Made by a program: the position numbers and the translations under genes. Shown here piece after piece: positions 1 through 64,000 of a stretch of 64,000 nucleotides of DNA. Source of the stretch: Acaryochloris sp. CCMEE 5410 (GTDB lineage: Bacteria; Cyanobacteriota; Cyanobacteriia; Thermosynechococcales; Thermosynechococcaceae). Under the pieces are notes generated by a model, which searched no databases, was not told where the DNA came from, and worked only from the letters and a program-made list of their open reading frames with translations. The stretch is from NCBI RefSeq assembly GCF_000238775.2, contig NZ_AFEJ02000006.1, forward strand, positions 186,001 through 250,000. The letters run 5' to 3'. How positions within the stretch are numbered: position 1 is the stretch's first letter; the number at the start of each line of letters is the position of its first letter.

Positions 1-2
1 TT

Positions 3-62
3 ATCGTGATTGGGGGCTCCATTTTGACGGCCATTTTGTTGTTCTCTAAAAGGAAGCAGTAA
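3..62 (+). CDS. C-terminal end of a membrane protein (partial at window edge)
   Basis: The third frame is open from the window edge to TAA at 60-62. It encodes a hydrophobic helix (I-V-I-G-G-S-I-L-T-A-I-L-L-F) followed by a basic tail S-K-R-K-Q, the usual form of a last transmembrane segment with a cytoplasmic end. The stop overlaps the next ATG as TAATG, which suggests coupling to a cbiM-like gene. It could be a metal-transport accessory protein, but that rests on the neighbour alone. Confidence 0.5.
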   Translation: MVIGGSILTAILLFSKRKQ

Positions 63-115
63 TGCACATCTGTGATGGTTTACTACCCGTTCAAGCCTGT
101 ATTGTCTTACAGCTT
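62..115 (+). pseudogene. N-terminal remnant resembling CbiM (cobalt/nickel ECF transporter)
   Basis: The first residues, M-H-I-C-D-G-L-L-P-V-Q-A-C-I, resemble the start of CbiM/NikM membrane components of cobalt and nickel ECF transporters, which begin M-H-I-x-[DE]-G-x-L. CbiM is normally above 200 residues and strongly hydrophobic. Here the similarity fades after about 17 residues and the downstream DNA belongs to a minus-strand LRR gene, so the transporter gene appears cut off. The call rests on a short motif and on the preceding membrane gene. Confidence 0.35.
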
Positions 116-152
116 AGGCATTTTCTAGAGAAGCAGTTCCCTTCACAAAAAA

Positions 153-637
153 TCAACGAGGTTCATATTGCTCAAGAATATGAGGGGGTAATGGGTTGCC
201 CTCCACAGTTATCTTTGTTGATTGACGCAGCTTCTCTATCTCTACTGGCAAGCTACTCAGCTTATTGCCCCGGAGATCTAGGGTTTGTAGCTTGGTAAGC
301 TGTCCAATTCCTGGTGGCAAGCTACTCAGTTGGTTACTCGACAGGTTAGCGATTGCAGTTTGGTAAGCCATAGGATTTCTGGCGGTAAGCTACTCATTTT
401 GTTACCCGACAGGTTTAGCGATTGTAGCTTGGTAAGCTGCATGATTGCTATTGGTACTTGGGTGAGTGATAGCCCGCTTAAATCTAATTCAGATGCCTGT
501 GTCTCTTGTGCCACTTGAATTCGATGCTGGGCTTCAAATAGTTTTGAACATCTTTGGGTAGTTGTGATTGCGCTAGATGCGTAGAATTCTTTGAACTGGA
601 TTTGCCAGTACAACAACATCCTTTCTGTCCGCTTCAT
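153..637 (-). pseudogene. Leucine-rich-repeat protein with a single-base frameshift
   Basis: Two overlapping minus-strand frames (637 down to 326, and 371 down to 153) together encode about 160 residues with at least three 23-residue leucine-rich repeats of the type L-T-K-L-Q-x-L-x-L-x-x-N-x-[LM]-S-S-L-P. Comparing two successive repeats in the DNA shows one lacks a single T (plus strand, near 345-347), which explains the frame jump. Short LRR runs of this type occur in cyanobacterial Roc-COR and other interaction proteins. Whether this is decay, sequencing error or slippage cannot be told from one sequence. Confidence 0.7.
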
Positions 638-770
638 GGCATAGCGCAGTCGCCAGAACTACGAGCACCACTATTCCTTGAGAGAATTTCCTGATCTGTG
701 ACATATCCCGCAGCTTCCGTAGAAAAAAAAAAGAATAACTGTACTCAAGTCTAGATCTACCCTGCTATTT

Positions 771-904
771 TTACCCCCAAACCCTACTCACCCGCTCCCG
801 CTCCAACCACACTCCGATCATCTCCCCGATCTGTTCCATCGTCTCTCCTGGCCTCAGCTCAATCACATCCCCAATCTCAAAGTTCTCCTCAAGCTCAACC
901 ACGC
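771..904 (-). pseudogene. Fragment of a small unknown protein
   Basis: Between the LRR gene and the next gene a minus-strand frame of about 45 codons ends at 771. It reads like real protein (V-V-E-L-E-E-N-F-E-I-G-D-V-I-E-L, then a W-L-E-R-E-R tail). It has no ATG near its beginning and an in-frame stop shortly upstream, so it is probably the C-terminal remnant of a lost gene, unless a GTG near 900 is used. The rest of 638-996 holds a poly-A run and nothing else recognisable. Confidence 0.3.
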
Positions 905-996
905 ATGTACTTTAAAGCGCTCTGTGGCTCTTGTCCTCTTTTGGTGATGTGATTTTGGCTGTATAGGGAAGTGAGATTCTCTCAATAGCTACCTCG

Positions 997-1548
997 TTAT
1001 GTCACAGTTTTTCTATACCAGTCAAGGATTTCTAAATCATTGCAGCTCTCAATAAAATACTCGATTTCTTTGTCGCTTTGATCCCCGAACCACACAGAGA
1101 GTAATGGTTCTCGTGAGTTACCAAGAATTTCAGCACGAAATCGGAGAAGCGCTGCAATAAGCGCTTTGTAAAGTGAATCAATATATTCACAAAAGGCATC
1201 ATCATCCACATCTAATCCATGCGTGGTCTCACTAACCTTTGCCAAATGCTTGTTGACCGATGAGAAAATGTTGTTATTTTCCAAACAATGCGGAGAATCT
1301 TCGGGAGACCACCGAAGCATAGTTATTAACTCATCAATACTCTTGTTGCGATAATAGTCTTTTTCCTTATACTCATTGGCTACTGTACGCAAGCCATCTT
1401 CAGTCATGACTACAATACCCGCCCACTCAACGCAGGGAGTTGTGTAAAATCCATACGCATAAACCTTCTGCTCTGGATAGACATTTTGCCACCAGTGAAA
1501 GTAGGAGGTTGCAGCATCAAACAATTCGTCTGACAGATTACTTATCAT
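997..1548 (-). CDS. DUF4303-type protein
   Basis: A 183-residue protein when started at the ATG at 1548. The open frame continues upstream, but that part reads like translated intergenic or IS DNA and is excluded. The centre (Y-A-Y-G-F-Y-T-T-P, then A-G-I-V-V-M-T-E-D-G-L) and the tail (L-S-V-W-F-G-D-Q-S-D-x-E) resemble DUF4303 proteins, small cytosolic proteins often near SMI1/KNR4-like or immunity genes. Biochemical role unknown. A decayed ISL3-type transposase lies just upstream. The family assignment is moderate. Confidence 0.6.
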   Translation of the reverse strand: MISNLSDELFDAATSYFHWWQNVYPEQKVYAYGFYTTPCVEWAGIVVMTEDGLRTVANEYKEKDYYRNKSIDELITMLRWSPEDSPHCLENNNIFSSVNKHLAKVSETTHGLDVDDDAFCEYIDSLYKALIAALLRFRAEILGNSREPLLSVWFGDQSDKEIEYFIESCNDLEILDWYRKTVT

Positions 1549-1651
1549 AGCGTTGTAAGTTTTACCACAGAACACCTGATTGATTATGGGGTATTGTACT
1601 GAAGGAATTAGTAAGAGGATGGAGAGATGAATCCATCTCCCAGGACAGCTC

Positions 1652-3336
1652 GTGGAACTCCTCCAACAATTCCTTCCGTGCCAAGACACTCTCCATTTGA
1701 ATAGTTGGGATCTTGATTCCCCAAACCATCAAATAACCTTCCATGTTTCTTCAACCCAAGTTTTTGCCTGTTGCCCAGTCTGCCATCAGACATCACATCG
1801 CGTTCACAGTCGCTATGAGCGGACCTTGAGAGACCTCCCCTGTGTGGATTTCTGCCTGACTATTCTGCTTCAAGTCTGTAAGTTCTTCTGCTCCAATAAA
1901 GCTTGTAAGCGTCGGATCTTCACTGAGCGACTACCCCAGGTCGCTGTTCCTTGGGCCAGAAAGACCGTTCGCTTTGCTGAACACCTAAGCTCGATTGGTC
2001 TAGCCCTTGGCGGTGCAGCAGCAGCGAGGCTGAGCTATCAGATCAATTATGGGAGTAGTCGCAATACGATGTTACGCGCTATTGCCAAGCTTGAGCCTCC
2101 CCCAGCCCCAACCCCAAAGATTCTAGGGGTTGATGATTTTGCTTTCCGGCGTGGCCATCACTATGGAACGATCTTGGTGGACCTGGAGCAGCATCGGACT
2201 ATTGCACTACTGCCAGATCGTGAAGCAAAACCTTAGTCGCTTGGTTGGAAGAACACCCTGGTGTTGAGATCCTTTCCCGTGACCGCTCCAAGACCTACAA
2301 GTCAGCCATGAGTGAAGGTGCGCCCAATGCCATTCAGGTCGCAGATCGTTTCCACTTGCTGAAGAACTTACAAGAAGTATTGGAAAAGGTATTTCACTCT
2401 AACTATCCTGCGCTGAAAAGTGTTGATGCAGCCCTTTGAAATCTGAAGTACCTGAACCACATGCACCAGAGAGTATCGAGAAAACGAGGTTCCTCCCGAT
2501 GAGCAAGGTCCTCGGAGTCGTACTCGTCGATTGCACAACTATCAACAAACTCACGCCTTAAAGCAGCAGGGGTATCGAGTGACTGACATTGCTCATCATC
2601 TAGGTATTGCCAAAAGGACTGCTTACCAGTATTTGTCCCACCCAGTCTTTCCTGAACATCAGCCCTATACCCGTAAAGTGCCTACTGTTATCGAACCTTA
2701 CAAAGACTATCTTTACCAAGAGTGGATGGCTGGGCGACAGAATAGCCAACAACTATTTGAAGAAGTTCAAGAGCAGGGATTTAAAGGTAGTTATGGCACG
2801 GTTGCTCGATATACACGCCAACTCCATCAATTTAGCCCTCGCGACCCATCTAAACCGAAGGCTCGACCGGCAAGAGAGTCATTGAATAATTTACCTGGAC
2901 GAGGGCCAAAACCAGCACCAGCAGGTGGGATTACACAACCAAAACCTCTGACACCCAAGAGCGCATCATGGTTGGTGATGCGTCACATGGATGAACTGAC
3001 CGCTGAAGAGGAAGAAACCCTGACTCAGCTTAGTGGACAGCCCGAATTATCCGATGCGATTACGCTGACACAGAGTTTCTTGCTCTTGGTTCGTAAGCAG
3101 TTACCCCAGCACTTGGACAACTGGCTTGAACTGGCAAAGAATAGCACACTCAAACCATTCCAGAAGTTGCTAAGGGGCTGATTGATGACTATGCGGCAGT
3201 CAAAGCGGGGCTGACATTAGAGGTTAGTAATGGGCCAGTTGAGGGGCTAAACAACAAACTCAAAATGCTCAAACGACAGATGTATGGTCGGGCAGGATTA
3301 GACCTGTTGAATAAACGCTTAACTCTGTCAAGCTAA
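1652..3336 (+). pseudogene. ISL3-family transposase, multiply frameshifted
   Basis: Fragments in order encode an N-terminal zinc finger (C-P-V-C-H, then C-S-N-K-A-C), a helix-turn-helix region, the start of the DDE domain ([10 protein letters not shown]), a second DDE block (D-R-S-K-T-Y, A-D-R-F-H-L-L-K-N), a second helix-turn-helix and the C-terminal block with N-G-P-V-E-G-L-N-N-K-L-K. This order is typical of ISL3/IS204/IS1001 transposases. Breaks fall near 2236, 2439-2530 and 3181, so no full-length protein is made. I could not find convincing terminal inverted repeats or a target duplication, so the IS borders (roughly 1570-3345) are not fixed. Confidence 0.8.
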
Positions 3337-3479
3337 CAAGGGTATCAAACTACATTTAAATTCTTGAGAATTGTTTATATTTTTTGAGTAAAATCCCCAA
3401 TTTAGTCTTAAGTACAGTTAGCAAGATGAATAAGATCTATGTTTAATTGGCAGAGTGTACCATCGTCTGCTGAGATGCA

Positions 3480-3734
3480 ATGGAAACAAGTTTTCTCTGG
3501 TCAGAGAATGACATTGATATAGACGGTGATTGTCCCGTATGCGGTAAGTCTTCACTGCATCGATATTATGATGGTTCCGGAATTAGAGGGGCTCTTTGGG
3601 AATGGTGTTCATCTTGTTATTCATATGAACATTACAGTGCAAAAGTTCCTCCATGGTGGAATCAGAAGCTTGATTTAAATGGCCTAACTTTAACAGGCAC
3701 ACCCGAAGCTTTAGAATTAGCAAGGCTATGCTAA
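3480..3734 (+). CDS. Small zinc-ribbon-like hypothetical protein
   Basis: An 84-residue protein with C-P-V-C-G near residue 19 and C-S-S-C near residue 43, a four-cysteine arrangement suited to one zinc ion, followed by V-P-P-W-W and a leucine-rich tail. Similar short proteins occur singly in bacterial accessory regions and among immunity-type genes, but no function is established. An alternative ATG upstream (near 3438) is in another frame and hits a stop quickly. Confidence 0.55.
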   Translation: METSFLWSENDIDIDGDCPVCGKSSLHRYYDGSGIRGALWEWCSSCYSYEHYSAKVPPWWNQKLDLNGLTLTGTPEALELARLC

Positions 3735-3861
3735 GAGGTAGATCTTGGAAGGAGCATATCTCTTCTTTACAAAATCATGAGAGGAAATCTCAAAATATAT
3801 TGTTTGCTGAAGCTAACGATTTCGGTCCCAACTCAAACTATAAACTGTTAGGCAGCAGGTC

Positions 3862-4245
3862 TTGGAAGAGAAACTCATCATCGAAGTTAAAGATATATTC
3901 GAGCTGGTACATCCTCCAGGATTAATCATTACTCCAATGTTCATTGTTCCAGAATGTTTTCAAGAACTAGAACTGCCAGTAAGAGTAGAGGCTCCTAATG
4001 GTGGTACGAAAAAGTACGAATGCCAGCTTTTGAAAATTCGCTTCCGCTTAGCGAATGGCACTCATGTTTATAGAGTGCAACTAAATTTCCCAACTGCGAC
4101 TAAGGCAACTATTCCAGTGGGAAGTAAATCTTTCGAGTTCAGAAGTGTTGCTGAACCTTCAAGTTGCTTCCTAACAAGACATTTATTCTCAATTTCGGAT
4201 CACCAAAAGAGGACAAGAGCCTGTTGGAATCTCTCTAGAATTTGA
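3862..4245 (+). CDS. Hypothetical protein, possibly with altered C-terminus
   Basis: A 127-residue frame. Residues 1-95 have good protein character, with alternating hydrophobic strands and a motif T-K-A-T-I-P-V-G-S-K, suggesting a small beta-rich domain. The last 30 residues are atypical (S-C-F-L-T-R-H-L-F, many basic residues) and may lie beyond a frameshift. No family recognised. The preceding 3735-3861 stretch contains a weak direct repeat around the words AGATCTTGGAA and GGTCTTGGAA and no supportable gene. Confidence 0.4.
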   Translation: MEEKLIIEVKDIFELVHPPGLIITPMFIVPECFQELELPVRVEAPNGGTKKYECQLLKIRFRLANGTHVYRVQLNFPTATKATIPVGSKSFEFRSVAEPSSCFLTRHLFSISDHQKRTRACWNLSRI

Positions 4246-4277
4246 AATGTAGCGGGTGGGTGGCTTAGTTGGCCTAG

Positions 4278-4535
4278 TTAGGCCAACGCTTTTTTGGTGG
4301 CGATAAAGGCCCTATGAGAACCGACCAGATCGATAAAATCCATTGCGATATCGTCGGGACTCTCAGATTGGCACTCAAAAGCGCCATGCCGATGCCAGTC
4401 CAAGATGACCCAAGGAAAGCAAGAGTCATGAGTGTCTTGGTACTTCCCGACCGTGTACTGCCGATCATGCAGAATGGCGCCAGACTGGAGCAGGTGGGAA
4501 ATAACTCTGCCAGGAAAACTTAGTGAGTAATACAT
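4278..4535 (-). CDS. Hypothetical protein, paralogue of the 40392-40706 gene
   Basis: An 85-residue protein sharing most of its length with the 104-residue product at 40392-40706 (shared blocks S-F-P-G-[RK]-[VI]-I-S-H, I-L-H-D-R-Q-Y-T-V, I-L-D-W-H-R-H-G, F-I-D-L-V-G-S, R-A-F-I-A-T). The paralogue has 20 more residues at the N-terminus, so this copy may be 5'-truncated. It is the last of four minus-strand genes running from 6159. Function unknown; conservation between copies is the evidence that it is real. Confidence 0.65.
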   Translation of the reverse strand: MYYSLSFPGRVISHLLQSGAILHDRQYTVGKYQDTHDSCFPWVILDWHRHGAFECQSESPDDIAMDFIDLVGSHRAFIATKKALA

Positions 4536-4600
4536 GATGGATTGCCCTTAGTGGTATGTCGCGGATGGGCGGGTATGGCCCCGCCCCGGCCAAGGGAGTG

Positions 4601-5338
4601 TTAATAGTTGGGAGTCGCAGAAAAGACGGACTCGGCTAACTCCTTGAGTTGTGGGTTCTCTCGGAGCTGTTTGCGGGATTCATAAAGATATCCCTTGACC
4701 GTCTCTCTTTTTATTCCAAAGTGGGAGGCAATGCTGGCAGAATCCCTATCTTGCCAGTAATACGCTTGGAGGAGCTTGGCCTTTTGCTCGGTTAATGAAG
4801 TGGTGATGATCTGATCGAGCCTTTCTCTTAAGTCTTTATTCAGTGCAGAATCGAGAGGAGTATACCCGTCGCTATTACGGTTCGTGTGAATCAGTTGGTT
4901 ACAAGTGTTTCTGTTTCTGCGGCAAAACCTGAATTCACCCCTGAAGAGGTTGAGAAATCGCTGTCTAAGTTGAAATGACACCCAGCTTTTGAACTTTCTT
5001 TGTCTTCCTGGCTTATTCGGGTTATGGTTGTTTGCCGCCCGCTCCACACACATCACCCCCAGTTGGTACATTTCATCTCTGGAAATTCGTTCGGACCCGA
5101 TAAAGCGATAGATTTGTGCCCAAATGATCGGGCGGCACTCATTGATAAGCAATCTCAGCGCTCGTTCACCGCGAAGGCAAATTCGTTTCTCTGCTAGTGT
5201 TAAACCCTCTTTCTTATGTTTGAGTAATTGAGTCCGGGCTTTGACTTGGGAAGCTAATTCCCATGCTTGTTGTTCCGTTAAACCTTCATGGAGAGGGCGC
5301 TTGCTATAACTGTCTTGGGAAAAAACTATCTGTACCAT
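4601..5338 (-). CDS. Sigma-70-like RNA polymerase sigma factor
   Basis: A 245-residue protein. Residues about 60-130 resemble sigma region 2 (helices around R-A-L-R-L-L-I and D-E-M-Y-Q-L-G-V-M). Residues about 180-235 resemble region 4, with a helix-turn-helix at S-I-A-S-H-F-G-I-K-R-E-T-V-K-G-Y-L. The spacing and lack of region 1 fit an ECF-like or minimal plasmid or phage-type sigma factor that directs RNA polymerase to a private promoter set. Its gene is third in a minus-strand run of small accessory genes, with no membrane anti-sigma partner beside it. Target genes unknown. Confidence 0.75.
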   Translation of the reverse strand: MVQIVFSQDSYSKRPLHEGLTEQQAWELASQVKARTQLLKHKKEGLTLAEKRICLRGERALRLLINECRPIIWAQIYRFIGSERISRDEMYQLGVMCVERAANNHNPNKPGRQRKFKSWVSFQLRQRFLNLFRGEFRFCRRNRNTCNQLIHTNRNSDGYTPLDSALNKDLRERLDQIITTSLTEQKAKLLQAYYWQDRDSASIASHFGIKRETVKGYLYESRKQLRENPQLKELAESVFSATPNY

Positions 5339-5400
5339 GATGAATTACTTTATAAATGTGTCGTGCGGGCGGTTTAGCGGCCACCGCCCAGGCCAGGAGA

Positions 5401-5778
5401 TTAATGTTCGGAAGGCAGTAGCACTACGCCGTATTCCACATACAGCTTCATTTCTAGCAGCGGGAAATCCGTGAAGGGAATCTCTTGAGTAATCACGGGG
5501 CTGCAAGTACTGGGGCTGTCTTCGTAGCAGTTCAAGACAGCGCTCTGGTCGGGGTTAACGGTCAACATCCAGAGCTGGAATTCTTGGAGGTTGGGATTGC
5601 ATTTGATGATTCGGGCCTGTTGGTAACTTGCGATCTCATCTAGAAGCCAGGGACACTCCCCTTTCTCTGTCAGTGTTTTGACACCTTCGGAGTATCGGAT
5701 GCCCAGCCAGTGCTGATAGTGAGATTCGCTGCCATAGCAATGCGCGAGTTCAGCGTGAAGCTCTGAAGCGGTGATCAT
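5401..5778 (-). CDS. DUF6876 family protein
   Basis: A 125-residue protein with the layout of DUF6876: an N-terminal E-L-x-x-x-Y-G-S-E-x-x-Y-Q-H-W block, Y-S-E-G-V-K-T-L-T-E, then W-L-L-D-E-I-A-S-Y-Q, and a C-terminal half rich in beta strands. Members occur on plasmids and in phage-like islands and have no assigned biochemical role. It is spaced about 60 bases from the sigma factor gene and about 70 from the gene upstream, so a common transcript is plausible. Length matches the family. Confidence 0.7.
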   Translation of the reverse strand: MITASELHAELAHCYGSESHYQHWLGIRYSEGVKTLTEKGECPWLLDEIASYQQARIIKCNPNLQEFQLWMLTVNPDQSAVLNCYEDSPSTCSPVITQEIPFTDFPLLEMKLYVEYGVVLLPSEH

Positions 5779-5847
5779 GATATTTCTTCCCTGTGTAGCG
5801 AGTGGGTATGGGTAAAGTGGGAGGGGCAGGGGTGCCCCAGGACATTT

Positions 5848-6159
5848 CTAAATTTCGTCCTTGTAATCGTTCTCGGCTTTAAGCTGGCGAGTGGAGGGAA
5901 CGGTGCGCCAGTTTGCTAGCCAGTGGTCATTTCCGTAGGTGGCTTTGACCCAAGCCTCTAGGCGAGGTCTTAGCAGTCCAGGCTTGCAGATGACGGGTGC
6001 GAAGACTTCAAACAAATCGCCACCCTCACGGACACCGGGGAATTGTTCAATCTGAAGTTCCACCATCACCATTTCGGGATGGAGTGGATCAGTGACTTGG
6101 GCGTCGATCCACTTCTCCAGCTCGTTAACGGTGGTGGGCGTTTCGAGTAAATTAGACAT
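5848..6159 (-). CDS. Hypothetical protein
   Basis: A 103-residue soluble protein, acidic in its first half, ending in a K-A-E-N-D-Y-K-D-E-I tail. No family recognised. It is the first gene of the minus-strand run 6159 to 4278 and is transcribed divergently from the XRE regulator at 6321, so the 160-base AT-rich interval between them probably holds both promoters. A regulatory link to that XRE protein is an inference from arrangement only. Confidence 0.55.
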   Translation of the reverse strand: MSNLLETPTTVNELEKWIDAQVTDPLHPEMVMVELQIEQFPGVREGGDLFEVFAPVICKPGLLRPRLEAWVKATYGNDHWLANWRTVPSTRQLKAENDYKDEI

Positions 6160-6320
6160 AGTTAAATTCCTTTGTTGGGTTTTAACTAGGGCACCGCTGC
6201 AACTTTCTCAGGGTCTGGAGCGGTGTCCTTGCTTATGTGCCCATTATACACATTTAGACTATGATAATCAATACTTTAACGTAGAATTTTTGGTGTTAAA
6301 ATGTGAGTGCTAGGATCTGA

Positions 6321-6560
6321 ATGTTGAAAACTATGCACCAAGCAGTGATTAAATGGAAGCTTCATGAGCTTTTATCTATCCAGAGAAAAACTAGCCGCGA
6401 TCTAGCTCAATTTATGGGGGTTCATGAAAACTCTGTGTATCGTCTAAGGAAGTCGCAGGTTATGCCTCGTCTGACTCATGAAACCCTAGATAAAATATGT
6501 GAATTCTTAGATTGCAGTCCTGGAGATCTATTGATTCGGGAGAAAGAAGATAAGCCATGA
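6321..6560 (+). CDS. XRE/Cro-like helix-turn-helix regulator
   Basis: A 79-residue protein that is almost entirely one Cro/CI-type helix-turn-helix domain: T-S-R-D-L-A-Q-F-M-G-V-H-E-N-S-V-Y-R-L-R, ending with L-D-C-S-P-G-D-L-L, the usual final helix of this family. It should bind DNA as a dimer. Its stop overlaps the start of the DUF29 gene as ATGA (6557-6560), so the two are translationally coupled, and it is divergent from the 6159 gene. The pair could be a regulator with its partner, but no toxin motif is visible. Confidence 0.8.
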   Translation: MLKTMHQAVIKWKLHELLSIQRKTSRDLAQFMGVHENSVYRLRKSQVMPRLTHETLDKICEFLDCSPGDLLIREKEDKP

Positions 6561-7003
6561 CCACCAATATGCGCACCCTATATGACCGTGATGTCGTGGA
6601 GTGGGCCGATCAGCAGGCTCAACTGTTGCGTGATGGTCGGTTTGACTTACTCGACCTGGAAAACTTGATTGAGGAAATTGAAGATGTGGGTAACCGCCAT
6701 CGAGACAAGGTAAAAAGCCAGCTCAAACGGATGCTTTTGCACTTACTGAAGATCAGCTATCAGCCCTCTAAGCATACTAGTAGCTGGGATATCACTATCG
6801 TCGATGCCGCCAACCAAATCAAAGATGAATTTGAAGATCGCCCCTCCTTGCGTCCTCACTTGGAGGAATCATTCGATCTATGTTACAAGCGGGCGCGTCG
6901 AGATGCAGCCAACGAAACCAGGCTCGATATTTCCACGTTTCCTAAGCAATGTCCTGATGGTATCAGGGCTAAAGCATGGGAGTTAATCAACAGTGATGAC
7001 TAG
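6557..7003 (+). CDS. DUF29 family protein
   Basis: A 148-residue protein matching DUF29, a family much expanded in cyanobacteria: start L-Y-D-R-D-V-V-E-W-A, then D-L-E-N-L-I-E-E-I-E-D-V-G, a helical middle ending H-L-L-K, and a C-terminal A-R-x-x-A segment. The family is all-helical and of unknown function, often multicopy and near mobile elements. Its ATG overlaps the stop of the XRE gene, which fixes the start and implies joint expression. Length is normal for the family. Confidence 0.8.
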   Translation: MTTNMRTLYDRDVVEWADQQAQLLRDGRFDLLDLENLIEEIEDVGNRHRDKVKSQLKRMLLHLLKISYQPSKHTSSWDITIVDAANQIKDEFEDRPSLRPHLEESFDLCYKRARRDAANETRLDISTFPKQCPDGIRAKAWELINSDD

Positions 7004-7071
7004 ATTGTGAGGATGCACTAGATTGAACTATTGCGAAAGGCTATAAAGGTTCTGTTGCAGAGAGATAAACA

Positions 7072-7326
7072 ATGACAGCCGCTAATTTTGACAACACCCC
7101 CGATTTCCGCACCTGGGTTGAAACTACAATCGGCCAAATGCTTGCTGTACAAAAGGAGATTCAGGAATCACAACTAAGAAATAGTCATGATATTGCTGAG
7201 CTTAGGAAAATTACATCCGATCTAGTGGGATATTCCATCAATCAAGGAAGCGACATCCAGACCGTTCGAGAAGATCTGCAAACCCTCAAAAGACGGGTAG
7301 ATGCCCTTGATGGTGGTAGCGCGTAA
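7072..7326 (+). CDS. Small coiled-coil protein
   Basis: An 84-residue protein: a short lead with F-D-N-T-P-D-F-R-T-W-V, then heptad-like helices (L-R-K-I-T-S-D-L, I-Q-T-V-R-E-D-L-Q-T-L-K-R-R-V-D-A-L). Such short helical proteins recur in this window (46503, 48094) and may be structural or oligomerising partners. It lies 69 bases after the DUF29 gene on the same strand and could be co-transcribed. No specific family recognised. Confidence 0.6.
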   Translation: MTAANFDNTPDFRTWVETTIGQMLAVQKEIQESQLRNSHDIAELRKITSDLVGYSINQGSDIQTVREDLQTLKRRVDALDGGSA

Positions 7327-7339
7327 GACAAGCTTGCTG

Positions 7340-7564
7340 ATGGACCCTGAAGAAATCATCATCCGCTATTACAGCGAACCAATACCTGTGATGGTTGATC
7401 CGGGAAAGCATCACCCACGATATGAGCCAGATTTTCTTCTGGGTTGGATTTGTCAGGGCAGATGTAAAACACCTGTGCTCCAAAAATTCTCTAGCGGTGA
7501 GATTGTGGCTAAAGCAAAGTTCAGTAGAGCCCAATGTCTGTCTCGTGTGACTTACAACATTTAG
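7340..7564 (+). CDS. Conserved hypothetical protein, paralogue of 14523-14750
   Basis: A 74-residue protein started at the ATG at 7340 because homology with the 14523-14750 product begins there: both read M-[DE]-x-[ED]-E-I-I-I-R-Y-Y, then P-V-M-V-D-P-G, Y-E-P-D-[FI]-L-L-G-W-I-C-Q-G and P-V-L-Q-K-F. Conservation in two separated places indicates a real gene. No cofactor motif and only one conserved cysteine are seen; function unknown. The C-terminal tails of the two copies differ. Confidence 0.65.
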   Translation: MDPEEIIIRYYSEPIPVMVDPGKHHPRYEPDFLLGWICQGRCKTPVLQKFSSGEIVAKAKFSRAQCLSRVTYNI

Positions 7565-7608
7565 GATCAGAGAAAAATGGCAGCACCTCACTTATCGAGG
7601 TATTTTGT

Positions 7609-7962
7609 ATGGATGAAGCTCTAGAGTCTCTATCGCAACAACTCAAGGTTGGTGATGTCATTGAGATAAGCATTATTGACAGAGATTTTTTCCCAGGACA
7701 AACGGTTGAGATTCCCATTGCCTGCAAGCATCTGACTAAATATAATATTTTTCTCTATTTTTATCCCCACAGACTGAACCTGGAATTTATCGGTGTTGGA
7801 GATGACACGGATAACGAATGGCTTGCTCTGGTGATTGATCATCTGGAAATCATTGATCTAAGACGGGGGTATATTGCCACCTACGACGAAGAGAACTCCT
7901 GGAGTAATCAACTGGTAGCTTGGAGAAAAATAGGTACTAATTCAGGCTCTAGCATGAGATAG
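7609..7962 (+). CDS. Hypothetical protein
   Basis: A 117-residue protein. The frame is open from 7534, but the ATG at 7609 has a GAGG ribosome-binding site eight bases upstream and avoids overlap with the 7340 gene, so it is preferred. It begins with M-D-E-A-L-E-S-L-S-Q-Q-L and contains L-K-V-G-D-V-I-E-I-S followed by beta-strand-rich sequence. No family recognised. The G-D-V-I-E element recalls the small fragment at 771-904, but this is too short to claim kinship. Confidence 0.5.
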   Translation: MDEALESLSQQLKVGDVIEISIIDRDFFPGQTVEIPIACKHLTKYNIFLYFYPHRLNLEFIGVGDDTDNEWLALVIDHLEIIDLRRGYIATYDEENSWSNQLVAWRKIGTNSGSSMR

Positions 7963-8015
7963 AGCTAAGCTTAACCTCGATTCAATAGACTTGGAATGGA
8001 CAACTGAGATCTAAC

Positions 8016-8429
8016 ATGACTCATATTCCAACCCTGAATTATCATCAGCTTGAGCTCTTAAGATTAGCCAAAAAGCATTCTGTGGAAGAAATACACTTTG
8101 ATTACGAGTTACCCTACATTAATGACTGTAAACCCCCCAGTGGTCATCCTTCATTCATTCAAGAATTAATTGATGAACATCTCATTCAAGTTCAAGAGAG
8201 AGGGACCTCTTTATGTGCTTCACTGTTTCAGAAAGAGAGTTGGACCAATTTCAGTAAAGAGATTGACTATCCCAACCAAACCGACTGGGATCGATGGCGA
8301 CAGGGGTTTATCGCCCAGCTTGATGAAGGCTTTGTATACCTTATGACACCTGGACGGGGTTATGGAGAGTTCTGCAAAGTCTGGATCCGAGAGATAAGCA
8401 TTCGAGCAGTTCAGCCTAGCAGTCTGTGA
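8016..8429 (+). CDS. Hypothetical protein, family shared with 30090 and 30602
   Basis: A 137-residue protein with two paralogues in the window (30090-30494 and 30602-31024). All three start [IV]-P-[TS]-L-x-x-x-Q-L-x-[IL]-L-R-L-A-K, contain I-Q-E/K-[LM]-I-D-x-x-L-[IV]-[EQ]-V-Q, W-x-x-[WR]-R-x-x-F-I-A, and end F-x-x-V-W-[IV]-[RQ]-E-[IM]-x-x-[RQ]-A-[VI]-Q-P. The N-terminal part looks like a small winged helix or helical bundle. Function unknown; three dispersed copies suggest a multicopy accessory family. Confidence 0.7.
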   Translation: MTHIPTLNYHQLELLRLAKKHSVEEIHFDYELPYINDCKPPSGHPSFIQELIDEHLIQVQERGTSLCASLFQKESWTNFSKEIDYPNQTDWDRWRQGFIAQLDEGFVYLMTPGRGYGEFCKVWIREISIRAVQPSSL

Positions 8430-8615
8430 GTGGGGTTTGTAGCAGGGATTATCTTAGCCTTGTTAAGGAACAGGATCGCAATCCAATCTGAGATCGCAGA
8501 TGAGATCAATGACAACACCATCGAGAACATACTAGGTAAAAGCGATATAGAGTTGGCCCTTGATGTACTGATGGGCAACTTGCAATGCCAGACTAGGACT
8601 GACTCAGGGCGATGA
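8430..8615 (+). pseudogene. C-terminal remnant of the 50612-51040 gene family
   Basis: The last 32 residues (I-A-D-E-I-N-D-N-T-I-E-N-I-L-G-K-S-D) match the end of the 142-residue product at 50612-51040 (I-A-D-Y-I-K-D-E-T-I-E-S-I-L-G-K-S-D, then M-G-N-L). The upstream two thirds are missing, and the frame begins at a GTG directly after the previous gene. Its stop overlaps the next ATG as ATGA. It is best read as a 5'-deleted copy, possibly still translated. Confidence 0.55.
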
Positions 8616-8854
8616 CCAGCAAAAGTGAACAAATCAAAGGCACCCCTCTCAAAGACAAGCCAGCGAAAATCGCTCGCTGTGGGATGTCCCATACCAAATT
8701 TGCCCAGCATCGAAGTTCGAAGCAGTGGTTTAAGCTTTCTATTCAGGGAAAAAATCCAGGTCCATCTGTTGAATTTGATTTTTATCGTCAAGATAACCCT
8801 AACGGTGCAAATAGACGCACCAGGACTGAAACTAGACAATTAACAAAGGTTTAG
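8612..8854 (+). CDS. Hypothetical protein with a broken paralogue at 53828
   Basis: An 80-residue basic protein with C-G-M-S-x-x-x-F-A-Q-H-R-[ST]-S-K-[QR]-W, then E-F-D-F-Y-R and a T-E-T-R-Q-L tail. Translation of 53774-54001 in one frame gives the same blocks, so the sequence has been under protein-level constraint. The ATG overlaps the previous stop by four bases. The next gene is a cyAbrB regulator, as also holds in the second copy of this block. No known family. Confidence 0.6.
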   Translation: MTSKSEQIKGTPLKDKPAKIARCGMSHTKFAQHRSSKQWFKLSIQGKNPGPSVEFDFYRQDNPNGANRRTRTETRQLTKV

Positions 8855-9027
8855 AAATTATTTGTTAATAGTCAATATTTCTTGATTTAAGTCTTAGATT
8901 CTTAGATAAAACTCCAGTATCCACCTAAATATTTGTCATATCTCTGTTTTTACTATTAGCATCAAGTAATAGTAATATGCCAGTATTTATATATTCAGGT
9001 GATATTTTACGAGGAATTTATTGACTT

Positions 9028-9405
9028 ATGGCTAGGAATAAAAAACAGCCTAAACCGATAACAGGTAATGATTTGATTGAAAAAGTAAAACAACTGAGTG
9101 ATTTAACTCGCGAAGAAAAAGCAAGGGCCTGTGGTTATGTTGCTATTGAGAAGGATGGCTCAGAACGGATTAAGCTCATGGCGTTTCTAAATGCGCTTTT
9201 GGATGCAGAGGGCATTAACTTAGACAATCATCCCTCTAATGGCAGTGGCCAAGGAGGACGCAAAGCTAGCTATCGGATCAGTGTTCAATCCAATGGCAAC
9301 CTACTGGTGGGGAGGGCCTATACCCAAGAACTGGGTGTCGAGCCTGGGGATGAATTCGAAATCTCTCTGGGCCGGAAGCACATTCATTTGAACAAAGTTG
9401 CCTAA
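9028..9405 (+). CDS. cyAbrB-type AbrB-like transcriptional regulator
   Basis: A 125-residue member of the cyanobacterial AbrB family (Sll0359/Sll0822 type), DNA-binding proteins that influence nitrogen, carbon and hydrogenase gene expression. It shows the N-terminal helical segment D-L-T-R-E-E-K-A-R-A-C-G-Y, M-A-F-L-N-A-L-L-D-A-E-G, a basic G-G-R-K-A-S-Y linker and the C-terminal swapped-hairpin AbrB domain ending G-D-E-F-E-I-S-L-G-R-K-H-I-H-L. A paralogue lies at 54461. It follows the 8612 gene after a 173-base AT-rich gap, so it probably has its own promoter. Confidence 0.85.
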   Translation: MARNKKQPKPITGNDLIEKVKQLSDLTREEKARACGYVAIEKDGSERIKLMAFLNALLDAEGINLDNHPSNGSGQGGRKASYRISVQSNGNLLVGRAYTQELGVEPGDEFEISLGRKHIHLNKVA

Positions 9406-9500
9406 CTTGTTCCACTCCGACTACAACACCTCCTCTGTAAAGTGCATACTAGGGGAGGTGTAACCACTTTCCTTGCACCTAGCCCATAGTTGAGGCAAAT

Positions 9501-9557
9501 ACCCGTAACCTCACGTAGGACAATCTGCTATTTCTCTAGCTAGGTTAAATATGTGGT
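9501..9557 (+). promoter_or_regulatory. Upstream region conserved before two paralogues
   Basis: The 57 bases here align without gaps, at roughly 70 percent by eye, to 45179-45235, and each sits a short distance before a member of the same gene family (9579 and 45254). The most conserved words are GAC-A/G-ATCT, CTATT, CTCTAG-C/T-TAG and TAAAT. A promoter or operator is the simplest reading. No experimental site is claimed. Confidence 0.4.
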
Positions 9558-9578
9558 TCCAGGGGTTATGACTAAACG

Positions 9579-9920
9579 ATGGAAGATGTCACAGGTCTTT
9601 TTTATCAACCGAAACATTCTCAGCCTCAGCAAGGCAATCAAATTCCTCAGTTAGACGATTGGATTGAATTAGAGATGGGCAATCGGATTGTCATCTCTGG
9701 GGTGATTAGTAATCACCCCAGCTATACCGATGGTCAGCGGATTGTGACCTCTTCCATTCAGGGGTATAAAACAAACACAGATGGCAGTGTCTACGCGCTG
9801 ACTAAACGCTCCCGCTATAGTCTGGGGCAACGGTTAAGTCAGTATGACGCGAATAAACTCAAAGCTGCTCGACACGCCTTTGACAAGGTTATAGTACCTG
9901 GTAAAAAGACCATCTGCTGA
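9579..9920 (+). CDS. Conserved hypothetical protein, paralogue of 45254-45595
   Basis: A 113-residue protein nearly collinear with the product at 45254: M-E-D-V-T-G-[LF]-F, L-D-D-W-I-E-L, G-N-R-[IV]-V-I-S-G-V-I, G-Q-R-I-V-T-S-S, Q-G-Y-K-T, T-K-R-S-R-Y, L-G-Q-R-L-S and the end P-G-K-K-T-I-C. The central strands (I-V-I-S-G-V-I) suggest a small barrel. The C-terminal K-K-T-I-C is identical in both and ends on cysteine. Unknown function; strong constraint indicates a real gene. Confidence 0.7.
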   Translation: MEDVTGLFYQPKHSQPQQGNQIPQLDDWIELEMGNRIVISGVISNHPSYTDGQRIVTSSIQGYKTNTDGSVYALTKRSRYSLGQRLSQYDANKLKAARHAFDKVIVPGKKTIC

Positions 9921-9945
9921 GTGTCAGTCTTGGATAGTTTGCAGC

Positions 9946-10539
9946 CTATGCAACAAAGGGTAAGATGTTTGGAACCTTTAGACTGTTGCTATCCTTTGAG
10001 ATTTCCATTGCAATAAACAGGCTTTCGTCCTCATCCTGATAAGCCTCTATGAGTTGCTGCTCGTCTTCGCTTAGGTCAGGATCGCTGTTGAGGGCTATTT
10101 CTTGTAGGGTTTCTTCTACGAGTGCCATCTGCTGTTCGGCCTCTGCTAGAACGGCTTGAGGTTCAGACTGTAGCAGGACTTCGAAATTGGCCAAGGCCTT
10201 GTACTTGGTTTGAAACGCTTCTAGGGTAGCCTGGAGGTTGGTTTTCTCCTCGGTGAGCGTGTTGATGGTTATTGACTGTTCGACTTCCTTTGCTTCTAGG
10301 GTGCGCTGTTCTTCCTTTAGGCGTTGCTGTTGATCTGTGAGGGCCTGAATGGTTTGTTCAAGGTGGGCGTTGTCTTGCTGAAGCTGATGGGTTAAGGATT
10401 GATAGGTTTTGATGGCTTTAATGGCGGGCAGCAGCTTTTGCTTAAGATTCATGTGGGCCACGTCGAGCTGATGAAATTCGTCAGAGAGTTTGATGTAGGC
10501 CCCGGCAAGGCTGTTATAGCGTTCGGCGATAGTTTTCAT
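9946..10539 (-). CDS. Long coiled-coil protein
   Basis: A 197-residue protein that is mostly one helix: residues about 15-150 show heptads rich in L, Q and E (L-K-Q-K-L-L-P-A-I, H-L-E-Q-T-I-Q-A-L, T-E-E-K-T-N-L-Q-A-T-L-E). The last third is acidic (D-P-D-L-S-E-D-E-Q-Q-L, D-E-D-E-S-L). No signal peptide or membrane helix. It is convergent with the 9579 gene. It may scaffold or oligomerise, but no family is recognised. Confidence 0.6.
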   Translation of the reverse strand: MKTIAERYNSLAGAYIKLSDEFHQLDVAHMNLKQKLLPAIKAIKTYQSLTHQLQQDNAHLEQTIQALTDQQQRLKEEQRTLEAKEVEQSITINTLTEEKTNLQATLEAFQTKYKALANFEVLLQSEPQAVLAEAEQQMALVEETLQEIALNSDPDLSEDEQQLIEAYQDEDESLFIAMEISKDSNSLKVPNILPFVA

Positions 10540-10673
10540 GGGAGTTTATTAAGGGGTGATTCATCCCCTCTATTATTGTGATCCCCATTGGATGCTTTTG
10601 TTCTTGGGAATACGTTTGTAAGCAATTAAAACAAAGGAATATCAACGGACAAGCTTATTACCTGGAAAAGCTT

Positions 10674-10803
10674 GGGAGGAGTTGCTAGCAGACCGCAAAG
10701 CCAGGGAAGGCCATAATCCTCATACAGGAGAGAAGCTTCAAATTCCCGCAACCCGAGTTCCAGCCTTTAGACTTCAAGGAGAAGGTCACGGCTTGTCTGG
10801 TTT
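10674..10803 (+). pseudogene. Remnant of an HU-type DNA-binding protein gene
   Basis: Translation gives [20 protein letters not shown], then R-V-P-A-F, the signature C-terminal arm of HU/IHF proteins. The sequence then needs a frame change to continue as D-F-K-E-K-V, the normal HU ending. The N-terminal half is absent and there is no start codon. It is a dead fragment, not a working nucleoid protein gene. The rest of the 10540-10934 gap shows nothing else. Confidence 0.65.
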
Positions 10804-10934
10804 TAGTAGATTGTCTGTCATGGCTTAAGTTTCAGATTCTCGGCAGATTCTGAAATGTGCGGTAATTTTTAGGTGTGAAATCGGTGAGTTAGTATCACTG
10901 GGCAAAAGATTTGCGATCGTAACCCCTACCCACC

Positions 10935-11294
10935 ATGATCACCTTCACCAGGAAGACCGCAGATCATATCCTCAAACTGCACCACCAAGTTTTACGGCCA
11001 GGATTACCCATCGCTGAAGTCATCCTTGCAGAAGACCAGGAACCAAAGACCCGGCATTATGAGGCATGTGACCAGAAGGGAGAAGTGATCTGCTGCGCTC
11101 CTCATTCCCCCGACCTGGCACGGGGAAGTTGCATGGCGACTCAGGGCAATGGCGACAGCTCCAGACTGGAGAAATCAGGGGATTGGATCGGAAATGTTCT
11201 GATATTGGGCAAACTGAGCAGAATGTCAATTTTCCTCACAGGGTCCACATCTTTCTTGGATAGGCTTACTCTAAACGGTGGGGATGGATGCTGA
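10935..11294 (+). CDS. Doubtful hypothetical ORF
   Basis: A 119-codon ATG frame. The first 65 residues (M-I-T-F-T-R-K-T-A-D-H-I-L-K-L-H-H, I-A-E-V-I-L-A-E-D) read like protein. The rest has odd composition and may be out of frame. No Shine-Dalgarno sequence and no family. It is kept only because the first half looks coding and nothing competes on the other strand. Confidence 0.22.
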   Translation: MITFTRKTADHILKLHHQVLRPGLPIAEVILAEDQEPKTRHYEACDQKGEVICCAPHSPDLARGSCMATQGNGDSSRLEKSGDWIGNVLILGKLSRMSIFLTGSTSFLDRLTLNGGDGC

Positions 11295-11336
11295 TGCCAA
11301 AAATAGCAATCACTCACGGGAGAAGGAGAAAGCAGT

Positions 11337-11729
11337 ATGGAGACGCTAATTCGCAGGACGGAGAGACAGCGTAGCGTAGTAGCAGCAAACAACAACGTTT
11401 CCTGCTACTACATTAACAAAACCCAAGCAATGCAGGTTGTAAGGGTTGTCACTCTTCCTCACCAGTTCTTAGAACGTACCCTTTTGCCGAGACAGCAACT
11501 CCGGTTTGAAGCACTACCCCACGCAGAACTAGAGGTTTATACCTACTCGAACGCCACAGCAATACTCAGCGCAAAGATCCTGTGTGCCAGTCTACAAGAA
11601 GACCTCGGCTATAACTGGGTTACCCCCACCTCTAGTCTATGGGTAGAGATAATTTCGTCAGACCTACCAGTAGATAGTATGCAGCGCAACTCGTGTTCTT
11701 CGGCGTTGCTCAATGGCGAGATGAATTAA
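11337..11729 (+). CDS. DUF1830 family protein
   Basis: The core residues, about 23-90, match cyanobacterial DUF1830: C-Y-Y-I-N-K-T-Q-A-M-Q-V-V-R, then F-L-E-R-T-L-L-P-R-Q-Q-L-R-F-E-A-L-P and A-E-L-E-V-Y. The family is short, soluble and restricted to cyanobacteria, with unknown function. The first 20 residues look poorly conserved, so translation may begin later. The last 40 residues overlap a minus-strand frame (11664-11945) and also look unlike the family, so the 3' end may be damaged. Confidence 0.6.
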   Translation: METLIRRTERQRSVVAANNNVSCYYINKTQAMQVVRVVTLPHQFLERTLLPRQQLRFEALPHAELEVYTYSNATAILSAKILCASLQEDLGYNWVTPTSSLWVEIISSDLPVDSMQRNSCSSALLNGEMN

Positions 11730-11945
11730 ATGCAGGCCGATCATGATGTTTGGAACGCTCAGCAGGAAAGTGATCATGCTGAATTGAAGCGGCTTGCGGT
11801 TGAGGTTTAACATACCAGAAACAGGTTTGAAATAAGACCAATCGACTAAACCAAGCCCAACGAGAACGTTACAGGAAAAAGCAAGAAGAAAGTTAGGTAA
11901 TACAGATTCTCAAGGGATTCTGAAAATATTGAGTTGTTTATTTTA
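11664..11945 (-). pseudogene. Possible two-helix membrane protein remnant
   Basis: A minus-strand frame without an ATG at its beginning encodes two plausible membrane helices (Y-L-T-F-F-L-L-F-S-C-N-V-L-V-G-L-G-L, and M-I-T-F-L-L-S-V-P-N-I-M-I-G-L-H-L-I) with a basic end E-Q-R-R-R-T-R. It overlaps the end of the DUF1830 frame. It may be a 5'-truncated gene, or start internally at an ATG near 11809. No family recognised. Confidence 0.28.
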
Positions 11946-12265
11946 TTAGGCTCAATTGCAGGGTTGATACTGTTGGCGAATGTGCGCGGGGGCAATCATA
12001 TCTCTGGCTTAATTCCCCGTTCTGGTCAGCCAGGGTAGCAAATCATGCAGTACTGGCGGTTTGACGGGGAGGTGGAGATTGTTCCTGTGAGTTGATTTGC
12101 CTGTACCAAAGCAATTTGTCTATTCTGTGGATATATACAGAAACATGCGTTCTTCTCCCTCCCCAACCCTGAGTCGGGAGGGATTTCATTGTTTATCGCC
12201 AGTTCTTATCAATTTAGTTTGTATCTGCTTGCTTAATCTCAAGAAGACTCATCAGAGGAACCCTT
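11940..12265. other. Gap with short decayed frames
   Basis: Plus-strand frames encode a short hydrophobic peptide (I-L-L-G-S-I-A-G-L-I-L-L-A-N, stop near 12039) and a short peptide ending G-E-V-E-I-V-P-V-S. The second stretch (12050-12115) resembles DNA after the duplicate gene at 12808-12880, which ends E-V-E-I-V-P-I-R, so it is probably part of the same duplicated and decaying sequence. No gene is supported. Confidence 0.35.
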
Positions 12266-12760
12266 ATGGCTAGAAAATCTAAAGGTTTTGGTGAATTACT
12301 CCATCAAAAACAAGATTTAGAGCAAACAACCGCTCAATCCTTCAAGCGGTTGCATAAAAAGGTTAAGGAAACAACTGGTAAAGACCTTATTAAAGACGTA
12401 GCCATTAATCCGAAGGGCGTTGCCAGAATGTCCGATATTTTAAATGAATTTATTGATCCCTACAAAGGAACAGCTTATGGTTTGGAGGAAGTGGAATGCT
12501 TGTTGAGTCTTGCTGTTGTTGCCTGGAATATCGCTTTATCACCGAAGGAGGACCGCCAAGAAGCAATAGAAAGCATGTTGTCAGCAGTCGCCTCTGGGAT
12601 GGACCGAAAAAGTCGAGCGGATTTGCAAACCTTAATCCATGAGTTGATAGAGCGTAAAGACTGTTATTTTTCAGACTGTCAGCGCTATATTGCTAATTTT
12701 GACTTACAGTCTCAAGGGGATAGCTATTTCCTTTCAGTTGCTTCTTCTCTCGAAAAATAG
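12266..12760 (+). CDS. Hypothetical protein, tandem paralogue of 13100-13594
   Basis: A 164-residue helical, basic protein starting M-A-R-K-S-K-G-F-G-E-L-L-H-Q. It is collinear with the product at 13100: shared N-P-K/Q-G-V-A-[RK]-M-S-[DE]-I-L, V-E-x-L-L-[SG]-L-A-V, W-N-I-A-L, R-Q-E-A-[IM]-[ED]-S-M-L and L-I-x-E-L-I-E-R-K-D. Both end D-S-Y-F-L-S-V-A-S-S-L-E. Predicted cytosolic; function unknown. ATG preceded by AGAGGAACCCTT, similar in both copies. Confidence 0.7.
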   Translation: MARKSKGFGELLHQKQDLEQTTAQSFKRLHKKVKETTGKDLIKDVAINPKGVARMSDILNEFIDPYKGTAYGLEEVECLLSLAVVAWNIALSPKEDRQEAIESMLSAVASGMDRKSRADLQTLIHELIERKDCYFSDCQRYIANFDLQSQGDSYFLSVASSLEK

Positions 12761-13087
12761 ACTTTATATTCTCTTCTCAATCATTGTGAATTGGATGGGT
12801 CTATTACTATGGGTGCTGTGATAAGGAGGTGGAAATCGTACCGATCCGTTGATTTGCATCTCTTTGGCAATCTGCCTATCCTTATGGTGTCTCTATTTTG
12901 AGCTTTTAAGCTTTAACACCCTCTAGCAGTGAGAATAGAGTCAATAGATTCATGCAGAGCATCAGCTATGTGCGGTCATCGTTTTGTGTTGCTACTCCTG
13001 ATAGGTGGCTTCTTCCTGATTGCCAGCCTTCATCTCCGGCGACAGTAATTTTCCAATGCAACTTAATTCCTATCTCATAAACTATTC
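12761..13087 (+). repeat. Duplicated 3' flank of the tandem gene pair
   Basis: The first 90 bases after the 12760 stop resemble those after the 13594 stop (shared words AATAGACTT, then GGG-T/C-GCTGTGATA followed by GGGAGG or AAGGAGG), showing that the duplication unit extended past the gene. The rest holds a 26-codon ATG frame (near 12969-13049) with a hydrophobic run F-V-L-L-L-L-I-G-G-F-F-L-I. Nothing else is supported. Confidence 0.4.
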
Positions 13088-13099
13088 GTGAAAACCCTT

Positions 13100-13594
13100 A
13101 TGGCTAGAAAATCAAAAGGTTTTAGTGAATTAATCCATCAAGAGCAGGATTATGGAAAAGCAGCCGACAAATCCTACAAGCGACTGCGACAAAAGGTCAA
13201 CAAAACAGTTGGCAAAGATTATTCTGAGAACATGGTCATGAACCCGCAGGGCGTTGCCAAAATGTCAGAGATTTTGCAGGCGTTTGTTGAACCCTACAAA
13301 GAAACAGCCCATGATTTCACAGAAGTGGAAGGCTTACTAGGTCTTGCTGTACTAGCTTGGAACATCGCCTTGATACCCAAAAAGAATCGCCAAGAAGCAA
13401 TGGACAGCATGTTACCTCAACTAACCGCTGAAATGGACCAAAACGATAAAGCGGATTTGCAAAGTCTAATTCAAGAGTTAATTGAGAGAAAAGACCGTTA
13501 TTTCTCAGATTGCAAGCGTTTTATTACTAGTTTTGATTTGCAGCCTCAAAAGGATAGCTATTTTCTTTCAGTTGCTTCTTCTCTCGAAGAATAG
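13100..13594 (+). CDS. Hypothetical protein, tandem paralogue of 12266-12760
   Basis: A 164-residue protein from the ATG at 13100. A GTG four codons upstream is in frame, but the paralogue starts exactly at this M-A-R-K-S-K-G-F. The helical make-up and C-terminal F-D-L-Q-P-Q-K-D-S-Y-F match the first copy. The copies have diverged throughout while keeping reading frame and length, so both were probably functional after duplication. Role unknown. Confidence 0.7.
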   Translation: MARKSKGFSELIHQEQDYGKAADKSYKRLRQKVNKTVGKDYSENMVMNPQGVAKMSEILQAFVEPYKETAHDFTEVEGLLGLAVLAWNIALIPKKNRQEAMDSMLPQLTAEMDQNDKADLQSLIQELIERKDRYFSDCKRFITSFDLQPQKDSYFLSVASSLEE

Positions 13595-13678
13595 ACTTCG
13601 AGTGATATTCGCAACCATGACAGAATTCAGGGGGTTATCGCCATGGGCGCTGTGATAGGGAGGTTGAGCTGTTCCCAG

Positions 13679-13822
13679 CTAGAACAAGAGCAAGCTTCTC
13701 TTACCGCAATCACGACAACGGTACGGTCTGATTCTGATAACCAACAGCAGCTTTTCAGCACAGTTTTTATGTCTAGACCGTTTTAGGGCAGTGCTTTTAC
13801 AGTGACTACATCTTTTAGCCAT
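13679..13822 (-). CDS. Small zinc-ribbon protein
   Basis: A 47-residue protein from the ATG at 13822 (the longer frame from 13975 adds unconvincing residues). It has C-S-H-C near the start and C-R-D-C near the end, with basic residues between, one complete four-cysteine zinc ribbon. Very short proteins of this form are common in cyanobacterial genomes and are of unknown function. It is convergent with the 13100 gene. Confidence 0.55.
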   Translation of the reverse strand: MAKRCSHCKSTALKRSRHKNCAEKLLLVIRIRPYRCRDCGKRSLLLF

Positions 13823-14027
13823 AATTTCCCCCAGGCTGGTTATCTCAAGTCTATAGGAAGGGGCCAGATAGAGGCCGTTAAGAGTAATACATAAACCTTT
13901 AAGCTGACTTAGATCTCTAGGGCAATTTGCCCATCTTTCTTCATAGATTATTTGTATCTTTCTGTAAGTGACCATGGTGAGGTGGAATATGATTCCAATC
14001 CGTAAAGCGAATTGATAGGCTAAAAAT

Positions 14028-14273
14028 ATGGAAAAGGAAGCCTATCTGACCCCAAAAGGCATTAGTGATGTAGATTGGGCCAATACACCCGAAAGCGTCA
14101 AACGTTTGCTCGTAGTGCTTTTAGAACGGATAGAGCACCAAGAGAAGCAATTGAAGGCGCAGCAAACTGAGATTGATTGGCTCAAAGAACAATTGCATCG
14201 CAAGAGTTCAATCAAACAAAACCAGTTTGGTCAAACGCTAGGGTCAACTCTGCAAGATTCTACCGTGAGCTAG
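14028..14273 (+). pseudogene. N-terminal fragment resembling an IS66-type transposase
   Basis: The 81-codon frame encodes a leucine-zipper-like helix (E-S-V-K-R-L-L-V-V-L-L-E-R-I, L-K-A-Q-Q-T-E-I-D-W-L-K-E-Q-L) as at the start of IS66 TnpC proteins, which are about 500 residues. The zinc and DDE parts are missing; sequence similarity to a dispersed repeat begins 74 bases downstream. It could be another coiled-coil protein. A truncated transposase is the better guess, with modest confidence. Confidence 0.4.
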
Positions 14274-14346
14274 GCTGGCGGGAAGTCTCCGAACAGTTTA
14301 AGAATGGCAATGCTGGCCTGTCGGTGAAGATGCTCAGAGAAGAAAA

Positions 14347-14531
14347 GACGCTCGCCACTGGGCAGGTTTCGGGGCTGGTGTTGGGTCGATGATGGGCTTG
14401 AGATGATGCGGAAGTAGGCCCCCCGAAACAAGCAAAAGTGTAGCGTACTTTAGATCGGCAATGTCGCCTTCGCAAAACCGGGCTTTTGCTCTGCTCCCTG
14501 CCTTTAACTTAGGGATGTTGCACTATTGGAT
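14347..14531 (-). repeat. Dispersed intergenic repeat, copy R1
   Basis: About 185 bases shared with R2 at 29388-29571 and in part with R3 at 30521-30611. On the minus strand it begins at the stop codon of the 14523-14750 gene. Conserved elements are a hairpin GCAAAA/TTTTGC at 14472-14489 and the words GTTTCGGGG (14365-14373) and CCCCGAAAC (14421-14429), which can pair across 47 bases. Structure conservation suggests an RNA or a small mobile element. Confidence 0.6.
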
Positions 14532-14750
14532 TCTTTTGAGCTTGGTTCGAGTTTTGGGAATGGTATCGGGTTTACTCTTAGCCACTATCTCAGCATCAGG
14601 GAATTTCTGGAGTACTGGCCATCTATGCTCACCCTGGCAAATCCAGCCGAGCAATATATCAGGCTCATAAGATGAGTGACTCATCCCAGGATCCACCATG
14701 ACAGGCATCGGCGGGCAATAATAGCGGATGATGATTTCATCAGATTCCAT
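14523..14750 (-). CDS. Conserved hypothetical protein, paralogue of 7340-7564
   Basis: A 75-residue protein starting M-E-S-D-E-I-I-I-R-Y-Y and sharing P-V-M-V-D-P-G, Y-E-P-D-I-L-L-G-W-I-C-Q-G and P-V-L-Q-K-F with the 7340 product. The stop codon sits inside the R1 repeat, so the repeat may have supplied the last codons. Same unknown function as its paralogue. No partner gene is shared between the two locations. Confidence 0.6.
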   Translation of the reverse strand: MESDEIIIRYYCPPMPVMVDPGMSHSSYEPDILLGWICQGEHRWPVLQKFPDAEIVAKSKPDTIPKTRTKLKRIQ

Positions 14751-14918
14751 TGATCACGGTTGTGGGGTTTTTGGCATGTGCGCCGAGCAAAGCTCTCTTT
14801 GTACAAGATATTCAACTACATTTTTAAGTTCCTGCATACGGGTGTCAGTGGAAAGAGCTACCCATTGCAAAGGATAAATTTGGGCAACCGGAAATTCACC
14901 ACTCCAGTATTTATAGGT

Positions 14919-15563
14919 TTACTCAAAGCTAGGGATATGTTGCTTAGCGTTAACGGGCAGCTTGCGGTAGCACTTGGTACAAGTCACGCCATCGTCCTTA
15001 GTCGGATATTCCCAACCAAAGCTATCTCGCTGGGGTGGCGTTGCACCACACAGCGCAGGAGTGCGCCACTCGCCAATTTTGTCTTTGCCTAAAACCGCAT
15101 GAACGATTGAGCCTTGCTTGGTTTTGACATGGGTGTAGAGCTGTTTATGACCTTTTCCCTTGTTCTTTCGAGCACTTGAAGCTGACTTAGAGTTGGATTT
15201 AGATGCAGGTGCGCTCTCTAGAGTGGTCGATGCAATCGCCTCAGCAGTCAACGCCACCACACCAGCTTCCCTGGCCTCTGGAACCACTACTGGAATCTCA
15301 TCAGCTTGTTTCAGCGATGAGATTGCCTGCATTAGATGGGATATCTTGTCTCGCCGCTGAATCGAGCTGAGGACTTCAAGGTATTTTTCACTGCCGACTC
15401 GACCACAGGCGCTCAGAACACTGCCGTTCCGCAGGCGAGCATACTCATAGCCTGTCTTTGAATGAGTCGAAATATCCAGGTGAGCACCGGGATCAGCAAC
15501 CGGGCCAGAGGCTTTAATCTGGGCCATCAACCCCTCTAGCTGGGCAATGATAGAAGAAAGCAT
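14919..15563 (-). CDS. Hypothetical protein with C-terminal zinc-binding segment
   Basis: A 214-residue protein from the ATG at 15563. A GTG at 15608 in the same frame is possible. The N-terminal 60 residues are helical, followed by Y-E-Y-A-R-L-R-N-G-S and a serine, alanine and lysine-rich linker. The C-terminal part has H-V-K-T-K-Q-G-S-I-V-H-A-V, P-A-L-C-G and V-T-C-T-K-C, resembling short zinc-binding tails of DUF3039-like proteins. Two-domain layout with a flexible linker suggests nucleic-acid or protein binding, unproven. Confidence 0.5.
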   Translation of the reverse strand: MLSSIIAQLEGLMAQIKASGPVADPGAHLDISTHSKTGYEYARLRNGSVLSACGRVGSEKYLEVLSSIQRRDKISHLMQAISSLKQADEIPVVVPEAREAGVVALTAEAIASTTLESAPASKSNSKSASSARKNKGKGHKQLYTHVKTKQGSIVHAVLGKDKIGEWRTPALCGATPPQRDSFGWEYPTKDDGVTCTKCYRKLPVNAKQHIPSFE

Positions 15564-15707
15564 GTTGTATTTTTTGGATTCTTTTACGACAGCTCGATAC
15601 AGAAGCACTCCAAATCACTTCACTTTAGCAATTACGTCGCAATTTTTCTTGTTTTTTTACGACTATATACAGAAGCCAATCAGCTAAAAATGGGTCCTGT
15701 TCAATAT

Positions 15708-15816
15708 CGGTTCAAATGGGGTAACACTTTCACTTTAATACAAAGTTCTGAAAAGCTTAATTAGCAAGTATTCTAAAGATTTTGACCTTGTGAAAAGTGT
15801 TACCCCATTTGAACCG
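15708..15816. repeat. Inverted-repeat element of about 109 bases
   Basis: Left arm 15708-15733 and right arm 15790-15816 are inverted copies, with 23 perfect bases from CGGTTCAAATGGGG inward and then one extra T on the right. The 56-base centre is AT-rich with no frame. A related word, GGGTAACACTTTGAACC, recurs near 16506. The form fits a MITE-like element or a long hairpin. No target duplication is evident. Confidence 0.6.
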
Positions 15817-15849
15817 TACCACCAGGTTGATTACCTCGGCTACTCAACT

Positions 15850-16374
15850 TTACTTCGTAGATTTAAAGTACTTTTTGAAGATTCGGGAAAGCTCATCATG
15901 GAAGCCCCAACCCATTTCAGAGGTACTTTGAACAATACTTTTTGCTTGAGCCAAGTAGTTATCTTGCAATCTATTTTTAGATACTAGCTTGGCCGCCCGT
16001 TCAAACAAATCCTCAAATGCCATATAGAATTTCTCATCGATATCTCCGTAAGCCAATGTAAACTCCACACCTGTCTCGACACAAAAGTAGATAAAATTAA
16101 TCACCTGATCAGTACTTGTCGCTTCTGCTTCGACTTTCTGAACCATCTGATATGCGATTGATGGGTTGCCGTCTCCATGATCCCCAACAGGGAAAAATTC
16201 AGAGCGAACATACGCTTTGTAATCATCAAAGTCGCGGTCGGAAGTTGTGATACCAACTTTTGAGTTTAAGAAACGTTCAGCGGCAGCATTATCCTTAGCC
16301 AGTTCTATAAACATCCCTATGAGTTCATCTTTTGAGCAGTTCCTGAGATATTTTTGAATGGTTCGTGTTTTCAT
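15850..16374 (-). CDS. DUF6155-like protein
   Basis: A 174-residue protein. It begins with a helical block (I-Q-K-Y-L-R-N-C-S-K-D-E-L-I-G-M-F-I-E-L-A-K-D) and has a short spacer then further helices, as in DUF6155-type proteins. No catalytic motif is seen. Predicted cytosolic. It lies directly beside the inverted repeat at 15708-15816, on the opposite strand from its other neighbour. Family assignment tentative; existence as a gene is well supported by length and composition. Confidence 0.6.
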   Translation of the reverse strand: MKTRTIQKYLRNCSKDELIGMFIELAKDNAAAERFLNSKVGITTSDRDFDDYKAYVRSEFFPVGDHGDGNPSIAYQMVQKVEAEATSTDQVINFIYFCVETGVEFTLAYGDIDEKFYMAFEDLFERAAKLVSKNRLQDNYLAQAKSIVQSTSEMGWGFHDELSRIFKKYFKSTK

Positions 16375-16679
16375 AGAATGTTAATGTGTGCCCAGAACCT
16401 AAACCTATTTATCGAAGACTGCAAGGTCTGATTCATCTACCAGGAAATCAATGTATGAAGAGAAACAGAGCATTGTGGACAATGATTCAGTTCTATGACC
16501 AGATAGGGTAACACTTTGAACCAAGGTTAAAGTCTACATCTGCTTATTCAACAAACATTTAATGTTTGACAATTGAATGTGAGTGTAACTCTATTTTGAG
16601 TCATGCTCAATTCTAAAAAATATGTTTCGTAATGCTAAATCTCTGGAGCGAACGAAAATTTAATCCCAGTATTTGAATC
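16375..16679. other. Gap before the DUF6930-type gene
   Basis: About 305 AT-rich bases. The only recognisable item is GGGTAACACTTTGAACC near 16506, which resembles the arms of the inverted repeat at 15708-15816 and may be a lone half of the same element. No open frame, hairpin terminator or RNA gene is seen. Confidence 0.3.
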
Positions 16680-17723
16680 ATGTCTGACGAGAAAAGAAAG
16701 AATCAACGCCTTCAGAAAGCTCAAACCTTACGTCAAACCCATGAAACCTGGTCAGGAACGTGTGGTCGTGCTCCCTTTTGGATTGTGCCTGACGATATCG
16801 CTCCCTATCGTCCTTTTTTGTTCTGTTTAGCCGATGAGAGTTCAAAGGTATTGCGTACCAATACCTTTGAACAAGAACCGTCCACCAACGAGATATTTGC
16901 AGAAGTTCTCCATGGCATTTGCCGTCCGATGTTGGGATCCGGTAGAGCCCGCCGTCCAAAAGTTCTGTTCCTTGACAATTCTGATCTTGTCGATGCACTG
17001 ACACCCTTACTCTCAGACTTAGGTGTTCGCTGTGAATTCCGCCATTCTCTTCCCATTCTCAAAGAGTTACTTTACTCAATGGAGAAACAGATCAATCGGC
17101 GCGAACCTATTCCGGGGTTATTAACGATCCCTTCTATAACCAAACCTTTCTTGGGACATCTTTATGAGCTGGCTGCTGATTTTTACGCTGCCACTCCCTG
17201 GTACTGGTTAAATGATATGAATCCAATAGCAATTTGCGTCACTCCAGATAAAGAGCCTCGCTATGCTGTCGTTATGGGTAGTGGCGGAGAAATTTTTGGT
17301 TTGGCGGTCTATGATAGCTTGGATGATTTACTTGCAATTTATGACTCAAGTCTGTCAAATCAGCAACTAACCAAGAAATCTAGCACGCTAGTACTCTTTT
17401 TCGAGGAAGCAAGAGCCATGGGGTTTGAAGATCTTGATGCTATGGAAGCAAATGATTGGTCAGTTGTTGACGAGCTAGGCTACCCGATTTTCGGACGCAG
17501 CACCCCATCAATGGAAATTCGAAATCCTTCCAAAGCAGATCTGTTCTGGATGGAGGCTGCTTTAGCTGGTATCTTGAAATACCTCCGTAAACATACTCCT
17601 GTGGAGTCCTTTGACTGGATTCCCTCAGATGAGACTATTAGTGTAAAACTCACTGGCGGAAAAACGCAAACCAAACTACGATTTCCTGATTTGAATGAAT
17701 TACTAAGTGGGCACCTCGATTAA
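16680..17723 (+). CDS. DUF6930/DUF7309-type protein
   Basis: A 347-residue cytosolic protein. The first half (W-S-G-T-C-G-R-A-P-F-W-I, Y-R-P-F-L-F-C-L-A-D, P-K-V-L-F-L-D-N) and second half (P-I-A-I-C-V-T, Y-A-V-V-M-G-S-G-G-E-I-F-G-L-A-V-Y, L-V-L-F-F-E-E) recall DUF6930 and DUF7309 proteins, which lack a known role. The last part contains D-W-I-P-S-D-E-T-I. The ATG follows directly on an AT-rich gap. This is one of the longest intact non-mobile genes in the first 18 kb. Domain names are a moderate-confidence recall. Confidence 0.6.
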   Translation: MSDEKRKNQRLQKAQTLRQTHETWSGTCGRAPFWIVPDDIAPYRPFLFCLADESSKVLRTNTFEQEPSTNEIFAEVLHGICRPMLGSGRARRPKVLFLDNSDLVDALTPLLSDLGVRCEFRHSLPILKELLYSMEKQINRREPIPGLLTIPSITKPFLGHLYELAADFYAATPWYWLNDMNPIAICVTPDKEPRYAVVMGSGGEIFGLAVYDSLDDLLAIYDSSLSNQQLTKKSSTLVLFFEEARAMGFEDLDAMEANDWSVVDELGYPIFGRSTPSMEIRNPSKADLFWMEAALAGILKYLRKHTPVESFDWIPSDETISVKLTGGKTQTKLRFPDLNELLSGHLD

Positions 17724-17853
17724 TTTCCCTGGACCGAAGTTACGTAACATCGATGATAATAATTCAGGTCTTTCCGGTAGGCTCGTCGGGTGCAGGGAGA
17801 TCTTTTATCTCGCAGCAAATCGCTCAGAACATCACTCTGGCCATTTCATATCA

Positions 17854-18136
17854 ATGGAACGGTTTTGGTCGCTAAGGTTGAAATCCTTGTTCAGTATAGG
17901 TTATAGATATAAATATAAATGCTTATGGAATACCTAATAGAATCAAAACTCTGAAAATTCATAACAACAGCACTGTCCCACTTTCGATGCTTGGGCAGTT
18001 TTAGAAAAGTTTCTGAAAGCTATATAGAGCAATAGATATAGGATTCTAGTGTCCCAGATTGGTCAGTTGAGGGACAGTCTACTCTTGATCACCGTTCAGG
18101 AATCTGAACACCTTAGCGACCAAAACCGTTCCAATA
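17854..18136. repeat. Inverted-repeat element of about 280 bases
   Basis: Left arm 17856-17878 reads GGAACGGTTTTGGTCGCTAA and on; the right arm near 18112-18134 is its exact reverse complement, about 23 bases. The interior has no gene. Inside are two words of the type GTCCCA and GGGACAG that may fold further. Size, arms and lack of coding fit a non-autonomous (MITE-like) element. The whole 17724-18261 gap holds nothing else supportable. Confidence 0.6.
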
Positions 18137-18261
18137 ATATTAAATGGCCCATACTGGCAATTACCTTAGAAAAATTGCCAGTATTTCTCGCGGGTAGAGC
18201 TACTTAATGAACTACCAACCACAGAATTCGTTTATCCTCCTACTGATATAAACCTAATAAA

Positions 18262-18286
18262 AAACTCCAACCATTCGTTGGAGTTT
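18262..18286 (-). terminator. Intrinsic terminator downstream of the hli genes
   Basis: A perfect 10-bp stem (AAACTCCAAC/GTTGGAGTTT) with a five-base loop. Read on the minus strand it is followed by a run of six T, so it terminates leftward transcription from the two hli genes, 150 bases after the last stop. Confidence 0.75.
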
Positions 18287-18434
18287 CTAGAGGATTTATT
18301 TGTTCTAAGAGGTGGAGACGTTTAGAATCAATGTGTTGCACAGTGAACATGAGTTTTTGGAAAAGCAATATTCATTGTGCAAATTTGCTTTTGTAAGTAA
18401 GACTACCCTTAGGCAAGGGCCATACCAGAGGTCT

Positions 18435-18587
18435 TTAGAAAGCCAACCAGGTCAGAAGTTGACCAATAATGCCTTTGCCAGTAAGAGCTTCAGTAATTAA
18501 GGCTAAGGTAAACCCAATCATGGCGAGTCGCCCATTCCAAGTTTCGGAAAAAGCGCTAAATCCAGTGAAAGAAGGCTGAGAATTCAT
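18435..18587 (-). CDS. High-light-inducible protein (single-helix CAB/ELIP family)
   Basis: A 50-residue protein, found by translating the minus strand. It carries the chlorophyll-binding helix signature E-T-W-N-G-R-L-A-M-I-G-F at residues 15-26, where Glu and Asn/Arg are the pigment ligands in the LHC superfamily. The helix continues T-L-A-L-I-T-E-A-L-T-G-K-G, and the C-terminus is hydrophobic. HLIPs sit in the thylakoid membrane, bind chlorophyll and carotenoid and protect photosystem II assembly intermediates. GGGAG precedes the ATG. It is 64 bases downstream of a second hli gene, so they form an operon. Confidence 0.9.
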   Translation of the reverse strand: MNSQPSFTGFSAFSETWNGRLAMIGFTLALITEALTGKGIIGQLLTWLAF

Positions 18588-18651
18588 AACAATCAAATCT
18601 CCCTTAATACTTGGTTCGTGGATGTGAGCAGCAGAAAGCCAGTTGGCAGGC

Positions 18652-18795
18652 TTACATCAATCCCCAGAAATGGAGAACACCTTTTCCAGTTACTAATTCA
18701 ATAACGATAGCTAGATAGAAGCCCACCATCGCTAGGCGGCCACTCCAAGCTTCAGCAAAGGGATTAAAGCCAAAAAAATTGTTAGATGTATTCAT
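18652..18795 (-). CDS. High-light-inducible protein (single-helix CAB/ELIP family)
   Basis: A 47-residue protein with the signature [12 protein letters not shown] at residues 15-26, and I-E-L-V-T-G-K-G at the end of the helix. It has Ser where the neighbouring HLIP has Asn at the position before G-R, a change also seen in some HLIPs. It should be a thylakoid pigment-binding photoprotective protein and may pair with the adjacent one. ACGGAG lies before the ATG. It is the first gene of the two-gene hli unit ending at the terminator at 18262-18286. Confidence 0.9.
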
Positions 18796-18843
18796 GACTG
18801 TAGACTCCGTAAAAATCATGTGTGTTGTGGTCTTATGTGGATG

Positions 18844-18851
18844 AATGTAAC
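18844..18851 (-). promoter_or_regulatory. Possible HLR1 half-site upstream of the hli pair
   Basis: The minus strand reads GTTACATT, one perfect half of the HLR1 element bound by RpaB in light-responsive cyanobacterial promoters, about 50 bases upstream of the 18795 start. The second half, expected two bases further, is not conserved. A related GTTACAAT lies at 18890-18897 on the plus strand. This is suggestive only. Confidence 0.25.
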
Positions 18852-19037
18852 AAGATTATTACAGAAAGTCAATGAAATCTTTGAGTAGAGTTACAATTCC
18901 TTGACTTTTACCAGATTTATGTATACTCAAACACTTTTCTGAGATTACTAATATTAGACACGAGTTCGGGGATTGATGCGAGATTGCGATCGCATTTCCA
19001 ATACCAAGCCCTAAGCACGAAGCTCCAACACCCTTAC

Positions 19038-19229
19038 CTAGGTAACATAAAGTCCTTGCAGAACTTGAGGTTTTAGAGCTTCAAAATCATTCAATGGTAT
19101 TTCATCAGAAGGATTGCAGAGCTTCTTTAGTAGCATCTCCAGCATTGGGTTTTCACTGTTGTAGACCACTTCTGCCCTCGTGTTGTCTGACTGGCAAAAC
19201 CAGGATTGAGATGTAAATCTAGCGCTGAT
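19038..19229 (-). CDS. Small hypothetical ORF without a standard start
   Basis: An open frame of up to 63 residues with convincing composition (F-T-S-Q-S-W-F-C-Q-S-D-N-T-R, then V-V-Y-N-S-E-N-P-M-L-E-M-L-L, ending Q-V-L-Q-G-L-Y-V-T). A GGAGAG sequence follows the stop of the upstream gene and sits six bases before ATC, the only in-frame candidate near it. A GTG or ATG inside would give about 43 or 35 residues. It is either a rare-start gene or one whose start has mutated. Confidence 0.4.
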   Translation of the reverse strand: MSARFTSQSWFCQSDNTRAEVVYNSENPMLEMLLKKLCNPSDEIPLNDFEALKPQVLQGLYVT

Positions 19230-19238
19230 TTTCTCTCC

Positions 19239-19571
19239 TTAAAAAGGCACCCCATCAAGCGGAGCCTGAGGCTGTCCTTTTAGGCCATGCTCCAGCAGAG
19301 TTTTAGAAAGTTTATAGAGATATGACCGCAAGTTATAAACCCGGTCATACCTCTGGCCATCGTCGCGCCATTCTAGTAACCCCTTGTATAAGTTTTGGGC
19401 CGTTCCTTCCAGCCCTGAGATATACGGCGCAAGACTGGCAAGTAGGCCATCCATAAGGCTTTTAACCTCGTCTAGTTGTATATCTGGTGAACGGAAATCA
19501 GGATCCGAGCCGAAGCGCTCAACTATTCTTTGCGCCTGCTGTAAGGTCTCTTTTAGAGTTTCGGGTTGCAT
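19239..19571 (-). CDS. Hypothetical helical protein
   Basis: A 110-residue soluble protein, mostly helical (L-K-E-T-L-Q-Q-A-Q-R-I-V-E-R-F, L-D-E-V-K-S-L-M-D-G-L-L-A-S-L, Y-L-Y-K-L-S-K-T-L-L-E-H). Unknown family. A Shine-Dalgarno sequence for the next frame begins immediately after its stop, which suggests it forms a two-gene unit with 19038-19229. It lies just left of the truncated XRE gene and the Tn3 end. Confidence 0.55.
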   Translation of the reverse strand: MQPETLKETLQQAQRIVERFGSDPDFRSPDIQLDEVKSLMDGLLASLAPYISGLEGTAQNLYKGLLEWRDDGQRYDRVYNLRSYLYKLSKTLLEHGLKGQPQAPLDGVPF

Positions 19572-19688
19572 TGCTGGAAAGCTCCTAGGTCAAAAATGGC
19601 ATGTGTACTTAATAGATAGGGCAGAAATGCCCTATACCAAAATTACCGGGGTAGACAACACCGTTAGGTTAGGCAGGCTGAGCGGGGC

Positions 19689-19886
19689 TTATTGATCCGA
19701 AAAAGTGACATGCACAATCAGATTTGTTTGTACCTTGTAGTACTCACAAATACGCTTCAAATTTTTGATAGATGGTAGATGCTCAGGATCGTTGTACAGG
19801 TTGTACGCAGTTGCCTGTGCTAGACCTACGTCTTTACCAAACCGATAGGGAGTTATACCCCTTTCGTCTAAGAAGTCTTTGATAGT
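19689..19886 (-). pseudogene. XRE-type regulator cut by the Tn3 left end
   Basis: The frame ending at 19689 encodes T-I-K-D-F-L-D-E-R-G-I-T-P-Y-R-F, then G-L-A-Q-A-T-A-Y-N-L-Y and L-K-R-I-C-E-Y-Y, a clear Cro/CI helix-turn-helix. Going upstream, homology stops exactly at the GGGG of the transposon terminus (19887), and no start codon is available. The missing part is only the first few residues, so the gene was broken at its very beginning. Confidence 0.75.
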
Positions 19887-19924
19887 GGGGTTTACGGGGC
19901 AATGGAACGATAAACAACGCTAAG
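19887..19924 (+). repeat. Tn3 left 38-bp terminal inverted repeat
   Basis: Starts GGGGTTTACGGGG and ends ACGCTAAG; identical in reverse complement to 27575-27612. The interior similarity extends to about 20010, ending with a conserved ACCTTTACTGAGTAT word. Between this and the recombinase gene (20011-20202) no gene is seen; a resolution site could lie here. Confidence 0.95.
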
Positions 19925-20202
19925 GCTGTAACGCTTGTGGGGCATGGCTTCTAGCCTCAGATTTTTCCTAATTCTTCATGCTAAAAACCGCTACAACCTT
20001 TACTGAGTATGGCGTTGAAGAAACTGAGATTTTGAATTTGCATTATAGTAATCCCTGAAATACTTACGGGTAGGCATTTACAGGAATATCTTGTTGGTGT
20101 TGTGAGTATTTAGTTTATAGTCTGCTGACTGACTACTCCGGGGTAAACCAATTAGAAGAAGAGTGTGTCTATTTTGAATCCTTTATCTTCTGAGTTGACC
20201 TA

Positions 20203-21093
20203 TCAATTAATCAACTTTTGTAGAGCCTGTTTAGCGACTTTTTCAGCTCTGCTTGAAGTCACCTTTTGATAGCGCAAAGTCGTCTGTAAATGTTGATGTC
20301 CCATCAAGGCCCTCAACTCCTCGATTCCCATTAAACCCACTCGCTCCGTGGCAAAGGTATGCCGTAGATCATGGAGCCGTAGCCCCTCCAAGACCGGATC
20401 CTGCTCAGTCAATTTTTTCCAGCTTTTATAGATGGTTGTATAGCTCACACGGGTTATCAATCCTGATTTGGGCTGTTGTGCTGTAAATAAGGCTGGAGAA
20501 CTGGGGTGTCGATAATATTGAATGTATTCCGCTAATACTTGTGCGGCATCATCGCTGTAGAAACACCACCGGCGTTTATTGCCCTTACCCACCACTTGAA
20601 ACTTACAGTCTTGGAGATCAACATTGGCGAGATCCAAAGCCAGTAGTTCAGCAATCCTGGCCCCCGTGCGATGAAGCAAACGGACCAGTGCGTGCATGCG
20701 TCTATCTGGTTTAACCCTTTGATACAGCCGTTGCAATTGCTGAGGGGTGAGATATCGGACTAACTCGTCTGTCCCAGACTCTCCTTGTTGTACATCAGGT
20801 TTACGTTGCTTGAGATGAGCAATGGGATTCGATTTGATATGCCCTCGTTCCAAAGCAAAGTTCAGCAAGGATTGAAGAATCGCCTGGTGACGCCGATGGG
20901 TAGTGTAGGACAACTGCTGGAGACTGTTGAGGTAGTCTTCAAGTACTTCCCGTGTCAGTAATTCCAGTGGTAGGCTGCCATACTGCTGCAGCAAAGGAAG
21001 AAGGGTCAACTCATAGGACTTGAGAGTGCTAGCAGCGTAGCCTGGACGGTTGAGAAATTCAGTCGCTACTGTAGCTAAGACCTTACTGGACAT
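20203..21093 (-). CDS. Tyrosine recombinase (TnpI-like resolution enzyme)
   Basis: A 296-residue tyrosine recombinase. An N-terminal SAM-like core-binding domain (residues about 10-95) precedes the catalytic domain with the conserved Arg in H-R-T-G-A-R-I-A-E-L-L, the H-x-x-R box L-H-D-L-R-H-T-F-A-T, G-H-Q-H-L-Q-T-T and the Tyr nucleophile in L-R-Y-Q-K. In Tn3 elements of this layout it resolves cointegrates at a site inside the transposon. It is divergent from the regulator gene. The interval (21094-21164) has inverted AGTAG/CTACT words that could be part of a recombination site or operator. Confidence 0.9.
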   Translation of the reverse strand: MSSKVLATVATEFLNRPGYAASTLKSYELTLLPLLQQYGSLPLELLTREVLEDYLNSLQQLSYTTHRRHQAILQSLLNFALERGHIKSNPIAHLKQRKPDVQQGESGTDELVRYLTPQQLQRLYQRVKPDRRMHALVRLLHRTGARIAELLALDLANVDLQDCKFQVVGKGNKRRWCFYSDDAAQVLAEYIQYYRHPSSPALFTAQQPKSGLITRVSYTTIYKSWKKLTEQDPVLEGLRLHDLRHTFATERVGLMGIEELRALMGHQHLQTTLRYQKVTSSRAEKVAKQALQKLIN

Positions 21094-21164
21094 GGAGTAT
21101 ATTTATTTACTCTAGAAGTAGATAATAGTGTACTACTGCCTTGTTGTTTCACTACATTGGTTTG

Positions 21165-21635
21165 ATGTCGTCAGATTGGTCTGCTTGTCCTCCTCACCCC
21201 CAAGAATCCTTAAAGGATTATGTCTGTCGTCTTCGTCAACAGCAGAATTGGACTCAGGCCCAACTCGCTACAGCTGCAGGGGTACATCGCCAAACCATTG
21301 GCAAAATTGAAAAGGGACAAACTCAACGCCTCAATCAACGGGCGAGAAACGGCTTGGCGTTTGCTTTGAGCATTCCAGCAGAGTATCTGGATGCCCTCAG
21401 CCAAGGTAAACCTATAACCCCAGTCTCTTCAGTCAAATTCTGTCCTCAATGTTGGCGACCAGGACAGACGCCAGATCCGATATGGACAGATTTACGGAGT
21501 CATTTTTGTTTTGCCTGTGGGACTCGCCTCATCAACCAGTGTGCTCAGTGTCAGCAACCGATCTTGTCCTTGCAATTCCGCTTTTGTCCCTATTGCGGTA
21601 AGGCTTATCAGAGCAAAGCGGTCAGTTCAACCTAA
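21165..21635 (+). CDS. XRE regulator with zinc-ribbon tail
   Basis: A 156-residue protein from the ATG at 21165 (earlier TTG codons are in frame). Residues about 20-80 are a Cro/CI helix-turn-helix (W-T-Q-A-Q-L-A-T-A-A-G-V-H-R-Q-T-I-G). The C-terminus has three C-x2-C pairs and a C-x-x-C-G end (F-C-P-Q-C-W, F-C-F-A-C-G, C-A-Q-C, F-C-P-Y-C-G), giving two probable zinc ribbons. Its stop overlaps the tnpA start as TAATG. It probably represses the transposon genes, in which case the divergent interval would hold its operator. Confidence 0.8.
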   Translation: MSSDWSACPPHPQESLKDYVCRLRQQQNWTQAQLATAAGVHRQTIGKIEKGQTQRLNQRARNGLAFALSIPAEYLDALSQGKPITPVSSVKFCPQCWRPGQTPDPIWTDLRSHFCFACGTRLINQCAQCQQPILSLQFRFCPYCGKAYQSKAVSST

Positions 21636-22676
21636 TGCCGGTCAATTTTCTCAATGAGTCGGAGCGCACTCACCTTAGTCAGATTCCTGCAGACATCCTT
21701 GAGATCGATCTCAACAAATATTTCACTTTGACACCAGAAGATATCCAGCAGGTTAAACGGCAACGGCAGCCCCATAACCAATTGGGCTTCGCGATCCAGT
21801 TGTGTACGCTGCGATTTTTAGGCTTTTGTCCTGATGATTTGCAACAGACACCCACTCAGGTTTTAGAGTTTGTGGCCCAGCAGATTAACATTACCGTCGA
21901 GCATCTGCAGCGGTATGGCAAGCGGGCGCAAACCCGCACTGCCCATTTACAGCAAGTGCAGCATTACTTGGGTTTTCGAACTCCCAAATCTAAGGACTTA
22001 AAGGCACTGGGGAAATGGATGTTAGAGCGGGCATTGGAACATGACGAACCTTTGCTGCTATTCCAACAAGCAGCGGAAAAACTATTGGCACAAAAGTTGG
22101 TGCGTCCCAGGATAACTACGATTGAGCGGATGGTAAGTACAGCCCGCAACCAAGCCATGAAAGTGACCTACCAGATGATGAAGCCATTGGTTAAGGCCTC
22201 AGGGCGAAAATTTCTCAACGATCTGCTCAAGCCCGAGGGAGACGGTAAGGCGATCCGATTAAGTCGATTGCGGTGGCCGGCCACCAGTAATTCAGCCGCT
22301 GAAATTTTGAGAGTCATTGAGAAGATCAACTTTCTGCGCAGCCACAACGTTCATCAATGGGATGTCACAGAGTTTAATCCGAATCGACTTAAATTCCTGG
22401 CTCGATTAGCTAAAAAGACTAGCATCAAGTCATTCAAGCGAATCCCCGTAGAACGGCGGTATCCGTTACTGATCGCTTTTTTGCAGCAACTGCTAATCGA
22501 GACTACGGATGAGGCCATCGATCTATTTATTCGTTGTTTATCAGATGCTCATTCCAAAGCTCGACGAGAACTGCGAGACTTTCGCCAAAAAGAAGCGGTC
22601 GCGATCAATGAAAAGGTCATGCTCCTGCAGCAGTTAGGTGGAGTCATCTTAGATCCAGCGGTAGAAGATCCTGCAG
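21635..22676 (+). pseudogene. tnpA: Tn3 transposase, 5' part (split by IS21)
   Basis: Encodes the first 347 residues of a Tn3-family TnpA: N-terminal DNA-binding region (I-D-L-N-K-Y-F-T-L-T-P-E-D, Q-L-G-F-A-I-Q-L-C-T-L-R-F, R-Y-G-K-R-A-Q-T-R) that recognises the 38-bp ends. The frame continues into the IS and stops there. Joining to 25540 restores codon GTG and an uninterrupted 995-residue protein, the normal length for the family, so the gene was intact before the IS arrived. Confidence 0.9.
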
Positions 22677-22932
22677 TGCATATTCTCACCAACTTCTCCA
22701 CCCCTGTGGAGGTTGACTTCTCCGGTCGAATGGCAGTAACTTCTCCACCCCTATGGAAGTTATCTTCGCCAGTCAAGTGGCAATAAACTTCTCCACCCCT
22801 GTGGCAACAACTTCGCCGGATAAGTGGCAGTTAACTTCTCCACCCCCTTAACCATCATTTCGACAGGTCATTATCCCTAGCCAGGCCAACCTCTAAACTT
22901 CTGTGCATTAGCCAGAGGAATGGAGATTGGCA

Positions 22933-24485
22933 ATGGCCTATAAACGTCAAGGAGCAACCCTGTCGATGAGTAAATTTCGCGAAATTATCCGTTTACATGA
23001 ACTCGGCCACAATAAATCGGAGATCGCTCGTAGCTGCTTCATCTCCCGTACCAGTGTCCGGGACTATCTGCGCCGTGCCCAGGGTCAATCTCTCAGTTAT
23101 GACCAGTTAAGCCAACTGAGTGATAGTGATATCCAGCATTTGCTGGGAAAAGGTCAGCGTCAGTCCTCCCGTAAGAAGCCAGCGATTGACTTCGAATATG
23201 TGCATCGAGAGATGCAACGCAAAGGGGTCACCCTGGGCCTACTGTGGATGGAGGGTAAAGAGAGAGGAGACTGGAACTGTAGCTATAGTGGCTTTTGCCG
23301 TCGATACCGTCAGTGGAAAAAGCAGCACTCGCTATCCATGCGCCAGATTCACAAGGGAGCGGAAAGATTTTTGTGGACTACTGCGGTATGACGGTGCCGG
23401 TGGTCCATCCCAAAACCGGTGAGGTGACTCAAGCTCAAGTATTTGTAGCCTGCTGTGGAGCGAGTAACTACACCTATGCAGAGGCGACCGAAAGCCAAAC
23501 CATCAAGAACTGGCTCGGATCTCATCAACGGGCCTTGGCCTTCTTTGGTGGGGTGCCGGTCGCTATCGTTCCAGACAACCTCAAGTCAGGAGTCACAGAT
23601 CCGTGTCGTTATGAGCCCGGTATCAATCGGAGTTATCAGGACTTTGCGGAACACTACAACGTGATTATTCTGCCCGCTCGCCCCAAATGCCCTCGGGATA
23701 AACCCAAAGTGGAGAATGCGGTACAGCAAGTGGAGCGTCATATCCTAGCGCCATTGAGAGATCAGACCTTTACCAGTTTCAAGCAACTGAATGAAGCGAT
23801 AGCAGCGGGACTCGAGAAACTCAACCATCGGACCATGAAATCCTATGGTCTATCCCGTCGAGAATTATTTGAGCAAGTGGACCAACCGGAACTGAGGTCC
23901 TTGCCCAGCCATGCGTTTGAGTTTGGCGAATTTAAAACTGCGAAAGTGAGTTTTGATTATCACATTGAGGTGAACCGCCACTATTACAGTGTCCCTTATG
24001 GCTATGTGGGTCAATCGGTATCGGTCAAGATTACGGAATCTTTGGTGCAGATTTTCCATGACCATCAGCGCATTGCGGTACATGAACGTTCCAGCGTTTC
24101 ATTTCAGCATTCCACGCAAGAGGGGCATATGCCCCCGGCACATTTGGCTCACAAAACCCAATCGAGAGAGACCTTCCTAGCTTGGGCCGAGAAGGTTGGA
24201 CCGGCCACGAAGCAGCAAGTGATAGAGATCTTTGAGAAGAAAGCCCATGACGAACAAGCATTTCGAGCCTTAAAAGGGGTGCAACATCTGAGAACAACCC
24301 ATGGTGCTGAAAGGTTGGAAGCCGCCTGTAATCGGGCTAATGCTATGGGGATGGTGGGCCAACGCTATCTCAAGTCCATGCTCCAAAACAAACTTGAATC
24401 CGACCCCTTACCGGATGAAACCCATAAGGTGATTCCTATTCACCATGCCAATGTCCGAGGGTCCGAATATTATCAAGCGACGTAG
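22933..24485 (+). pseudogene. istA: IS21 transposase, frameshifted
   Basis: About 517 codons when corrected: N-terminal helix-turn-helix (I-R-L-H-E-L-G-H-N-K-S-E-I-A-R) followed by an RNase-H-fold integrase domain (F-V-D-Y-C-G-M-T, V-P-D-N-L-K-S-G, P-R-D-K-P-K-V-E-N). Relative to copy 2 a single base is missing around 23365-23370 (GGAAAG here, GGAAAAAA there), which breaks the frame after K-G-A-E. The start at 22933 has GGAGA six bases before ATG. Confidence 0.88.
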
Positions 24486-24496
24486 GGGAGACAACG

Positions 24497-25356
24497 ATGC
24501 AAGCAATGATTGAACAGCTACAACAAATGAACTCACCGGCGTACTCGAAGCTTGGCGAGAACAGCAGGCGATGCCCACCTATCATGATCTGTCCTTCGAT
24601 GAACGACTGGCCTTGATGGTAGAGCGCGAATACATCCGGCGTCAGAATCAACGGATGCAACGCCGACTCAGGCAAGCGCGACTGCCGGTGCATGCCACCT
24701 TAGATGCCGTGGATTTCGATGTCCCAGAGGACTCCGTAAAATCCAGTTCCTTGAATTTGCTCAAGGCCATTGGCTCCAAGAAAACCTGTCATTGATTCTA
24801 TTGGGGCCGACCGGTGTAGGGAAGTCTTTCTTGGCGTCGGTCCTTGCAAATCATCTGTGCAAGCAAGGCCATAGCGTGCGCTATATCAAAACCGCTGACC
24901 TGGTGCTGGAGTTGAAGCTGGCCAAAGGAGATGGGTCTTATCCCAAACTCCGAAAACAATTAGCGGCCTACGATCTATTGGTGCTGGATGAATGGCTTAG
25001 AGATCCCCTGTCTGTCTTTGAAGCTCGAGAAGTACTCGATATCCTAGACGAGCGTTTCCGTAAAGCCTCCTGTTTATTCGCCACGCAAATGCCCCTGGAG
25101 CAATGGCACTCACAATTCAAGATCCCACCCTCGCCGATGCCATCCTCGACCGGATTATCCATGATGCGATGAAGGTCTTGCTCCGAGGAGAATCCATGCG
25201 GAAATTGACCAGCAAACTGACCCTGAAGCCAGAAGGAGAACTGAGTAATGACCGTTCACATGAGGAGAAAACAACGAGAGAAACGATCCCAAGATCTAAC
25301 CTTAAACGCACAAGGAGAAGAAGGATGAAAAAAAGGAGGGACAGATACATGAATAG
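24497..25356 (+). pseudogene. istB: IS21 helper ATPase, multiply frameshifted
   Basis: Corresponds to the intact 287-residue IstB of copy 2. Walker A G-P-T-G-V-G-K-S and Walker B L-L-V-L-D-E-W are present, but single-base losses near 24530, 24725 and 25118 break the frame, so no complete helper protein is made. The frame errors are spread over the gene, indicating relaxed selection, not a single accident. Confidence 0.88.
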
Positions 25357-25539
25357 ACCGGATGAGATCACGATCTTCCATTCGTGATATGTATGAATTC
25401 AGAGCTGATTTTTTGCCTATGAATTGCAACCCATAATTCCATATCTACCTGTCGAAAATGGTTGGCCAATATTTTTTTGGTTGGGGGTGGAGAAGTTAGT
25501 GCCACTCAACCGGAGAAGTCGTGATTATGCAGCATGCAG

Positions 25540-27485
25540 TGCGATCTGACATTTTTGAGTGTGTCTCGCCAGAGCAGCTGCAGGCTGCCCTGGCAGATTG
25601 TGAGCGAATAGTTCGGCCTGCCAAAGATGAATCCTATGATTACTTTGCCAATCGCTACAGCTATTTTCGTCAGTTTGCACCTGCATTTCTGAGCACCTTT
25701 GAGTTTCACTCTCATCGCCAAGATGATCCGCTCCTCAAAGCCATCAATCACATCCGTGAATTAGATACTGGCGGCCAACGGCAGATTTCAGAAGACGCGC
25801 CTATGGAGTTTGTTACAGAGGCTTGGCAGGAATATATCTATGACGACCAGGGGCAGATAAAACGCCGCTACTATGAATTGTGTGTGCTCTGGGAACTCCG
25901 TCATGCGTTAAGCACCGGTGCTCTTTGGATTGAAGGGGCACGCCGCTACGCGAATCCAGAAAGCTACTTGATCCCAAAGCAAAAATGGGAGGAGATGCGC
26001 AGTGAGTTTTGCCAATTCACGGGTCTACCTGAAACTGGAGCAGAACGATTGGCCCAGTTGAGTGAGCAATTAGAAGCAGAGATGACAACATTTGTTGACA
26101 CTCTCCAACAGAATCCAGATATCCGCCTAGAAGAGGAGCATCTTGTCATTTCTCCCCTGGATGCGGAGGAAGAATCTCCACGTCTTCAGCAATTGAAAGT
26201 CTTAGTTGAACAATGTATGCCACAGGTTGAGTTAACAGAACTGTTGATAGAAGTGGATGAATTGACTCACTTTAGTGATGCTTTAATCCATACCGGAGGG
26301 AATGCAAATCGCACAGATAATACCAAGCTGCACCTCTATGCCTCTTTGCTTTCCCAGGCGTGTAATTTAGGGCCAGCGGCAATGGCTAGAGGGGCCGATC
26401 TGTCCTATGACAGCTTGCTTTGGCATACCAACTGGTACTTAGATGAAACCAATTTACGCAATGCCAATACGATGTTGGTGAACTATCATCATCAATTGCC
26501 CTTAACTAAGGCTTGGGGAGGCGGAACCCTATCCTCTTCTGATGGACAGCGATTTCCAGTGGCGGTCAAAAATGCTAAAGCAGTGCCGTTGCCCAAATAT
26601 TTTGGTTATGGCCGAGGCGTTACGTTTTATACCTGGCTCTCAGATCAGTTCTCCCAATATGGAATTAAGGTGATTCCTTCCACCAAAAGAGATGCGACCT
26701 ATCTACTTGATGGAATTCAGGATAATGAAACTGAGTTGACGATTTTGGAACATACTACTGACACCACGGGGTATTCGGAGGTCGTATTTTCCTTTTTTGA
26801 TCTGTGTGGGTATCGCTTCTCACCTCGGATTCGCGATCTGGCTGACCAGACATTGTATCGCCTCAGTAATAAGTTTCCGGATCCGCTCCTCAAGCCACTC
26901 TTTCAGGGCCGGTGTCAGCAACAGTTCATCATCGATGACTGGGATGAGATGCTACGTACAGCAGCCTCACTCAAGTATGGATGGGTCAGTTCTTCGTTAT
27001 TGATGAATAAGCTACAATCCTTGCCAGACCCCCATCATCTCTTGAGAGCATTTCATGAATACGGGCGGCTATTGAAGACTATTTTTATCCTGCAGTATCT
27101 CAATAGCAAGGATTATCGACGGCGGATTAACCGTCAGCTCAATAAAGGTGAGTCGGTGCATACTTTACGCCGATATTTTGTCATTGCTCAGCAAGGTGAA
27201 TTACGAAAACGGCATCAAGAAGGATTAGAAAATCAAGCGAGCTGTTTGACCTTAGTGACGAATGCTGTGGTGGTCTGGAATACGATCTATCTAAATGCCG
27301 CACTAGAGTACATCGAACGGCAGGGCTATGTCATAACTGAGGAGGATAAAGCACATCTCTCACCGGCACGATGTGGACACATCAACCCCTATGGAAAATT
27401 CAGCTTTGATATCCCTAAAGTGCAGAGCTTGAAAGGGTTACGGCCACTGAATGCTATTAAAAAAGCAAACTCTCAAAACTTCTAG
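25540..27485 (+). pseudogene. tnpA: Tn3 transposase, 3' part (split by IS21)
   Basis: Encodes the last 648 or so residues of TnpA, including the DDE catalytic domain: A-R-G-A-D-L-S-Y-D-S-L-L, G-G-G-T-L-S-S-S-D-G-Q-R-F, an E-H-T-T-D-T-T-G-Y block and the C-terminal Y-L-N-A-A-L-E-Y-I. An in-frame ATG within the IS end would allow a truncated product of 654 residues, but it would lack the end-recognition domain. Catalytic residues appear intact, so a rare precise IS excision would revive it. Confidence 0.9.
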
Positions 27486-27574
27486 CCTATACTCAGTAAA
27501 GGTTATAGCGATTTCAATCCTGAAAAGCCAGTAAAAATTGGAGGCTAGAATCCATACCCCACAAGCGTTACAGC

Positions 27575-27612
27575 CTTAGCGTTGTTTATCGTTCCATTGC
27601 CCCGTAAACCCC
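27575..27612 (-). repeat. Tn3 right 38-bp terminal inverted repeat
   Basis: Exact reverse complement of 19887-19924. It lies 89 bases after the tnpA stop. The bases directly outside (TGATCGGCCTTCGGCCATCG) are a near-perfect palindrome, which may or may not have been the insertion target. Confidence 0.95.
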
Positions 27613-27706
27613 TGATCGGCCTTCGGCCATCGATATTTGCTTTGCTTAGGGTGGTCTTGCCTGCGCCGCTACCTCCAGATATGCCGATGATTGTTGGGGT
27701 GGTCAT
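27613..27706 (-). pseudogene. P-loop NTPase start, cut by the Tn3 right end
   Basis: From the ATG at 27706 the frame reads M-T-T-P-T-I-I-G-I-S-G-G-S-G-A-G-K-T-T-L-S-K. This Walker A context, G-x-S-G-G-S-G-A-G-K-T-T, is typical of uridine kinase and phosphoribulokinase-like P-loop proteins. Homology-like sequence ends at the transposon border, so only about 30 residues remain. The rest of the gene is not present beyond the other transposon end. Confidence 0.65.
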
Positions 27707-27740
27707 GGGTGGAAGTAATGTAGGATCTCTGTACAAGAGA

Positions 27741-28691
27741 TTAATCAGACTCTATTAATGATTCAATTTGCTGAATTAGTGATTCCAGCTTTTTCCTTTT
27801 CTTAGAATCTTCCCAAACTTTTGATTTTCCTACCTCTTTCGAAATAGTTTTCCACTTTTCCTTGTAGGAGGTTATCTCATGAGCTGGTTGTTTAGATTCC
27901 TTGATTGACTTAACTCTGTCGCGAATTTCTCTAATCGAAAGATTCTTCTTTGAAACTTCGCGCAGTAACTTAGCCCTTAATTTCTGGTCTTTGACTTTGG
28001 CTACTGCAAGCGCTTTAGTGTACTCAATCTTGCCTTGGCGGATAAACTCAAGAACATCCTGTGGCAACCGCAAGAGCTGTAGTTGATTTAATGCAAATGA
28101 GCGCCATCGGATGTTTAAGCTTTCACAAATTTGCACAACAACATCACTATCTTTTTGTCCTATAACGTTATAGGACTGACGACGGACATCATTGTCCATT
28201 TGCTTAAATAGAGCTATAACTTCCTCTTGGGACTTCTGTAGCTCAACAGATAACAAAGCTAGAACTGCTTCAACTTCCTCAACTGGATTCAAGTCTTCAT
28301 GATGCTTATTTTCAATTAGCTGTAACTTTAGTAGATCTCTAGTGTTAGGTCGATCAATGATGCGGACAGGTAATTCTTCTAATCCAGCAATATCTGAAGC
28401 TCGATACCGTCGCTCACCAAACACGAGCTGATAGAATCCTGGTTTATCAGGTAATTCAAAAACAGCCAAATCTTCTAAAATTCCTTGCTCTTTAATTGTC
28501 ATAGCAAGACTATCAAGTTTTTCAGAGTCAAAGTATTTTCGAACTTGATCATCATCTCGGACAATTCTGGAACGATGAATAAGTTGATGCTTGTAGCTAA
28601 TATTACTGCTATGGCTATAAGTCTGTTCAGTAGAATCTGCCTGGTCTTCTTCAGTTTGCAAAGTTGCTAGCAGCTTATTAAACTTCCCCAT
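27741..28691 (-). CDS. parB: ParB-type plasmid partition protein
   Basis: A 316-residue ParB. Residues about 45-135 form the ParB/Sulfiredoxin-like nuclease-fold domain with the CTP-binding motif F-G-E-R-R-Y-R-A and I-E-N-K-H-H-E-D-L-N-P-V-E-E. Residues about 140-230 are the helix-turn-helix region, and the C-terminus is a basic dimerisation part. ParB loads on centromere sites and works with ParA to segregate the replicon. It overlaps parA by 14 bases, so the two are translated together. No clear parS repeats were recognised nearby. Confidence 0.9.
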   Translation of the reverse strand: MGKFNKLLATLQTEEDQADSTEQTYSHSSNISYKHQLIHRSRIVRDDDQVRKYFDSEKLDSLAMTIKEQGILEDLAVFELPDKPGFYQLVFGERRYRASDIAGLEELPVRIIDRPNTRDLLKLQLIENKHHEDLNPVEEVEAVLALLSVELQKSQEEVIALFKQMDNDVRRQSYNVIGQKDSDVVVQICESLNIRWRSFALNQLQLLRLPQDVLEFIRQGKIEYTKALAVAKVKDQKLRAKLLREVSKKNLSIREIRDRVKSIKESKQPAHEITSYKEKWKTISKEVGKSKVWEDSKKRKKLESLIQQIESLIESD

Positions 28692-29283
28692 TTATGATCT
28701 CCTTGCAAATTGCAGTGTATTCTTTCCATGCAATCCCAGCACGTCGGTCGCTGACTTGATTTACAGCTACCCCTTCAAGAGCAGCCTTTTGAAAAGCCAC
28801 CAGTTCTCGCACTTTACCTTTGAATAAAGGTAACCCAGCTTCTTTTAGCATTTCTCTTGCCTCATCACCATCCTTACGAGGAAGAGATGGAACCCTAGTT
28901 AGTAAAATTTTGAATTGCTCTGACCCCAGCGACTGAAGCAATGTGACTGATTGAAGCAATGCATCTAACGACAACACATCGGGCGTAGTAGGAAGTATTA
29001 ATAAATCACAACCATCTACTAAATCTTGAAGATCATCTTCAGTAGGGCGAGCTTGAGTATCAATAACGATATGCTCATACTTCCGCGCATATTTTGCAGC
29101 TTGCTGTTCACCTACAACTTTAAAGGGCAAGCCATTTCCGCGTTTTGACCACCTGGATGCAGAACGATTAGGATCACCATCGACAAGTAGAGTATCCTTT
29201 TCGATCTGAAGACTAGCTGCAACATGAATTGCTGTTGTTGTTTTACCAACACCACCTTTGAATGAAGCTGTGGTGATAATCAT
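28678..29283 (-). CDS. parA: ParA-type partition ATPase
   Basis: A 201-residue Walker-type ATPase starting directly with the deviant Walker A box F-K-G-G-V-G-K-T-T-T. It then has L-V-D-G-D-P-N-R-S-A and the switch region I-V-I-D-T-Q-A-R. Without an N-terminal helix-turn-helix it is of the small (type Ib) class, in which ParB-type partners do the autoregulation. It drives segregation of the replicon on the nucleoid. First gene of the parAB pair, with an AT-rich upstream stretch that likely holds the promoter. This is the main evidence for a plasmid origin. Confidence 0.92.
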   Translation of the reverse strand: MIITTASFKGGVGKTTTAIHVAASLQIEKDTLLVDGDPNRSASRWSKRGNGLPFKVVGEQQAAKYARKYEHIVIDTQARPTEDDLQDLVDGCDLLILPTTPDVLSLDALLQSVTLLQSLGSEQFKILLTRVPSLPRKDGDEAREMLKEAGLPLFKGKVRELVAFQKAALEGVAVNQVSDRRAGIAWKEYTAICKEIINGEV

Positions 29284-29387
29284 TGAAAGCCAAGCTAATC
29301 AACAAGGAACAATTTAGCGCCTTCGTAAGCGGTTGTCCATAACGGAAAATATTTAGACGCAAAATTTAGGACAGATAGAAATACGAA

Positions 29388-29571
29388 ACGCTCGCCTCGG
29401 GGCAGTTTCGGGAGCTGATGTTGTGTCGAAGATTAGCCTGCGATGATGCGAAAGTGGGTGCCCCCGAAACTCGCAAGAGCTTAGCGCACCACGGATCGGC
29501 AAGGCCGCCTTCGCAAAACCAGGCTTTTGCTCTGCTCCCTGCCTTTATTTGAGGATGCTGCATTATTGGGA
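29388..29571 (-). repeat. Dispersed intergenic repeat, copy R2
   Basis: Aligns over about 180 bases with R1 (14347-14531), roughly three quarters identical by eye. It again begins at the stop codon of a minus-strand gene (29563). Conserved hairpin GCAAAA/TTTTGC at 29513-29530, and GTTTCGGG (29405-29412) pairs with CCCGAAAC (29463-29470). Confidence 0.6.
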
Positions 29572-30045
29572 AGGTTTAGCCAGATTTGGAATCATTTTCA
29601 CCAGAAGAGAAGCAGCCTGATTCTGCGGATCAAGCTGAGTTGCCTTGGTTGCTGATTGCAAAGCCGCTTGATAATCCTTGAGAATCAATTGGCTTTGAGC
29701 AAGATTGACATAAGCTTCTGCGCTCTTTGGCTGTAGTCGGGTAACTTGGGCAAAATCATCGGTGGCTTCCTGGTAATTCTTGGCATCCAGGTGGAGGATT
29801 CCACGAAACGAGTAGGCAGTGGCAAGAGATGGATCTAACTGGATCGCCTGATTGAGTTCTCTCATTGCCCCCTCAAAATCTTTCTGCTCAAGGAGAGAAG
29901 TCGCTGCGGCGAAGTGCGGGTTCGTTAAAGGATTAGGGGATGCAGTCGCTAGTGGTGAATGGCTGACCAATGCCATTCCCTGACTGATAAAGAGGAAAGC
30001 AGCTATCGCCGCAGTGAGATAGGCATGGACTCGTTTGCGATTCAT
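29563..30045 (-). CDS. Exported TPR protein
   Basis: A 160-residue protein. The N-terminus (basic M-N-R-K-R-V, then A-A-I-A-A-F-L-F-I-S-Q-G-M-A) is a signal peptide or membrane anchor, so the rest is probably periplasmic or lumenal. Residues about 45-150 contain three tetratricopeptide repeats (A-M-R-E-L-N-Q-A-I-Q-L-D-P, then A-T-D-D-F-A-Q-V-T-R-L-Q-P, then A-L-Q-S-A-T-K-A-T-Q-L-D-P). TPRs mediate protein contacts; the partner is unknown. The stop lies within the R2 repeat. It is 44 bases after the 30090 gene and may share its transcript. Confidence 0.75.
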   Translation of the reverse strand: MNRKRVHAYLTAAIAAFLFISQGMALVSHSPLATASPNPLTNPHFAAATSLLEQKDFEGAMRELNQAIQLDPSLATAYSFRGILHLDAKNYQEATDDFAQVTRLQPKSAEAYVNLAQSQLILKDYQAALQSATKATQLDPQNQAASLLVKMIPNLAKPSQ

Positions 30046-30089
30046 GTACTGCCCCCTCGATGTTTGTGCCCTTCATTTTACTCCCACTT

Positions 30090-30494
30090 CTAGCCTGGTT
30101 GAACCGCCCGGAATTCCATCTCTTGCACCCAGACATAGCTGAAGTCTTCAAACTCTTCCCCAGGTGAGATTAGAGTTGCCGATCCATCCTGACTAGCAAT
30201 AAACTCTTTTCGCCATAACTCCCAAGCATAGATGGATGGCAGCTCCAAGTCAGAGCAATACTCAAGCCAACACTGTTGCTGGAATTGTGAAATTCCACAG
30301 TGAACACAACTCTGTTGAACTTCGACCAATCCCAAGTCAATCATTTCTTGAATTAGCAAAGGGTTATGGGTCGGTGGTTCCCCATTGCCCATAACAGGAG
30401 ATTCAAATGATAGCTGAAGCGTTTCATCAGGGTTCTCTTTTGCCAGTCGCAAGATTTCCAATTGCACCTGGGTTAGAGAGGGGATCAAGACCAT
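30090..30494 (-). CDS. Hypothetical protein, family shared with 8016 and 30602
   Basis: A 134-residue member of the three-copy family. It begins I-P-S-L-T-Q-V-Q-L-E-I-L-R-L-A-K-E and ends D-F-S-Y-V-W-V-Q-E-M-E-F-R-A-V-Q-P. It shares P-G-E-E-F-E-D-F-S-Y-V-W with the neighbouring 30602 product, so these two are closer to each other than to the 8016 copy, consistent with local duplication. It has two cysteines in C-V-H-C that the others lack. Confidence 0.7.
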   Translation of the reverse strand: MVLIPSLTQVQLEILRLAKENPDETLQLSFESPVMGNGEPPTHNPLLIQEMIDLGLVEVQQSCVHCGISQFQQQCWLEYCSDLELPSIYAWELWRKEFIASQDGSATLISPGEEFEDFSYVWVQEMEFRAVQPG

Positions 30495-30520
30495 GCATTG
30501 TCCTCGTTTTGTTGAAATAC

Positions 30521-30611
30521 TAGCGCACCCAGATCGGCTATGTCACTTGGAGTAAAAGCATGGTTTTGCCCCAATGCCTGCCTTTAATTGGAATCATTGC
30601 ACTACTGGAGG
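30521..30611 (-). repeat. Dispersed intergenic repeat, copy R3 (short, diverged)
   Basis: About 90 bases corresponding to the first half of R1 and R2 as read on the minus strand, again starting at a stop codon (30602 gene). It keeps TGCA-A/G-, AAAGGCAGG, a CAAAA/CTTTT hairpin, GCCGATC and a GCGCTA end, but lacks the second half. Confidence 0.45.
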
Positions 30612-31024
30612 ATTGAGTCTTCACACGGTTGAATTGCTTGGACTCCTATTTCTTGAATCCATACATAGCTAAAATCCTCAAATTCTTCCCCAGGTATGGC
30701 TACTCGTTCCGAGCCTTTCAGCCTAGCAATAAATTTATCTCGCCATATCTCCCAGACAAGAGTAGACGGATACGCTAAGTCTCCACTGAATTTAGCCCAT
30801 GATTTCTTTTGAAACCGTGAGAAATCGCAACGCATTTGCTTGGACTGAACTTCAATCAAATCCAAGTCAATCAGTTTCTGGATAAGCGCTGTATACCCTG
30901 CTGGAGGTCCACCATAATTGATGATTGGCAATTCGCAATATAGCTGAATCGTCTTACCAGGATACTTTTTGGCAAGCCTCAAAATCGCTAATTGTTTTAG
31001 GGAAAGGGTTGGGATGCAAACCAT
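30602..31024 (-). CDS. Hypothetical protein, family shared with 8016 and 30090
   Basis: A 140-residue member started at the ATG at 31024, where homology begins (I-P-T-L-S-L-K-Q-L-A-I-L-R-L-A-K-K); an in-frame start at 31069 would add 15 unrelated residues. It keeps L-I-D-L-D-L-I-E-V-Q, F-I-A-R-L, G-E-E-F-E-D-F-S-Y-V-W-I-Q-E-I and A-I-Q-P. It differs from the others by a short extra tail, E-D-S-I-L-Q, whose stop lies in R3. First of a three-gene minus-strand run. Confidence 0.7.
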   Translation of the reverse strand: MVCIPTLSLKQLAILRLAKKYPGKTIQLYCELPIINYGGPPAGYTALIQKLIDLDLIEVQSKQMRCDFSRFQKKSWAKFSGDLAYPSTLVWEIWRDKFIARLKGSERVAIPGEEFEDFSYVWIQEIGVQAIQPCEDSILQ

Positions 31025-31233
31025 TCGATTAATCCGCGCTAGAAAAATATTAGCACCACTTCGCTCCACCTTCTAAGGTTTGCGCCTATCTCACCACGTA
31101 CACATCCATTGCTGGAAGCGGATTTCCGACGTAAAAAATAGAACATCTTAGATTAAAGAAGGGCATCCTAAATGTATTGGGTGGAGCCATTTTTTATGAG
31201 CTTACCTCTATGTGTTACGGGAGAAAAAAGTAA

Positions 31234-31593
31234 ATGAAAACTGTTTTAGTAGTAGATGATAGTCCGGCTGAACTAAAGCTAATGTGTCTATATTTAAAAG
31301 AAGCTGGCTATCTTGTTATTAGCACAGATGATGCCAAAGAAGCTGTGACAAAAGCTGAAACTCAAAAGCCTGATCTTGTCATTACTGATGTGGTTATGCC
31401 AGAAATGAGTGGGTTTGAGTTGTGCCGAACTCTAAAGAAGAGTGAAGCGACTCAGCAATTACCTGTGATTATCTGCACGACAAAGAATCAGGATTTAGAT
31501 AAGCTCTGGGGTAAAAAGCAAGGAGCAGATGAATATGTCACTAAGCCCTATACCCGTGAAGATTTTCTAAAAGCCGTTCGTTCTGTTCTATAA
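31234..31593 (+). CDS. Single-domain response regulator
   Basis: A 119-residue CheY-like receiver. It has the acidic pocket V-D-D-S, phospho-acceptor Asp in V-I-T-D-V-V-M-P-E-M-S-G-F-E-L, the Thr/Ser switch C-T-T and Lys in T-K-P-Y. No output domain, so it acts by protein contact, as PilH/CheY-type regulators do in cyanobacterial taxis or signalling. No histidine kinase is adjacent; the nearest is at 56559. GAG-AAAAAAGTAA precedes the ATG. It is followed by a strong terminator hairpin. Confidence 0.88.
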   Translation: MKTVLVVDDSPAELKLMCLYLKEAGYLVISTDDAKEAVTKAETQKPDLVITDVVMPEMSGFELCRTLKKSEATQQLPVIICTTKNQDLDKLWGKKQGADEYVTKPYTREDFLKAVRSVL

Positions 31594-31668
31594 GCAATGA
31601 ATTGAATAGTAGCTCTTATGCAATTGGTGAGGTTGTCCCATTTTGGATACCTGACACGATACCAAGCT

Positions 31669-31714
31669 ACCAATCACCCAGCCTTTAGATTCTTCTAAAG
31701 GCTGGGTGATTGGT
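31669..31714. terminator. Long perfect hairpin between convergent genes
   Basis: A 21-bp perfect stem with a 4-base loop (TTCT), starting ACCAATCACCCAGCC on the left and mirrored on the right. It lies between the response regulator gene and the convergent 31725 gene, so it can serve both. A T-run is weak on either side. Confidence 0.7.
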
Positions 31715-31724
31715 ATGAGTATGA

Positions 31725-32450
31725 TTAGGAGGATTTAGCAGCTTCTTGCTTCATCACATCAGCCAGGGTCACCCTCTTGGTTCCAGTCCGACGCTTGCTC
31801 CCACCACTAGCCACAGCAGGAGTCGGGTCTTGAGGTACAGCCAACTCATCATCCAGTGGGTCAGGATCAACAGGTGGATCAAGGACTTGGACAGTGGATT
31901 CATCCTCTATGATGATGGACTCATCCTCATCGACGAGGACAACTTGCTCCAGGTCTTCCGTAATATCAGGAGCCAGATCCTCAGCCTCGACTCCAGAAGC
32001 ATTGTCAGTGATATCGTCATTCGATTTCGCTTCTTCCGTTCCGGTAGCTTTGCCAAAGCTAGGGAACTGAATTGGCTCGTCGTTCAAGATGGCATTAGTT
32101 TGGTCCTTGAACCACTGAAGTGCTTGATCATGTAAATCCCAGTGGGCATCAATACGATCTGTGACATGGCTCTTGAACAACTTCTGGACGAGAGCAGACT
32201 GCTTCGCACAACCATGCTTGTAGACAGCCACAGTTCGTTCCTTGACCTCCTCAAAGATCGGTCCGTGCTTCTGGCTCACTTTGGACAGGCCCCAGGAGCA
32301 GAGAGCAGTGAAGTTTTTCCAGCCCTGGATCTCCTTGCGGATGACGAACAGGAAGGCTTTGTTTGCAGCTCGGCCCACTTGGGTAGCGGCAGTGTCGATG
32401 ACTTCGGTGTGGTCAGCTTGTTGGATTTTGACAGAAGTGATGAGCTTCAT
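31725..32450 (-). CDS. Hypothetical protein with long acidic C-terminal part
   Basis: A 241-residue protein. Residues 1-130 are helical and mixed-charge with W-G-L-S-K-V and H-W-D-L-H-D-Q-A-L-Q-W-F. Residues about 140-220 are very acidic and low in complexity (D-E-D-E-S-I-I-I-E-D-E, D-P-P-V-D-P-D-P-L-D-D-E), and the tail is basic (S-K-R-R-T-G-T-K-R). The charge pattern recalls DNA-associated or single-strand-binding partners with acidic tails, but no family is recognised. AAAGGAC lies before the ATG. Confidence 0.55.
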   Translation of the reverse strand: MKLITSVKIQQADHTEVIDTAATQVGRAANKAFLFVIRKEIQGWKNFTALCSWGLSKVSQKHGPIFEEVKERTVAVYKHGCAKQSALVQKLFKSHVTDRIDAHWDLHDQALQWFKDQTNAILNDEPIQFPSFGKATGTEEAKSNDDITDNASGVEAEDLAPDITEDLEQVVLVDEDESIIIEDESTVQVLDPPVDPDPLDDELAVPQDPTPAVASGGSKRRTGTKRVTLADVMKQEAAKSS

Positions 32451-32884
32451 AATTTTTGTCCTTTAAGAATGAATAGTGGATAGGGCACGACTGGCATGTG
32501 CAACCGAGTCGGCCATGTGGATATAGAGAAAATGCAAGGGGGTTGTTTTGGCCTCGCATGAGAATATACCCTCGGGAAAAATCAGGCTCGATGGGGAGCC
32601 GTCATGAGGTGGATTTGGAGAAAATACTTTGGGTGGGAGTGGCCCCTTTTCGGCCCGATCTAACGTTCACGAGGACGGGCGTTTATCGAGGAGCCTTCTC
32701 GCTGATTTTCAGGGATATCAGGAACCTTTTCGATATAATCAGTATAAATCCCCTGATATTAGCAATCAAGGGGAGAATACTAGGGATTTATTATCTATTA
32801 TCGGGGATATATAAGGAGATGCTAGTGTGCTTATGCCACCTTTGTGCGGAGGTCGATGTAGGTTTTGCGCTGGTTAGGTTGCGT
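32451..32884. other. Gene-free AT-rich stretch
   Basis: About 430 bases between two minus-strand genes. An open plus-strand frame (32498-32911) is present but reads as non-coding. The segment 32705-32815 is AT-rich with recurring GGGATAT and CCCCTGATAT words, not regular enough to call iterons. A promoter for the 31725 gene probably lies at its left edge. Confidence 0.3.
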
Positions 32885-33436
32885 TCAAGAAATTGGCTGT
32901 TCAATTTCTAGGCACTCAAATGTATCAAGCAGTTCATTGACTTTCTCTAGTCGTTTGGATAGCGATTCATTAGGACTGTTATAAATGCACAGATCTAATT
33001 CCAATTCTTTCAACATTCGCTCATACAGGCGATCACATGTTTGCCAAAATTGCTTGATCGCAACTTCACACTTTGCTTTCTCATCATGCAGGGCAGGATC
33101 GATCTCTATCGGAGGGAGACCACGCATTTGTCTATCCAATCCACTTATTCTATTATCAAGAGTCTCTTCTCTACCGAACACTTTTTGGAATTCTTGATAT
33201 GCAGGCACGATGGTTAGGCCCAGCTTTTCAATGTGGGCAGGAACTAGCTGCCACTCACTAAGGTTATGTACATCAAGTATTAAAGACCTATAAAGTTTAG
33301 GCTTCGGTTGTAGACGCAGAAACTCTGGTTCAAGAGCGACTCTACTAATACCCACTTCAACAATAAAATGGATGGTCCCATTCACCTCCTCTCGAAAGAC
33401 CTTCTGTTGTTGCTTTTTCTTGAATAGAGCAAACAT
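32885..33436 (-). CDS. Hypothetical protein
   Basis: A 183-residue cytosolic protein with a basic start (M-F-A-L-F-K-K-K-Q-Q-Q-K), a beta-rich region to about residue 70 and then long helices (A-K-C-E-V-A-I-K-Q-F-W-Q-T-C-D-R-L-Y-E-R-M). Family unknown. It is divergent from the PD-(D/E)XK nuclease gene at 33550, separated by about 110 bases, so the two may share regulatory DNA. Confidence 0.55.
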   Translation of the reverse strand: MFALFKKKQQQKVFREEVNGTIHFIVEVGISRVALEPEFLRLQPKPKLYRSLILDVHNLSEWQLVPAHIEKLGLTIVPAYQEFQKVFGREETLDNRISGLDRQMRGLPPIEIDPALHDEKAKCEVAIKQFWQTCDRLYERMLKELELDLCIYNSPNESLSKRLEKVNELLDTFECLEIEQPIS

Positions 33437-33549
33437 AGCTTTTCTCCCTTGATTGGCATATTACCGGAAAATTTTGGTTGAGTCCTTATTTTTAGGATTG
33501 TTGTCAGAGCGCATGATCTACAGTGGGAATATACCCCCAGCAAAAATCG

Positions 33550-34338
33550 ATGGCTTACTCTCTCTCTGCCACGAAGCTAACCACCTACAAGCAATGCCCC
33601 CAGGCGTACAACTTTAAATACGAGCGGGGCCTCTCTTCACCCTCAGCTTTCGGCTCTCCTAAATTTGGCAATGCCCTACATGGCGCACTCGCAGAAATCT
33701 ACAGAGATTGGAACTACGCTTATCCCCTGCCATCATTGGATTGGTTTGCTGTCTGCTGGCAGCAGCATACCGGAGAGCTGACCCCAACCCAGATTCACGA
33801 GGGCTGGATGGCATTGCAGCTCTACTATGAGCGATACGTTGCCCCACTACCCATGATCCGCAAGCCCCTTGGAGTGGAGGCGAAGCTTAAGGCCAGTTTC
33901 CAGGTGAATAATATCGAGTTCTCCCTCTCTGGAAGATATGATCGGTTGGACTTTACCGATGACGGACTGGAGCTGATCGACTACAAAACCAGTAAGACGA
34001 TTGCACCCTCTGATGAAATTGATTTACAGCTAGGACTCTACTACCTAATCCTGGAGCAGACTTATCACAAAGCACTCCAAAAATTAAGCTTGATCTACTT
34101 ACGGCAAGGCCAGAAAATCACGTTTGATGTGACCCCAGAACATCATCAGCAGGTTCGAGAACTGATCGGGGACATGGCGTTGAAACTGAGGGCAGACCAG
34201 GACTGGGAGCCAGAGGAGGGACAACATTGCGATCGCTGTGGGTATCAGCGGTATTGTCCTGCCAGGACGAAGAAGCCAGAGCCATTACCAGAGGGGACTC
34301 GGGAAGGGCGGCAGGTACAGTTGTCATTGGGGATTTAG
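33550..34338 (+). CDS. PD-(D/E)XK nuclease, RecB/Cas4-like
   Basis: A 262-residue protein from the ATG at 33550 (M-A-Y-S-L-S-A-T-K-L). The start T-T-Y-K-Q-C-P-Q-A-Y is the classical first motif of RecB-family nucleases. The active site is G-R-Y-D-R-L-D followed by L-E-L-I-D-Y-K-T-S, then the Q-L-G-L-Y-Y motif. C-terminal C-D-R-C-G-Y-Q-R-Y-C together with the N-terminal Cys forms the four-cysteine set of an iron-sulphur cluster, as in Cas4 and AddB. It is likely a DNA-processing nuclease of a plasmid or phage. No CRISPR genes are near. Confidence 0.85.
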   Translation: MAYSLSATKLTTYKQCPQAYNFKYERGLSSPSAFGSPKFGNALHGALAEIYRDWNYAYPLPSLDWFAVCWQQHTGELTPTQIHEGWMALQLYYERYVAPLPMIRKPLGVEAKLKASFQVNNIEFSLSGRYDRLDFTDDGLELIDYKTSKTIAPSDEIDLQLGLYYLILEQTYHKALQKLSLIYLRQGQKITFDVTPEHHQQVRELIGDMALKLRADQDWEPEEGQHCDRCGYQRYCPARTKKPEPLPEGTREGRQVQLSLGI

Positions 34339-34523
34339 GATGTTGAGGAGGAAATATTGCTTTCTCTTTCTCGATGATTTTTTGAGGTGATGCTTATCGG
34401 GAGAGAAAAATAGCTTTGTTTGGCTACACCGTCAAAGTACAGATATTCGACGGCGTGGAGATCGAGAATCGAAATACTTTTTCCCTCCCTAGAAATACCC
34501 TGGTTACTTGAATTGACAGACAT
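34335..34523 (-). CDS. Possible small protein at the end of a coupled run
   Basis: A 62-residue frame beginning five bases after the stop of the 34529 gene. Residues include I-S-I-L-D-L-H-A-V-E-Y-L-Y-F-D-G and a serine-rich tail. It converges on the nuclease gene and overlaps its last four bases. Evidence is only position and moderate composition. Confidence 0.35.
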   Translation of the reverse strand: MSVNSSNQGISREGKSISILDLHAVEYLYFDGVAKQSYFSLPISITSKNHRERESNISSSTS

Positions 34524-34528
34524 TGGTT

Positions 34529-34684
34529 TTAATCCTGTTGATTATCTCTGTACTCAGCAATCTTGAAATCGGCTTCAGTGGACTGGTTGGGGCCAGAAAA
34601 TTTGCCGTAAGTCATCATTTTTCCTTGGACTGAATTACTTTGCGTCTCTGATGGTTCTGGCTTAAGTTGTAAGTTTTTGGTCAT
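34529..34684 (-). CDS. Small hypothetical protein
   Basis: A 51-residue hydrophilic protein starting M-T-K-N-L-Q-L-K-P-E-P-S-E and containing M-T-Y-G-K-F-S-G-P-N-Q-S, ending R-D-N-Q-Q-D. Its ATG overlaps the stop of the upstream gene as TGATG, so it is probably translationally coupled. The polar composition and fixed junctions suggest a real small gene. Unknown function. Confidence 0.5.
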   Translation of the reverse strand: MTKNLQLKPEPSETQSNSVQGKMMTYGKFSGPNQSTEADFKIAEYRDNQQD

Positions 34685-34869
34685 CACTTATCTTCATCCT
34701 TACAGAACAATCCCACCTCCTTAGACCCATCTTCGACAACAACATCAGGTTGGGGGATGGTTCTTCTGCTCGGTACTACGAACAGGCCAGCTTCCTTAAC
34801 CTTATAAGGTGTTGGAATATTGATGAAATGGCCAGTGCAATCTGGTCTTATTTTGTCTCTACTTTCCAT
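34684..34869 (-). CDS. Small hypothetical protein
   Basis: A 61-residue protein from the ATG at 34869, preceded by AAGGA at good spacing. An in-frame TTG at 34995 would add a segment overlapping the neighbouring gene. It contains G-H-F-I-N-I-P-T-P-Y-K-V-K-E-A-G-L-F-V-V and an acidic end C-K-D-E-D-K. Second gene of a four-gene minus-strand run. Unknown function. Confidence 0.45.
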   Translation of the reverse strand: MESRDKIRPDCTGHFINIPTPYKVKEAGLFVVPSRRTIPQPDVVVEDGSKEVGLFCKDEDK

Positions 34870-34933
34870 TTTTTCAATCCTTTTGATAAATCTTACTAGG
34901 AATATACCGCTTGCAACTCGAAACAACTCGAAC

Positions 34934-35305
34934 TTAATAACAACTGCGGCTGATGGAATCTCCCAGCAGAAAAACGTGGACGAGTTGCTGCGCAAATGCT
35001 ATCGGTACTACCCAATGAGCGCATCCCACGATTAGATATGCCTCTGGATCTCCCGTGAAATAGTAGTCGAGGTAAACCTTACACTTATTCGCTACTTCAA
35101 AATACGCGAAACCCAACTTATAAAACTGAGGTGGGTTTCTCTCCAAATTTACAAAGCCTTCAATGCCAACCTCTGACCGATCAAAGCGTTGGATTTCAAT
35201 GTTCAAATTTCCCGGCCCAAATATTTCCAAAGTCTGAAACTCCAAGCCGACTTGAGTCTCAGACTTCAGACCCACTCGCCACCCTTCAATCTCTTCTCTC
35301 TTCAT
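34934..35305 (-). CDS. Hypothetical protein
   Basis: A 123-residue protein from the ATG at 35305, which has GGAGGTGA seven bases upstream. It is beta-rich (T-L-E-I-F-G-P-G-N-L-N-I-E-I-Q-R-F, V-Y-L-D-Y-Y-F-T-G-D-P). The last 30 residues become hydrophobic and could be out of frame. It starts 16 bases after the stop of the DUF5131 fragment and heads the small coupled run. Confidence 0.55.
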   Translation of the reverse strand: MKREEIEGWRVGLKSETQVGLEFQTLEIFGPGNLNIEIQRFDRSEVGIEGFVNLERNPPQFYKLGFAYFEVANKCKVYLDYYFTGDPEAYLIVGCAHWVVPIAFAQQLVHVFLLGDSISRSCY

Positions 35306-35320
35306 CGACAATCACCTCCA

Positions 35321-35540
35321 TCACTCAAACTCAGGAAACTCCCGCACTCGAAGATCCTGCGGCCATTCCTCGGCATCCCCACCCTTCCCTGAACGGAACT
35401 TGGGAACCCCCACAGGATTGCTGCCGAGCTGCTTGATAAACACGGGGACTTCCGCTGATTTGCATTGGTCCCGTATGGAGCGAATCCAGTCCACATCACA
35501 AGGCCGAGCGCCAGAGCAGCCACCAGAGCAAGGTGTAGCT
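35321..35540 (-). pseudogene. C-terminal fragment of a DUF5131 (phage Gp37/Gp68-like) protein
   Basis: The minus-strand frame reads G-A-R-P-C-D-V-D-W-I-R-S-I-R-D-Q-C, V-P-V-F-I-K-Q-L-G, and ends E-W-P-Q-D-L-R-V-R-E-F-P-E. These are the C-terminal hallmarks of DUF5131 radical-SAM-like phage proteins, which are normally above 230 residues. The first two thirds are missing and a TGA lies in frame near 35545, so the gene is a remnant. Confidence 0.65.
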
Positions 35541-35598
35541 ATTCATAATTGCCTCCTGAGTTTTCAAATTCCAGGTGGAAACTGAAATCTTCGTGGCT

Positions 35599-36145
35599 TC
35601 AAAAATGTGAGGATGACAGGGAATCAAGGCAACGTTGCACAATCATCTGCATTACGGGTGGGGTGACAGCGTTGCCAAGCTGCTTGACCTTCTCGCGTTT
35701 ATTTCCCAAGACTTTGTAATCTTGAGCAAAGGCCATCGCTGCCTGGATTTCATGGGGCTGAAGCATACGGAAATAGCAGTCTTCAACAGAGATGGAATGA
35801 TCCGGTTGCACCAGTGCATGGCGGTCGCCGGCAGTGATGGTGGGAATGGCAGAATCCATGCCACAGACCTGATCTGAGCCGCTGTAGTAACTAGCTAGAA
35901 AGGGTTGAACTAGGCCGTGATGGCCTCCCCCAGCAGTGACCGTACCTAGCGGCTTCTCCAACGAGTGAAATAGACTATGATTTCGGAGTGTCACCATGAA
36001 AGGTTGCACCAGGGAATTATGGTCAACTGTGGTGATTGTGGGCAGTGGGTCACGGATGCAAGCAGCCTGCGCCCCGGTGTAGTTCCGCACAATAAACGGT
36101 GTTGCCAAGGCCATTGTTTGGCGGGCGGTTTGGGTGGGTAGAATC
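35599..36145 (-). pseudogene. Cytosine-5 DNA methyltransferase, 3' part (split by IS21)
   Basis: Encodes the target-recognition and closing part of a C5-cytosine methyltransferase: T-V-D-H-N-S-L-V-Q-P and related repeats, I-P-T-I-T-A-G-D-R-H-A-L, then motif IX/X with R-M-L-Q-P-H-E-I-Q-A-A-M and Q-L-G-N-A-V-T-P-P-V. It continues the frame of 39015-39922 once the IS and one target repeat are removed, giving 484 residues. As it stands the two halves are separate. Confidence 0.88.
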
Positions 36146-36328
36146 CCCTCTGCAGCATAATCACGACTTCTCCGGTTGAGTGGCACTAACTTCTCCACCC
36201 CCAACCAAAAAAATATTGACCAACCATTTTCGACAGGTAGATATGGAATTACGGATTGCAATTCATAGGCAAAAATTCAGATCTAAATCCATACATATCA
36301 CGAATGGAAGATCGTGATCTCATCCGGT

Positions 36329-37192
36329 CTATTCATCCATCTGTCCCTCCTTTTTTTCACCCTTCTTCTCCTTGTGCGTTTTAGGGTTAGATCTTGGGGT
36401 CGTTTCTCTCGTTGTTTTCTCCTCATGTGAACGGTCATTTCTCAGTTCTCCTTCTGGCTTCAGGGTCAGTTTGCTGGTCAATTTCCGCATGGATTCTCCT
36501 CGGAGCGAGACCTTCATCGCATCATGGATAATCCGGTCCAGGATGGCATCAGCCAGAGTGGGATCTTGAATTTGTGAGTGCCATTGTTCTAGGGGCATTT
36601 GCGTGGCAAATAAACAGGAGGCTTTGCGAAACCGCTCGTCTAGGATATCGAGCACTTCTCTAGCCTCAAAGACAGATAGAGGATCTCTAAGCCATTCATC
36701 CAGCACCAGTAGATCGTAGGCAGCTAATTGTTTTCGGAGTTTGGGATAGGACCCATCTCCTTTGGCCAACTTCAACTCCAGCACCAGATCAGCGGTTTTG
36801 ATATAGCGGACGCTATGGCCTTGCTTACACAAATGATGGGCCAGTACGGCCGCTAAGAACGACTTCCCTACACCGGTCGGCCCTAATAGAATCAATGACA
36901 GATTTTCTTGGAGCCAATGACCTTGAGCAAATTCAAGGAACTGGATCTTACGGAGTCCTCTGGGGACATCGAAATCTACAGCATCTAAGGTGGCGTGCAC
37001 CGGTAGTCGAGCTTGTCGAAGTCGGCGTTGCATCCGTTGATTCTGACGCCGGATGTATTCGCGCTCTACCATCAAGGCCAGTCGTTCATCGAAGGACAGA
37101 TCATGATAGGTGGGCAAGGCCTGTTGTTCTCGCCAAGCCTCCAAGAGGCCCGTGAGCTTCATGTGTTGCAGCTGTTCAATCATCGCTTGCAT
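36329..37192 (-). CDS. istB: IS21 helper ATPase IstB
   Basis: A 287-residue AAA+ ATPase. The N-terminal domain (I-E-Q-L-Q-H-M-K-L-T-G-L-L-E-A-W) is followed by Walker A G-P-T-G-V-G-K-S-F-L-A, Walker B D-L-L-V-L-D-E-W and the sensor region L-F-A-T-Q-M-P. IstB assembles on target DNA and stimulates IstA. The C-terminal 45 residues are charged (K-K-G-E-K-K-E-G), unusual for the family but without structural consequence that can be judged. It starts 12 bases after the istA stop. Confidence 0.93.
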   Translation of the reverse strand: MQAMIEQLQHMKLTGLLEAWREQQALPTYHDLSFDERLALMVEREYIRRQNQRMQRRLRQARLPVHATLDAVDFDVPRGLRKIQFLEFAQGHWLQENLSLILLGPTGVGKSFLAAVLAHHLCKQGHSVRYIKTADLVLELKLAKGDGSYPKLRKQLAAYDLLVLDEWLRDPLSVFEAREVLDILDERFRKASCLFATQMPLEQWHSQIQDPTLADAILDRIIHDAMKVSLRGESMRKLTSKLTLKPEGELRNDRSHEEKTTRETTPRSNPKTHKEKKGEKKEGQMDE

Positions 37193-37204
37193 GACTTTCT
37201 CCCC

Positions 37205-38758
37205 CTACGTTGCTTGATAGTATTCAGACCCTCGGACATTGGCATGGTGAATGGGAATCACCTTATGGGTTTCATCCGGTAAGGGGTCGGATTCTAGTTT
37301 GTGTTGGAGCATGGACTTGAGATAGCGTTGGCCCACCATCCCCATAGCATTAGCCCGATTACAGGCGGCTTCCAATCTTTCAGCACCATGGGTTGTTCTG
37401 AGATGTTGCACCCCTTTTAAGGCTCGAAATGCTTGTTCATCATGGGCTTTCTTCTCAAAGATCTCTATCACTTGTTGCTTCGTTGCCGGTCCAACATTCT
37501 GAGCCCAGGTGATGAAGGTCTCTCTCGATTGGTTTTTGTGAGCCAAATGCGCCGGTGGCATATGCCCCTCTTGCGTGGAATGCTGAAATGAAACGCTGGA
37601 ACGTTCATGCACCGCGATGCGCTGATGATCATGGAAAATCTGTACTAAGGATTCAGTGATCTTGACCGATACCGACTGGCCCACATAGCCATAAGGGACA
37701 CTGTAATAGTGGCGGTTCACCTCAATGTGATAATCAAAACTCACTTTTGCGCTCTTCCATTCGCCAAACTCAAACGAGAGACTGGGCAAGGGTCTGAGTT
37801 CTGGTTGGTCCACTTGCTCAAATAATTCTCGACGGGATAGACCATAGGATTTCATGGTCCGATGGTTGAGTTTCTCCAACCCTGCTGCAATCGCTTCATT
37901 CAGTTGCTTGAAACTGGTAAAGGTCTGATCTCTCAAGGGAGCCAGAATATGACGTTCCACTTGCTGCACTGCATTCTCTACTTTGGGTTTGTCCCGAGGG
38001 CATTTGGGGCGAGCGGGCAAGATGATCACGTTGTAGTGTTCCGCAAAGTCTTGATAACTCCGATTGATACCGGGCTCATAACGGCACGGATCTGTGACTC
38101 CTGACTTGAGGTTGTCTGGAACGATAGCGACCGGCACCCCACCAAAGAAGGCCAAGGCCCGTTGATGAGATCCGAGCCAGTTCTTAATGATTTGGCTTTC
38201 GGTCGCTTCTGCATAGGTGTAGTTACTCGCTCCACAGCAGGCCACAAATACTTGAGCTTGAGTCACCTCACCAGTTTTGGGATGGACCACCGGAACGGTC
38301 ATTCCGCAGTAGTCCACAAAGATTTTTTCCGCTCCCTTGTGGGTCTGGCGCATGGACAGCGAATGCTGTTTTTTCCACTGGCGGTATCGACGACAAAAGC
38401 CACTATAGCTACAGTTCCAGTCTCCTCTCTCTTTACCTTCCATCCACAGCAGGCCCAGGGTGACCCCTTTGCGTTGCATCTCTCGATGTATATATTCGAA
38501 ATCAATTGCAGGTTTCTTACGGGAGGACTGACGTTGACCTTTTCCCAGCAGATGCTGGATATCACTATCACTCAGTTGGCTTAACTGGTCATAACTGAGT
38601 GATTGACCCTGGGCACGGCGCAGATAGTCCCGGACACTGGTACGGGAGATGAAGCAGCTACGAGCGATCTCCGATTTATTGTGGCCAAGTTCATGTAAAC
38701 GGATAATTTCTCTAAATTTACTCATCGACAGGGTTGCTCCTTGACGTTTATAGGCCAT
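37205..38758 (-). CDS. istA: IS21 transposase IstA
   Basis: A 517-residue transposase from the ATG at 38758, with GGAGA six bases upstream (a TTG two codons earlier is less well placed). N-terminal helix-turn-helix (H-N-K-S-E-I-A-R-S-C-F-I-S-R-T-S-V), then the DDE integrase core with F-V-D-Y-C-G-M-T, V-P-D-N-L-K-S and K-P-K-V-E-N, then the Mu-type C-terminal beta-barrel (S-V-P-Y-G-Y-V-G). It cuts and joins the element ends bound at the multiple terminal repeats. Complete frame. Confidence 0.94.
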   Translation of the reverse strand: MAYKRQGATLSMSKFREIIRLHELGHNKSEIARSCFISRTSVRDYLRRAQGQSLSYDQLSQLSDSDIQHLLGKGQRQSSRKKPAIDFEYIHREMQRKGVTLGLLWMEGKERGDWNCSYSGFCRRYRQWKKQHSLSMRQTHKGAEKIFVDYCGMTVPVVHPKTGEVTQAQVFVACCGASNYTYAEATESQIIKNWLGSHQRALAFFGGVPVAIVPDNLKSGVTDPCRYEPGINRSYQDFAEHYNVIILPARPKCPRDKPKVENAVQQVERHILAPLRDQTFTSFKQLNEAIAAGLEKLNHRTMKSYGLSRRELFEQVDQPELRPLPSLSFEFGEWKSAKVSFDYHIEVNRHYYSVPYGYVGQSVSVKITESLVQIFHDHQRIAVHERSSVSFQHSTQEGHMPPAHLAHKNQSRETFITWAQNVGPATKQQVIEIFEKKAHDEQAFRALKGVQHLRTTHGAERLEAACNRANAMGMVGQRYLKSMLQHKLESDPLPDETHKVIPIHHANVRGSEYYQAT

Positions 38759-39014
38759 TGCCAATCTCCATTCCTCTGGCTAATGCACAGAAGTTTAGAG
38801 GGTGGCCTGGCTAGGGATAATGACCTGTCGAAATGATGGTTAGGGGGGTGGAGAAGTTAACTGCCACTTATCCGGCGAAGTTTTTGCCACAAGGGTGGAG
38901 AAGTTTATTGCCATTTGACTGGCGAAGATAACTTCCACAGGGGTGGAGAAGTTACTGCCATTCGACCGGAGAAGTTACCCTCCCAAGGGGTGGAGAAGTT
39001 ACTGAGAATATGCA

Positions 39015-39922
39015 CCCTCCACACTCCGAACCCGATTGCTCGTGTCTTTGCCGTAAGCCGTCTCCACCAGAACAGGAGAACAGAACTTTTCTAATCCCTT
39101 ACGAATTCGTTCTAGGGTTGCTGGCTTTAGGGGCCTTTTGCGCTCACCTACCTTGGTGCTGGGATAGCTCCAGTCAATGGCGGTATGGGCTGGGGTGTAG
39201 TACGGCTCCACCACCTGAGCGCAACTGGGGCAGCGATATACATATTGATTTCGCTTGCCGTAGCGTCCCCACTTCTTAAATGGGTTTTTCCAGGACTGAA
39301 TGGCCTCGACCTCGCCACACTCCGAACAGTGGGCCAGAGGAGTAAAGCTGAGATTGGGTTTGGGGTTGTTTTTTCTCCAGAAGACGATGTAAACCCGGTC
39401 TCTGCTTTGCGGCGTCGAACCTGCAAACATGCTATTGAAGAACACTGCCTCATGGTCATACCCCAAGGAATGCATGGCATTGAGCCAGCTATCGAACAAG
39501 ATCCAGTGATGTACCTCGACCACATTCTCCACAACAACGAAGTTGTACTGATGAACCTCTGAAAATCTGACGACATCCCAGAGCGTAGCCCGTGACCGAC
39601 TTTCAGCCGGGTCAATGGTCTGGGGGTTGAACAAGTCCATCTGGCCCAGGTTCTTTCGCTTTTTCCCTCTGGCTAAACTATGGTTCGTGCATTCAGGGCT
39701 AGTAATCAAAATGTCGGTACTGGGATAGCGACAAGGGTCACAAGCGCTGATATCCACGCAATCATGGGCAGTATCGGGGAAGTTGGTATTGTGGGTTTCC
39801 ACCGCACGTTCCCAGTGGTTAATCGCCATAACAATCTCGCAGCCCGCTTGGGAAGCACCACTGCTCGAACCGCCACAGCCGCAAAATTGATCAGTGACGG
39901 TGATATAAGATTTCTTCTTCAT
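39015..39922 (-). pseudogene. Cytosine-5 DNA methyltransferase, 5' part (split by IS21)
   Basis: Starts at the ATG at 39922 (M-K-K-K-S-Y-I-T). Motif I D-Q-F-C-G-C-G-G-S-S-S-G-A binds S-adenosylmethionine; motif IV is I-T-S-P-E-C-T-N-H-S with the catalytic Cys in S-P-E-C instead of the usual P-P-C; motif VI V-V-V-E-N-V-V-E and motif VIII Q-S-R-D-R-V-Y follow. A C-x2-C pair set (C-S-E-C, C-P-S-C) forms a probable zinc ribbon in the target-recognition region. Phage- or plasmid-type orphan methyltransferase; no restriction partner nearby. Interrupted after R-S-V-E-G. Confidence 0.9.
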
Positions 39923-39926
39923 AGCC

Positions 39927-40340
39927 CTAATACCCACCAAATTTACGGAAGAGTCTCAGCTCTCTCTCTTCATCCGCCAAAAGCCTTTTTTCTTGGCGCT
40001 TAGCCTCCTCCGTAGCAGCATCCCTGCACTCTTCACCGCAAACAGGGAACCCTTCGCCTGAATAAGCTGCATGTGCCCAAAACTCATGCCTATACTCAGG
40101 AACACTAATTGCCTTGCCACAATGCCCACACTTTTTCGCCATGCGAGGCTGAAAGTATTGACAGGTTGAGGCAATGGTCTCTTCCAATTCTGAGAACTGA
40201 TCGAAGTAGGCGGGATCGGTGTTGTTGTTGACGAGTTCACACTCCCAGGTGTCTGGCTCAGGAGGTTCATATAGACCACCAGCACTACCAGAAAGATAAT
40301 TACAGTTGAGGCAATACAAGCACGTTTTCTGATGAGTCAT
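39927..40340 (-). CDS. Cysteine-rich hypothetical protein
   Basis: A 137-residue protein with an N-terminal C-L-Y-C-L-N-C set and a later C-G-H-C-G-K plus C-G-E-E-C, giving one or two zinc-binding sites, and a helical charged tail (E-E-A-K-R-Q-E-K-R-L-L-A-D-E-E-R). The stop lies four bases before the methyltransferase start, so the two genes were an operon. Unknown family; a zinc-ribbon accessory protein. Confidence 0.6.
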   Translation of the reverse strand: MTHQKTCLYCLNCNYLSGSAGGLYEPPEPDTWECELVNNNTDPAYFDQFSELEETIASTCQYFQPRMAKKCGHCGKAISVPEYRHEFWAHAAYSGEGFPVCGEECRDAATEEAKRQEKRLLADEERELRLFRKFGGY

Positions 40341-40391
40341 AACCAGAAATCCTTAAATGAATTGTGGTGATGGACGATTGAGCAGCCCTAG

Positions 40392-40706
40392 CTAGACCCA
40401 AGCTTTTTGGGTCGCAATGAAGGCTCGTTTGGAACCCACTAGATCAATGAATTCCATTGCGATAGCGTCTGGAGAGTTAGATCGGCACTCAACTTCTCCA
40501 TGCCGATGCCAGTCCAGGATGGCCCAGGAAGACCTTTGAGTATCGAGGTATTCCTCCACGGTGTACTGTCGATCATGCAGAATGACGCCAGACTGGAGGA
40601 TATGAGAAATAATTTTGCCAGGAAAGCTAACGTGGAGTCGCTTGCGCTCAGATGCAACGCGATTCCAGTATTCTCGGTTGAATTTGCGATAGGCAGAGGA
40701 TTTCAT
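40392..40706 (-). CDS. Hypothetical protein, paralogue of 4278-4535
   Basis: A 104-residue protein. The first 25 residues are basic (Y-R-K-F-N-R-E-Y-W-N-R-V). The rest matches the 4278 product in the blocks S-F-P-G-K-I-I-S-H, L-H-D-R-Q-Y-T-V, A-I-L-D-W-H-R-H-G and F-I-D-L-V-G-S. It lies between the PP-loop gene and the cysteine-rich gene on the same strand, so it is probably in the methyltransferase transcript. Function unknown. Confidence 0.68.
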   Translation of the reverse strand: MKSSAYRKFNREYWNRVASERKRLHVSFPGKIISHILQSGVILHDRQYTVEEYLDTQRSSWAILDWHRHGEVECRSNSPDAIAMEFIDLVGSKRAFIATQKAWV

Positions 40707-40717
40707 GTTTAATCTCC

Positions 40718-41767
40718 TTAAGTCGGTCCCGCATCCTCCCCAAATGCCCCCGCAGGCAGGGTCCAGGTATCTGGGTCAACGAGGATGGGCAGTGTGTATT
40801 CTTTGCTGAGGGCTAACCGGAGCTGGTCAGGATGTTGGTGAATGGCGTCATAGACCATGCCCTTAGCCGCCATCTCTGGAATGGAAAGCTTGTTGTCGAG
40901 GGTGTGCTGAAACGCTTGCTCGTACTGGTGCAACCGCTCTGTACGTTCTGGCGATATAGCCGTATTGGAAGCCCACTGGTTAGGTGAGCCGAAGATGCAG
41001 AACTGGCAGCTCAGCCGACCCCAGCCTAGATAGTAGGCAGGATGGGCCTGCACTCCCCAACGCTGGATTGTTTTCCAAACTTGCTCTGAAGAATAAGAGT
41101 GGACGGGACGCCAGTGGTCAATATGACGCCTGAGCTTTGGGCTGTCCCGCCGATCAGTCCGGTGAGGCTCGAAACTCTGATACTTGGCCCTGGCTGCACT
41201 CTCCTGTGCCCGCTCCCCTGTGACCACCAGAGTTCGGGAATGGTTGAACCTGGATTGGTTGGCAATGGCAGTGCTGAGAACATCAATTTTTAGATACGAA
41301 GAACACCACCGGGTTTTGAGGTCAGCAGTCTTGGCAGGAAACTTGCACCGGGTTCCAGGCTTGCCTTGCCCTCCAGAAACTTGCTCACCATCAGGTGTTT
41401 CAAAGTGCGTGGGTGCCTTGGGTTGGTTGTCGCGGCACATCTCTCGTTCAAGCCCTCCCTCCAGCCAGCTCATGTAAATCGGGAGATCGAAAGCTTGGGC
41501 AAACGTTCGGCAGTAATCTTCTGTGATAGGCCAGTCAAACAAAGTAGAGCTTTGGGGGTTGATTGAAGGATTGCTAAGTCCGTCTACCAAGTGATGATGC
41601 AACTCAATCCTGCCCTTGGGTACGCCCAGTTCCAGTAGTCGAAGCAGACAACAGATCGAATCCTTACCACCAGAGAACGCAACCAAGATACGGTCATAGG
41701 TGGACAGATCGGGGAGCGTCGAAACACCGGGCACCTGGAGGGGCAAGACCATTTGGGTGGCGCTCAT
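40718..41767 (-). CDS. PP-loop phosphoadenosine phosphosulfate reductase-family protein
   Basis: A 349-residue protein with the pyrophosphatase loop S-G-G-K-D-S at residues 32-37, which binds ATP or PAPS. It has cysteines at G-T-R-C-K, R-W-C-S-S and C-Q-F-C-I-F-G that could bind an iron-sulphur cluster. This arrangement is that of phage and plasmid PAPS-reductase-like proteins and of DndC, not of the assimilatory CysH. Such proteins are suspected of sulphur or other nucleotide modification. Neighbouring a methyltransferase and DUF488 gene it may serve DNA or RNA modification, which is inference. Confidence 0.82.
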   Translation of the reverse strand: MSATQMVLPLQVPGVSTLPDLSTYDRILVAFSGGKDSICCLLRLLELGVPKGRIELHHHLVDGLSNPSINPQSSTLFDWPITEDYCRTFAQAFDLPIYMSWLEGGLEREMCRDNQPKAPTHFETPDGEQVSGGQGKPGTRCKFPAKTADLKTRWCSSYLKIDVLSTAIANQSRFNHSRTLVVTGERAQESAARAKYQSFEPHRTDRRDSPKLRRHIDHWRPVHSYSSEQVWKTIQRWGVQAHPAYYLGWGRLSCQFCIFGSPNQWASNTAISPERTERLHQYEQAFQHTLDNKLSIPEMAAKGMVYDAIHQHPDQLRLALSKEYTLPILVDPDTWTLPAGAFGEDAGPT

Positions 41768-41777
41768 GATCCTGCCC

Positions 41778-41993
41778 CTAACAACACAACTTGAGTCGAA
41801 CAGCGGGGCGTAAGTCGGTGATTTTGACCGTGGTGAAGTTCTTGCTCCACTTCCCGGATTTGTCCTTGGAAATCATCAGAACATGCTGTCTGGAGACTGT
41901 TGAGAACACCTTGAGACGGGTGCCATTCTGTCTCCTGAGTGTCCCGAGGAAGTACACCAGATGATGCTGAGGAGAATAGACTAAATTGCTCAT
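41778..41993 (-). CDS. Small basic hypothetical protein
   Basis: A 71-residue protein, M-S-N-L-V-Y-S-P-Q-H-H-L-V-Y, with K-D-K-S-G-K-W-S-K-N and a C-terminal V-R-L-K-L-C-C. It is preferred to the overlapping frame 41764-42015 because its composition is protein-like and its stop falls ten bases before the PP-loop gene start, giving an operon-like junction. The fold is probably a small beta barrel. Unknown function. Confidence 0.55.
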   Translation of the reverse strand: MSNLVYSPQHHLVYFLGTLRRQNGTRLKVFSTVSRQHVLMISKDKSGKWSKNFTTVKITDLRPAVRLKLCC

Positions 41994-42035
41994 GGAATTT
42001 TCCTCCAGTATTCAATTGGTTAATTGGGGTTGTGG

Positions 42036-42296
42036 TTACCGTTTAAGTTCGAGATAGGTGACGGCAAACGCACCTTCAATATCTGCATTGCATTTTCTAA
42101 AGCAGATGCAATCTCCGTCTGGTTCTAGGAAGTACTCCAACCAAAACTCATGGCGAACCTGATGCGCTTCAGCAGGGCAATTTGGATCGACAGCCTGAGT
42201 AAACGCAACTGGATCAAAATGACCGAGGGCATAGCACCCTTGCAAGCCACCGATCCAATCACGGCCCACTTCCCGCAATTCCAGAACTTCAATCAT
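42036..42296 (-). CDS. Small acidic hypothetical protein
   Basis: An 86-residue protein with W-I-G-G-L-Q-G-C-Y-A-L-G-H-F-D-P, V-R-H-E-F-W-L-E-Y-F-L-E-P-D-G and C-I-C-F-R-K-C. Four cysteines are spread over its length. The ATG at 42296 has no strong Shine-Dalgarno sequence. Same strand and spacing as its neighbours, so probably part of the minus-strand transcript running down to 39927. The gap 42297-42524 shows nothing. Confidence 0.5.
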   Translation of the reverse strand: MIEVLELREVGRDWIGGLQGCYALGHFDPVAFTQAVDPNCPAEAHQVRHEFWLEYFLEPDGDCICFRKCNADIEGAFAVTYLELKR

Positions 42297-42524
42297 GGAA
42301 CTGTCTCCTATTTTTATTCATAAGCAAACAAAAGAATGGAGTTGCCACCCTTCTGTTGAGGTCGTGATTCTGCTGTGGTGGCTATCGCTTCATCAGCAGG
42401 GGAGCCGCATGTAGCTGTGAGTAGACGTGGTAAATTTCAATTAGCGGAAACTGATGCGTTGTAGTAGGGCAACTTTCTTGCCGTGGGTTGCCCTTGATAT
42501 TCGAGGTATAGCTGAGTCTAATAT

Positions 42525-42998
42525 TTATATTGGTGTAGGAATCCACTCGCCACAGCGAGGGCAATAACACTGATCCACACCGGGAATGACTAGAGATTGG
42601 CAGCTAGGGCACCGCAGACCCGGGTCTGCGGTGATATCGCAGCCACCATAGCAATCGGGTCGATGCTTACGGATAGCTTTCATCGCTAGGTTTCGATGAC
42701 AGAATTCACCAGCTTTCTCCCAGCACAAAAGAGTGCAATCTCTTTCTGCGGTCAGGGAAGTTAACCAGGAATTCACCTGGGGCCAAGACTGCTGGAGTTC
42801 TTGACGATATCGGTCGGTATATTCTTCCTCGTTTAGCTGGTTGTGCTTCCAATCATCAAGCAGCCTTTGGGAAGGGGCTAGGAAGGATAACCAGGCATCA
42901 ACCTTGAAGGAGCGGGGATGAGAGCGAGAAATCGATATCAGAGACCCGTGATGGTTCTGAGGCTCAAAATACGATGCGGAATAGATAGCCATACTCAT
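42525..42998 (-). CDS. DUF488-like protein with C-terminal zinc ribbon
   Basis: A 157-residue protein from the ATG at 42998, preceded by GGGGAA. The middle and C-terminal part carry the DUF488 signature L-L-C-W-E-K-A-G-E-F-C-H-R, where a conserved Cys and C-H-R form the active-site-like pocket. The final 35 residues add a zinc ribbon with C-P-S-C and C-P-R-C. The ribbon is an addition to the usual DUF488 fold and suggests nucleic-acid contact. Its start is 18 bases after the stop of the 43017 gene. Confidence 0.72.
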   Translation of the reverse strand: MSMAIYSASYFEPQNHHGSLISISRSHPRSFKVDAWLSFLAPSQRLLDDWKHNQLNEEEYTDRYRQELQQSWPQVNSWLTSLTAERDCTLLCWEKAGEFCHRNLAMKAIRKHRPDCYGGCDITADPGLRCPSCQSLVIPGVDQCYCPRCGEWIPTPI

Positions 42999-43016
42999 AT
43001 GTTCCCCGCATTCCAA

Positions 43017-43274
43017 TCAAATCCGAACTAGTACCTTCAAGTCTGATTCCACCTCATCCCCTTCATCCATCTCTCGAAGATTCTTCAGAAACTCAGGTGT
43101 TGGATAAATTCCCCGTGGTTTCCCGCAGTCCTGGCAGAGCCAGCGACAGTAGGGGCGACCAGAGGATTTGTGGATCAAGGCTTGGGATGCGATCGCAAAC
43201 TTCAGTTGATGACAACTATGGCAACGACGAACTAACGGCACCTCTTGGAGCCGCACAGATTTTTTGGCAAACAT
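43017..43274 (-). CDS. Small zinc-ribbon protein
   Basis: An 85-residue protein with C-H-S-C at about residue 18 and C-Q-D-C-G at about 47, a complete zinc ribbon, followed by R-G-I-Y-P-T-P-E-F-L and an acidic helix. First gene of the minus-strand run 43274-39015. The upstream gap to 44010 has no minus-strand gene that could be supported well, so the promoter of this run likely lies just above 43274. Confidence 0.55.
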   Translation of the reverse strand: MFAKKSVRLQEVPLVRRCHSCHQLKFAIASQALIHKSSGRPYCRWLCQDCGKPRGIYPTPEFLKNLREMDEGDEVESDLKVLVRI

Positions 43275-43523
43275 GGTAGGTTGCTCCTAGGATGTTTAAT
43301 TGGTTATTAGCTGAGGCGATTCTTTCTAACCGTGGGTCGCCTCTTTGTTCGATTGCAGTGAAATGCTTGAGATGGGGCTTGCAGGGTGTTGCTCAAATAA
43401 CCCAGCCAAAACCACTTACGGCTCAGGTATATTGGGAACATTGAGCAAAACATCATTTGTCTTCTCTGGGCAGTTTCTTTGGGAAGCTGCCTCTTTACTT
43501 TCTCCAATTGATTCACTACATCC

Positions 43524-43633
43524 CTAGCTACGGGGGTTCTGGGACTTCCACTCCAGATAGGGCTTGACGGCATCGCAGTGGCAGGCCAAGGGGGCACACT
43601 TTGCTATGTTGTTCCTTGAGAAAGGGACACATG
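43524..43633 (-). pseudogene. Possible frameshifted cysteine-rich small gene
   Basis: From an ATG at 43633 the frame reads M-C-P-F-L-K-E-Q-H-S-K-V-C-P-L. In a neighbouring frame the same stretch continues C-P/A-P-L-A-C-H-C-D-A-V-K-P-Y-L-E-W and ends at 43524. Splicing the frames would give a plausible 36-residue cysteine-rich peptide. The evidence is weak. The remainder of 43275-43523 shows nothing. Confidence 0.25.
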
Positions 43634-43645
43634 AATTTCATAGCC

Positions 43646-43680
43646 AAAGGCGGTTTTCAGGTACGAGAATCGCCTTTTTT
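43646..43680 (+). terminator. Intrinsic terminator 1 of a four-hairpin series
   Basis: Stem AAAGGCG with GGTTTTC/GAGAAT continuing, then CGCC followed by six T. Oriented for plus-strand transcription although no plus-strand gene lies upstream. Just 5' is CTTTGCTATG/CATAGCCAAAG, another potential stem. Confidence 0.7.
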
Positions 43681-43770
43681 CAAGAAATTTCCCGATAGCT
43701 CTATGACTTGGGATGTCGGAAATGCTTTCAGAGTGGGAATACTAAGGGCACTATATTTCTTCAGATATAT

Positions 43771-43807
43771 AAAGGTAGCTTGTCCGCATTAGCTACCTTT
43801 TTTTATT
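43771..43807 (+). terminator. Intrinsic terminator 2 of a four-hairpin series
   Basis: Perfect 10-bp stem AAAGGTAGCT/AGCTACCTTT with a 10-base loop and a following run of T (TTTTTTT counting the stem end). Plus-strand orientation. Preceded by about 90 bases without a gene. Confidence 0.75.
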
Positions 43808-43872
43808 GAAGCTGCCTGAAACCTTCGGGCTATGTTAGATTTCTTGGGGATTGTATGAACAGCAATCATTTG

Positions 43873-43905
43873 AGGGCGATCTAATATACTCCAGGTCGCC
43901 CTTTT
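43873..43905 (+). terminator. Intrinsic terminator 3 of a four-hairpin series
   Basis: Stem AGGGCGA/TCGCCCT extended by one mismatched pair, then TTTT. The loop word ATCTAA can alternatively pair with TTAGAT at 43834-43839 upstream, which would make a competing structure. Confidence 0.65.
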
Positions 43906-43998
43906 CCATACCGCTTTGTCATCCTTCGCCTCAATTGGGGCATCCTCATAGTTGTGAGTACGGATAACTACTTCACAACCATCAACGAAATAGATCTC

Positions 43999-44030
43999 GA
44001 CAGCTTCTCGTTACTGAAGCTGTCTTTTTT
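43999..44030 (+). terminator. Intrinsic terminator 4 of a four-hairpin series
   Basis: Perfect 9-bp stem GACAGCTTC/GAAGCTGTC with 8-base loop, then six T. It overlaps the stop codon of the minus-strand 44011 gene, but the T-run fits plus-strand transcription. A stem GTTGTGA/TCACAAC lies just upstream (43951-43979). Confidence 0.7.
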
Positions 44031-44328
44031 GTCTCAAGCTCCCCTCGCACCAGGCCATCCAAGATTTCGCCAACTGGCAATCACTGACATCATCGGGCAG
44101 CTCTGCCCAGAACAACTCAAAGGCTTGCTGAGCCTGCCAGTAATAAGCAAAATAACCCTCTCGCACCGACCAGTTGCACAACAGAAGGTTACGGAGGGAT
44201 AGAGCTTGGTAAGGATGAAGGCGACCGGGATAAACCGGGAATCCCTCCTCCTCACAGAAGCCCTTGATATCCTCCCGGCAATATTCCGTCAGGGTTTTCA
44301 GTGCTTGCCAGTCGATGGTCGGATTCAT
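44011..44328 (-). CDS. Hypothetical protein
   Basis: A 105-residue protein rich in aromatic residues (L-L-L-C-N-W-S-V-R-E-G-Y-F-A-Y-Y-W-Q-A-Q-Q-A-F-E-L-F-W). It probably forms a small helical bundle. Its start overlaps the stop of the 44325 gene by four bases, so the three genes 45007, 44771 and 44328 form a tightly coupled unit. No family recognised. Its 3' end lies in the plus-strand terminator at 43999-44030. Confidence 0.6.
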   Translation of the reverse strand: MNPTIDWQALKTLTEYCREDIKGFCEEEGFPVYPGRLHPYQALSLRNLLLCNWSVREGYFAYYWQAQQAFELFWAELPDDVSDCQLAKSWMAWCEGSLRQKRQLQ

Positions 44329-44771
44329 ATTCCAAACTTTTTCTGAGCAGAGATGAACAAGGTGCTAGCCGCACATTTGAGCGTTTCTTCACTCACTCCA
44401 GACTCCCCTAGCGCTCTGGATGCCTGTTTGAAACAGAACGCATAAAGATCAGCCCGACTCGTGATGTAACTTGCGATCGCACTTTTCACTTCTCCTTCCA
44501 ACTCCCCAGTATCCAGAGGAGGTGCCTCGACCACTGGGGACTGACCTGGAGCCGGGGCTTGCTCGACCAGGCTGTACTTGCCTTTGGCATCCTTAGCGAC
44601 CTGAACAGGTTGACCTTTGCGGAGAGCTTTCAAGGCTGCATCATCGGGATTACCCCAAATCTTTATATCTTCTCCATCAGGGAGTGTGATTTTTGCATTG
44701 AGTCTTGGCCCATGCTGGGTATCCCATTCTTTAGCGGGAAATTTGACCTTAGCAGTTAGTATTTGTGTCAT
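44325..44771 (-). CDS. OB-fold-like hypothetical protein
   Basis: A 148-residue protein. Residues 1-70 alternate hydrophobic strands (L-T-A-K-V-K-F-P-A-K-E-W, L-N-A-K-I-T-L-P-D-G-E-D-I-K-I-W, G-Q-P-V-Q-V-A-K-D-A-K-G-K-Y-S-L-V) in the manner of a nucleic-acid-binding OB barrel. A proline-rich linker follows, then a helical C-terminal domain. It could be a plasmid single-strand-binding or replication accessory protein, by fold impression only. ATGA overlap with the gene upstream. Confidence 0.5.
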   Translation of the reverse strand: MTQILTAKVKFPAKEWDTQHGPRLNAKITLPDGEDIKIWGNPDDAALKALRKGQPVQVAKDAKGKYSLVEQAPAPGQSPVVEAPPLDTGELEGEVKSAIASYITSRADLYAFCFKQASRALGESGVSEETLKCAASTLFISAQKKFGI

Positions 44772-45007
44772 TGCTCTGCTCCTTCTAATACGTTCATCAG
44801 CCCTGGCAAGCTCTCATTGGCAGCAGCCAGCAGATCAGGAGGAATCACCGATAACACTTGGGGAGAGAACCCCCAGATCAAGATTGCCGGGTCCAGTTGT
44901 CCAGCACTGGCAAATGCAATTGCTTGATCAATCGATAATTGACACCAGGCATTCTCTGGATGGGGAGCTGGTACAGGAGGCAAAGTCGGTAGGGTAGTAG
45001 TGGTCAT
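44768..45007 (-). CDS. Small hypothetical protein
   Basis: A 79-residue protein with a threonine and proline-rich start (T-T-T-T-L-P-T-L-P-P-V-P-A-P), then helical sequence (S-I-D-Q-A-I-A-F-A-S-A-G-Q-L) and I-W-G-F-S-P. Its stop overlaps the next start. First gene of the coupled three-gene unit. Unknown function. Confidence 0.5.
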   Translation of the reverse strand: MTTTTLPTLPPVPAPHPENAWCQLSIDQAIAFASAGQLDPAILIWGFSPQVLSVIPPDLLAAANESLPGLMNVLEGAEQ

Positions 45008-45178
45008 AGGTTTTTCTCCAGATATGCGAAACCCCCAGCGAATCAGCCAGGGGAATTAATAGGTGTGAAATCAATTAATAGGTGTGAAGTAAGGGAAATG
45101 ATTTGAGCTAGCTTGTAGGTGGATGCGATTGCAAATGGACCGCAAGTGATCGCATCCGCTATGACTAATAGACAAATT

Positions 45179-45235
45179 ACCGTGAGGTTACGCAAGACGA
45201 TCTTCTATTGCTCTAGTTAGAGTAAATGTGCGGAT
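45179..45235 (+). promoter_or_regulatory. Upstream region conserved with 9501-9557
   Basis: Counterpart of 9501-9557, placed just before the paralogous gene at 45254. Shared words are GACGATCT, CTATT, CTCTAGTTAG and GTAAAT, with the same spacing and no gaps. A shared promoter or operator is likely. The TAAAT end could be part of a -10 element. Confidence 0.4.
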
Positions 45236-45253
45236 AAGCGGGGAAACAAAACA

Positions 45254-45595
45254 GTGGAAGACGTCACAGGCTTTTTCAATCAGCCCAAAATTCATCAGAC
45301 TGAGCAAGATGGTCCAACACCCAAGCTAGATGATTGGATTGAATTGGTAATTGGCAACAGAGTTGTCATCTCTGGTGTCATCAATAATCATCCTAATTAT
45401 GAGAATGGTCAGAGAATTGTGACTTCTTCACTTCAAGGCTATAAGACCAGTGCTGATGGCAAGGTCCATGCTAAAACTAAACGCTCTCGCTATGAACTAG
45501 GGCAACGATTGAGTGAATATGATGCTCAACAACTCTCAGCCGCTCGAAACTCTTTTGAAAAGGTCTTTGCGCCTGGTAAAAAGACAATCTGTTGA
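45254..45595 (+). CDS. Conserved hypothetical protein, paralogue of 9579-9920
   Basis: A 113-residue protein starting at GTG (the paralogue starts ATG at the same residue). The blocks L-D-D-W-I-E-L, G-N-R-V-V-I-S-G-V-I, G-Q-R-I-V-T-S-S, T-K-R-S-R-Y and P-G-K-K-T-I-C are kept, with changes mainly at the surface-like positions. No partner gene is shared between the two sites, so the unit duplicated is the gene with its upstream region. Function unknown. Confidence 0.7.
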   Translation: MEDVTGFFNQPKIHQTEQDGPTPKLDDWIELVIGNRVVISGVINNHPNYENGQRIVTSSLQGYKTSADGKVHAKTKRSRYELGQRLSEYDAQQLSAARNSFEKVFAPGKKTIC

Positions 45596-45648
45596 TAACG
45601 GATGGAGATGGGTAAATTGCAATCTCTATTGCATTGATGCTCTACACA

Positions 45649-45804
45649 TCAAACTTTGCACCAATAGACCAACCTCAACCCCACCGCAGCCACGTACTCC
45701 CTGATGACCGCCCCAAGGCTTTCCTGGGTTTGGGCCTGATGGAAATCAATCAACTGGAAGGAGCGGCCATTCCAGACTTCGATTTTGGCAATGTGGATTT
45801 TCAC
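45649..45804 (-). CDS. Small conserved-looking protein with GTG start
   Basis: A 51-residue protein read from the minus strand: V/M-K-I-H-I-A-K-I-E-V-W-N-G-R-S-F, then L-I-D-F-H-Q-A-Q-T-Q-E-S-L and V-I-R-E-Y, ending V-Y-W-C-K-V. GGAGGT lies six bases before the GTG, an almost ideal ribosome-binding site. It is convergent with the 45254 gene. Too short for automatic calling but with strong start signals and protein-like composition. Function unknown. Confidence 0.55.
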   Translation of the reverse strand: MKIHIAKIEVWNGRSFQLIDFHQAQTQESLGAVIREYVAAVGLRLVYWCKV

Positions 45805-45973
45805 GGGATTACCTCCAGTGATTCAGAAGGAAGTCCCCCAGTCGTGATCCAGGGGGCTGATTGGTGTGAGGGAAAAAGCAAGGATAAGAAAAGAAAGAGA
45901 AAAGTTTGGGGGGGAGGGGGCTGTTAATTGGGTTGCAAGGTTTGGATGTATCCTTCCAATGATTTAAATAGGG

Positions 45974-46003
45974 AAAACCCCGGACAGGAGATGCCGGGGT
46001 TTT
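45974..46003. terminator. Intrinsic terminator hairpin
   Basis: Perfect 10-bp stem AAAACCCCGG/CCGGGGTTTT with a 10-base loop. T-rich on both sides of the stem, so it can act in either direction. It lies between the 45804 gene start and the 46202 gene. Confidence 0.65.
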
Positions 46004-46201
46004 AGGGAGTAACCGAAGATCGAGTGACAAACCCAATCGGTGAGAGAAGAAACTCAAAAATGAAGTATTGAGGCTTAAATACTAGATAATGCTACTTATT
46101 GTTAGGTATTAGACTACATCTCTAAACCTAATCAAGTTGTAAATCTGGGTACATATTAATCAAGTTCTCAACCGATCAGAGAAAAGGACGAAAAGCTGGC
46201 A

Positions 46202-46417
46202 TCAAGCAGTGGGAGCTGCAAACCCTACCCTGGTCCGATCCAGGATGGTTTGGACTGCTCTGATGCCAAGGGGATTATCAAGTCTGAGACTGGGATTTTG
46301 AGAATTCGGGTCAAGGACCCAAGCGATACCTTCAAAGCGTTTCCCGCACTCCACAGCAGCATCAACCCTGATTTGGTCATCGACCCAGACATAGGCATAG
46401 GTTATCTTTGGAGGCAT
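46202..46417 (-). CDS. Small hypothetical protein
   Basis: A 71-residue protein with T-Y-A-Y-V-W-V-D-D-Q-I-R-V-D-A-A-V-E-C-G-K-R and D-R-T-R-V-G-F-A-A-P-T-A. Minus strand, downstream of the 46503 gene beyond a hairpin. Protein-like composition, no family. Confidence 0.45.
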   Translation of the reverse strand: MPPKITYAYVWVDDQIRVDAAVECGKRFEGIAWVLDPNSQNPSLRLDNPLGIRAVQTILDRTRVGFAAPTA

Positions 46418-46442
46418 GGGTCCAGCTCAATGAAAGGACATA

Positions 46443-46479
46443 GCAAAGCACCCTAGCAGAAAGGGCCAGGGTGCTTTGC
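46443..46479. terminator. Hairpin between two minus-strand genes
   Basis: Perfect 12-bp stem GCAAAGCACCCT/AGGGTGCTTTGC with a 13-base loop. No T-run. It follows the stop of the 46503 gene by 24 bases. A related CACCC/GGGTG stem precedes that gene near 46822-46845. Confidence 0.5.
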
Positions 46480-46502
46480 AAGTATTGGGTGAAGGGATGG
46501 GG

Positions 46503-46775
46503 CTAGCTCAACACTGCGGGAACGATGATGGCAATCACAGCCGTTGCAATCAATCCAAAAGCCAGGTTAATGAGCAGCTTTGAAGCTTCCCAGTAGGTAT
46601 CAGTTCGCTCGTTGGCAGCACGAACATCATCATCAAGCTTTTCTACTTTAGTGTCGAGTTGGCCGACTGTGGCATCAAGTTGACCAACCTTTGTATCCAG
46701 TGCTTGGATTCTCTCTAGAACAGTCTCTAGAGTGCTTTCTATCCGGTCAAGCCTATCAGGGGATGCTGCTGTCAT
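46503..46775 (-). CDS. Coiled-coil protein with C-terminal membrane anchor
   Basis: A 90-residue protein from the ATG at 46775, which has AAGGA eight bases upstream. In-frame ATGs further up are less well supported. Heptads run over L-D-R-I-E-S-T-L-E-T-V-L-E-R-I and the near-repeated K-V-G-Q-L-D-A-T-V-G-Q-L-D-T-K-V. A C-terminal hydrophobic helix (L-L-I-N-L-A-F-G-L-I-A-T-A-V-I-A-I-I-V) makes it a tail-anchored membrane protein. Resembles small bacterial proteins with hemolysin-XhlA-like or DUF1640-like layout; family uncertain. Confidence 0.62.
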   Translation of the reverse strand: MTAASPDRLDRIESTLETVLERIQALDTKVGQLDATVGQLDTKVEKLDDDVRAANERTDTYWEASKLLINLAFGLIATAVIAIIVPAVLS

Positions 46776-46860
46776 ATTATTTTCCTTCGTTAATGTCATT
46801 GTATCAATCAGAAATGAGAAGCACCCCAGCATAGAGACCAGGGTGCAGCGGGAGGGAGAG

Positions 46861-47205
46861 TCAGTACTCGCTGGAATGCATAATGGTCAGAACTCGGGTG
46901 GTGAAGGCTGTATTTCTGGGGTCTTCTGAGCCGTATTTCAAGGATTTGTCGTAATAGTCTATTTTCCAGAGATACTGCTCATCCTGAAATTCAACTCGCC
47001 CATAATCATGCTCTTTCCACGGGTCATTATCTTCATTGAAATCATCGAACGTGCGGACCAGTCGAAAGAGTTCTTGCTGCTCTTCTGACGAAAGACCTTG
47101 AACAAGTTGAGTCGTGAAGACCTGGCCTAGGGTATGGTCACCTTGACGAAAGCGGTCATTGAGCTGGGCAATAGTGGGGGCTTGGGTTGCTTCTGTAGTG
47201 GTCAT
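46861..47205 (-). CDS. DUF3768 family protein
   Basis: A 114-residue protein with all the DUF3768 hallmarks: L-N-D-R-F-R, T-F-D-D-F-N-E-D-N-D-P-W-K-E-H-D-Y-G, L-W-K-I-D-Y-Y-D, S-E-D-P-R and the end T-R-V-L-T-I-M-H-S-S-E-Y. The family is common on plasmids and in conjugative elements and has no known role. It belongs to a minus-strand group with 47274 and 46503. AGAGGACA lies before the ATG. Length is normal. Confidence 0.82.
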   Translation of the reverse strand: MTTTEATQAPTIAQLNDRFRQGDHTLGQVFTTQLVQGLSSEEQQELFRLVRTFDDFNEDNDPWKEHDYGRVEFQDEQYLWKIDYYDKSLKYGSEDPRNTAFTTRVLTIMHSSEY

Positions 47206-47273
47206 AAGATTGTGTCCTCTGAACTTGCCTGAGACGGGGCAGGGGCAAGAGATGCCCCTTACTTGACCTGGGA

Positions 47274-47456
47274 TTAGTTCCAGGTGTCTTCTGGGTGGGT
47301 ATCAGGGACGAAATGACGAGAATCTCCAGAATCATAGGGTTGATGCTGGTAGCCGTCCTGGGTCGGGACTGAGAGCCATTTCTTAGGAGTAGTCCAAGGC
47401 TGACTCATCTCAGCGTCGGTTCTGGGTTGCCAAGCTTGGGTTAGAATATCTGACAT
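47274..47456 (-). CDS. Small hypothetical protein
   Basis: A 60-residue polar protein (M-S-D-I-L-T-Q-A-W-Q-P-R-T-D, K-W-L-S-V-P-T-Q-D-G-Y-Q, then D-T-H-P-E-D-T-W-N). AGAGGT-like bases precede the ATG. It is 68 bases upstream of the DUF3768 gene and in the same direction. Unknown function. Confidence 0.45.
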   Translation of the reverse strand: MSDILTQAWQPRTDAEMSQPWTTPKKWLSVPTQDGYQHQPYDSGDSRHFVPDTHPEDTWN

Positions 47457-47486
47457 TTGTAGTACCTCTTGTAGGTTTACAGAGTC

Positions 47487-47525
47487 AGAGCCGCTGGGTT
47501 TTCTTGCAGGAATTACAGCGGCTCT
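47487..47525. terminator. Hairpin in the divergent interval
   Basis: Perfect 10-bp stem AGAGCCGCTG/CAGCGGCTCT with a 19-base loop, followed on the plus strand by TTTC. It lies upstream of the 47456 start, so it may be a leader structure instead of a terminator. The rest of 47526-47740 has no gene. Confidence 0.4.
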
Positions 47526-47753
47526 TTCAATGAAAGTTTTTTTGAATTGTCTCTAGTTTTTAGCCTTAGTCGGCATCGCCTTACGGTCGCGGCACCAGCT
47601 TCAGGTGGTTGCTAGCAGTTGGGGAAAGGTCGCTGTCGCCCGGTCTTTAGTTGTGGTGGAAGCCTTTCTTGAGGCGCTTTCCTTTCCTTTTGGTATATCA
47701 TCAGTATAAAGTATTACGTAGTACTTGTCAAGCAATAAGTTACACTAGACAAC

Positions 47754-47782
47754 TATAATGTTGTACATCACACTATGGTGAT
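47754..47782 (+). promoter_or_regulatory. Promoter -10 box and inverted-repeat operator before an XRE gene
   Basis: A perfect TATAAT at 47754-47759, followed by the inverted repeat ATCAC-N6-GTGAT at 47767-47782, 13 bases before the ATG of the 47795 gene. A clear -35 box at standard spacing is missing. Position over the transcription start is what an autorepressor operator would have. Confidence 0.45.
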
Positions 47783-47794
47783 AAGTGATTTGTT

Positions 47795-48034
47795 ATGAAT
47801 ATTGGCGTGAAAGTTGTTAGAACTCTAGAGTTAAGCGTTCCTGACTTAGGATCTGCCATCAAAGAAGCGAGAGAAAAAGATCCAAGATCTCTCACTGCTA
47901 TCTGTGGCGCTGCTGGAATGACAACTGCAAACTGGTATCGAATTGAATCTGAGAAGCAGATCCTACCTGAAGAAACGTTGAGAAGAATTGAGTCGGTGTT
48001 GGACGTTGATTTTGGGGTTGATTTTGATACTTAA
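47795..48034 (+). CDS. XRE-like helix-turn-helix regulator
   Basis: A 79-residue protein: T-L-E-L-S-V-P-D-L-G at the start, then a Cro/CI-type domain A-I-K-E-A-R-E, L-T-A-I-C-G-A-A-G-M-T-T-A-N-W-Y-R-I-E-S and E-E-T-L-R-R-I-E-S-V-L. Single-domain DNA-binding protein. The palindrome ATCAC-N6-GTGAT just upstream could be its own operator. It precedes a coiled-coil gene on the same strand by 60 bases and is divergent from the DUF3768 group. Confidence 0.75.
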   Translation: MNIGVKVVRTLELSVPDLGSAIKEAREKDPRSLTAICGAAGMTTANWYRIESEKQILPEETLRRIESVLDVDFGVDFDT

Positions 48035-48093
48035 TGCATCCAGTTTCTTAATCTCTTTTTTAAGTGATATTTGACAGTTATCGGATAAACACA

Positions 48094-48411
48094 ATGACTA
48101 CTGAAAGATGGACTGATGAAAGGCTCGATCAGCTTGCTGATATTGTTGCCAATGATCGCGCTGACATTCGTGTACTGATTGAAGGCCAAAGAAGATTACA
48201 GAATGTCCAGGCTGACCTAGCGGAAACACAAGACCAGCTAGCACAAACACAAGAGGTTATTGCTGAAGCTGTAACCGCAATTCAAGGCAATGAAGAGAGG
48301 CAAGCACAACTCTTAAGATCCCATGATCAAATTCTCAGATCATTGGCAGCGGGGCAAGAGAAACAAGACCGAATCCTTGACTACCTAATGAGCCGGGATA
48401 CCAATAGCTAA
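48094..48411 (+). CDS. Coiled-coil protein
   Basis: A 105-residue protein from the ATG at 48094 (an in-frame GTG lies ten codons upstream). T-E-R-W-T-D-E-R-L-D-Q-L-A is followed by a long helix with near repeats L-A-E-T-Q-D-Q-L-A-Q-T-Q-E, and ends L-D-Y-L-M-S-R-D. No membrane helix. Small proteins of this type are frequent in cyanobacterial plasmids; function unknown. Possibly in one transcript with the XRE gene. Confidence 0.6.
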   Translation: MTTERWTDERLDQLADIVANDRADIRVLIEGQRRLQNVQADLAETQDQLAQTQEVIAEAVTAIQGNEERQAQLLRSHDQILRSLAAGQEKQDRILDYLMSRDTNS

Positions 48412-48704
48412 GACAACATTCCCACTTCCCACCAGCCACACTCTGAACATCAACCACCACCCTTTGCATAGCTCTTGAATTTTCCAAAGGAGCTTCTAGA
48501 ATTCTTCTCTGGCACCTCACAGGCCCGCCCCATATGATGATTCAGGTGGGGGAGGTTTAAATGGATTTTAGGTATGTGATATAGGTGTTGCGATACCACC
48601 TCTATATCAACGGAATTTCCGTAAACTTTCGGATACAGAATACACAAGAGATTATTTACTATGGGGAAATAAATAGATGAATATATATATGGTAATTAGT
48701 AACT

Positions 48705-48821
48705 ATGTCACCGTTAGAAACAGAAAATCTTCCTATAGATGAAAATGATAGCTCGCCAGAAATTGACGAGCTAGATATTGCAGTCCTTGATGATCTACTG
48801 AAAGATCTACAGCAAAATTGA
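48705..48821 (+). CDS. Small acidic peptide upstream of the 48857 gene
   Basis: A 38-residue frame beginning M-S-P-L-E-T-E-N-L-P-I-D-E-N-D and ending L-D-D-L-L-K-D-L-Q-Q-N, about one third Asp or Glu. The ATG is 35 bases ahead of the end of an AT-rich promoter-like stretch (ATATATAT near 48681). It is 35 bases upstream of the 48857 start, so both may be one unit. It could be a short antagonist or leader peptide. Not large enough to be sure. Confidence 0.38.
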   Translation: MSPLETENLPIDENDSSPEIDELDIAVLDDLLKDLQQN

Positions 48822-48856
48822 GGCTTTGAAATATTAATCGAAAAGATTAACCCTAC

Positions 48857-49351
48857 ATGGATCCTATTAACCTAGCCCTCTGGAAAAACTTAGAAACTCG
48901 TCTCGATACTCCTTTCAGGAAGAATATGGTCGATCTCGTTTTGGAGATGGCTCGTGACCGTACCACCGATCCGCATAAGATAGCGACTTGGATGGTGACG
49001 ACCTCTACCTACATCTGTTATGCCATTTTCGGGACGAATAATCCCATGCCCTTGCTCTCACTCTATATCCGAGCACTAGATACTCAGTATCCAGCCACCA
49101 TGCATAAAATATATGAAATATTATCCTATGAAGGTCTGGTGATATACGCTCCCTCGTCTCTTAAACGTGACGACTTTACGAGTATTCTCTGGGCTGCTGG
49201 TTCGACCTTTGCTAACGGCGAATTGAAACTGATAGAAGACAAGATCCATATCAACCCAAAGGGGTTACAGCGATTGAGATCGATTTGGCAAGCACCCACT
49301 AGGAAGTGCAATAACCTTTCGGGCAACGCTGAGTATACAAGCCAAAAGTAA
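48857..49351 (+). CDS. Hypothetical protein
   Basis: A 164-residue protein, helical, with M-V-D-L-V-L-E-M-A-R-D-R, W-M-V-T-T-S-T-Y-I-C-Y-A-I-F-G-T and a C-terminal basic part. No membrane anchor. Composition and length support a gene; no family recognised. The following 49352-49642 stretch shows no supportable gene, only a poor plus-strand frame with C-P-A-C. Confidence 0.5.
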   Translation: MDPINLALWKNLETRLDTPFRKNMVDLVLEMARDRTTDPHKIATWMVTTSTYICYAIFGTNNPMPLLSLYIRALDTQYPATMHKIYEILSYEGLVIYAPSSLKRDDFTSILWAAGSTFANGELKLIEDKIHINPKGLQRLRSIWQAPTRKCNNLSGNAEYTSQK

Positions 49352-49642
49352 GGGTGGCGCATAGAGGCAAACAGCATAGACCTCTAAGATCAAATTAACC
49401 ACCTCTCCACAAGCGGATGAGGTATCAAAGATCTTTCACTCCTAAACCGTCGATTTGGATAGTAAGCCCAGTAATTCGCTGCAAGCAGCGAAGATGTACC
49501 CTTTCTAGATTCAATCATCCCCAGACTCAACTAAACGCGAAGTTTAATCATGCCAACAGCCGCTGCCCAGCTTGTAAAGGGTATGGGCCAATATCCGTTC
49601 ATCTCGATCTTCAAGAATGTTCTCGACCCTAGCTCGATATTG

Positions 49643-49891
49643 CTACCACAAGCCATCTAGGTCTCTGGTTGGTTTGTTGATCAATGGGTTTGATGTTGTT
49701 TGACTTTCTTTGATGGATGCTGCGACAAATTCTCCTCGCTGTTCACACGTAGGATATTTAACCAGCAACTGTTCGACCGTGGGCGGTCCAACATACACAA
49801 AGTCGATGTAAAGGAATCCTGCAATCACGATTACCAGGGGAGCAATAACTATCAAGAAGACTCCCACAGCATAATCGCTGAGTTTCTTCAT
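49643..49891 (-). CDS. Small single-span membrane protein
   Basis: An 82-residue protein with a short N-terminus (M-K-K-L-S-D-Y-A) and one strong membrane helix (V-F-L-I-V-I-A-P-L-V-I-V-I-A-G-F-L-Y-I) at residues 10-30, then a soluble domain with V-E-Q-L-L-V-K-Y-P-T-C-E-Q. GGAGGC lies before the ATG. Probably a periplasm- or lumen-facing small protein. Function unknown. Confidence 0.6.
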   Translation of the reverse strand: MKKLSDYAVGVFLIVIAPLVIVIAGFLYIDFVYVGPPTVEQLLVKYPTCEQRGEFVAASIKESQTTSNPLINKPTRDLDGLW

Positions 49892-50128
49892 ATTCGTGCC
49901 TCCTCAATTACTGGATATTGGCAGCCCGATGCTTGGCATTGCTTGATTTTTGAGTCTCTCTTAGTTTCTGAATATCAACCCATTCAGCTTCATCAAGATT
50001 GCTGATGACATCACTGACCATTCCCAAGAGAACTCTTGGCCCAATTTCACTGTATCCAAGACGGCATCCCTTTGCTTATCCTCTGTCCTCACGGTAAATT
50101 GTCTCTGGAACTCACCAGGGGATGAGCT

Positions 50129-50527
50129 ATGAGCATATGGGGACCAGGCAGCTTCGAGAATGATGACTCACTAGACTGGATAGCTGAACTGGCCGATTCT
50201 GATGACGACAATCCGATCATTGATGCTCTAAACACTGTCATCGACCAAGCAGACGAGTCCCCTGAAGCCCCTGATTGTGCGGTTGCCATTGCAGCGGTGG
50301 AGGTTGTGGCTGCATGGATGGGAGAACCCTCTGACGATTGCCCGGAGGAGGTGGAGGCATGGGTCGAAGGAAGACCAGCCCCTTCCGCAACAATGATTTC
50401 TCAGGCGAGATACGTCACCGAGGCTATTTCAGAGAATTCTGAACTCAAAGATTTGTGGAAAGAATCGGATGAGTTTGAAACATGGCAAACTTCCATGAAT
50501 GATTTACTTGGCAGGTTGCTTTACTGA
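50129..50527 (+). CDS. DUF4259 family protein
   Basis: A 132-residue protein beginning M-S-I-W-G-P-G-S-F-E-N-D-D-S-L-D-W, the family start, then an acidic helical body with A-I-A-A-V-E-V-V-A-A-W-M-G and a W-x-x-S-D-E-F-x-x-W end. DUF4259 proteins are small acidic cytosolic proteins found across bacteria, often near SMI1-like or toxin-related genes, but with no established activity. GGGATGAGCT precedes the ATG. Well supported. Confidence 0.8.
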   Translation: MSIWGPGSFENDDSLDWIAELADSDDDNPIIDALNTVIDQADESPEAPDCAVAIAAVEVVAAWMGEPSDDCPEEVEAWVEGRPAPSATMISQARYVTEAISENSELKDLWKESDEFETWQTSMNDLLGRLLY

Positions 50528-50611
50528 AGGGGACAAAATGAACAACCCAAACTGTTTGATGAGACGCAAGATCTGATAATTTGTCATCAATCCTCTGATT
50601 AAATCATCACC

Positions 50612-51040
50612 ATGACAAAGCAACCTGAGTCCCCTCAATGGCAACCGATCAGGGTAATGCACGAATGTATTCCGATGGTCGATGGCATGTTGGAGGAGGT
50701 GCAAAGCCAGCACAGCAATATGCTGGAAGCCCAGAAGAAACCCCATACGATGGATGATGCCACCATTCAACGGGTGATTGACGTGTATTCTGAGCAGCAT
50801 GAATTCTTGTGGGTCTATCGAGAGCAGTTCTCTCATTGGAAACAGGAAAGCCCCTCACCACAACAGTTGAATGATATCAATAGGCTGGAACAACAGGTAG
50901 ACAAAATTGACCAGGCGCTCACGGGCATTTTGAACATTGCCGACTACATCAAGGACGAAACCATCGAGAGCATTCTGGGTAAAAGCGATATGGAGCTAGC
51001 AATGGACGTGTCAATGGGCAATCTGAAGATGCCTGAGTAG
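50612..51040 (+). CDS. Helical hypothetical protein, intact copy of the 8430 remnant
   Basis: A 142-residue protein: start M-T-K-Q-P-E-S-P-Q-W, a helical centre (D-A-T-I-Q-R-V-I-D-V-Y, L-N-D-I-N-R-L-E-Q-Q-V-D-K-I) and the C-terminal T-I-E-S-I-L-G-K-S-D-M-E-L-A-M-D-V. That last part matches the remnant at 8430-8615. In block A the next genes are the 8612 gene and cyAbrB; here an IS21-type element separates it from the same two. Function unknown. Confidence 0.65.
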   Translation: MTKQPESPQWQPIRVMHECIPMVDGMLEEVQSQHSNMLEAQKKPHTMDDATIQRVIDVYSEQHEFLWVYREQFSHWKQESPSPQQLNDINRLEQQVDKIDQALTGILNIADYIKDETIESILGKSDMELAMDVSMGNLKMPE

Positions 51041-51320
51041 GACTGCTAGCATGAGTCCAGATGATTGAACTGGGGAGATATTTTCAAATGCCCAGCACCC
51101 ATGATCCAATTAGAGGCGTACCGCTTATTAGACGACAATCGAGCTGACGGATTAATGACGATGTCGTGTCGGCTATAGCTATGAAGAAACCAGTCATCCC
51201 CAGAGAGGGATAAAACAAAATCTCAATTCTCTAGAAACGATGTGTGAGATCGCGTTTCTAGAATTTAATCTCAAGAAAAAAGACACTTTTAACATCCCCA
51301 TTCGATAGAGGGCTGTACAA

Positions 51321-52850
51321 GTGCCTAACAAAACAATTGATTCCTATCATACTCGTGTTTATATGAACGGACGAGACCTCGGCTTGAAACAAGCTGATGC
51401 AGCTTACATTGCCGAAATATCCCCCGAACCGGCCAACGAATTGAGGCCGGTACCCATCAACCTAATCGCGGCCGCATGCAGGACCAACGCACCGTCCCTG
51501 ACCCTTGGCGGATGTGTGGGAAGACGAGCTAGAGCCAATGCTGCGTCGAGACCCGCGCCTCAAACCCATGACCCTGTACGAGTATCTGCAGGATAAATAT
51601 CCAGGCCAGTATCCCCAAGTCCTGCGGACCCTGCAACGTCGGGTAAGAACGTGGAAAGCCTTGCATGGTCCGAGCCCTGAAGTGATGTTTGAACTACGTC
51701 ATGAACCAGGGGTACAAGGGTTCTCCGATTTTACAGAACTCAAGGGCATCACGATTACCATTGCCGGTAAACCGTTTGAGCATCTGATATACCATTACCG
51801 TCTGGGATATAGCGGCTGGCGATATGCCCAGATTATCCAAGGAGGCGAAAGCTTTGTCGCCCTTTCAGAAGGATTACAAAATGCCTTTGAAGCCTGTGGA
51901 GGTGTTCCTAAACAGCATCGTACCGATAGTTTGAGTGCAGCCTATCGCAACATGGGCGGCCGTCGGTCCAAAAATCTCACGCGTTTGTACGACGAACTGT
52001 GTGACCACTATCGGCTAGAACCCACTCGTAACAACAAAGGTATAGCCCATGAAACGGTTCAATCGAGTCTCCCCATGGTCATTTGAAGAACCGAATTAAG
52101 CAGGCGATCTATCTGCGCGGCAGTGCAGATTTTACGAGCGTTGCTGAATATCAAGCCTTGATTGATGCACAGGTCGCCAAGTTAAATCAGCAGTGCCAAA
52201 CCAAGTATGAGCAGGAAAAAGAGCATCTGCAACCCTTACCTAAATATCGAACCCCTGACTATGAAGTGCTCACGGCCAAAGTCAGCAAACGCAGCACCAT
52301 TGATGTCCGCTGCATTCTATACACCGTTCCTTCTCGGCTAATTGGCCGTCAATTGGAACTGCATCTATACCACGACCGGATTGTCGGCTATCTGGAACGA
52401 CACCCGGTTGTGGAACTGCCAAGAAAACGCGTCAGTGGCAAAGGCAAACGTCGAGACCGTTGCATCAACTATCGCCATGTGATTGGTTCAATGCGATTGA
52501 AGCCTCGTGCTTTATCTATTGCACCTGGCAATCAGACCTACTTCCCAATCCTGAATACCGCCAAATTTGGAAACAGCTCAAAGCTCAATTTGACCTGGAG
52601 CAGGCTGCCAAAATCATCGTTGAAGGTCTCTATATTGCTGCAGTTCAAGATAAAGAGCAGGCCGTAGCAGCATACTTACAGCAGCAACTCCAGGCGTCCA
52701 GTCTCACCCTCAATCGCCTGAAAAAGCAGTTTGAGCCTCCTCAGATGAAGCAGGTTCCTGACCTCAGCATTGAACAACATTCACTTGAACTTTATGACAA
52801 ACTCCTCCCCTCCTACTCAGTCCCCGCTAAGCCCCTACCAACACCTGAGC
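51321..52850 (+). pseudogene. IstA-like transposase, frameshifted
   Basis: Successive frames encode G-L-K-Q-A-D-A-A-Y-I-A, the linker L-R-T-L-Q-R-R-V-R-T-W, an integrase core (G-F-S-D-F-T-E-L, H-Y-R-L-G-Y-S-G-W-R-Y, R-T-D-S-L-S-A-A-Y-R-N) and the end K-R-S-T-I-D-V-R-C-I-L-Y-T-V-P-S-R. Breaks are near 51430-51500, 52080 and 52520. In the intact family the protein is about 500 residues. Confidence 0.75.
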
Positions 52851-53611
52851 CTCTATTTAAAAAAGCTCAGGCTCTCCCACATGCTGACCCATTGGGAATC
52901 TATCGAATCCCAAGCTATGCAGGAAAGCTGGTCCTATGCGGAATTCTTACTGGCCTTGTGCGAAACGGAAACTCAACGAAGAGAACAAGCTCGTCTAAAG
53001 CGAGCTCTCACCGAAGCCAGACTCCCAAACGCAAAAAGTTTTACCAACTTTGACTTTAGCCATTGCCCCAGCTCAATCCAGCTCCCTTAATGCAATTAGC
53101 CGCAGATCCAGGGTGGTTGGAGCGGGCCGAGAATTGTCTTATTCTGGGTCCCTCAGGAGTCGGAAAAACACATTTGGCCACTGGGGTCTCCCAAAAAATG
53201 CTGGAATTTGGTAAACGAGTGAAGTTCTTTGCGGCCAACGCATTGGTCCAACAATTACAACAGGCAAAGCTCCAACTGCAACTGCATCCAATGCTCAAAA
53301 AACTGGACCGCTATGATCTGTTGGTGTTGGATGACTTGGGCTATTGCAAAAAGTCGGAAGCGGAAACATCCGTTCTGTTTGAATTAATTGCGCATCGGTA
53401 TGAACGTAAGAGTCTGCTGATTACAGCCAATCAACCCTTTAGCCAATGGGATGACATCTTCACTGATTCGATGATGGCGGTGGCTGCCATTGATCGCTTA
53501 ATTCATCACGGTTTGATTATCGAAATTCAAGCCGATAGTTACCGGCGTAAATCCGCGACTCAGAGAACGGCTCCAACTCAGTCTCAACCTCAAAAATCTC
53601 AGACAAAATAA
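52794..53611 (+). pseudogene. IstB-like helper ATPase, frameshifted
   Basis: The first part (Y-L-K-K-L-R-L-S-H-M-L-T-H-W-E, then L-L-A-L-C-E-T-E) and the second part with Walker A G-P-S-G-V-G-K-T-H-L-A and Walker B L-L-V-L-D-D-L-G-Y are in different frames, with the break near 53060. Otherwise the protein is complete, ending in a polar tail. Confidence 0.78.
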
Positions 53612-53773
53612 TCGAGCGATCACGGGTTGTCATTTCGATCACGGGTTGTCGTTTTGACCTGAAAGTGTCGTGTTAGGTCTGAAAAAGAGCTAGCGCAAAG
53701 GAGGTGTGCGCCAAATAATACGGTTCAATTTTAGGGGCTGATCCGACTTTTGGTTGTCGTGACACGCCCAAGG

Positions 53774-54001
53774 GGTTGACATCCAATACCGCTAGCCAAT
53801 AGGCCAGCAGGGATTTCCAGATGTGGGATGTCCAAGGCATCATTCGCTCAACATCGCACTTCTAAAAGATGGTATGAGCTTTCAAGTGGAGGGAGAATTC
53901 TTGGCTCATCACTGGAATTTGACTTCTACAGGCATGGCAATCAGCAAGGACCAAGTACACGGTCTACGGTCAGAACCAAGGAATTATCCAAGGCTTCGTG
54001 A
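53774..54001 (+). pseudogene. Broken paralogue of the 8612-8854 gene
   Basis: In one frame this reads P-L-A-N-R-P-A-G-I-S-R-C-G-M-S-K, F-A-Q-H-R-T-S-K-R-W, E-F-D-F-Y-R and T-V-R-T-K-E-L, matching the 8612 product almost throughout. A TGA lies in frame just before P-I-P-L, and the first 15 residues are missing, so the 5' end was probably lost with the arrival of the nearby IS. An internal ATG at 53828 would give 57 residues. Confidence 0.6.
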
Positions 54002-54060
54002 GGTCTTGCCACAGGCGACTCTACCTCACCCAGAGCGGCGACGGTTTATCTCTAAGCCCT

Positions 54061-54321
54061 TCAGAAGTATTTGCTTTCTCGAATGTACTTGGCAACTTGT
54101 TCTTGGGGAATAATGGCTGTTGAAGTACCACTGCAAGACGACGGTAACCCCTCTGGATGACAAGCTTCCCAAGCCGTAGCCATCGCTCTAACTGCAACCT
54201 CTAATGGCAGCTTTTGAAGATGTGCGTATTGGTGAAATTTAAGGCTGATCGCCAGTTGCTTTCTTAAGCGAGATATTTCATCAGAATCAGCCATTTCACT
54301 GAATTGTTTTGGTTTCCCCAT
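54061..54321 (-). CDS. Hypothetical protein
   Basis: An 86-residue helical protein (S-R-L-R-K-Q-L-A-I-S-L-K-F-H-Q-Y-A, P-L-E-V-A-V-R-A-M-A-T-A-W-E-A) with the end Q-V-A-K-Y-I-R-E-S-K-Y-F. It lies on the opposite strand between the two parts of block B and may be a later insertion relative to block A. Family unknown. Confidence 0.5.
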   Translation of the reverse strand: MGKPKQFSEMADSDEISRLRKQLAISLKFHQYAHLQKLPLEVAVRAMATAWEACHPEGLPSSCSGTSTAIIPQEQVAKYIRESKYF

Positions 54322-54460
54322 CTCACACCCCGCCTTTGCAACGTCCCAAGCCTAGTGTAGACAAACTATCTCTGGAATTGACTCAATAACCAGAATTCGT
54401 CCTACACTCAATATCAATTAATTTGCTTATCAAACTGGGGGCAGTAGGCAGTGAGGTTTA

Positions 54461-54850
54461 ATGATGCCGAAGAAAACTAAAAAACAAAGTAAGCCTTTAA
54501 CAGGTCAAGCGCTATTGACTAAAGTTAAAACCCTAAACGATTTGACTCGGGAAGAAAAAGCCAAAGCTTGTGGCTACTATAAAGTCGCTAAAGATGGCAC
54601 TGAACGCATCAATGTCATGGCCTTCCTCAATGCAATCCTGGACGCAGAAGGAATGGACCTGGATGCAAAAGTCAAGGGCAACAAGAAGATGGGAGGACGT
54701 CAACCCAACTTTCGCATCAGCGTACAATCTAACGGCAAGCTATTAGTCAGTAGTGCTTACACCAAGAAAATGGAGCTGCAACCGGGAGATGAGTTTGAAA
54801 TAGCTCTGGGGCGTAAGCATATTCATCTAACTCAAATACAACAGGACTAG
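54461..54850 (+). CDS. cyAbrB-type AbrB-like transcriptional regulator
   Basis: A 129-residue paralogue of the 9028 product: K-P-L-T-G-Q-A-L-L, D-L-T-R-E-E-K-A-K-A-C-G-Y, M-A-F-L-N-A-I-L-D-A-E-G, the basic G-G-R-Q-P linker and C-terminal G-D-E-F-E-I-A-L-G-R-K-H-I-H-L. Such proteins bind promoter DNA as dimers through the C-terminal domain. Two ATG codons are adjacent at the start. A hairpin terminator follows the stop by 24 bases. Confidence 0.85.
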   Translation: MMPKKTKKQSKPLTGQALLTKVKTLNDLTREEKAKACGYYKVAKDGTERINVMAFLNAILDAEGMDLDAKVKGNKKMGGRQPNFRISVQSNGKLLVSSAYTKKMELQPGDEFEIALGRKHIHLTQIQQD

Positions 54851-54873
54851 AGTCCTACGCCGTATTTCAATAA

Positions 54874-54902
54874 AATCCCTGGTGAATGTCTCACCAGGGA
54901 TT
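54874..54902 (+). terminator. Terminator hairpin after the second cyAbrB gene
   Basis: Perfect 12-bp stem AATCCCTGGTGA/TCACCAGGGATT with a 5-base loop. No long T-run. Confidence 0.6.
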
Positions 54903-55600
54903 GGAGTAGTATTGTATTCCTCTAGCCAGAGAATCTAGAGTTCATGATTCAACTAACTTGGCAACGACTTCTAATTGATAACCTCAGAGAAAACACGTAG
55001 ATAAAACACAATTACGAGGTCGTTATCAGTTTCAACATAAAAACTCCCCTGCACTAAACAATACTGGGGAGTTGTAAAAGCTTTTGTAACCTCACTACAT
55101 GACAAAAACAGAGGGGATTATTTCCAACATGTGATATTCCCTGACCTATTTGATATTGCCCAGGTTCCCCTATTAAACCCTTATTGCAGACCTTACTATA
55201 CAAAGCCAACAAGCTCATTGAGGATAGACAATCAATAAGAGCGAATGAATTGATGAGATCACTCAGATTATTAAAGTCACCGCTATTGAAGACAGCACTC
55301 TCACAAGTGATGTAGTGAAATAGTCTGTTTTTTGTTTCAGTTGTTCATATTAACCTAAATAGGCAATATTTATAGGTCAGTTAGACTAGAAACCTGAAAT
55401 CATTTGTTGGAAAAGATTGAAGGTACTAGGATTGATTTCTTGTAGAAATCATTGCCATACTCCAAGGTTATGCTTCTGGGGCAGGCAGATTGGGTGATGA
55501 TTGCATGAATGAAAGAGGAGGAAGATTTTTATTATTTTGTTCTTCAATCCTGAAATAAAAATGAGTTAATTACACCACTAAAGTCAACTGTGAAAACCCT
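54903..55600. other. Gene-free interval with a second hairpin
   Basis: About 700 bases without a supportable gene. It holds a hairpin AACTCCCC/GGGGAGTT at 55042-55073 and long AT-rich runs. The promoter of the two-component genes at 55601 presumably lies at the right end. No RNA gene is recognised. Confidence 0.4.
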
Positions 55601-56569
55601 ATGAGTAAGCCATTTGTCCTCTGTATTGATGATGAGGATACGGTACTTGAGTCTTTAAAGATCGAGTTGCGCAAATCCATCGGTCAAGAATGCATCATCG
55701 AAACCGCTCAGGGAGGGGAAGAAGCACTAGAAATTCTAGAAGAACTCCTGGAAGATAATTTTGAGCTGGCAGTAGCCATCTCGGATTACATCATGCCGGG
55801 AAGAAAAGGAGATGAAGTCCTCAAGGAAATTCATGAGAAGTCACCCCAAACAATCACGGTAATGTTGACAGCTCAAGAATCGACTCTCCAGCCAATTGTT
55901 GGCTATCTAGGGGATCATCGCACCTTGCTAGTCATTGATGATCATAGGGAGAACCGGGCTGTATTTCAAAGCTTGTTGGCCCAGCTAGATTTCAAGATTG
56001 TGGAAGCAACTAATGGCGAGGATGGCCTTAGACAACTCCAGGCGTGTCAGCCCGATGCGGTAATCCTAGACTTAGACAGGCCCGTGATGGATGGCTTTGA
56101 ATTTTTACAGCACCTCCGCAACGATCCAACCTGGAAAGCCTATCGATCAACACCCGTGATTGTTTCCTCTGCTTCTGTGGGGCAATCCGATCAGCAAATG
56201 GCATTAGACAAAGGGGGGGATGCTTTCCTGGCTAAACCCGTTGATGCCCAGGCCTTATTCCAGGTACTTGCCGAGCAGATGAAGTTGGATTGGGTATTTG
56301 AGGATCAACTTGGAGAATCTGCAGAGCTAGTACCTATTGCGGGTGAAGTGGTTTTACCTTCACGGCAAATACTGAAAACCTTACTCACTTTTGCCCAGCT
56401 CGATAATATCAATGACTTGAGGGAACACCTGGATCGTTTGATTGAAAAGGATGATCGGTATTTCACCTTCGCTGACCCGATACTGCAGCTAGCAAAACAA
56501 TATCGAACGGAAGAAATAGAAACCCTACTCCAAGAGTACTTAGCCCTGGAACAAACAAATGGAGAATAG
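55601..56569 (+). CDS. Double-receiver response regulator, probably a fusion
   Basis: A 322-residue protein with two receivers. The first (residues about 5-95) has C-I-D-D-E-D, Asp62 in I-S-D-Y-I-M-P-G and M-L-T-A-Q but lacks the last strand, helix and Lys. It passes into L-Q-P-I-V-G-Y-L-G-D-H-R-T-L-L-V-I-D-D, the linker that joins kinase and receiver in hybrid histidine kinases. The second receiver is complete (V-I-L-D-L-D-R-P-V-M-D-G, A-K-P-V). A helical tail follows. It looks like an internal deletion fusing a regulator to the end of a hybrid kinase. It overlaps the next gene by 11 bases. Confidence 0.78.
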   Translation: MSKPFVLCIDDEDTVLESLKIELRKSIGQECIIETAQGGEEALEILEELLEDNFELAVAISDYIMPGRKGDEVLKEIHEKSPQTITVMLTAQESTLQPIVGYLGDHRTLLVIDDHRENRAVFQSLLAQLDFKIVEATNGEDGLRQLQACQPDAVILDLDRPVMDGFEFLQHLRNDPTWKAYRSTPVIVSSASVGQSDQQMALDKGGDAFLAKPVDAQALFQVLAEQMKLDWVFEDQLGESAELVPIAGEVVLPSRQILKTLLTFAQLDNINDLREHLDRLIEKDDRYFTFADPILQLAKQYRTEEIETLLQEYLALEQTNGE

Positions 56570-58784
56570 TACCGAAATCCTGGTGGTGGATGATACCCCT
56601 GCTAATTTAGAGGTTATTTCAGATACTTTATCTTCAGCTGGCTATCATGTTGCAGCAGTGATTAATGGAGAGCGAGCCCTCAAGCGACTGCAAACCCACC
56701 CTCCTGCCCTCATTCTCTTGGATATTCAAATGCCGGTCATGGATGGCTTTGAAACCTGTCGTCAAATCAAAGCGAATCCGACAACCATCGACATCCCCAT
56801 CCTCTTTATTACAGCTCGTACTGATACTAAAAGTATCCTCCAAGGGTTTGAGGTGGGAGCGGTTGATTACATCAGTAAGCCTTTCCAAGAAGCTGAACTC
56901 TTAGCTCGGGTGAACACGCACTTGCAGCTTCGCCATGTTAATCAGCTTTATGATTTTGAGCGCCAGAAAGTAGACCAACTACACCAGCTCAATCAGCAGG
57001 TCCAGGCTATCAATATCCATCTAGAAGAGCAAATTAAAGAGCGTACACTTGAGCTGCACCATTCGACTGCGATTGCCAAGCAGCAGGCAGCTTTAACCGA
57101 TACTCTATCCAAGCTGCAAAAAACTCAGGATCTAGACACCTTTTTCCAGACTACGACTCAAGAAGCTCAGCGGTTACTGGATGTAAAGCCAGTGGCATTC
57201 TATCAGTTTGATGAAAACTGGGGTGGCTCATTTATCGATGAGTTTAGGGCAGTCAAGCCGGAGTGGGTAAAAATCGTATATTCTTCTCGCCAGGCTTGCA
57301 AGGATGCTTATCTTGCAAAATTGTTAGCTCACTCTCAAAAACAAGCTGCATCGCTAAAGCAAGCCAAAAATGAGGCTGAACAGGCCAAACGAGCAAAAAG
57401 AGTTTTTCTCGCCAACATGAGTCATGAGCTTCGGACCCCCCTTAACTGTGTGATTGGTTTTAGTCAATTATTGCTCAGGGATCATCATCTAACTCATGAA
57501 CAAAAAAATCGGCTCACCAGGATTAGCCGCAGCGGTGAGCATTTACTTTCTTTAATTGACGAAGTGCTCACCATGGCCAAAATTGAAGCAGGGGATGATG
57601 AGGTTGTTCCTAAAGATGTCAATCTCAAGAGCTTATGTGCAGGTTTACACAATCGTTTCTTGCAACAAGCGGAATCCAAGGGTCTACAACTCCACATTCA
57701 TTATGAAGCCGATGTTCCTGAGTACATCAAAACCGATGCGAAAAAGCTCAAGCAAGTACTCACTCATCTGCTAGACAATGCGCTTAATTTTACGAAACAT
57801 GGCAGGGTGGAACTCTTCATCCAGAAGCAAGATTTGATTCCAGTCTCCCAATCGAATGACTTGCACTTTACTGTCAAGGACACGGGTTCTGGTATTCCTA
57901 AAGATCTGATGAGAAAGATCTTTAAGCCCTTTGAACAAAATTCCCTCACCCGAGATATTCATGGCGGTACTGGAGTAGGTTTGTCTATTTGCAAAAAATT
58001 TGTCCAACTTCTGGGGGGAGAGATTACCCTTAAAAGTCAGGAGGGTCAGGGGACAAGTGTTCATTTTTCTATTCAGACTGAGCCTGGAAAACCAGCTTCT
58101 GAGCTAAATACCCAACAGCAGCAGGTGATCGGTATCTCCCCAGATCAGCTTTCTTTTCGAATCTTGGTTGTCGAAGATCATCCTGAGAATCGACACAGAT
58201 TAGTGCGACTCTTACAATCTGCTGGCTTTGAAGTCCTTGAAGCAGTCAATGGTCGTGAGGCAATCCTAATGAATGAGGATTGGAAACCACATCTAATCTG
58301 GATGGATTTGCACCTCCCTCTACTCAATGGCCTAGAAGCAGCTCAAAAGATTAAGGCAGATCTCCATCCTCCTGTGATTATTGCCTTAGCAACTCAAGCT
58401 TTTGCTGAGGATGAAGCACAGGCATTGGCTATGGGGTGTGATGACTCTGTGCGTAAACCCTATCAAGCATCTCAGATTTTTGACAAGATGGCCCAGCATT
58501 TGGGGATCACGTACCGATACAAAATCCTCAATCCATCCACTCCATCATCTAAGCCTATTCCCCTCACAGCTGAGAATCTCAAAAAAATGCCCCAATCATG
58601 GGTGCAGTGCCTTTATAAGGCTGCGATTCGGTTAGATGAAGAAATACTTGATAAGTTGCTTTTAGATATTCCAGATGAACACCAATCCCTAATATCTTCA
58701 TTGGAGTCTTTAAAAATCAACTATCAATATGACATCATCACGGAGACAGCCCAGGCTGTACTGAGAGATTCATCAACAGGATAA
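56559..58784 (+). CDS. Hybrid histidine kinase with two receivers
   Basis: A 741-residue soluble kinase. Domains in order: receiver (about 5-125, Asp55 in L-L-D-I-Q-M-P-V-M-D-G), coiled coil, a short stub of a GAF domain (A-Q-R-L-L-D-V-K-P-V-A-F-Y-Q-F), HisKA with His289 in M-S-H-E-L-R-T-P-L-N, HATPase (N-box D-N-A-L-N-F, G-box D-T-G-S-G-I-P and G-G-T-G-V-G-L), and a second receiver with Asp583 in W-M-D-L-H-L-P. No membrane helix. It likely passes phosphate to the overlapping 55601 product. The GAF is only a fragment, so light or ligand sensing through it is doubtful. Confidence 0.85.
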   Translation: MENSTEILVVDDTPANLEVISDTLSSAGYHVAAVINGERALKRLQTHPPALILLDIQMPVMDGFETCRQIKANPTTIDIPILFITARTDTKSILQGFEVGAVDYISKPFQEAELLARVNTHLQLRHVNQLYDFERQKVDQLHQLNQQVQAINIHLEEQIKERTLELHHSTAIAKQQAALTDTLSKLQKTQDLDTFFQTTTQEAQRLLDVKPVAFYQFDENWGGSFIDEFRAVKPEWVKIVYSSRQACKDAYLAKLLAHSQKQAASLKQAKNEAEQAKRAKRVFLANMSHELRTPLNCVIGFSQLLLRDHHLTHEQKNRLTRISRSGEHLLSLIDEVLTMAKIEAGDDEVVPKDVNLKSLCAGLHNRFLQQAESKGLQLHIHYEADVPEYIKTDAKKLKQVLTHLLDNALNFTKHGRVELFIQKQDLIPVSQSNDLHFTVKDTGSGIPKDLMRKIFKPFEQNSLTRDIHGGTGVGLSICKKFVQLLGGEITLKSQEGQGTSVHFSIQTEPGKPASELNTQQQQVIGISPDQLSFRILVVEDHPENRHRLVRLLQSAGFEVLEAVNGREAILMNEDWKPHLIWMDLHLPLLNGLEAAQKIKADLHPPVIIALATQAFAEDEAQALAMGCDDSVRKPYQASQIFDKMAQHLGITYRYKILNPSTPSSKPIPLTAENLKKMPQSWVQCLYKAAIRLDEEILDKLLLDIPDEHQSLISSLESLKINYQYDIITETAQAVLRDSSTG

Positions 58785-59399
58785 ATATGAATTCTTAAAG
58801 AGTCGTTTTTATATAAATTCTGTAGATTTTACAAGTTTTTGGGCAAGAATCTAGTACTAAGATTATTGCGAACCCAAAAGTTAGCATTCAAAAGTTCTGG
58901 GATAGATGAACAGGCTTTTTCTACTTGATGATGATCTATTGATTTGATAAAAATCACTATTTCGTTTTAAGGCAATAATCTTTGGGTACTTGGTCATCTG
59001 AGTGATGGCTATAGTGGGGAACAGATATATGACAAAGAAGATAATACTATCAAGTCATCTTAACTCAGACTTTCTGAATGCTAATAGCAGATTAGAAACT
59101 AAATTTTTGCTGAAGAACACTTTAGATCTAATAATTACTGCTTAGCTTTGATTTTTATTAAAAAATAAATATTCGAGTAGCATTCACTACAGTTATCAAG
59201 AAATTTACATTTCTATAACAAGTCCAATATTTGTAAAGATTGTAAATCTTTACTCCTGAAGGGGAATTTTAAAATTAGTCTTAGATTTTTTATTCATTCT
59301 CTTCCCTACATATATTTATTGACTTTGATGAGGCATTAAACCTCAAAAAAGTATGGATTATTAGGTATTCATTCATAGAATTAGATAAGGTTGCTCTTT
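58785..59399. other. AT-rich upstream region of the PAP-like operon
   Basis: About 615 bases with no open frame of note. It contains long AT runs and, from 59204 to 59246, several TTTACA-type words. The promoter of the operon must be in the right half. Nothing else is recognised. Confidence 0.4.
59204..59246 (+). promoter_or_regulatory. Cluster of HLR1-like half-sites
   Basis: TTTACATT at 59204-59211 on the plus strand, and TTTACA on the minus strand at 59232-59237 and 59241-59246. HLR1 sites bound by RpaB consist of two G/T-TTACA halves four bases apart; here the minus pair is three bases apart and the plus one lacks a good partner. A light-responsive control is possible but not shown. Confidence 0.28.
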
Positions 59400-60116
59400 A
59401 TGGTTTTTACTTCAACCATAACCGCTAGTGCTGATTCAAATAGCAATCAGTCGGGTTATTCCTATAAACAGTCCTACCCTCACAAGCTGAACCACTATCG
59501 ATTTGAAGACTTCTTCTCTTTTAATCGTTCGGAAGGCACTATCGATGACTGGCATGAATCTCGCAATATTCTGGCGAGTGAAGATTTTATTGTGGCCCTG
59601 ATCGAAGGTTTAGAACAGGAAGTCGGTAGTGCTTCAACGGTCGTGATGTATAACATCGGTCACGAATGGGGAAAGCAAGACGCGGTCTTTTTCCAAAACT
59701 GGTTTGAAGACCAATTCCAACAACCAGTGAAAAAATGCCGCCCTTCCCTGGCTTTAGAAGCCTGGTGGTGGCCTTTTACCAGTCAAGGCTGGGGCAATTG
59801 GGAAGTTGATTTGGATAACCAGCAAAACGGTTTTATGTTTATCAACATTTTCGATTCTGCGGTTGCTCGAACATTGGGGGATGTCGGAAAGCCTGTTTGC
59901 CATATCTATGCGGGATTATTTGCTGGCTTCTTTAGTCATCTGGTTCAAAAAGACCTTGGTTGCATTGAAACCCAATGCTATGCCATGGGTGAAACCTACT
60001 GCAAGTTCTTGCTGGGTAAACAAGATCGTATTGATGCTGCCGCATTCTGGCAAAACGAAGGGGCCACAGCTCGGGATATCGAAACCAAACTTCAGGGTGG
60101 AGAATACCTAGCATGA
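59400..60116 (+). CDS. V4R-domain protein, Slr0144-like (PAP operon)
   Basis: A 238-residue protein from the ATG at 59400. It holds a V4R (4-vinyl-reductase-type) small-molecule-binding domain with the cysteine cluster C-I-E-T-Q-C-Y-A-M-G-E-T-Y-C-K-F-L at about residues 188-204. The preceding part has G-H-E-W-G-K-Q-D-A and W-W-W-P-F-T. It matches the first gene of the Synechocystis slr0144-slr0152 operon, whose products aid photosystem II assembly. First of seven genes here. It overlaps the next gene by four bases, so the two are coupled. Binding ligand unknown. Confidence 0.82.
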   Translation: MVFTSTITASADSNSNQSGYSYKQSYPHKLNHYRFEDFFSFNRSEGTIDDWHESRNILASEDFIVALIEGLEQEVGSASTVVMYNIGHEWGKQDAVFFQNWFEDQFQQPVKKCRPSLALEAWWWPFTSQGWGNWEVDLDNQQNGFMFINIFDSAVARTLGDVGKPVCHIYAGLFAGFFSHLVQKDLGCIETQCYAMGETYCKFLLGKQDRIDAAAFWQNEGATARDIETKLQGGEYLA

Positions 60117-60475
60117 GCGAGCCCCATAGCTGGAAATATCTAACCGTTCGTGAATTCTTAGAAGGATACAACTGGTCCGGACAATCCATTCTCCAAGCTG
60201 ATCCTATCCTTGAGGCAAGTGAGTCTATTGCGTGGCAACGTCAGACAGTCCAGACATTTTTCAGCCAATTCAACTGGACAGGACGCCTGGTAGAGAAACC
60301 AACGATGGCTGCTACCGCTCCATCTTTCTCTACACGTTTAAATGTGCAGGCGTTTTTTCAGCATTTTATCTGGGAGGGGCAACCTAATATTGCAGCGATG
60401 CCCAGCATTCCCCCATCATCCCCAATTACCCTTGAGGATGATCTGAATCTAAATGACTTCTCCGATATGTTTTGA
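60113..60475 (+). CDS. Internal-repeat protein, Slr0145-like (PAP operon)
   Basis: A 120-residue protein with three copies of a motif L/T-V-x-x-F-[LF]-x-x-[YF]-x-W-x-G: at about 10-25 (L-T-V-R-E-F-L-E-G-Y-N-W-S-G), 44-59 (T-V-Q-T-F-F-S-Q-F-N-W-T-G) and 76-91 (N-V-Q-A-F-F-Q-H-F-I-W-E-G), and a truncated fourth at the C-terminus (L-N-L-N-D-F). Position between V4R and phycobilisome-like genes fits Slr0145. The ATG overlaps the previous stop (ATGA). It is probably a small docking or scaffold protein. Confidence 0.72.
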   Translation: MSEPHSWKYLTVREFLEGYNWSGQSILQADPILEASESIAWQRQTVQTFFSQFNWTGRLVEKPTMAATAPSFSTRLNVQAFFQHFIWEGQPNIAAMPSIPPSSPITLEDDLNLNDFSDMF

Positions 60476-60483
60476 GGATTACC

Positions 60484-60969
60484 ATGCAATCGAACTTTGA
60501 AGATTATCTGCGAGCCGCAGAGGATCATTACCTACAGATACCAGAAATAAATGGCTTCAAACAGCAAGTGGTTGCCCTTCAAGACCGCCTAGACCTCTAT
60601 GAAACCCTACGGGATCAAGAACTGATTATTTTTCAGGCCATTGCCGATCAGTTAAACAAGGAGACCTTCTCTAATTCCCAATCAGAACAAGAGAAGGTGT
60701 TTACCCACTGGATGTCGGTGTTGCGCTATAGCGCCATGGCCATGCTCACGGATCAACCTCAAACCCTTACCATCCAACTGAGCTGGTTCAAGGATGTGGT
60801 TGGTGGTAGTAAATTTACCGCTCTGCATAAAAGCATCAGTGAGCTGCTAAACCTGAGTTTGAGTTCCGTCTTATCGGAGAGCCAACTTGTCTTGCTTGAG
60901 CCATTTTTGACAGAGGCAAATCGCGCTCTGGTCAGCCAAAGCAGCCCCGAATTAGCACTGTTGAGTTAA
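60484..60969 (+). CDS. Phycobilisome-like protein without bilin cysteine, Slr0146-like
   Basis: A 161-residue protein from the ATG at 60484 with TTTGAGG upstream (an in-frame TTG lies 12 bases earlier). The fold is that of a phycobiliprotein: N-terminal helices, Y-E-T-L-R-D-Q-E and the central helix H-W-M-S-V-L-R-Y-S-A-M-A-M-L. The position of the usual chromophore Cys (before R-D in phycobiliproteins) is occupied by Trp, so it should not bind bilin at that site. It may be a structural or regulatory homologue in the photosystem II assembly set. Confidence 0.72.
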   Translation: MQSNFEDYLRAAEDHYLQIPEINGFKQQVVALQDRLDLYETLRDQELIIFQAIADQLNKETFSNSQSEQEKVFTHWMSVLRYSAMAMLTDQPQTLTIQLSWFKDVVGGSKFTALHKSISELLNLSLSSVLSESQLVLLEPFLTEANRALVSQSSPELALLS

Positions 60970-60984
60970 GGACCAGAGGAAAAT

Positions 60985-61662
60985 ATGATTGCTGTTGAAG
61001 AATTAATTGGTCAAAACCACATCCCAGGTAATTTCTTTGCCCCCGAAGTCTATGTCCAAGGAGATACCGAACTAGGGCTCATCGAAAACCGGAATCGATC
61101 CCGCCTCATTGCCCTCCCGGACACCCTACTCAAATCTCTATACAGTAGCTTAGAACATGAGGTCGGCCCCGCTGCCGATTTAGTGATGCAGCAATGTGGC
61201 CGTTGGTGGGGCAAGAATTTCTATCGCCGATTTGCATCAGAAGTCAGCGACTACTATGGAAAGTCCCTGGCAGAGATGGAAATGGTGGAGTTCTTACAGA
61301 CGTTCAAGGAATGTTGGAAAACCTATGGCTGGGGACTGATCGATTTTGATTTCAGTCACTACAACCAAGGCTTTTTAGTAATCACGACTCAGCATTCTGC
61401 GTTCGCCCAAGCACGGGAAGCGGGCAAGAAACCCTCTTGCTTCGTTGAAACGGGACTGCTGAGTAGCTTTTTCAGCCAACTGACAGGTCGAGAGTTGGAC
61501 TGTATACAAACCTCTTGTGAGTCGATGAAAGCTGATTGCAATCGCTTTATTTTGGGGTTACCAGAGCGGATCAAGATGGCACAAGCCTGGCTAGAAGAGG
61601 CTCAAGACCATGACACCATTCTGGTCAGATTGTGTAATTCTCAGCCCAGAGATGCAGCCTAA
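60985..61662 (+). CDS. V4R-domain protein, Slr0147-like (PAP operon)
   Basis: A 225-residue second V4R protein, 15 bases after the previous gene. It has L-E-H-E-V-G-P-A-A, Q-C-G-R-W-W-G-K-N-F, W-G-L-I-D-F-D and the cysteine region C-I-Q-T-S-C-E-S-M-K-A-D-C-N-R-F-I-L-G, matching the same cluster in the 59400 product. The two V4R proteins probably form a heteromer or bind related ligands. GAGGAAAAT precedes the ATG. In Synechocystis this gene and its neighbours form one transcript. Confidence 0.82.
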   Translation: MIAVEELIGQNHIPGNFFAPEVYVQGDTELGLIENRNRSRLIALPDTLLKSLYSSLEHEVGPAADLVMQQCGRWWGKNFYRRFASEVSDYYGKSLAEMEMVEFLQTFKECWKTYGWGLIDFDFSHYNQGFLVITTQHSAFAQAREAGKKPSCFVETGLLSSFFSQLTGRELDCIQTSCESMKADCNRFILGLPERIKMAQAWLEEAQDHDTILVRLCNSQPRDAA

Positions 61663-61716
61663 TACAACGAAAGACTAATTAATGCTAACCAGAGATAGAT
61701 TTAGAGGCGTAAGGTG

Positions 61717-62199
61717 ATGGCGAAGATAATCAGACTTGATCCGCTGGGTCAAGAAACAAGTGTGCTCACCAACGATCATTTGCTATCAGCGTTACTCAAA
61801 AATGAGCTGAATGTTCTCCATGAATGTGGAGGGCGAGGCATGTGTGCCACTTGCCATATTTTCATTAAAGAAGGCATGGAGCAGTTATCTCCCATCAGCC
61901 GTCGTGAACAGCGTACCCTAGGCGCGATCACCACTAGCAATTTGGGGTCTCGTCTGGCTTGCCAAAGCAGAGTGATGGGGGAAGGGGTGGTTGTCGAGCT
62001 TCCTTCCGGGATGTATCTCAGCGATACGACAGATATCGAGAGTTTAGTGGGGCGACGAGCGGAAGAAAATATCCTACATCCCCTGGATGGTCATGTCTTA
62101 GTGGAAGCGGGGAAATTAATCACCCGCTCGATGATTAGTCAGTTGGAAGAGACCCGAAGTAATGTTGCCACTCATTTAGCCAACTCAACACTGGCATAA
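61717..62199 (+). CDS. 2Fe-2S ferredoxin, Slr0148-like (PAP operon)
   Basis: A 160-residue protein from the ATG at 61717 (GTG one codon upstream). The N-terminal ferredoxin domain has Cys37-x5-Cys43-x2-Cys46 and Cys82 (C-G-G-R-G-M-C-A-T-C, then R-L-A-C-Q), the cluster spacing of adrenodoxin or ISC-type 2Fe-2S proteins. A C-terminal extension of about 60 residues follows. It probably delivers electrons within the photosystem II assembly process. AGGCGTAAG-type sequence lies before the start, 54 bases after the V4R gene. Confidence 0.85.
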   Translation: MAKIIRLDPLGQETSVLTNDHLLSALLKNELNVLHECGGRGMCATCHIFIKEGMEQLSPISRREQRTLGAITTSNLGSRLACQSRVMGEGVVVELPSGMYLSDTTDIESLVGRRAEENILHPLDGHVLVEAGKLITRSMISQLEETRSNVATHLANSTLA

Positions 62200-62228
62200 C
62201 CGATAACTCAATAAAGGGGGAATAGATT

Positions 62229-62696
62229 ATGTTGTCTCAACTTAAACGTCTCAGTCTTGATGCAGACGGTCGCTATGCAACGGAAGCCGAGCTGGCGTTC
62301 TTAAAATCCTATGGTCAAACCGTACGTCAGCGTATTAGTGGTTATGAAAAAATTCGTGATGCTGAAGACACCCTTATGGATGATGCAGAAGCCCAGTTAA
62401 CAGAAGTTGATCCACAGGTCTTTCATCACGGAACGGATGATTTTACCAATACCTGTCGTAGAGATCGTAAAAATACCCTGCGTTATGTTGCAACAGCAAT
62501 GCTCTTTAACGATCTAGATCGACTCCGTGATGGATTATTGCTTTGGCAAAGTACCATTGTTCGAGCCGTTAAAGATGAGCATGCTTCCACCTTAACTTGG
62601 CAAGAGATGCCTGAAACTCTACGGACGCATTTATCGGCAGAGGAAGTAGATCTGATGATGCCTGCATTACATCTGACCCAAGCTTTACTGCACTAA
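62229..62696 (+). CDS. Phycobilisome-like protein with bilin-type cysteine, Slr0149-like
   Basis: A 155-residue phycobiliprotein homologue. Near residue 76 it keeps Cys in T-C-R-R-D-R-K-N-T-L-R-Y, the C-x-R-D pattern that binds the chromophore in phycobiliproteins, in contrast to the 60484 product. Helices before and after (E-L-A-F-L-K-S-Y-G-Q-T-V, I-S-G-Y-E-K-I-R-D-A-E) match the fold. AAAGGGGGAATAGATT precedes the ATG. It may bind a bilin or act as an apoprotein partner of the 60484 product. Confidence 0.8.
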   Translation: MLSQLKRLSLDADGRYATEAELAFLKSYGQTVRQRISGYEKIRDAEDTLMDDAEAQLTEVDPQVFHHGTDDFTNTCRRDRKNTLRYVATAMLFNDLDRLRDGLLLWQSTIVRAVKDEHASTLTWQEMPETLRTHLSAEEVDLMMPALHLTQALLH

Positions 62697-62741
62697 TCAA
62701 CACCACATCATTATTGAGAGTTATTAGAGTTATTGAAAAAT

Positions 62742-63758
62742 ATGCAAGCCACTAAATATCAAGCAGAAAAAGCGAACAGTTCACATTGGCTCAATATCGT
62801 TGAAGGCTTGGCTGTTGTCTCAGCGATAGGGGGATCTATTGCTGTCGTTGTGTCTCAACAAATCGCAATAGCTACCATCCCTTTATCATTGACAGCTACC
62901 CTCAACCTCGCTAATCGTCGTCGTCAAATCGCGTTAATGCAGGGTGAACAGCGCCAGGAAATCACTTCTTTGATACAACAGACCCAAGATGTTATCCAGG
63001 CAGATCTAACCAGCATTCACCAAGCTAGTGAAGCCATTCAATCCCAGGTTGAAAAGCTGTCCCAACAGGGGCTACAATCTTCCGAAGCTATTTCGACATT
63101 AGCCTTGAAAACGGAGCAGTTTGAATCTGAAATTACCACTCTCCAACAAGCTCAAGAACAGAATCAAACTGCCTTGAATACGTTAAGCGAGCAAAGTCAA
63201 ACGTCTCAATCACAGTTTGATGACCTATCCAAACAAGGGATAGATCTACAGAGTGCAATCTCGCTTTTACAATCATCAACCTCAGAACTGAGCCGTCTAG
63301 TAGAGACCCAACAACTTAATTCTCAAACCCTTGCCTCTCAAACAGATAATGTTGAGGAACTCGTGGAGATTCTTAGAGAGATTGATGCTATCAGCCAAAT
63401 CATTTCAGCCCAACCCAATGTCGCTGAAAACTTCTATCAGCGGGGTCTGGTGCGAAAGCGTTTAAAGCGAGAAGAGGATCAACAGATAGCCCTTGATGAC
63501 TTCTCCAAAGCCATTCAACTTGAACCAACTCATATGAGGGCTTATTTTGAGCGGGGCTTACTTCAGTCGGAGCTAGGTCACAAGCAAAGTGCTGTAGATA
63601 ATTTACGCACTGCAGCAAAACTCTATTTTGAAGATGGGCAACTAGAGCAATATGAACGAGCCCGTGCATTGAGCCAGAGTATTCACGACCTCATCACTGA
63701 TTCATCTTCAGCACCTGAAGAGACAGAACAATATCTGGTTGAGAATCTATTTGGTTAG
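62742..63758 (+). CDS. TPR membrane protein, Slr0151-like (PAP operon)
   Basis: A 338-residue protein from the ATG at 62742 (an in-frame TTG lies three codons earlier). Layout: a hydrophobic N-terminal region with one or two membrane helices (V-V-S-A-I-G-G-S-I-A-V-V-V, I-A-T-I-P-L-S-L-T-A-T-L), a long coiled coil (S-Q-V-E-K-L-S-Q-Q, L-N-T-L-S-E-Q), then two TPRs (F-Y-Q-R-G-L-V-R-K-R, A-L-D-D-F-S-K-A-I-Q-L-E-P). This is the arrangement of Slr0151, which works in photosystem II repair. Last gene here. The counterpart of Slr0150 is missing between this and the ferredoxin; any SpkG-like gene would lie beyond 64000. Confidence 0.78.
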   Translation: MQATKYQAEKANSSHWLNIVEGLAVVSAIGGSIAVVVSQQIAIATIPLSLTATLNLANRRRQIALMQGEQRQEITSLIQQTQDVIQADLTSIHQASEAIQSQVEKLSQQGLQSSEAISTLALKTEQFESEITTLQQAQEQNQTALNTLSEQSQTSQSQFDDLSKQGIDLQSAISLLQSSTSELSRLVETQQLNSQTLASQTDNVEELVEILREIDAISQIISAQPNVAENFYQRGLVRKRLKREEDQQIALDDFSKAIQLEPTHMRAYFERGLLQSELGHKQSAVDNLRTAAKLYFEDGQLEQYERARALSQSIHDLITDSSSAPEETEQYLVENLFG

Positions 63759-63975
63759 AGGCTTAAACTTTATTCGTACAAAATAATTCAGGCTGGTCTC
63801 CATCATTCAGACAATCTTAATCAATGAAAAAAGATTATCAGAGATAATTGAATTTCGTAGAAATACGCAGGTCGGCATTTATTAAATATTGTTACCCTGA
63901 CTCTAGCATGAAAATTATGTTTCGGACTCTTCTGGTTCATATTGATCAGTTAAGAGTTCAATGCCTCGCTCTATT

Positions 63976-63999
63976 CCCCAGTATGAGAGTGTACTGGGG
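63976..63999 (+). terminator. Hairpin at the window end
   Basis: 8-bp stem CCCCAGTA/TACTGGGG with an 8-base loop, 218 bases after the TPR gene. The window ends before any T-run can be seen, so it is only a candidate. The interval 63759-63975 shows nothing else. Confidence 0.4.
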
Positions 64000-64000
64000 A

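Follow-up and report, generated by a model that had tools for sequence, protein, structure and literature searches.

Rolling-circle plasmids carry single-strand origins (sso), and primosome assembly sites (n'-pas) are strand-specific hairpins of plasmids and ssDNA phages. Integron attC sites are imperfect palindromes with RYYYAAC/GTTRRRY core boxes. The relaxase gene of a MobF plasmid is directed away from oriT, a layout that we refer to as R388-type. Also among the systems closest to the locus described here are Frpo and ssi, the single-stranded promoters of F and ColIb-P9 (available sections of PMC11541004, PMC9849209 and PMC7736820).

The window, a stretch of 64,000 nucleotides covering positions 186001-250000 of contig C6 (312,852 bases) of Acaryochloris sp. 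CCMEE 5410, contains the three repeats R1, R2 and R3 reported in the original prediction, and sequence comparison confirms them with refined bounds. R1 and R2 each hold a complete two-domain element of ~190 nt and align with each other at 82% over 182 nt (E 3.7e-41). R3 consists of the 5' half alone and aligns at model positions 3-91; we read R3 and the other half copies as remnants or recombinants.

14337-14528, minus strand: R1, full two-domain element (sequence-model match C6:200337-200528 and R1/R2 alignment)
29378-29568, minus strand: R2, full two-domain element (sequence-model match C6:215378-215568 and R1/R2 alignment)
30518-30606, minus strand: R3, domain 1 only, its GCGCTA end fused to promoter-like bases of the next X gene

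We tentatively propose, with a confidence somewhat short of an even chance, that R1 and R2 are plasmid-borne single-strand initiation elements, ssi/sso-like or ssDNA-promoter-like. The acting strand would be the one that enters the recipient in conjugation or is displaced during replication. On this single strand, two adjacent imperfect hairpins (domain 1 and domain 2) would fold and recruit the host RNA polymerase or primosome, and this recruitment would start synthesis of the second strand and, perhaps, early transcription as well. We infer that the fold forms in DNA and not in RNA, that it serves to prime synthesis, and what protein would bind it.

Like Frpo and ssi, the element is plasmid-borne, folded and strand-specific relative to transfer, and three copies lie near ArdC-type genes. 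We do not class it as Frpo because two tested features, a highly stable hairpin and homology to F, are lacking: against 60 shuffles each, the DNA folds of R1 and R2 lie near those of the shuffles (z -0.3 and -0.1; -4.3 for the region before F ssb) and are not highly stable hairpins, and the F leading region is matched by R2 over 25 nt (E 0.13) and by R1 not at all at E 1. Further differences from Frpo are the cyanobacterial host and the often large distance from the relaxase. A linear consensus scan for sigma-70-like promoters found no -35/-10 pair inside R1 or R2. The R2 similarity consists of two weak 25-nt matches in F (80%, E 0.13; L268 13574-13598 and 18964-18988) that may be due to chance. 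They lie on the gene strand, one immediately ahead of ssb and one upstream of the gene at 19033, sites at which the available accounts describe Frpo2 (PMC9849209) and Frpo1, respectively.

The element resembles sso in that one relative lies on the rep strand of a small plasmid with an annotated Rep, pRF1, and differs in that most copies are found on large plasmids. With primosome assembly sites it shares the character of strand-specific hairpins on plasmids, and a domain 1 core occurs in a microvirus; this comparison is with the general description of such sites, and the microvirus core lies on the strand opposite the genes.

The 5' half (domain 1, ~88 nt) is exactly 88 nt long in 18 of the 20 copies measured. 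It is conserved from TAATGCAGC or TAGTGCAAC through to GCGCTA and encloses an inner hairpin, GCAAAA/TTTTGC. The 3' half passes through GTTTCGGGG and CCCCGRAAC and on to GGCGAGCG, often followed by a T-run; its domain 2 comprises a closing stem, CGCU/AGCG, and a long stem, GTTTCGGG/CCCGRAAC. The long-range pairing GTTTCGGG/CCCGAAAC reported earlier is present in both R1 and R2. The GCAAAA/TTTTGC hairpin, reported for all three repeats, is perfect in R1 and R2 but imperfect in R3 (TTTTAC). In the literature searched, we found no mention of GAGGATATGCCGC. The predicted stems of the two full copies are as follows.

14472-14489, minus strand: R1 domain 1 apical hairpin GCAAAA/TTTTGC (sequence; one pair doubly changed in 6/17)
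29513-29530, minus strand: R2 domain 1 apical hairpin GCAAAA/TTTTGC (sequence; pairing analysis within Acaryochloris)
14421-14429, minus strand: R1 domain 2 stem P2, 5' arm (sequence and covariation)
14366-14374, minus strand: R1 domain 2 stem P2, 3' arm (sequence and covariation)
14442-14445, minus strand: R1 closing stem P0, 5' arm CGCT (sequence and covariation)
14349-14352, minus strand: R1 closing stem P0, 3' arm AGCG (sequence and covariation)
29463-29470, minus strand: R2 domain 2 stem P2, 5' arm (sequence and covariation)
29405-29412, minus strand: R2 domain 2 stem P2, 3' arm (sequence and covariation)
29483-29486, minus strand: R2 closing stem P0, 5' arm CGCT (sequence and covariation)
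29389-29392, minus strand: R2 closing stem P0, 3' arm AGCG (sequence and covariation)

Covariation, which the original prediction had called for in its two stems, was found in part. Within Acaryochloris the evidence for pairing is thin, with double changes in 2 of the 31 pairs of the whole-element fold (RNAalifold), and 6 of 17 copies carry a double change at a single pair of the GCAAAA/TTTTGC hairpin. When the set includes stem arms of the distant relatives L033b, C16, G330 and pRF1 (18 distinct sequences), both sides have changed in 7 of the 14 pairs of domain 2, a count reached by 1 of 500 shuffles and compared with at most 3 for slid partners; cutting the arms by eye biases this count towards structure. 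These changes support a putative structured element with conserved stems, whereas the folds of R1 and R2, modelled as RNA or as DNA, are no better than those of shuffles and speak against it. Copies from another genus of the family, read after the covariation test, agree with the layout, and in L033b, on pMB02, the stem is replaced. A simple descriptor of domain 2 hits 7 of 8 cyanobacterial sequences (two via other arms), missing R2, and none of 10 non-cyanobacterial sequences. A protein-coding origin was considered and rejected: in one frame of the 88-nt half, second positions vary least without variation being highest at third positions, the 3' half has frame-shifting indels, and tblastn of the translated consensus returned Acaryochloris records only (8/8).

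Using a sequence-only model built from 16 full copies (E up to 0.1), we found that the family is located mainly on plasmids. The window's genome has eight matches, seven of them on the plasmid-size contigs C3-C6 (176-416 kb) and the eighth, weak (E 0.034), on C1 (4.5 Mb); C1 and C2 are almost devoid of the element. C6 has four copies, three of which share a strand. In the plasmid collection, 11 records, selected because they match, carry 1-3 copies each, and all are from Acaryochloris. Of six other Acaryochloris genomes, five match at E up to 0.1, one of them no better than 0.09. A. marina MBIC10699 has four pREC plasmids, as reported in the available part of PMC9324425, and each of the four has one copy or more, the pREC2 copy being degenerate; plasmids pREB1-9 of MBIC11017 are absent among the matches obtained. 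Of 339 cyanobacterial genomes, three pass E 0.01: the genome of the window itself, a genome from a different genus of the family, with three copies, and a third with a weak match (0.005).

The orientation of the copies is uniform with respect to the MobF relaxase. On the 11 replicons with a MobF relaxase, 17/17 copies lie opposite the relaxase gene strand: three copies on pMB04, two each on pMB06, pREC4, pREC1 and pREC3, and one each on pMB03, pMB08, pREC2, C5, C4 and C3. The count covers replicons with a relaxase match, and pMB02, pMB05, pMB07 and C6, which have none, are left out. The chance of such a bias is ~0.001 if the replicons are taken as independent, and the replicons share ancestry; the bias may reflect common descent of the plasmid backbones. 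Since a relaxase gene that points away from oriT makes the element strand the one expected to be transferred, the copies are expected, by analogy with the R388-type layout, to lie on the strand transferred in conjugation, as Frpo does; gene order in P. putida pIEC33019 is similar to this layout. Full or near-full copies lie 13-102 kb from the relaxase match. Specifically, pMB04, pMB06 and pMB08 each have a copy 13-14 kb away, near ArdC genes. In seven replicons the distance is 30-235 kb: six copies at 30-102 kb, and the C3 half copy at 235 kb along the contig, are outside any obvious leading region. The strand bias relative to MobF points to a role in plasmid transfer or replication.

The main rival, unlikely in our estimate but serious, is a plasmid-borne gene for a structured non-coding RNA, in which the 5' half would be a promoter region with a -10-like TAnnnT end and the 3' half would encode an RNA of ~95 nt with a long stem and a T-run. 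TAnnnT is present (by eye) at the GC-TA end of 18/18 full copies, half copies fuse at this end to the promoter region of an X gene, many copies have a T-run following AGCG, and domain 2 contains compensatory pairs, all of which an RNA gene would accommodate. However, neither a promoter nor a terminator was matched inside R1, and R2 has no promoter match and a single weak terminator-like match at its 3' end. Rfam gave no match at the gathering score in the window and, with looser limits at seven further loci, sub-threshold matches only, none of them to the element. RNA folding is no better than that of shuffled sequences (z -0.4 for R2, +0.8 for R1), and an RNA gene does not by itself predict the 17/17 strand bias.

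We then return to the single-strand initiation element, for which distant relatives provide a wider frame. A model made from Acaryochloris copies alone finds G330 (E 2e-10), pRF1 (1e-7) and C16 (2e-6), and also the three copies in the other genus of the family; taken together, relatives occur in that genus, in a further cyanobacterial family and on plasmid pRF1. In pRF1, which we take to replicate by the rolling-circle mode, the relative lies on the same strand as the rep gene. C16 is a divergent copy (L119 841-1005) on a chromosome-like contig of genome G004, adjoining a plasmid-type core; its neighbours, assigned by eye, are G6PDH, OpcA and cobyrinate synthase-like genes. C16 and G330 have a stem with the core GTGGAATAC..GGATATGCCGC ahead of domain 2. 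Domain 1 of the window copies does not contain the GTGGAATACC..GGATATGCCGC core of the distant relatives G330, pRF1 and C16, and the window copies are tied to these core-bearing relatives by layout and domain 2 only.

The core itself is widespread, matching 151 plasmid records at E up to 0.001 and 213 at E up to 0.1 with a longer query; its range takes in plasmids of Proteobacteria, Actinobacteria, Bacilli and Cyanobacteria, as well as F and an ssDNA microvirus. In 3/3 proteobacterial MOBF plasmids checked, it lies upstream of leading-type genes and opposite MobF. P. putida pIEC33019 has two core copies in the stretch read, ~345 bp before genes running towards the relaxase, and in Burkholderia bpln_1p the core is 106 bp ahead of a methyltransferase gene. 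In F, a GTGGAATA..ATATGCCGC stem-loop core is found in the leading region (L268 9014-9059; F 54013-54058, minus), 108 bp before the DNA methylase gene and on the strand opposite that gene; it overlaps an annotated hypothetical ORF and lies apart from the region before ssb. A complete domain 1 core is also present in the Microviridae phage PQ006669 (L267 1456-1527), an ssDNA phage, where it is intergenic and on the strand opposite the genes. On plasmids with non-MOBF relaxases, core and relaxase share a strand in Arthrobacter (MOBP) and B. badius (MobV, partial 32-nt core) and lie on opposite strands in Providencia (MobV). We considered the core beside C16 as an oriT, as suggested by the Arthrobacter match ~290 nt before mobC, and rejected this on the contexts in Geobacillus, pRF1, pCCK381 and Providencia and on the position of the core inside a stem; no PF03432 relaxase was found in 14 genomes or records.

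It is possible, though we hold it doubtful, that single-strand start elements across plasmids at large form one ancient class, with the core GTGGAATAC..[hairpin]..GAGGATATGCCGCGAAAG inside a variable stem; the two-domain form would belong to Cyanobacteria, and in Acaryochloris the element would have spread through a strain's plasmids with domain 1 rewritten. The position of the core would also suit a leader or promoter element of a divergent gene on the opposite strand, since a divergent gene starts ~84-116 nt beyond it in pRF1, F, Burkholderia, Arthrobacter, B. badius (partial core) and the microvirus; in P. putida the distance is ~345 nt. We regard such a leader as distinctly improbable for the window copies, which lack the core; no divergent gene of this kind stands beside R2 or the other par-type copies, and Arsenophonus and pCCK381 have no annotated divergent gene at that place.

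The original prediction placed the start of each repeat at the stop codon of a minus-strand gene, and this holds for all three window copies. The genes around them are the following.

14523-14750, minus strand: 75-aa ORF with its stop codon within the first bases of R1; a homologue precedes copy L014
29563-30045, minus strand: TPR gene with its stop codon within the first bases of R2
30602-31069, minus strand: X gene (Acaryochloris orphan family) with its stop codon in R3
30090-30494, minus strand: second X gene, between R3 and the TPR gene
28678-29283, minus strand: ParA-type gene adjoining R2 (context)
27741-28691, minus strand: ParB gene (context)

R2 is flanked by the TPR gene and the parA/parB genes, with the two X genes upstream. 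Of the 35 Acaryochloris copies examined, however, no more than 12 have their start at the stop codon of an ORF of at least 70 aa, and the other 23 abut no such ORF; a fixed position at gene 3' ends is not confirmed. The G330 relative likewise begins at a stop codon. As had been claimed, the genes concerned belong to families unrelated to one another, but each pairing recurs in related genes: the TPR family at R2, L032, L033b and C3 (C3 by eye), the X family at R3, L007, L028, L034 and C6_38, and the 75-aa family at R1, L014 and W05b (W05b by eye). Because of this recurrence, there have been few independent stop-codon events. The conserved start includes TAA or TAG, at which any in-frame ORF terminates, and we therefore read the position after a gene as inherited context. 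The proximity to stop codons would then seem to be a by-product of the genes that happen to accompany the element.

If the element acted in cis as a 3'-UTR or terminator of the gene ending in it, this would explain the stop codon at the same element position in the 12 copies and in G330. We consider this very unlikely given the 23 copies with no abutting ORF, the restriction of the 12 to three gene families, and the fact that 5 of the 39 X-type ORFs listed end in an element; neither a 3'-UTR element nor a cassette boundary, two of the alternatives first put forward, is supported as a general account. The X family (~134 aa) has 11 matches in the window's genome and occurs in 15 of 18 Acaryochloris genomes or plasmid records; among 292 cyanobacterial genomes, it was found in the window's own genome only, and the members scanned have no Pfam or NCBIfam match. 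At 8016-8429 (plus strand), the window has another X gene, which no element follows.

Other repeats are present in the window. An inverted 119-nt pair (14632-14750 and 7340-7458, 76% complementary) has one arm inside the 75-aa ORF before R1. Inverted copies of an rve/Mu-transpos_C_2 element (22676-25534 and 36151-39015; IS21-like by eye) have 47-bp end repeats and 91-96% identity in their five longest segments, and flank the ParB/X/R2 region; 25521-27485 is occupied by a gene for a Tn3-type transposase.

The several upstream contexts, the half copies and their common fusion point would fit a mobile sequence or a cassette boundary (MITE-, PATE- or attC-like). We nonetheless consider this very unlikely: neither whole-element terminal inverted repeats nor target duplications were seen by eye in the aligned copies, attC core boxes are absent, C1 and C2 are almost free of the element, and the strand is uniform relative to the relaxase. 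Integron attC was examined on its own: the element shares with it an imperfect palindrome of ~90 nt and, in part of the cases, a place at gene 3' ends, but no arrays were seen and the aligned ends are TAATGCAGC or TAGTGCAAC and GCGCTA, with no R'' RYYYAAC or R' GTTRRRY boxes. A cassette-like history is visible once, in the half copies R3, L013b and L033a, in all of which the junction with the -10-like bases of an X gene falls at an identical point. In our judgement, a single-strand start element explains the location, strand, structure and Rep-plasmid relative of the family better than a 3'-UTR element, a cassette or a mobile repeat.

Conversion of the incoming single strand and early expression in cyanobacterial conjugative plasmids are not covered in the available sections of PMC9324425, PMC11541004, PMC7736820 and PMC9849209, and the word "cyanobacteria" is absent from the main text of PMC11541004. 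A strand-specific element on the plasmids of several Acaryochloris strains would offer a first handle on both processes, and the shared domain 1 core, including its copy in the F leading region, would be testable in E. coli K-12.
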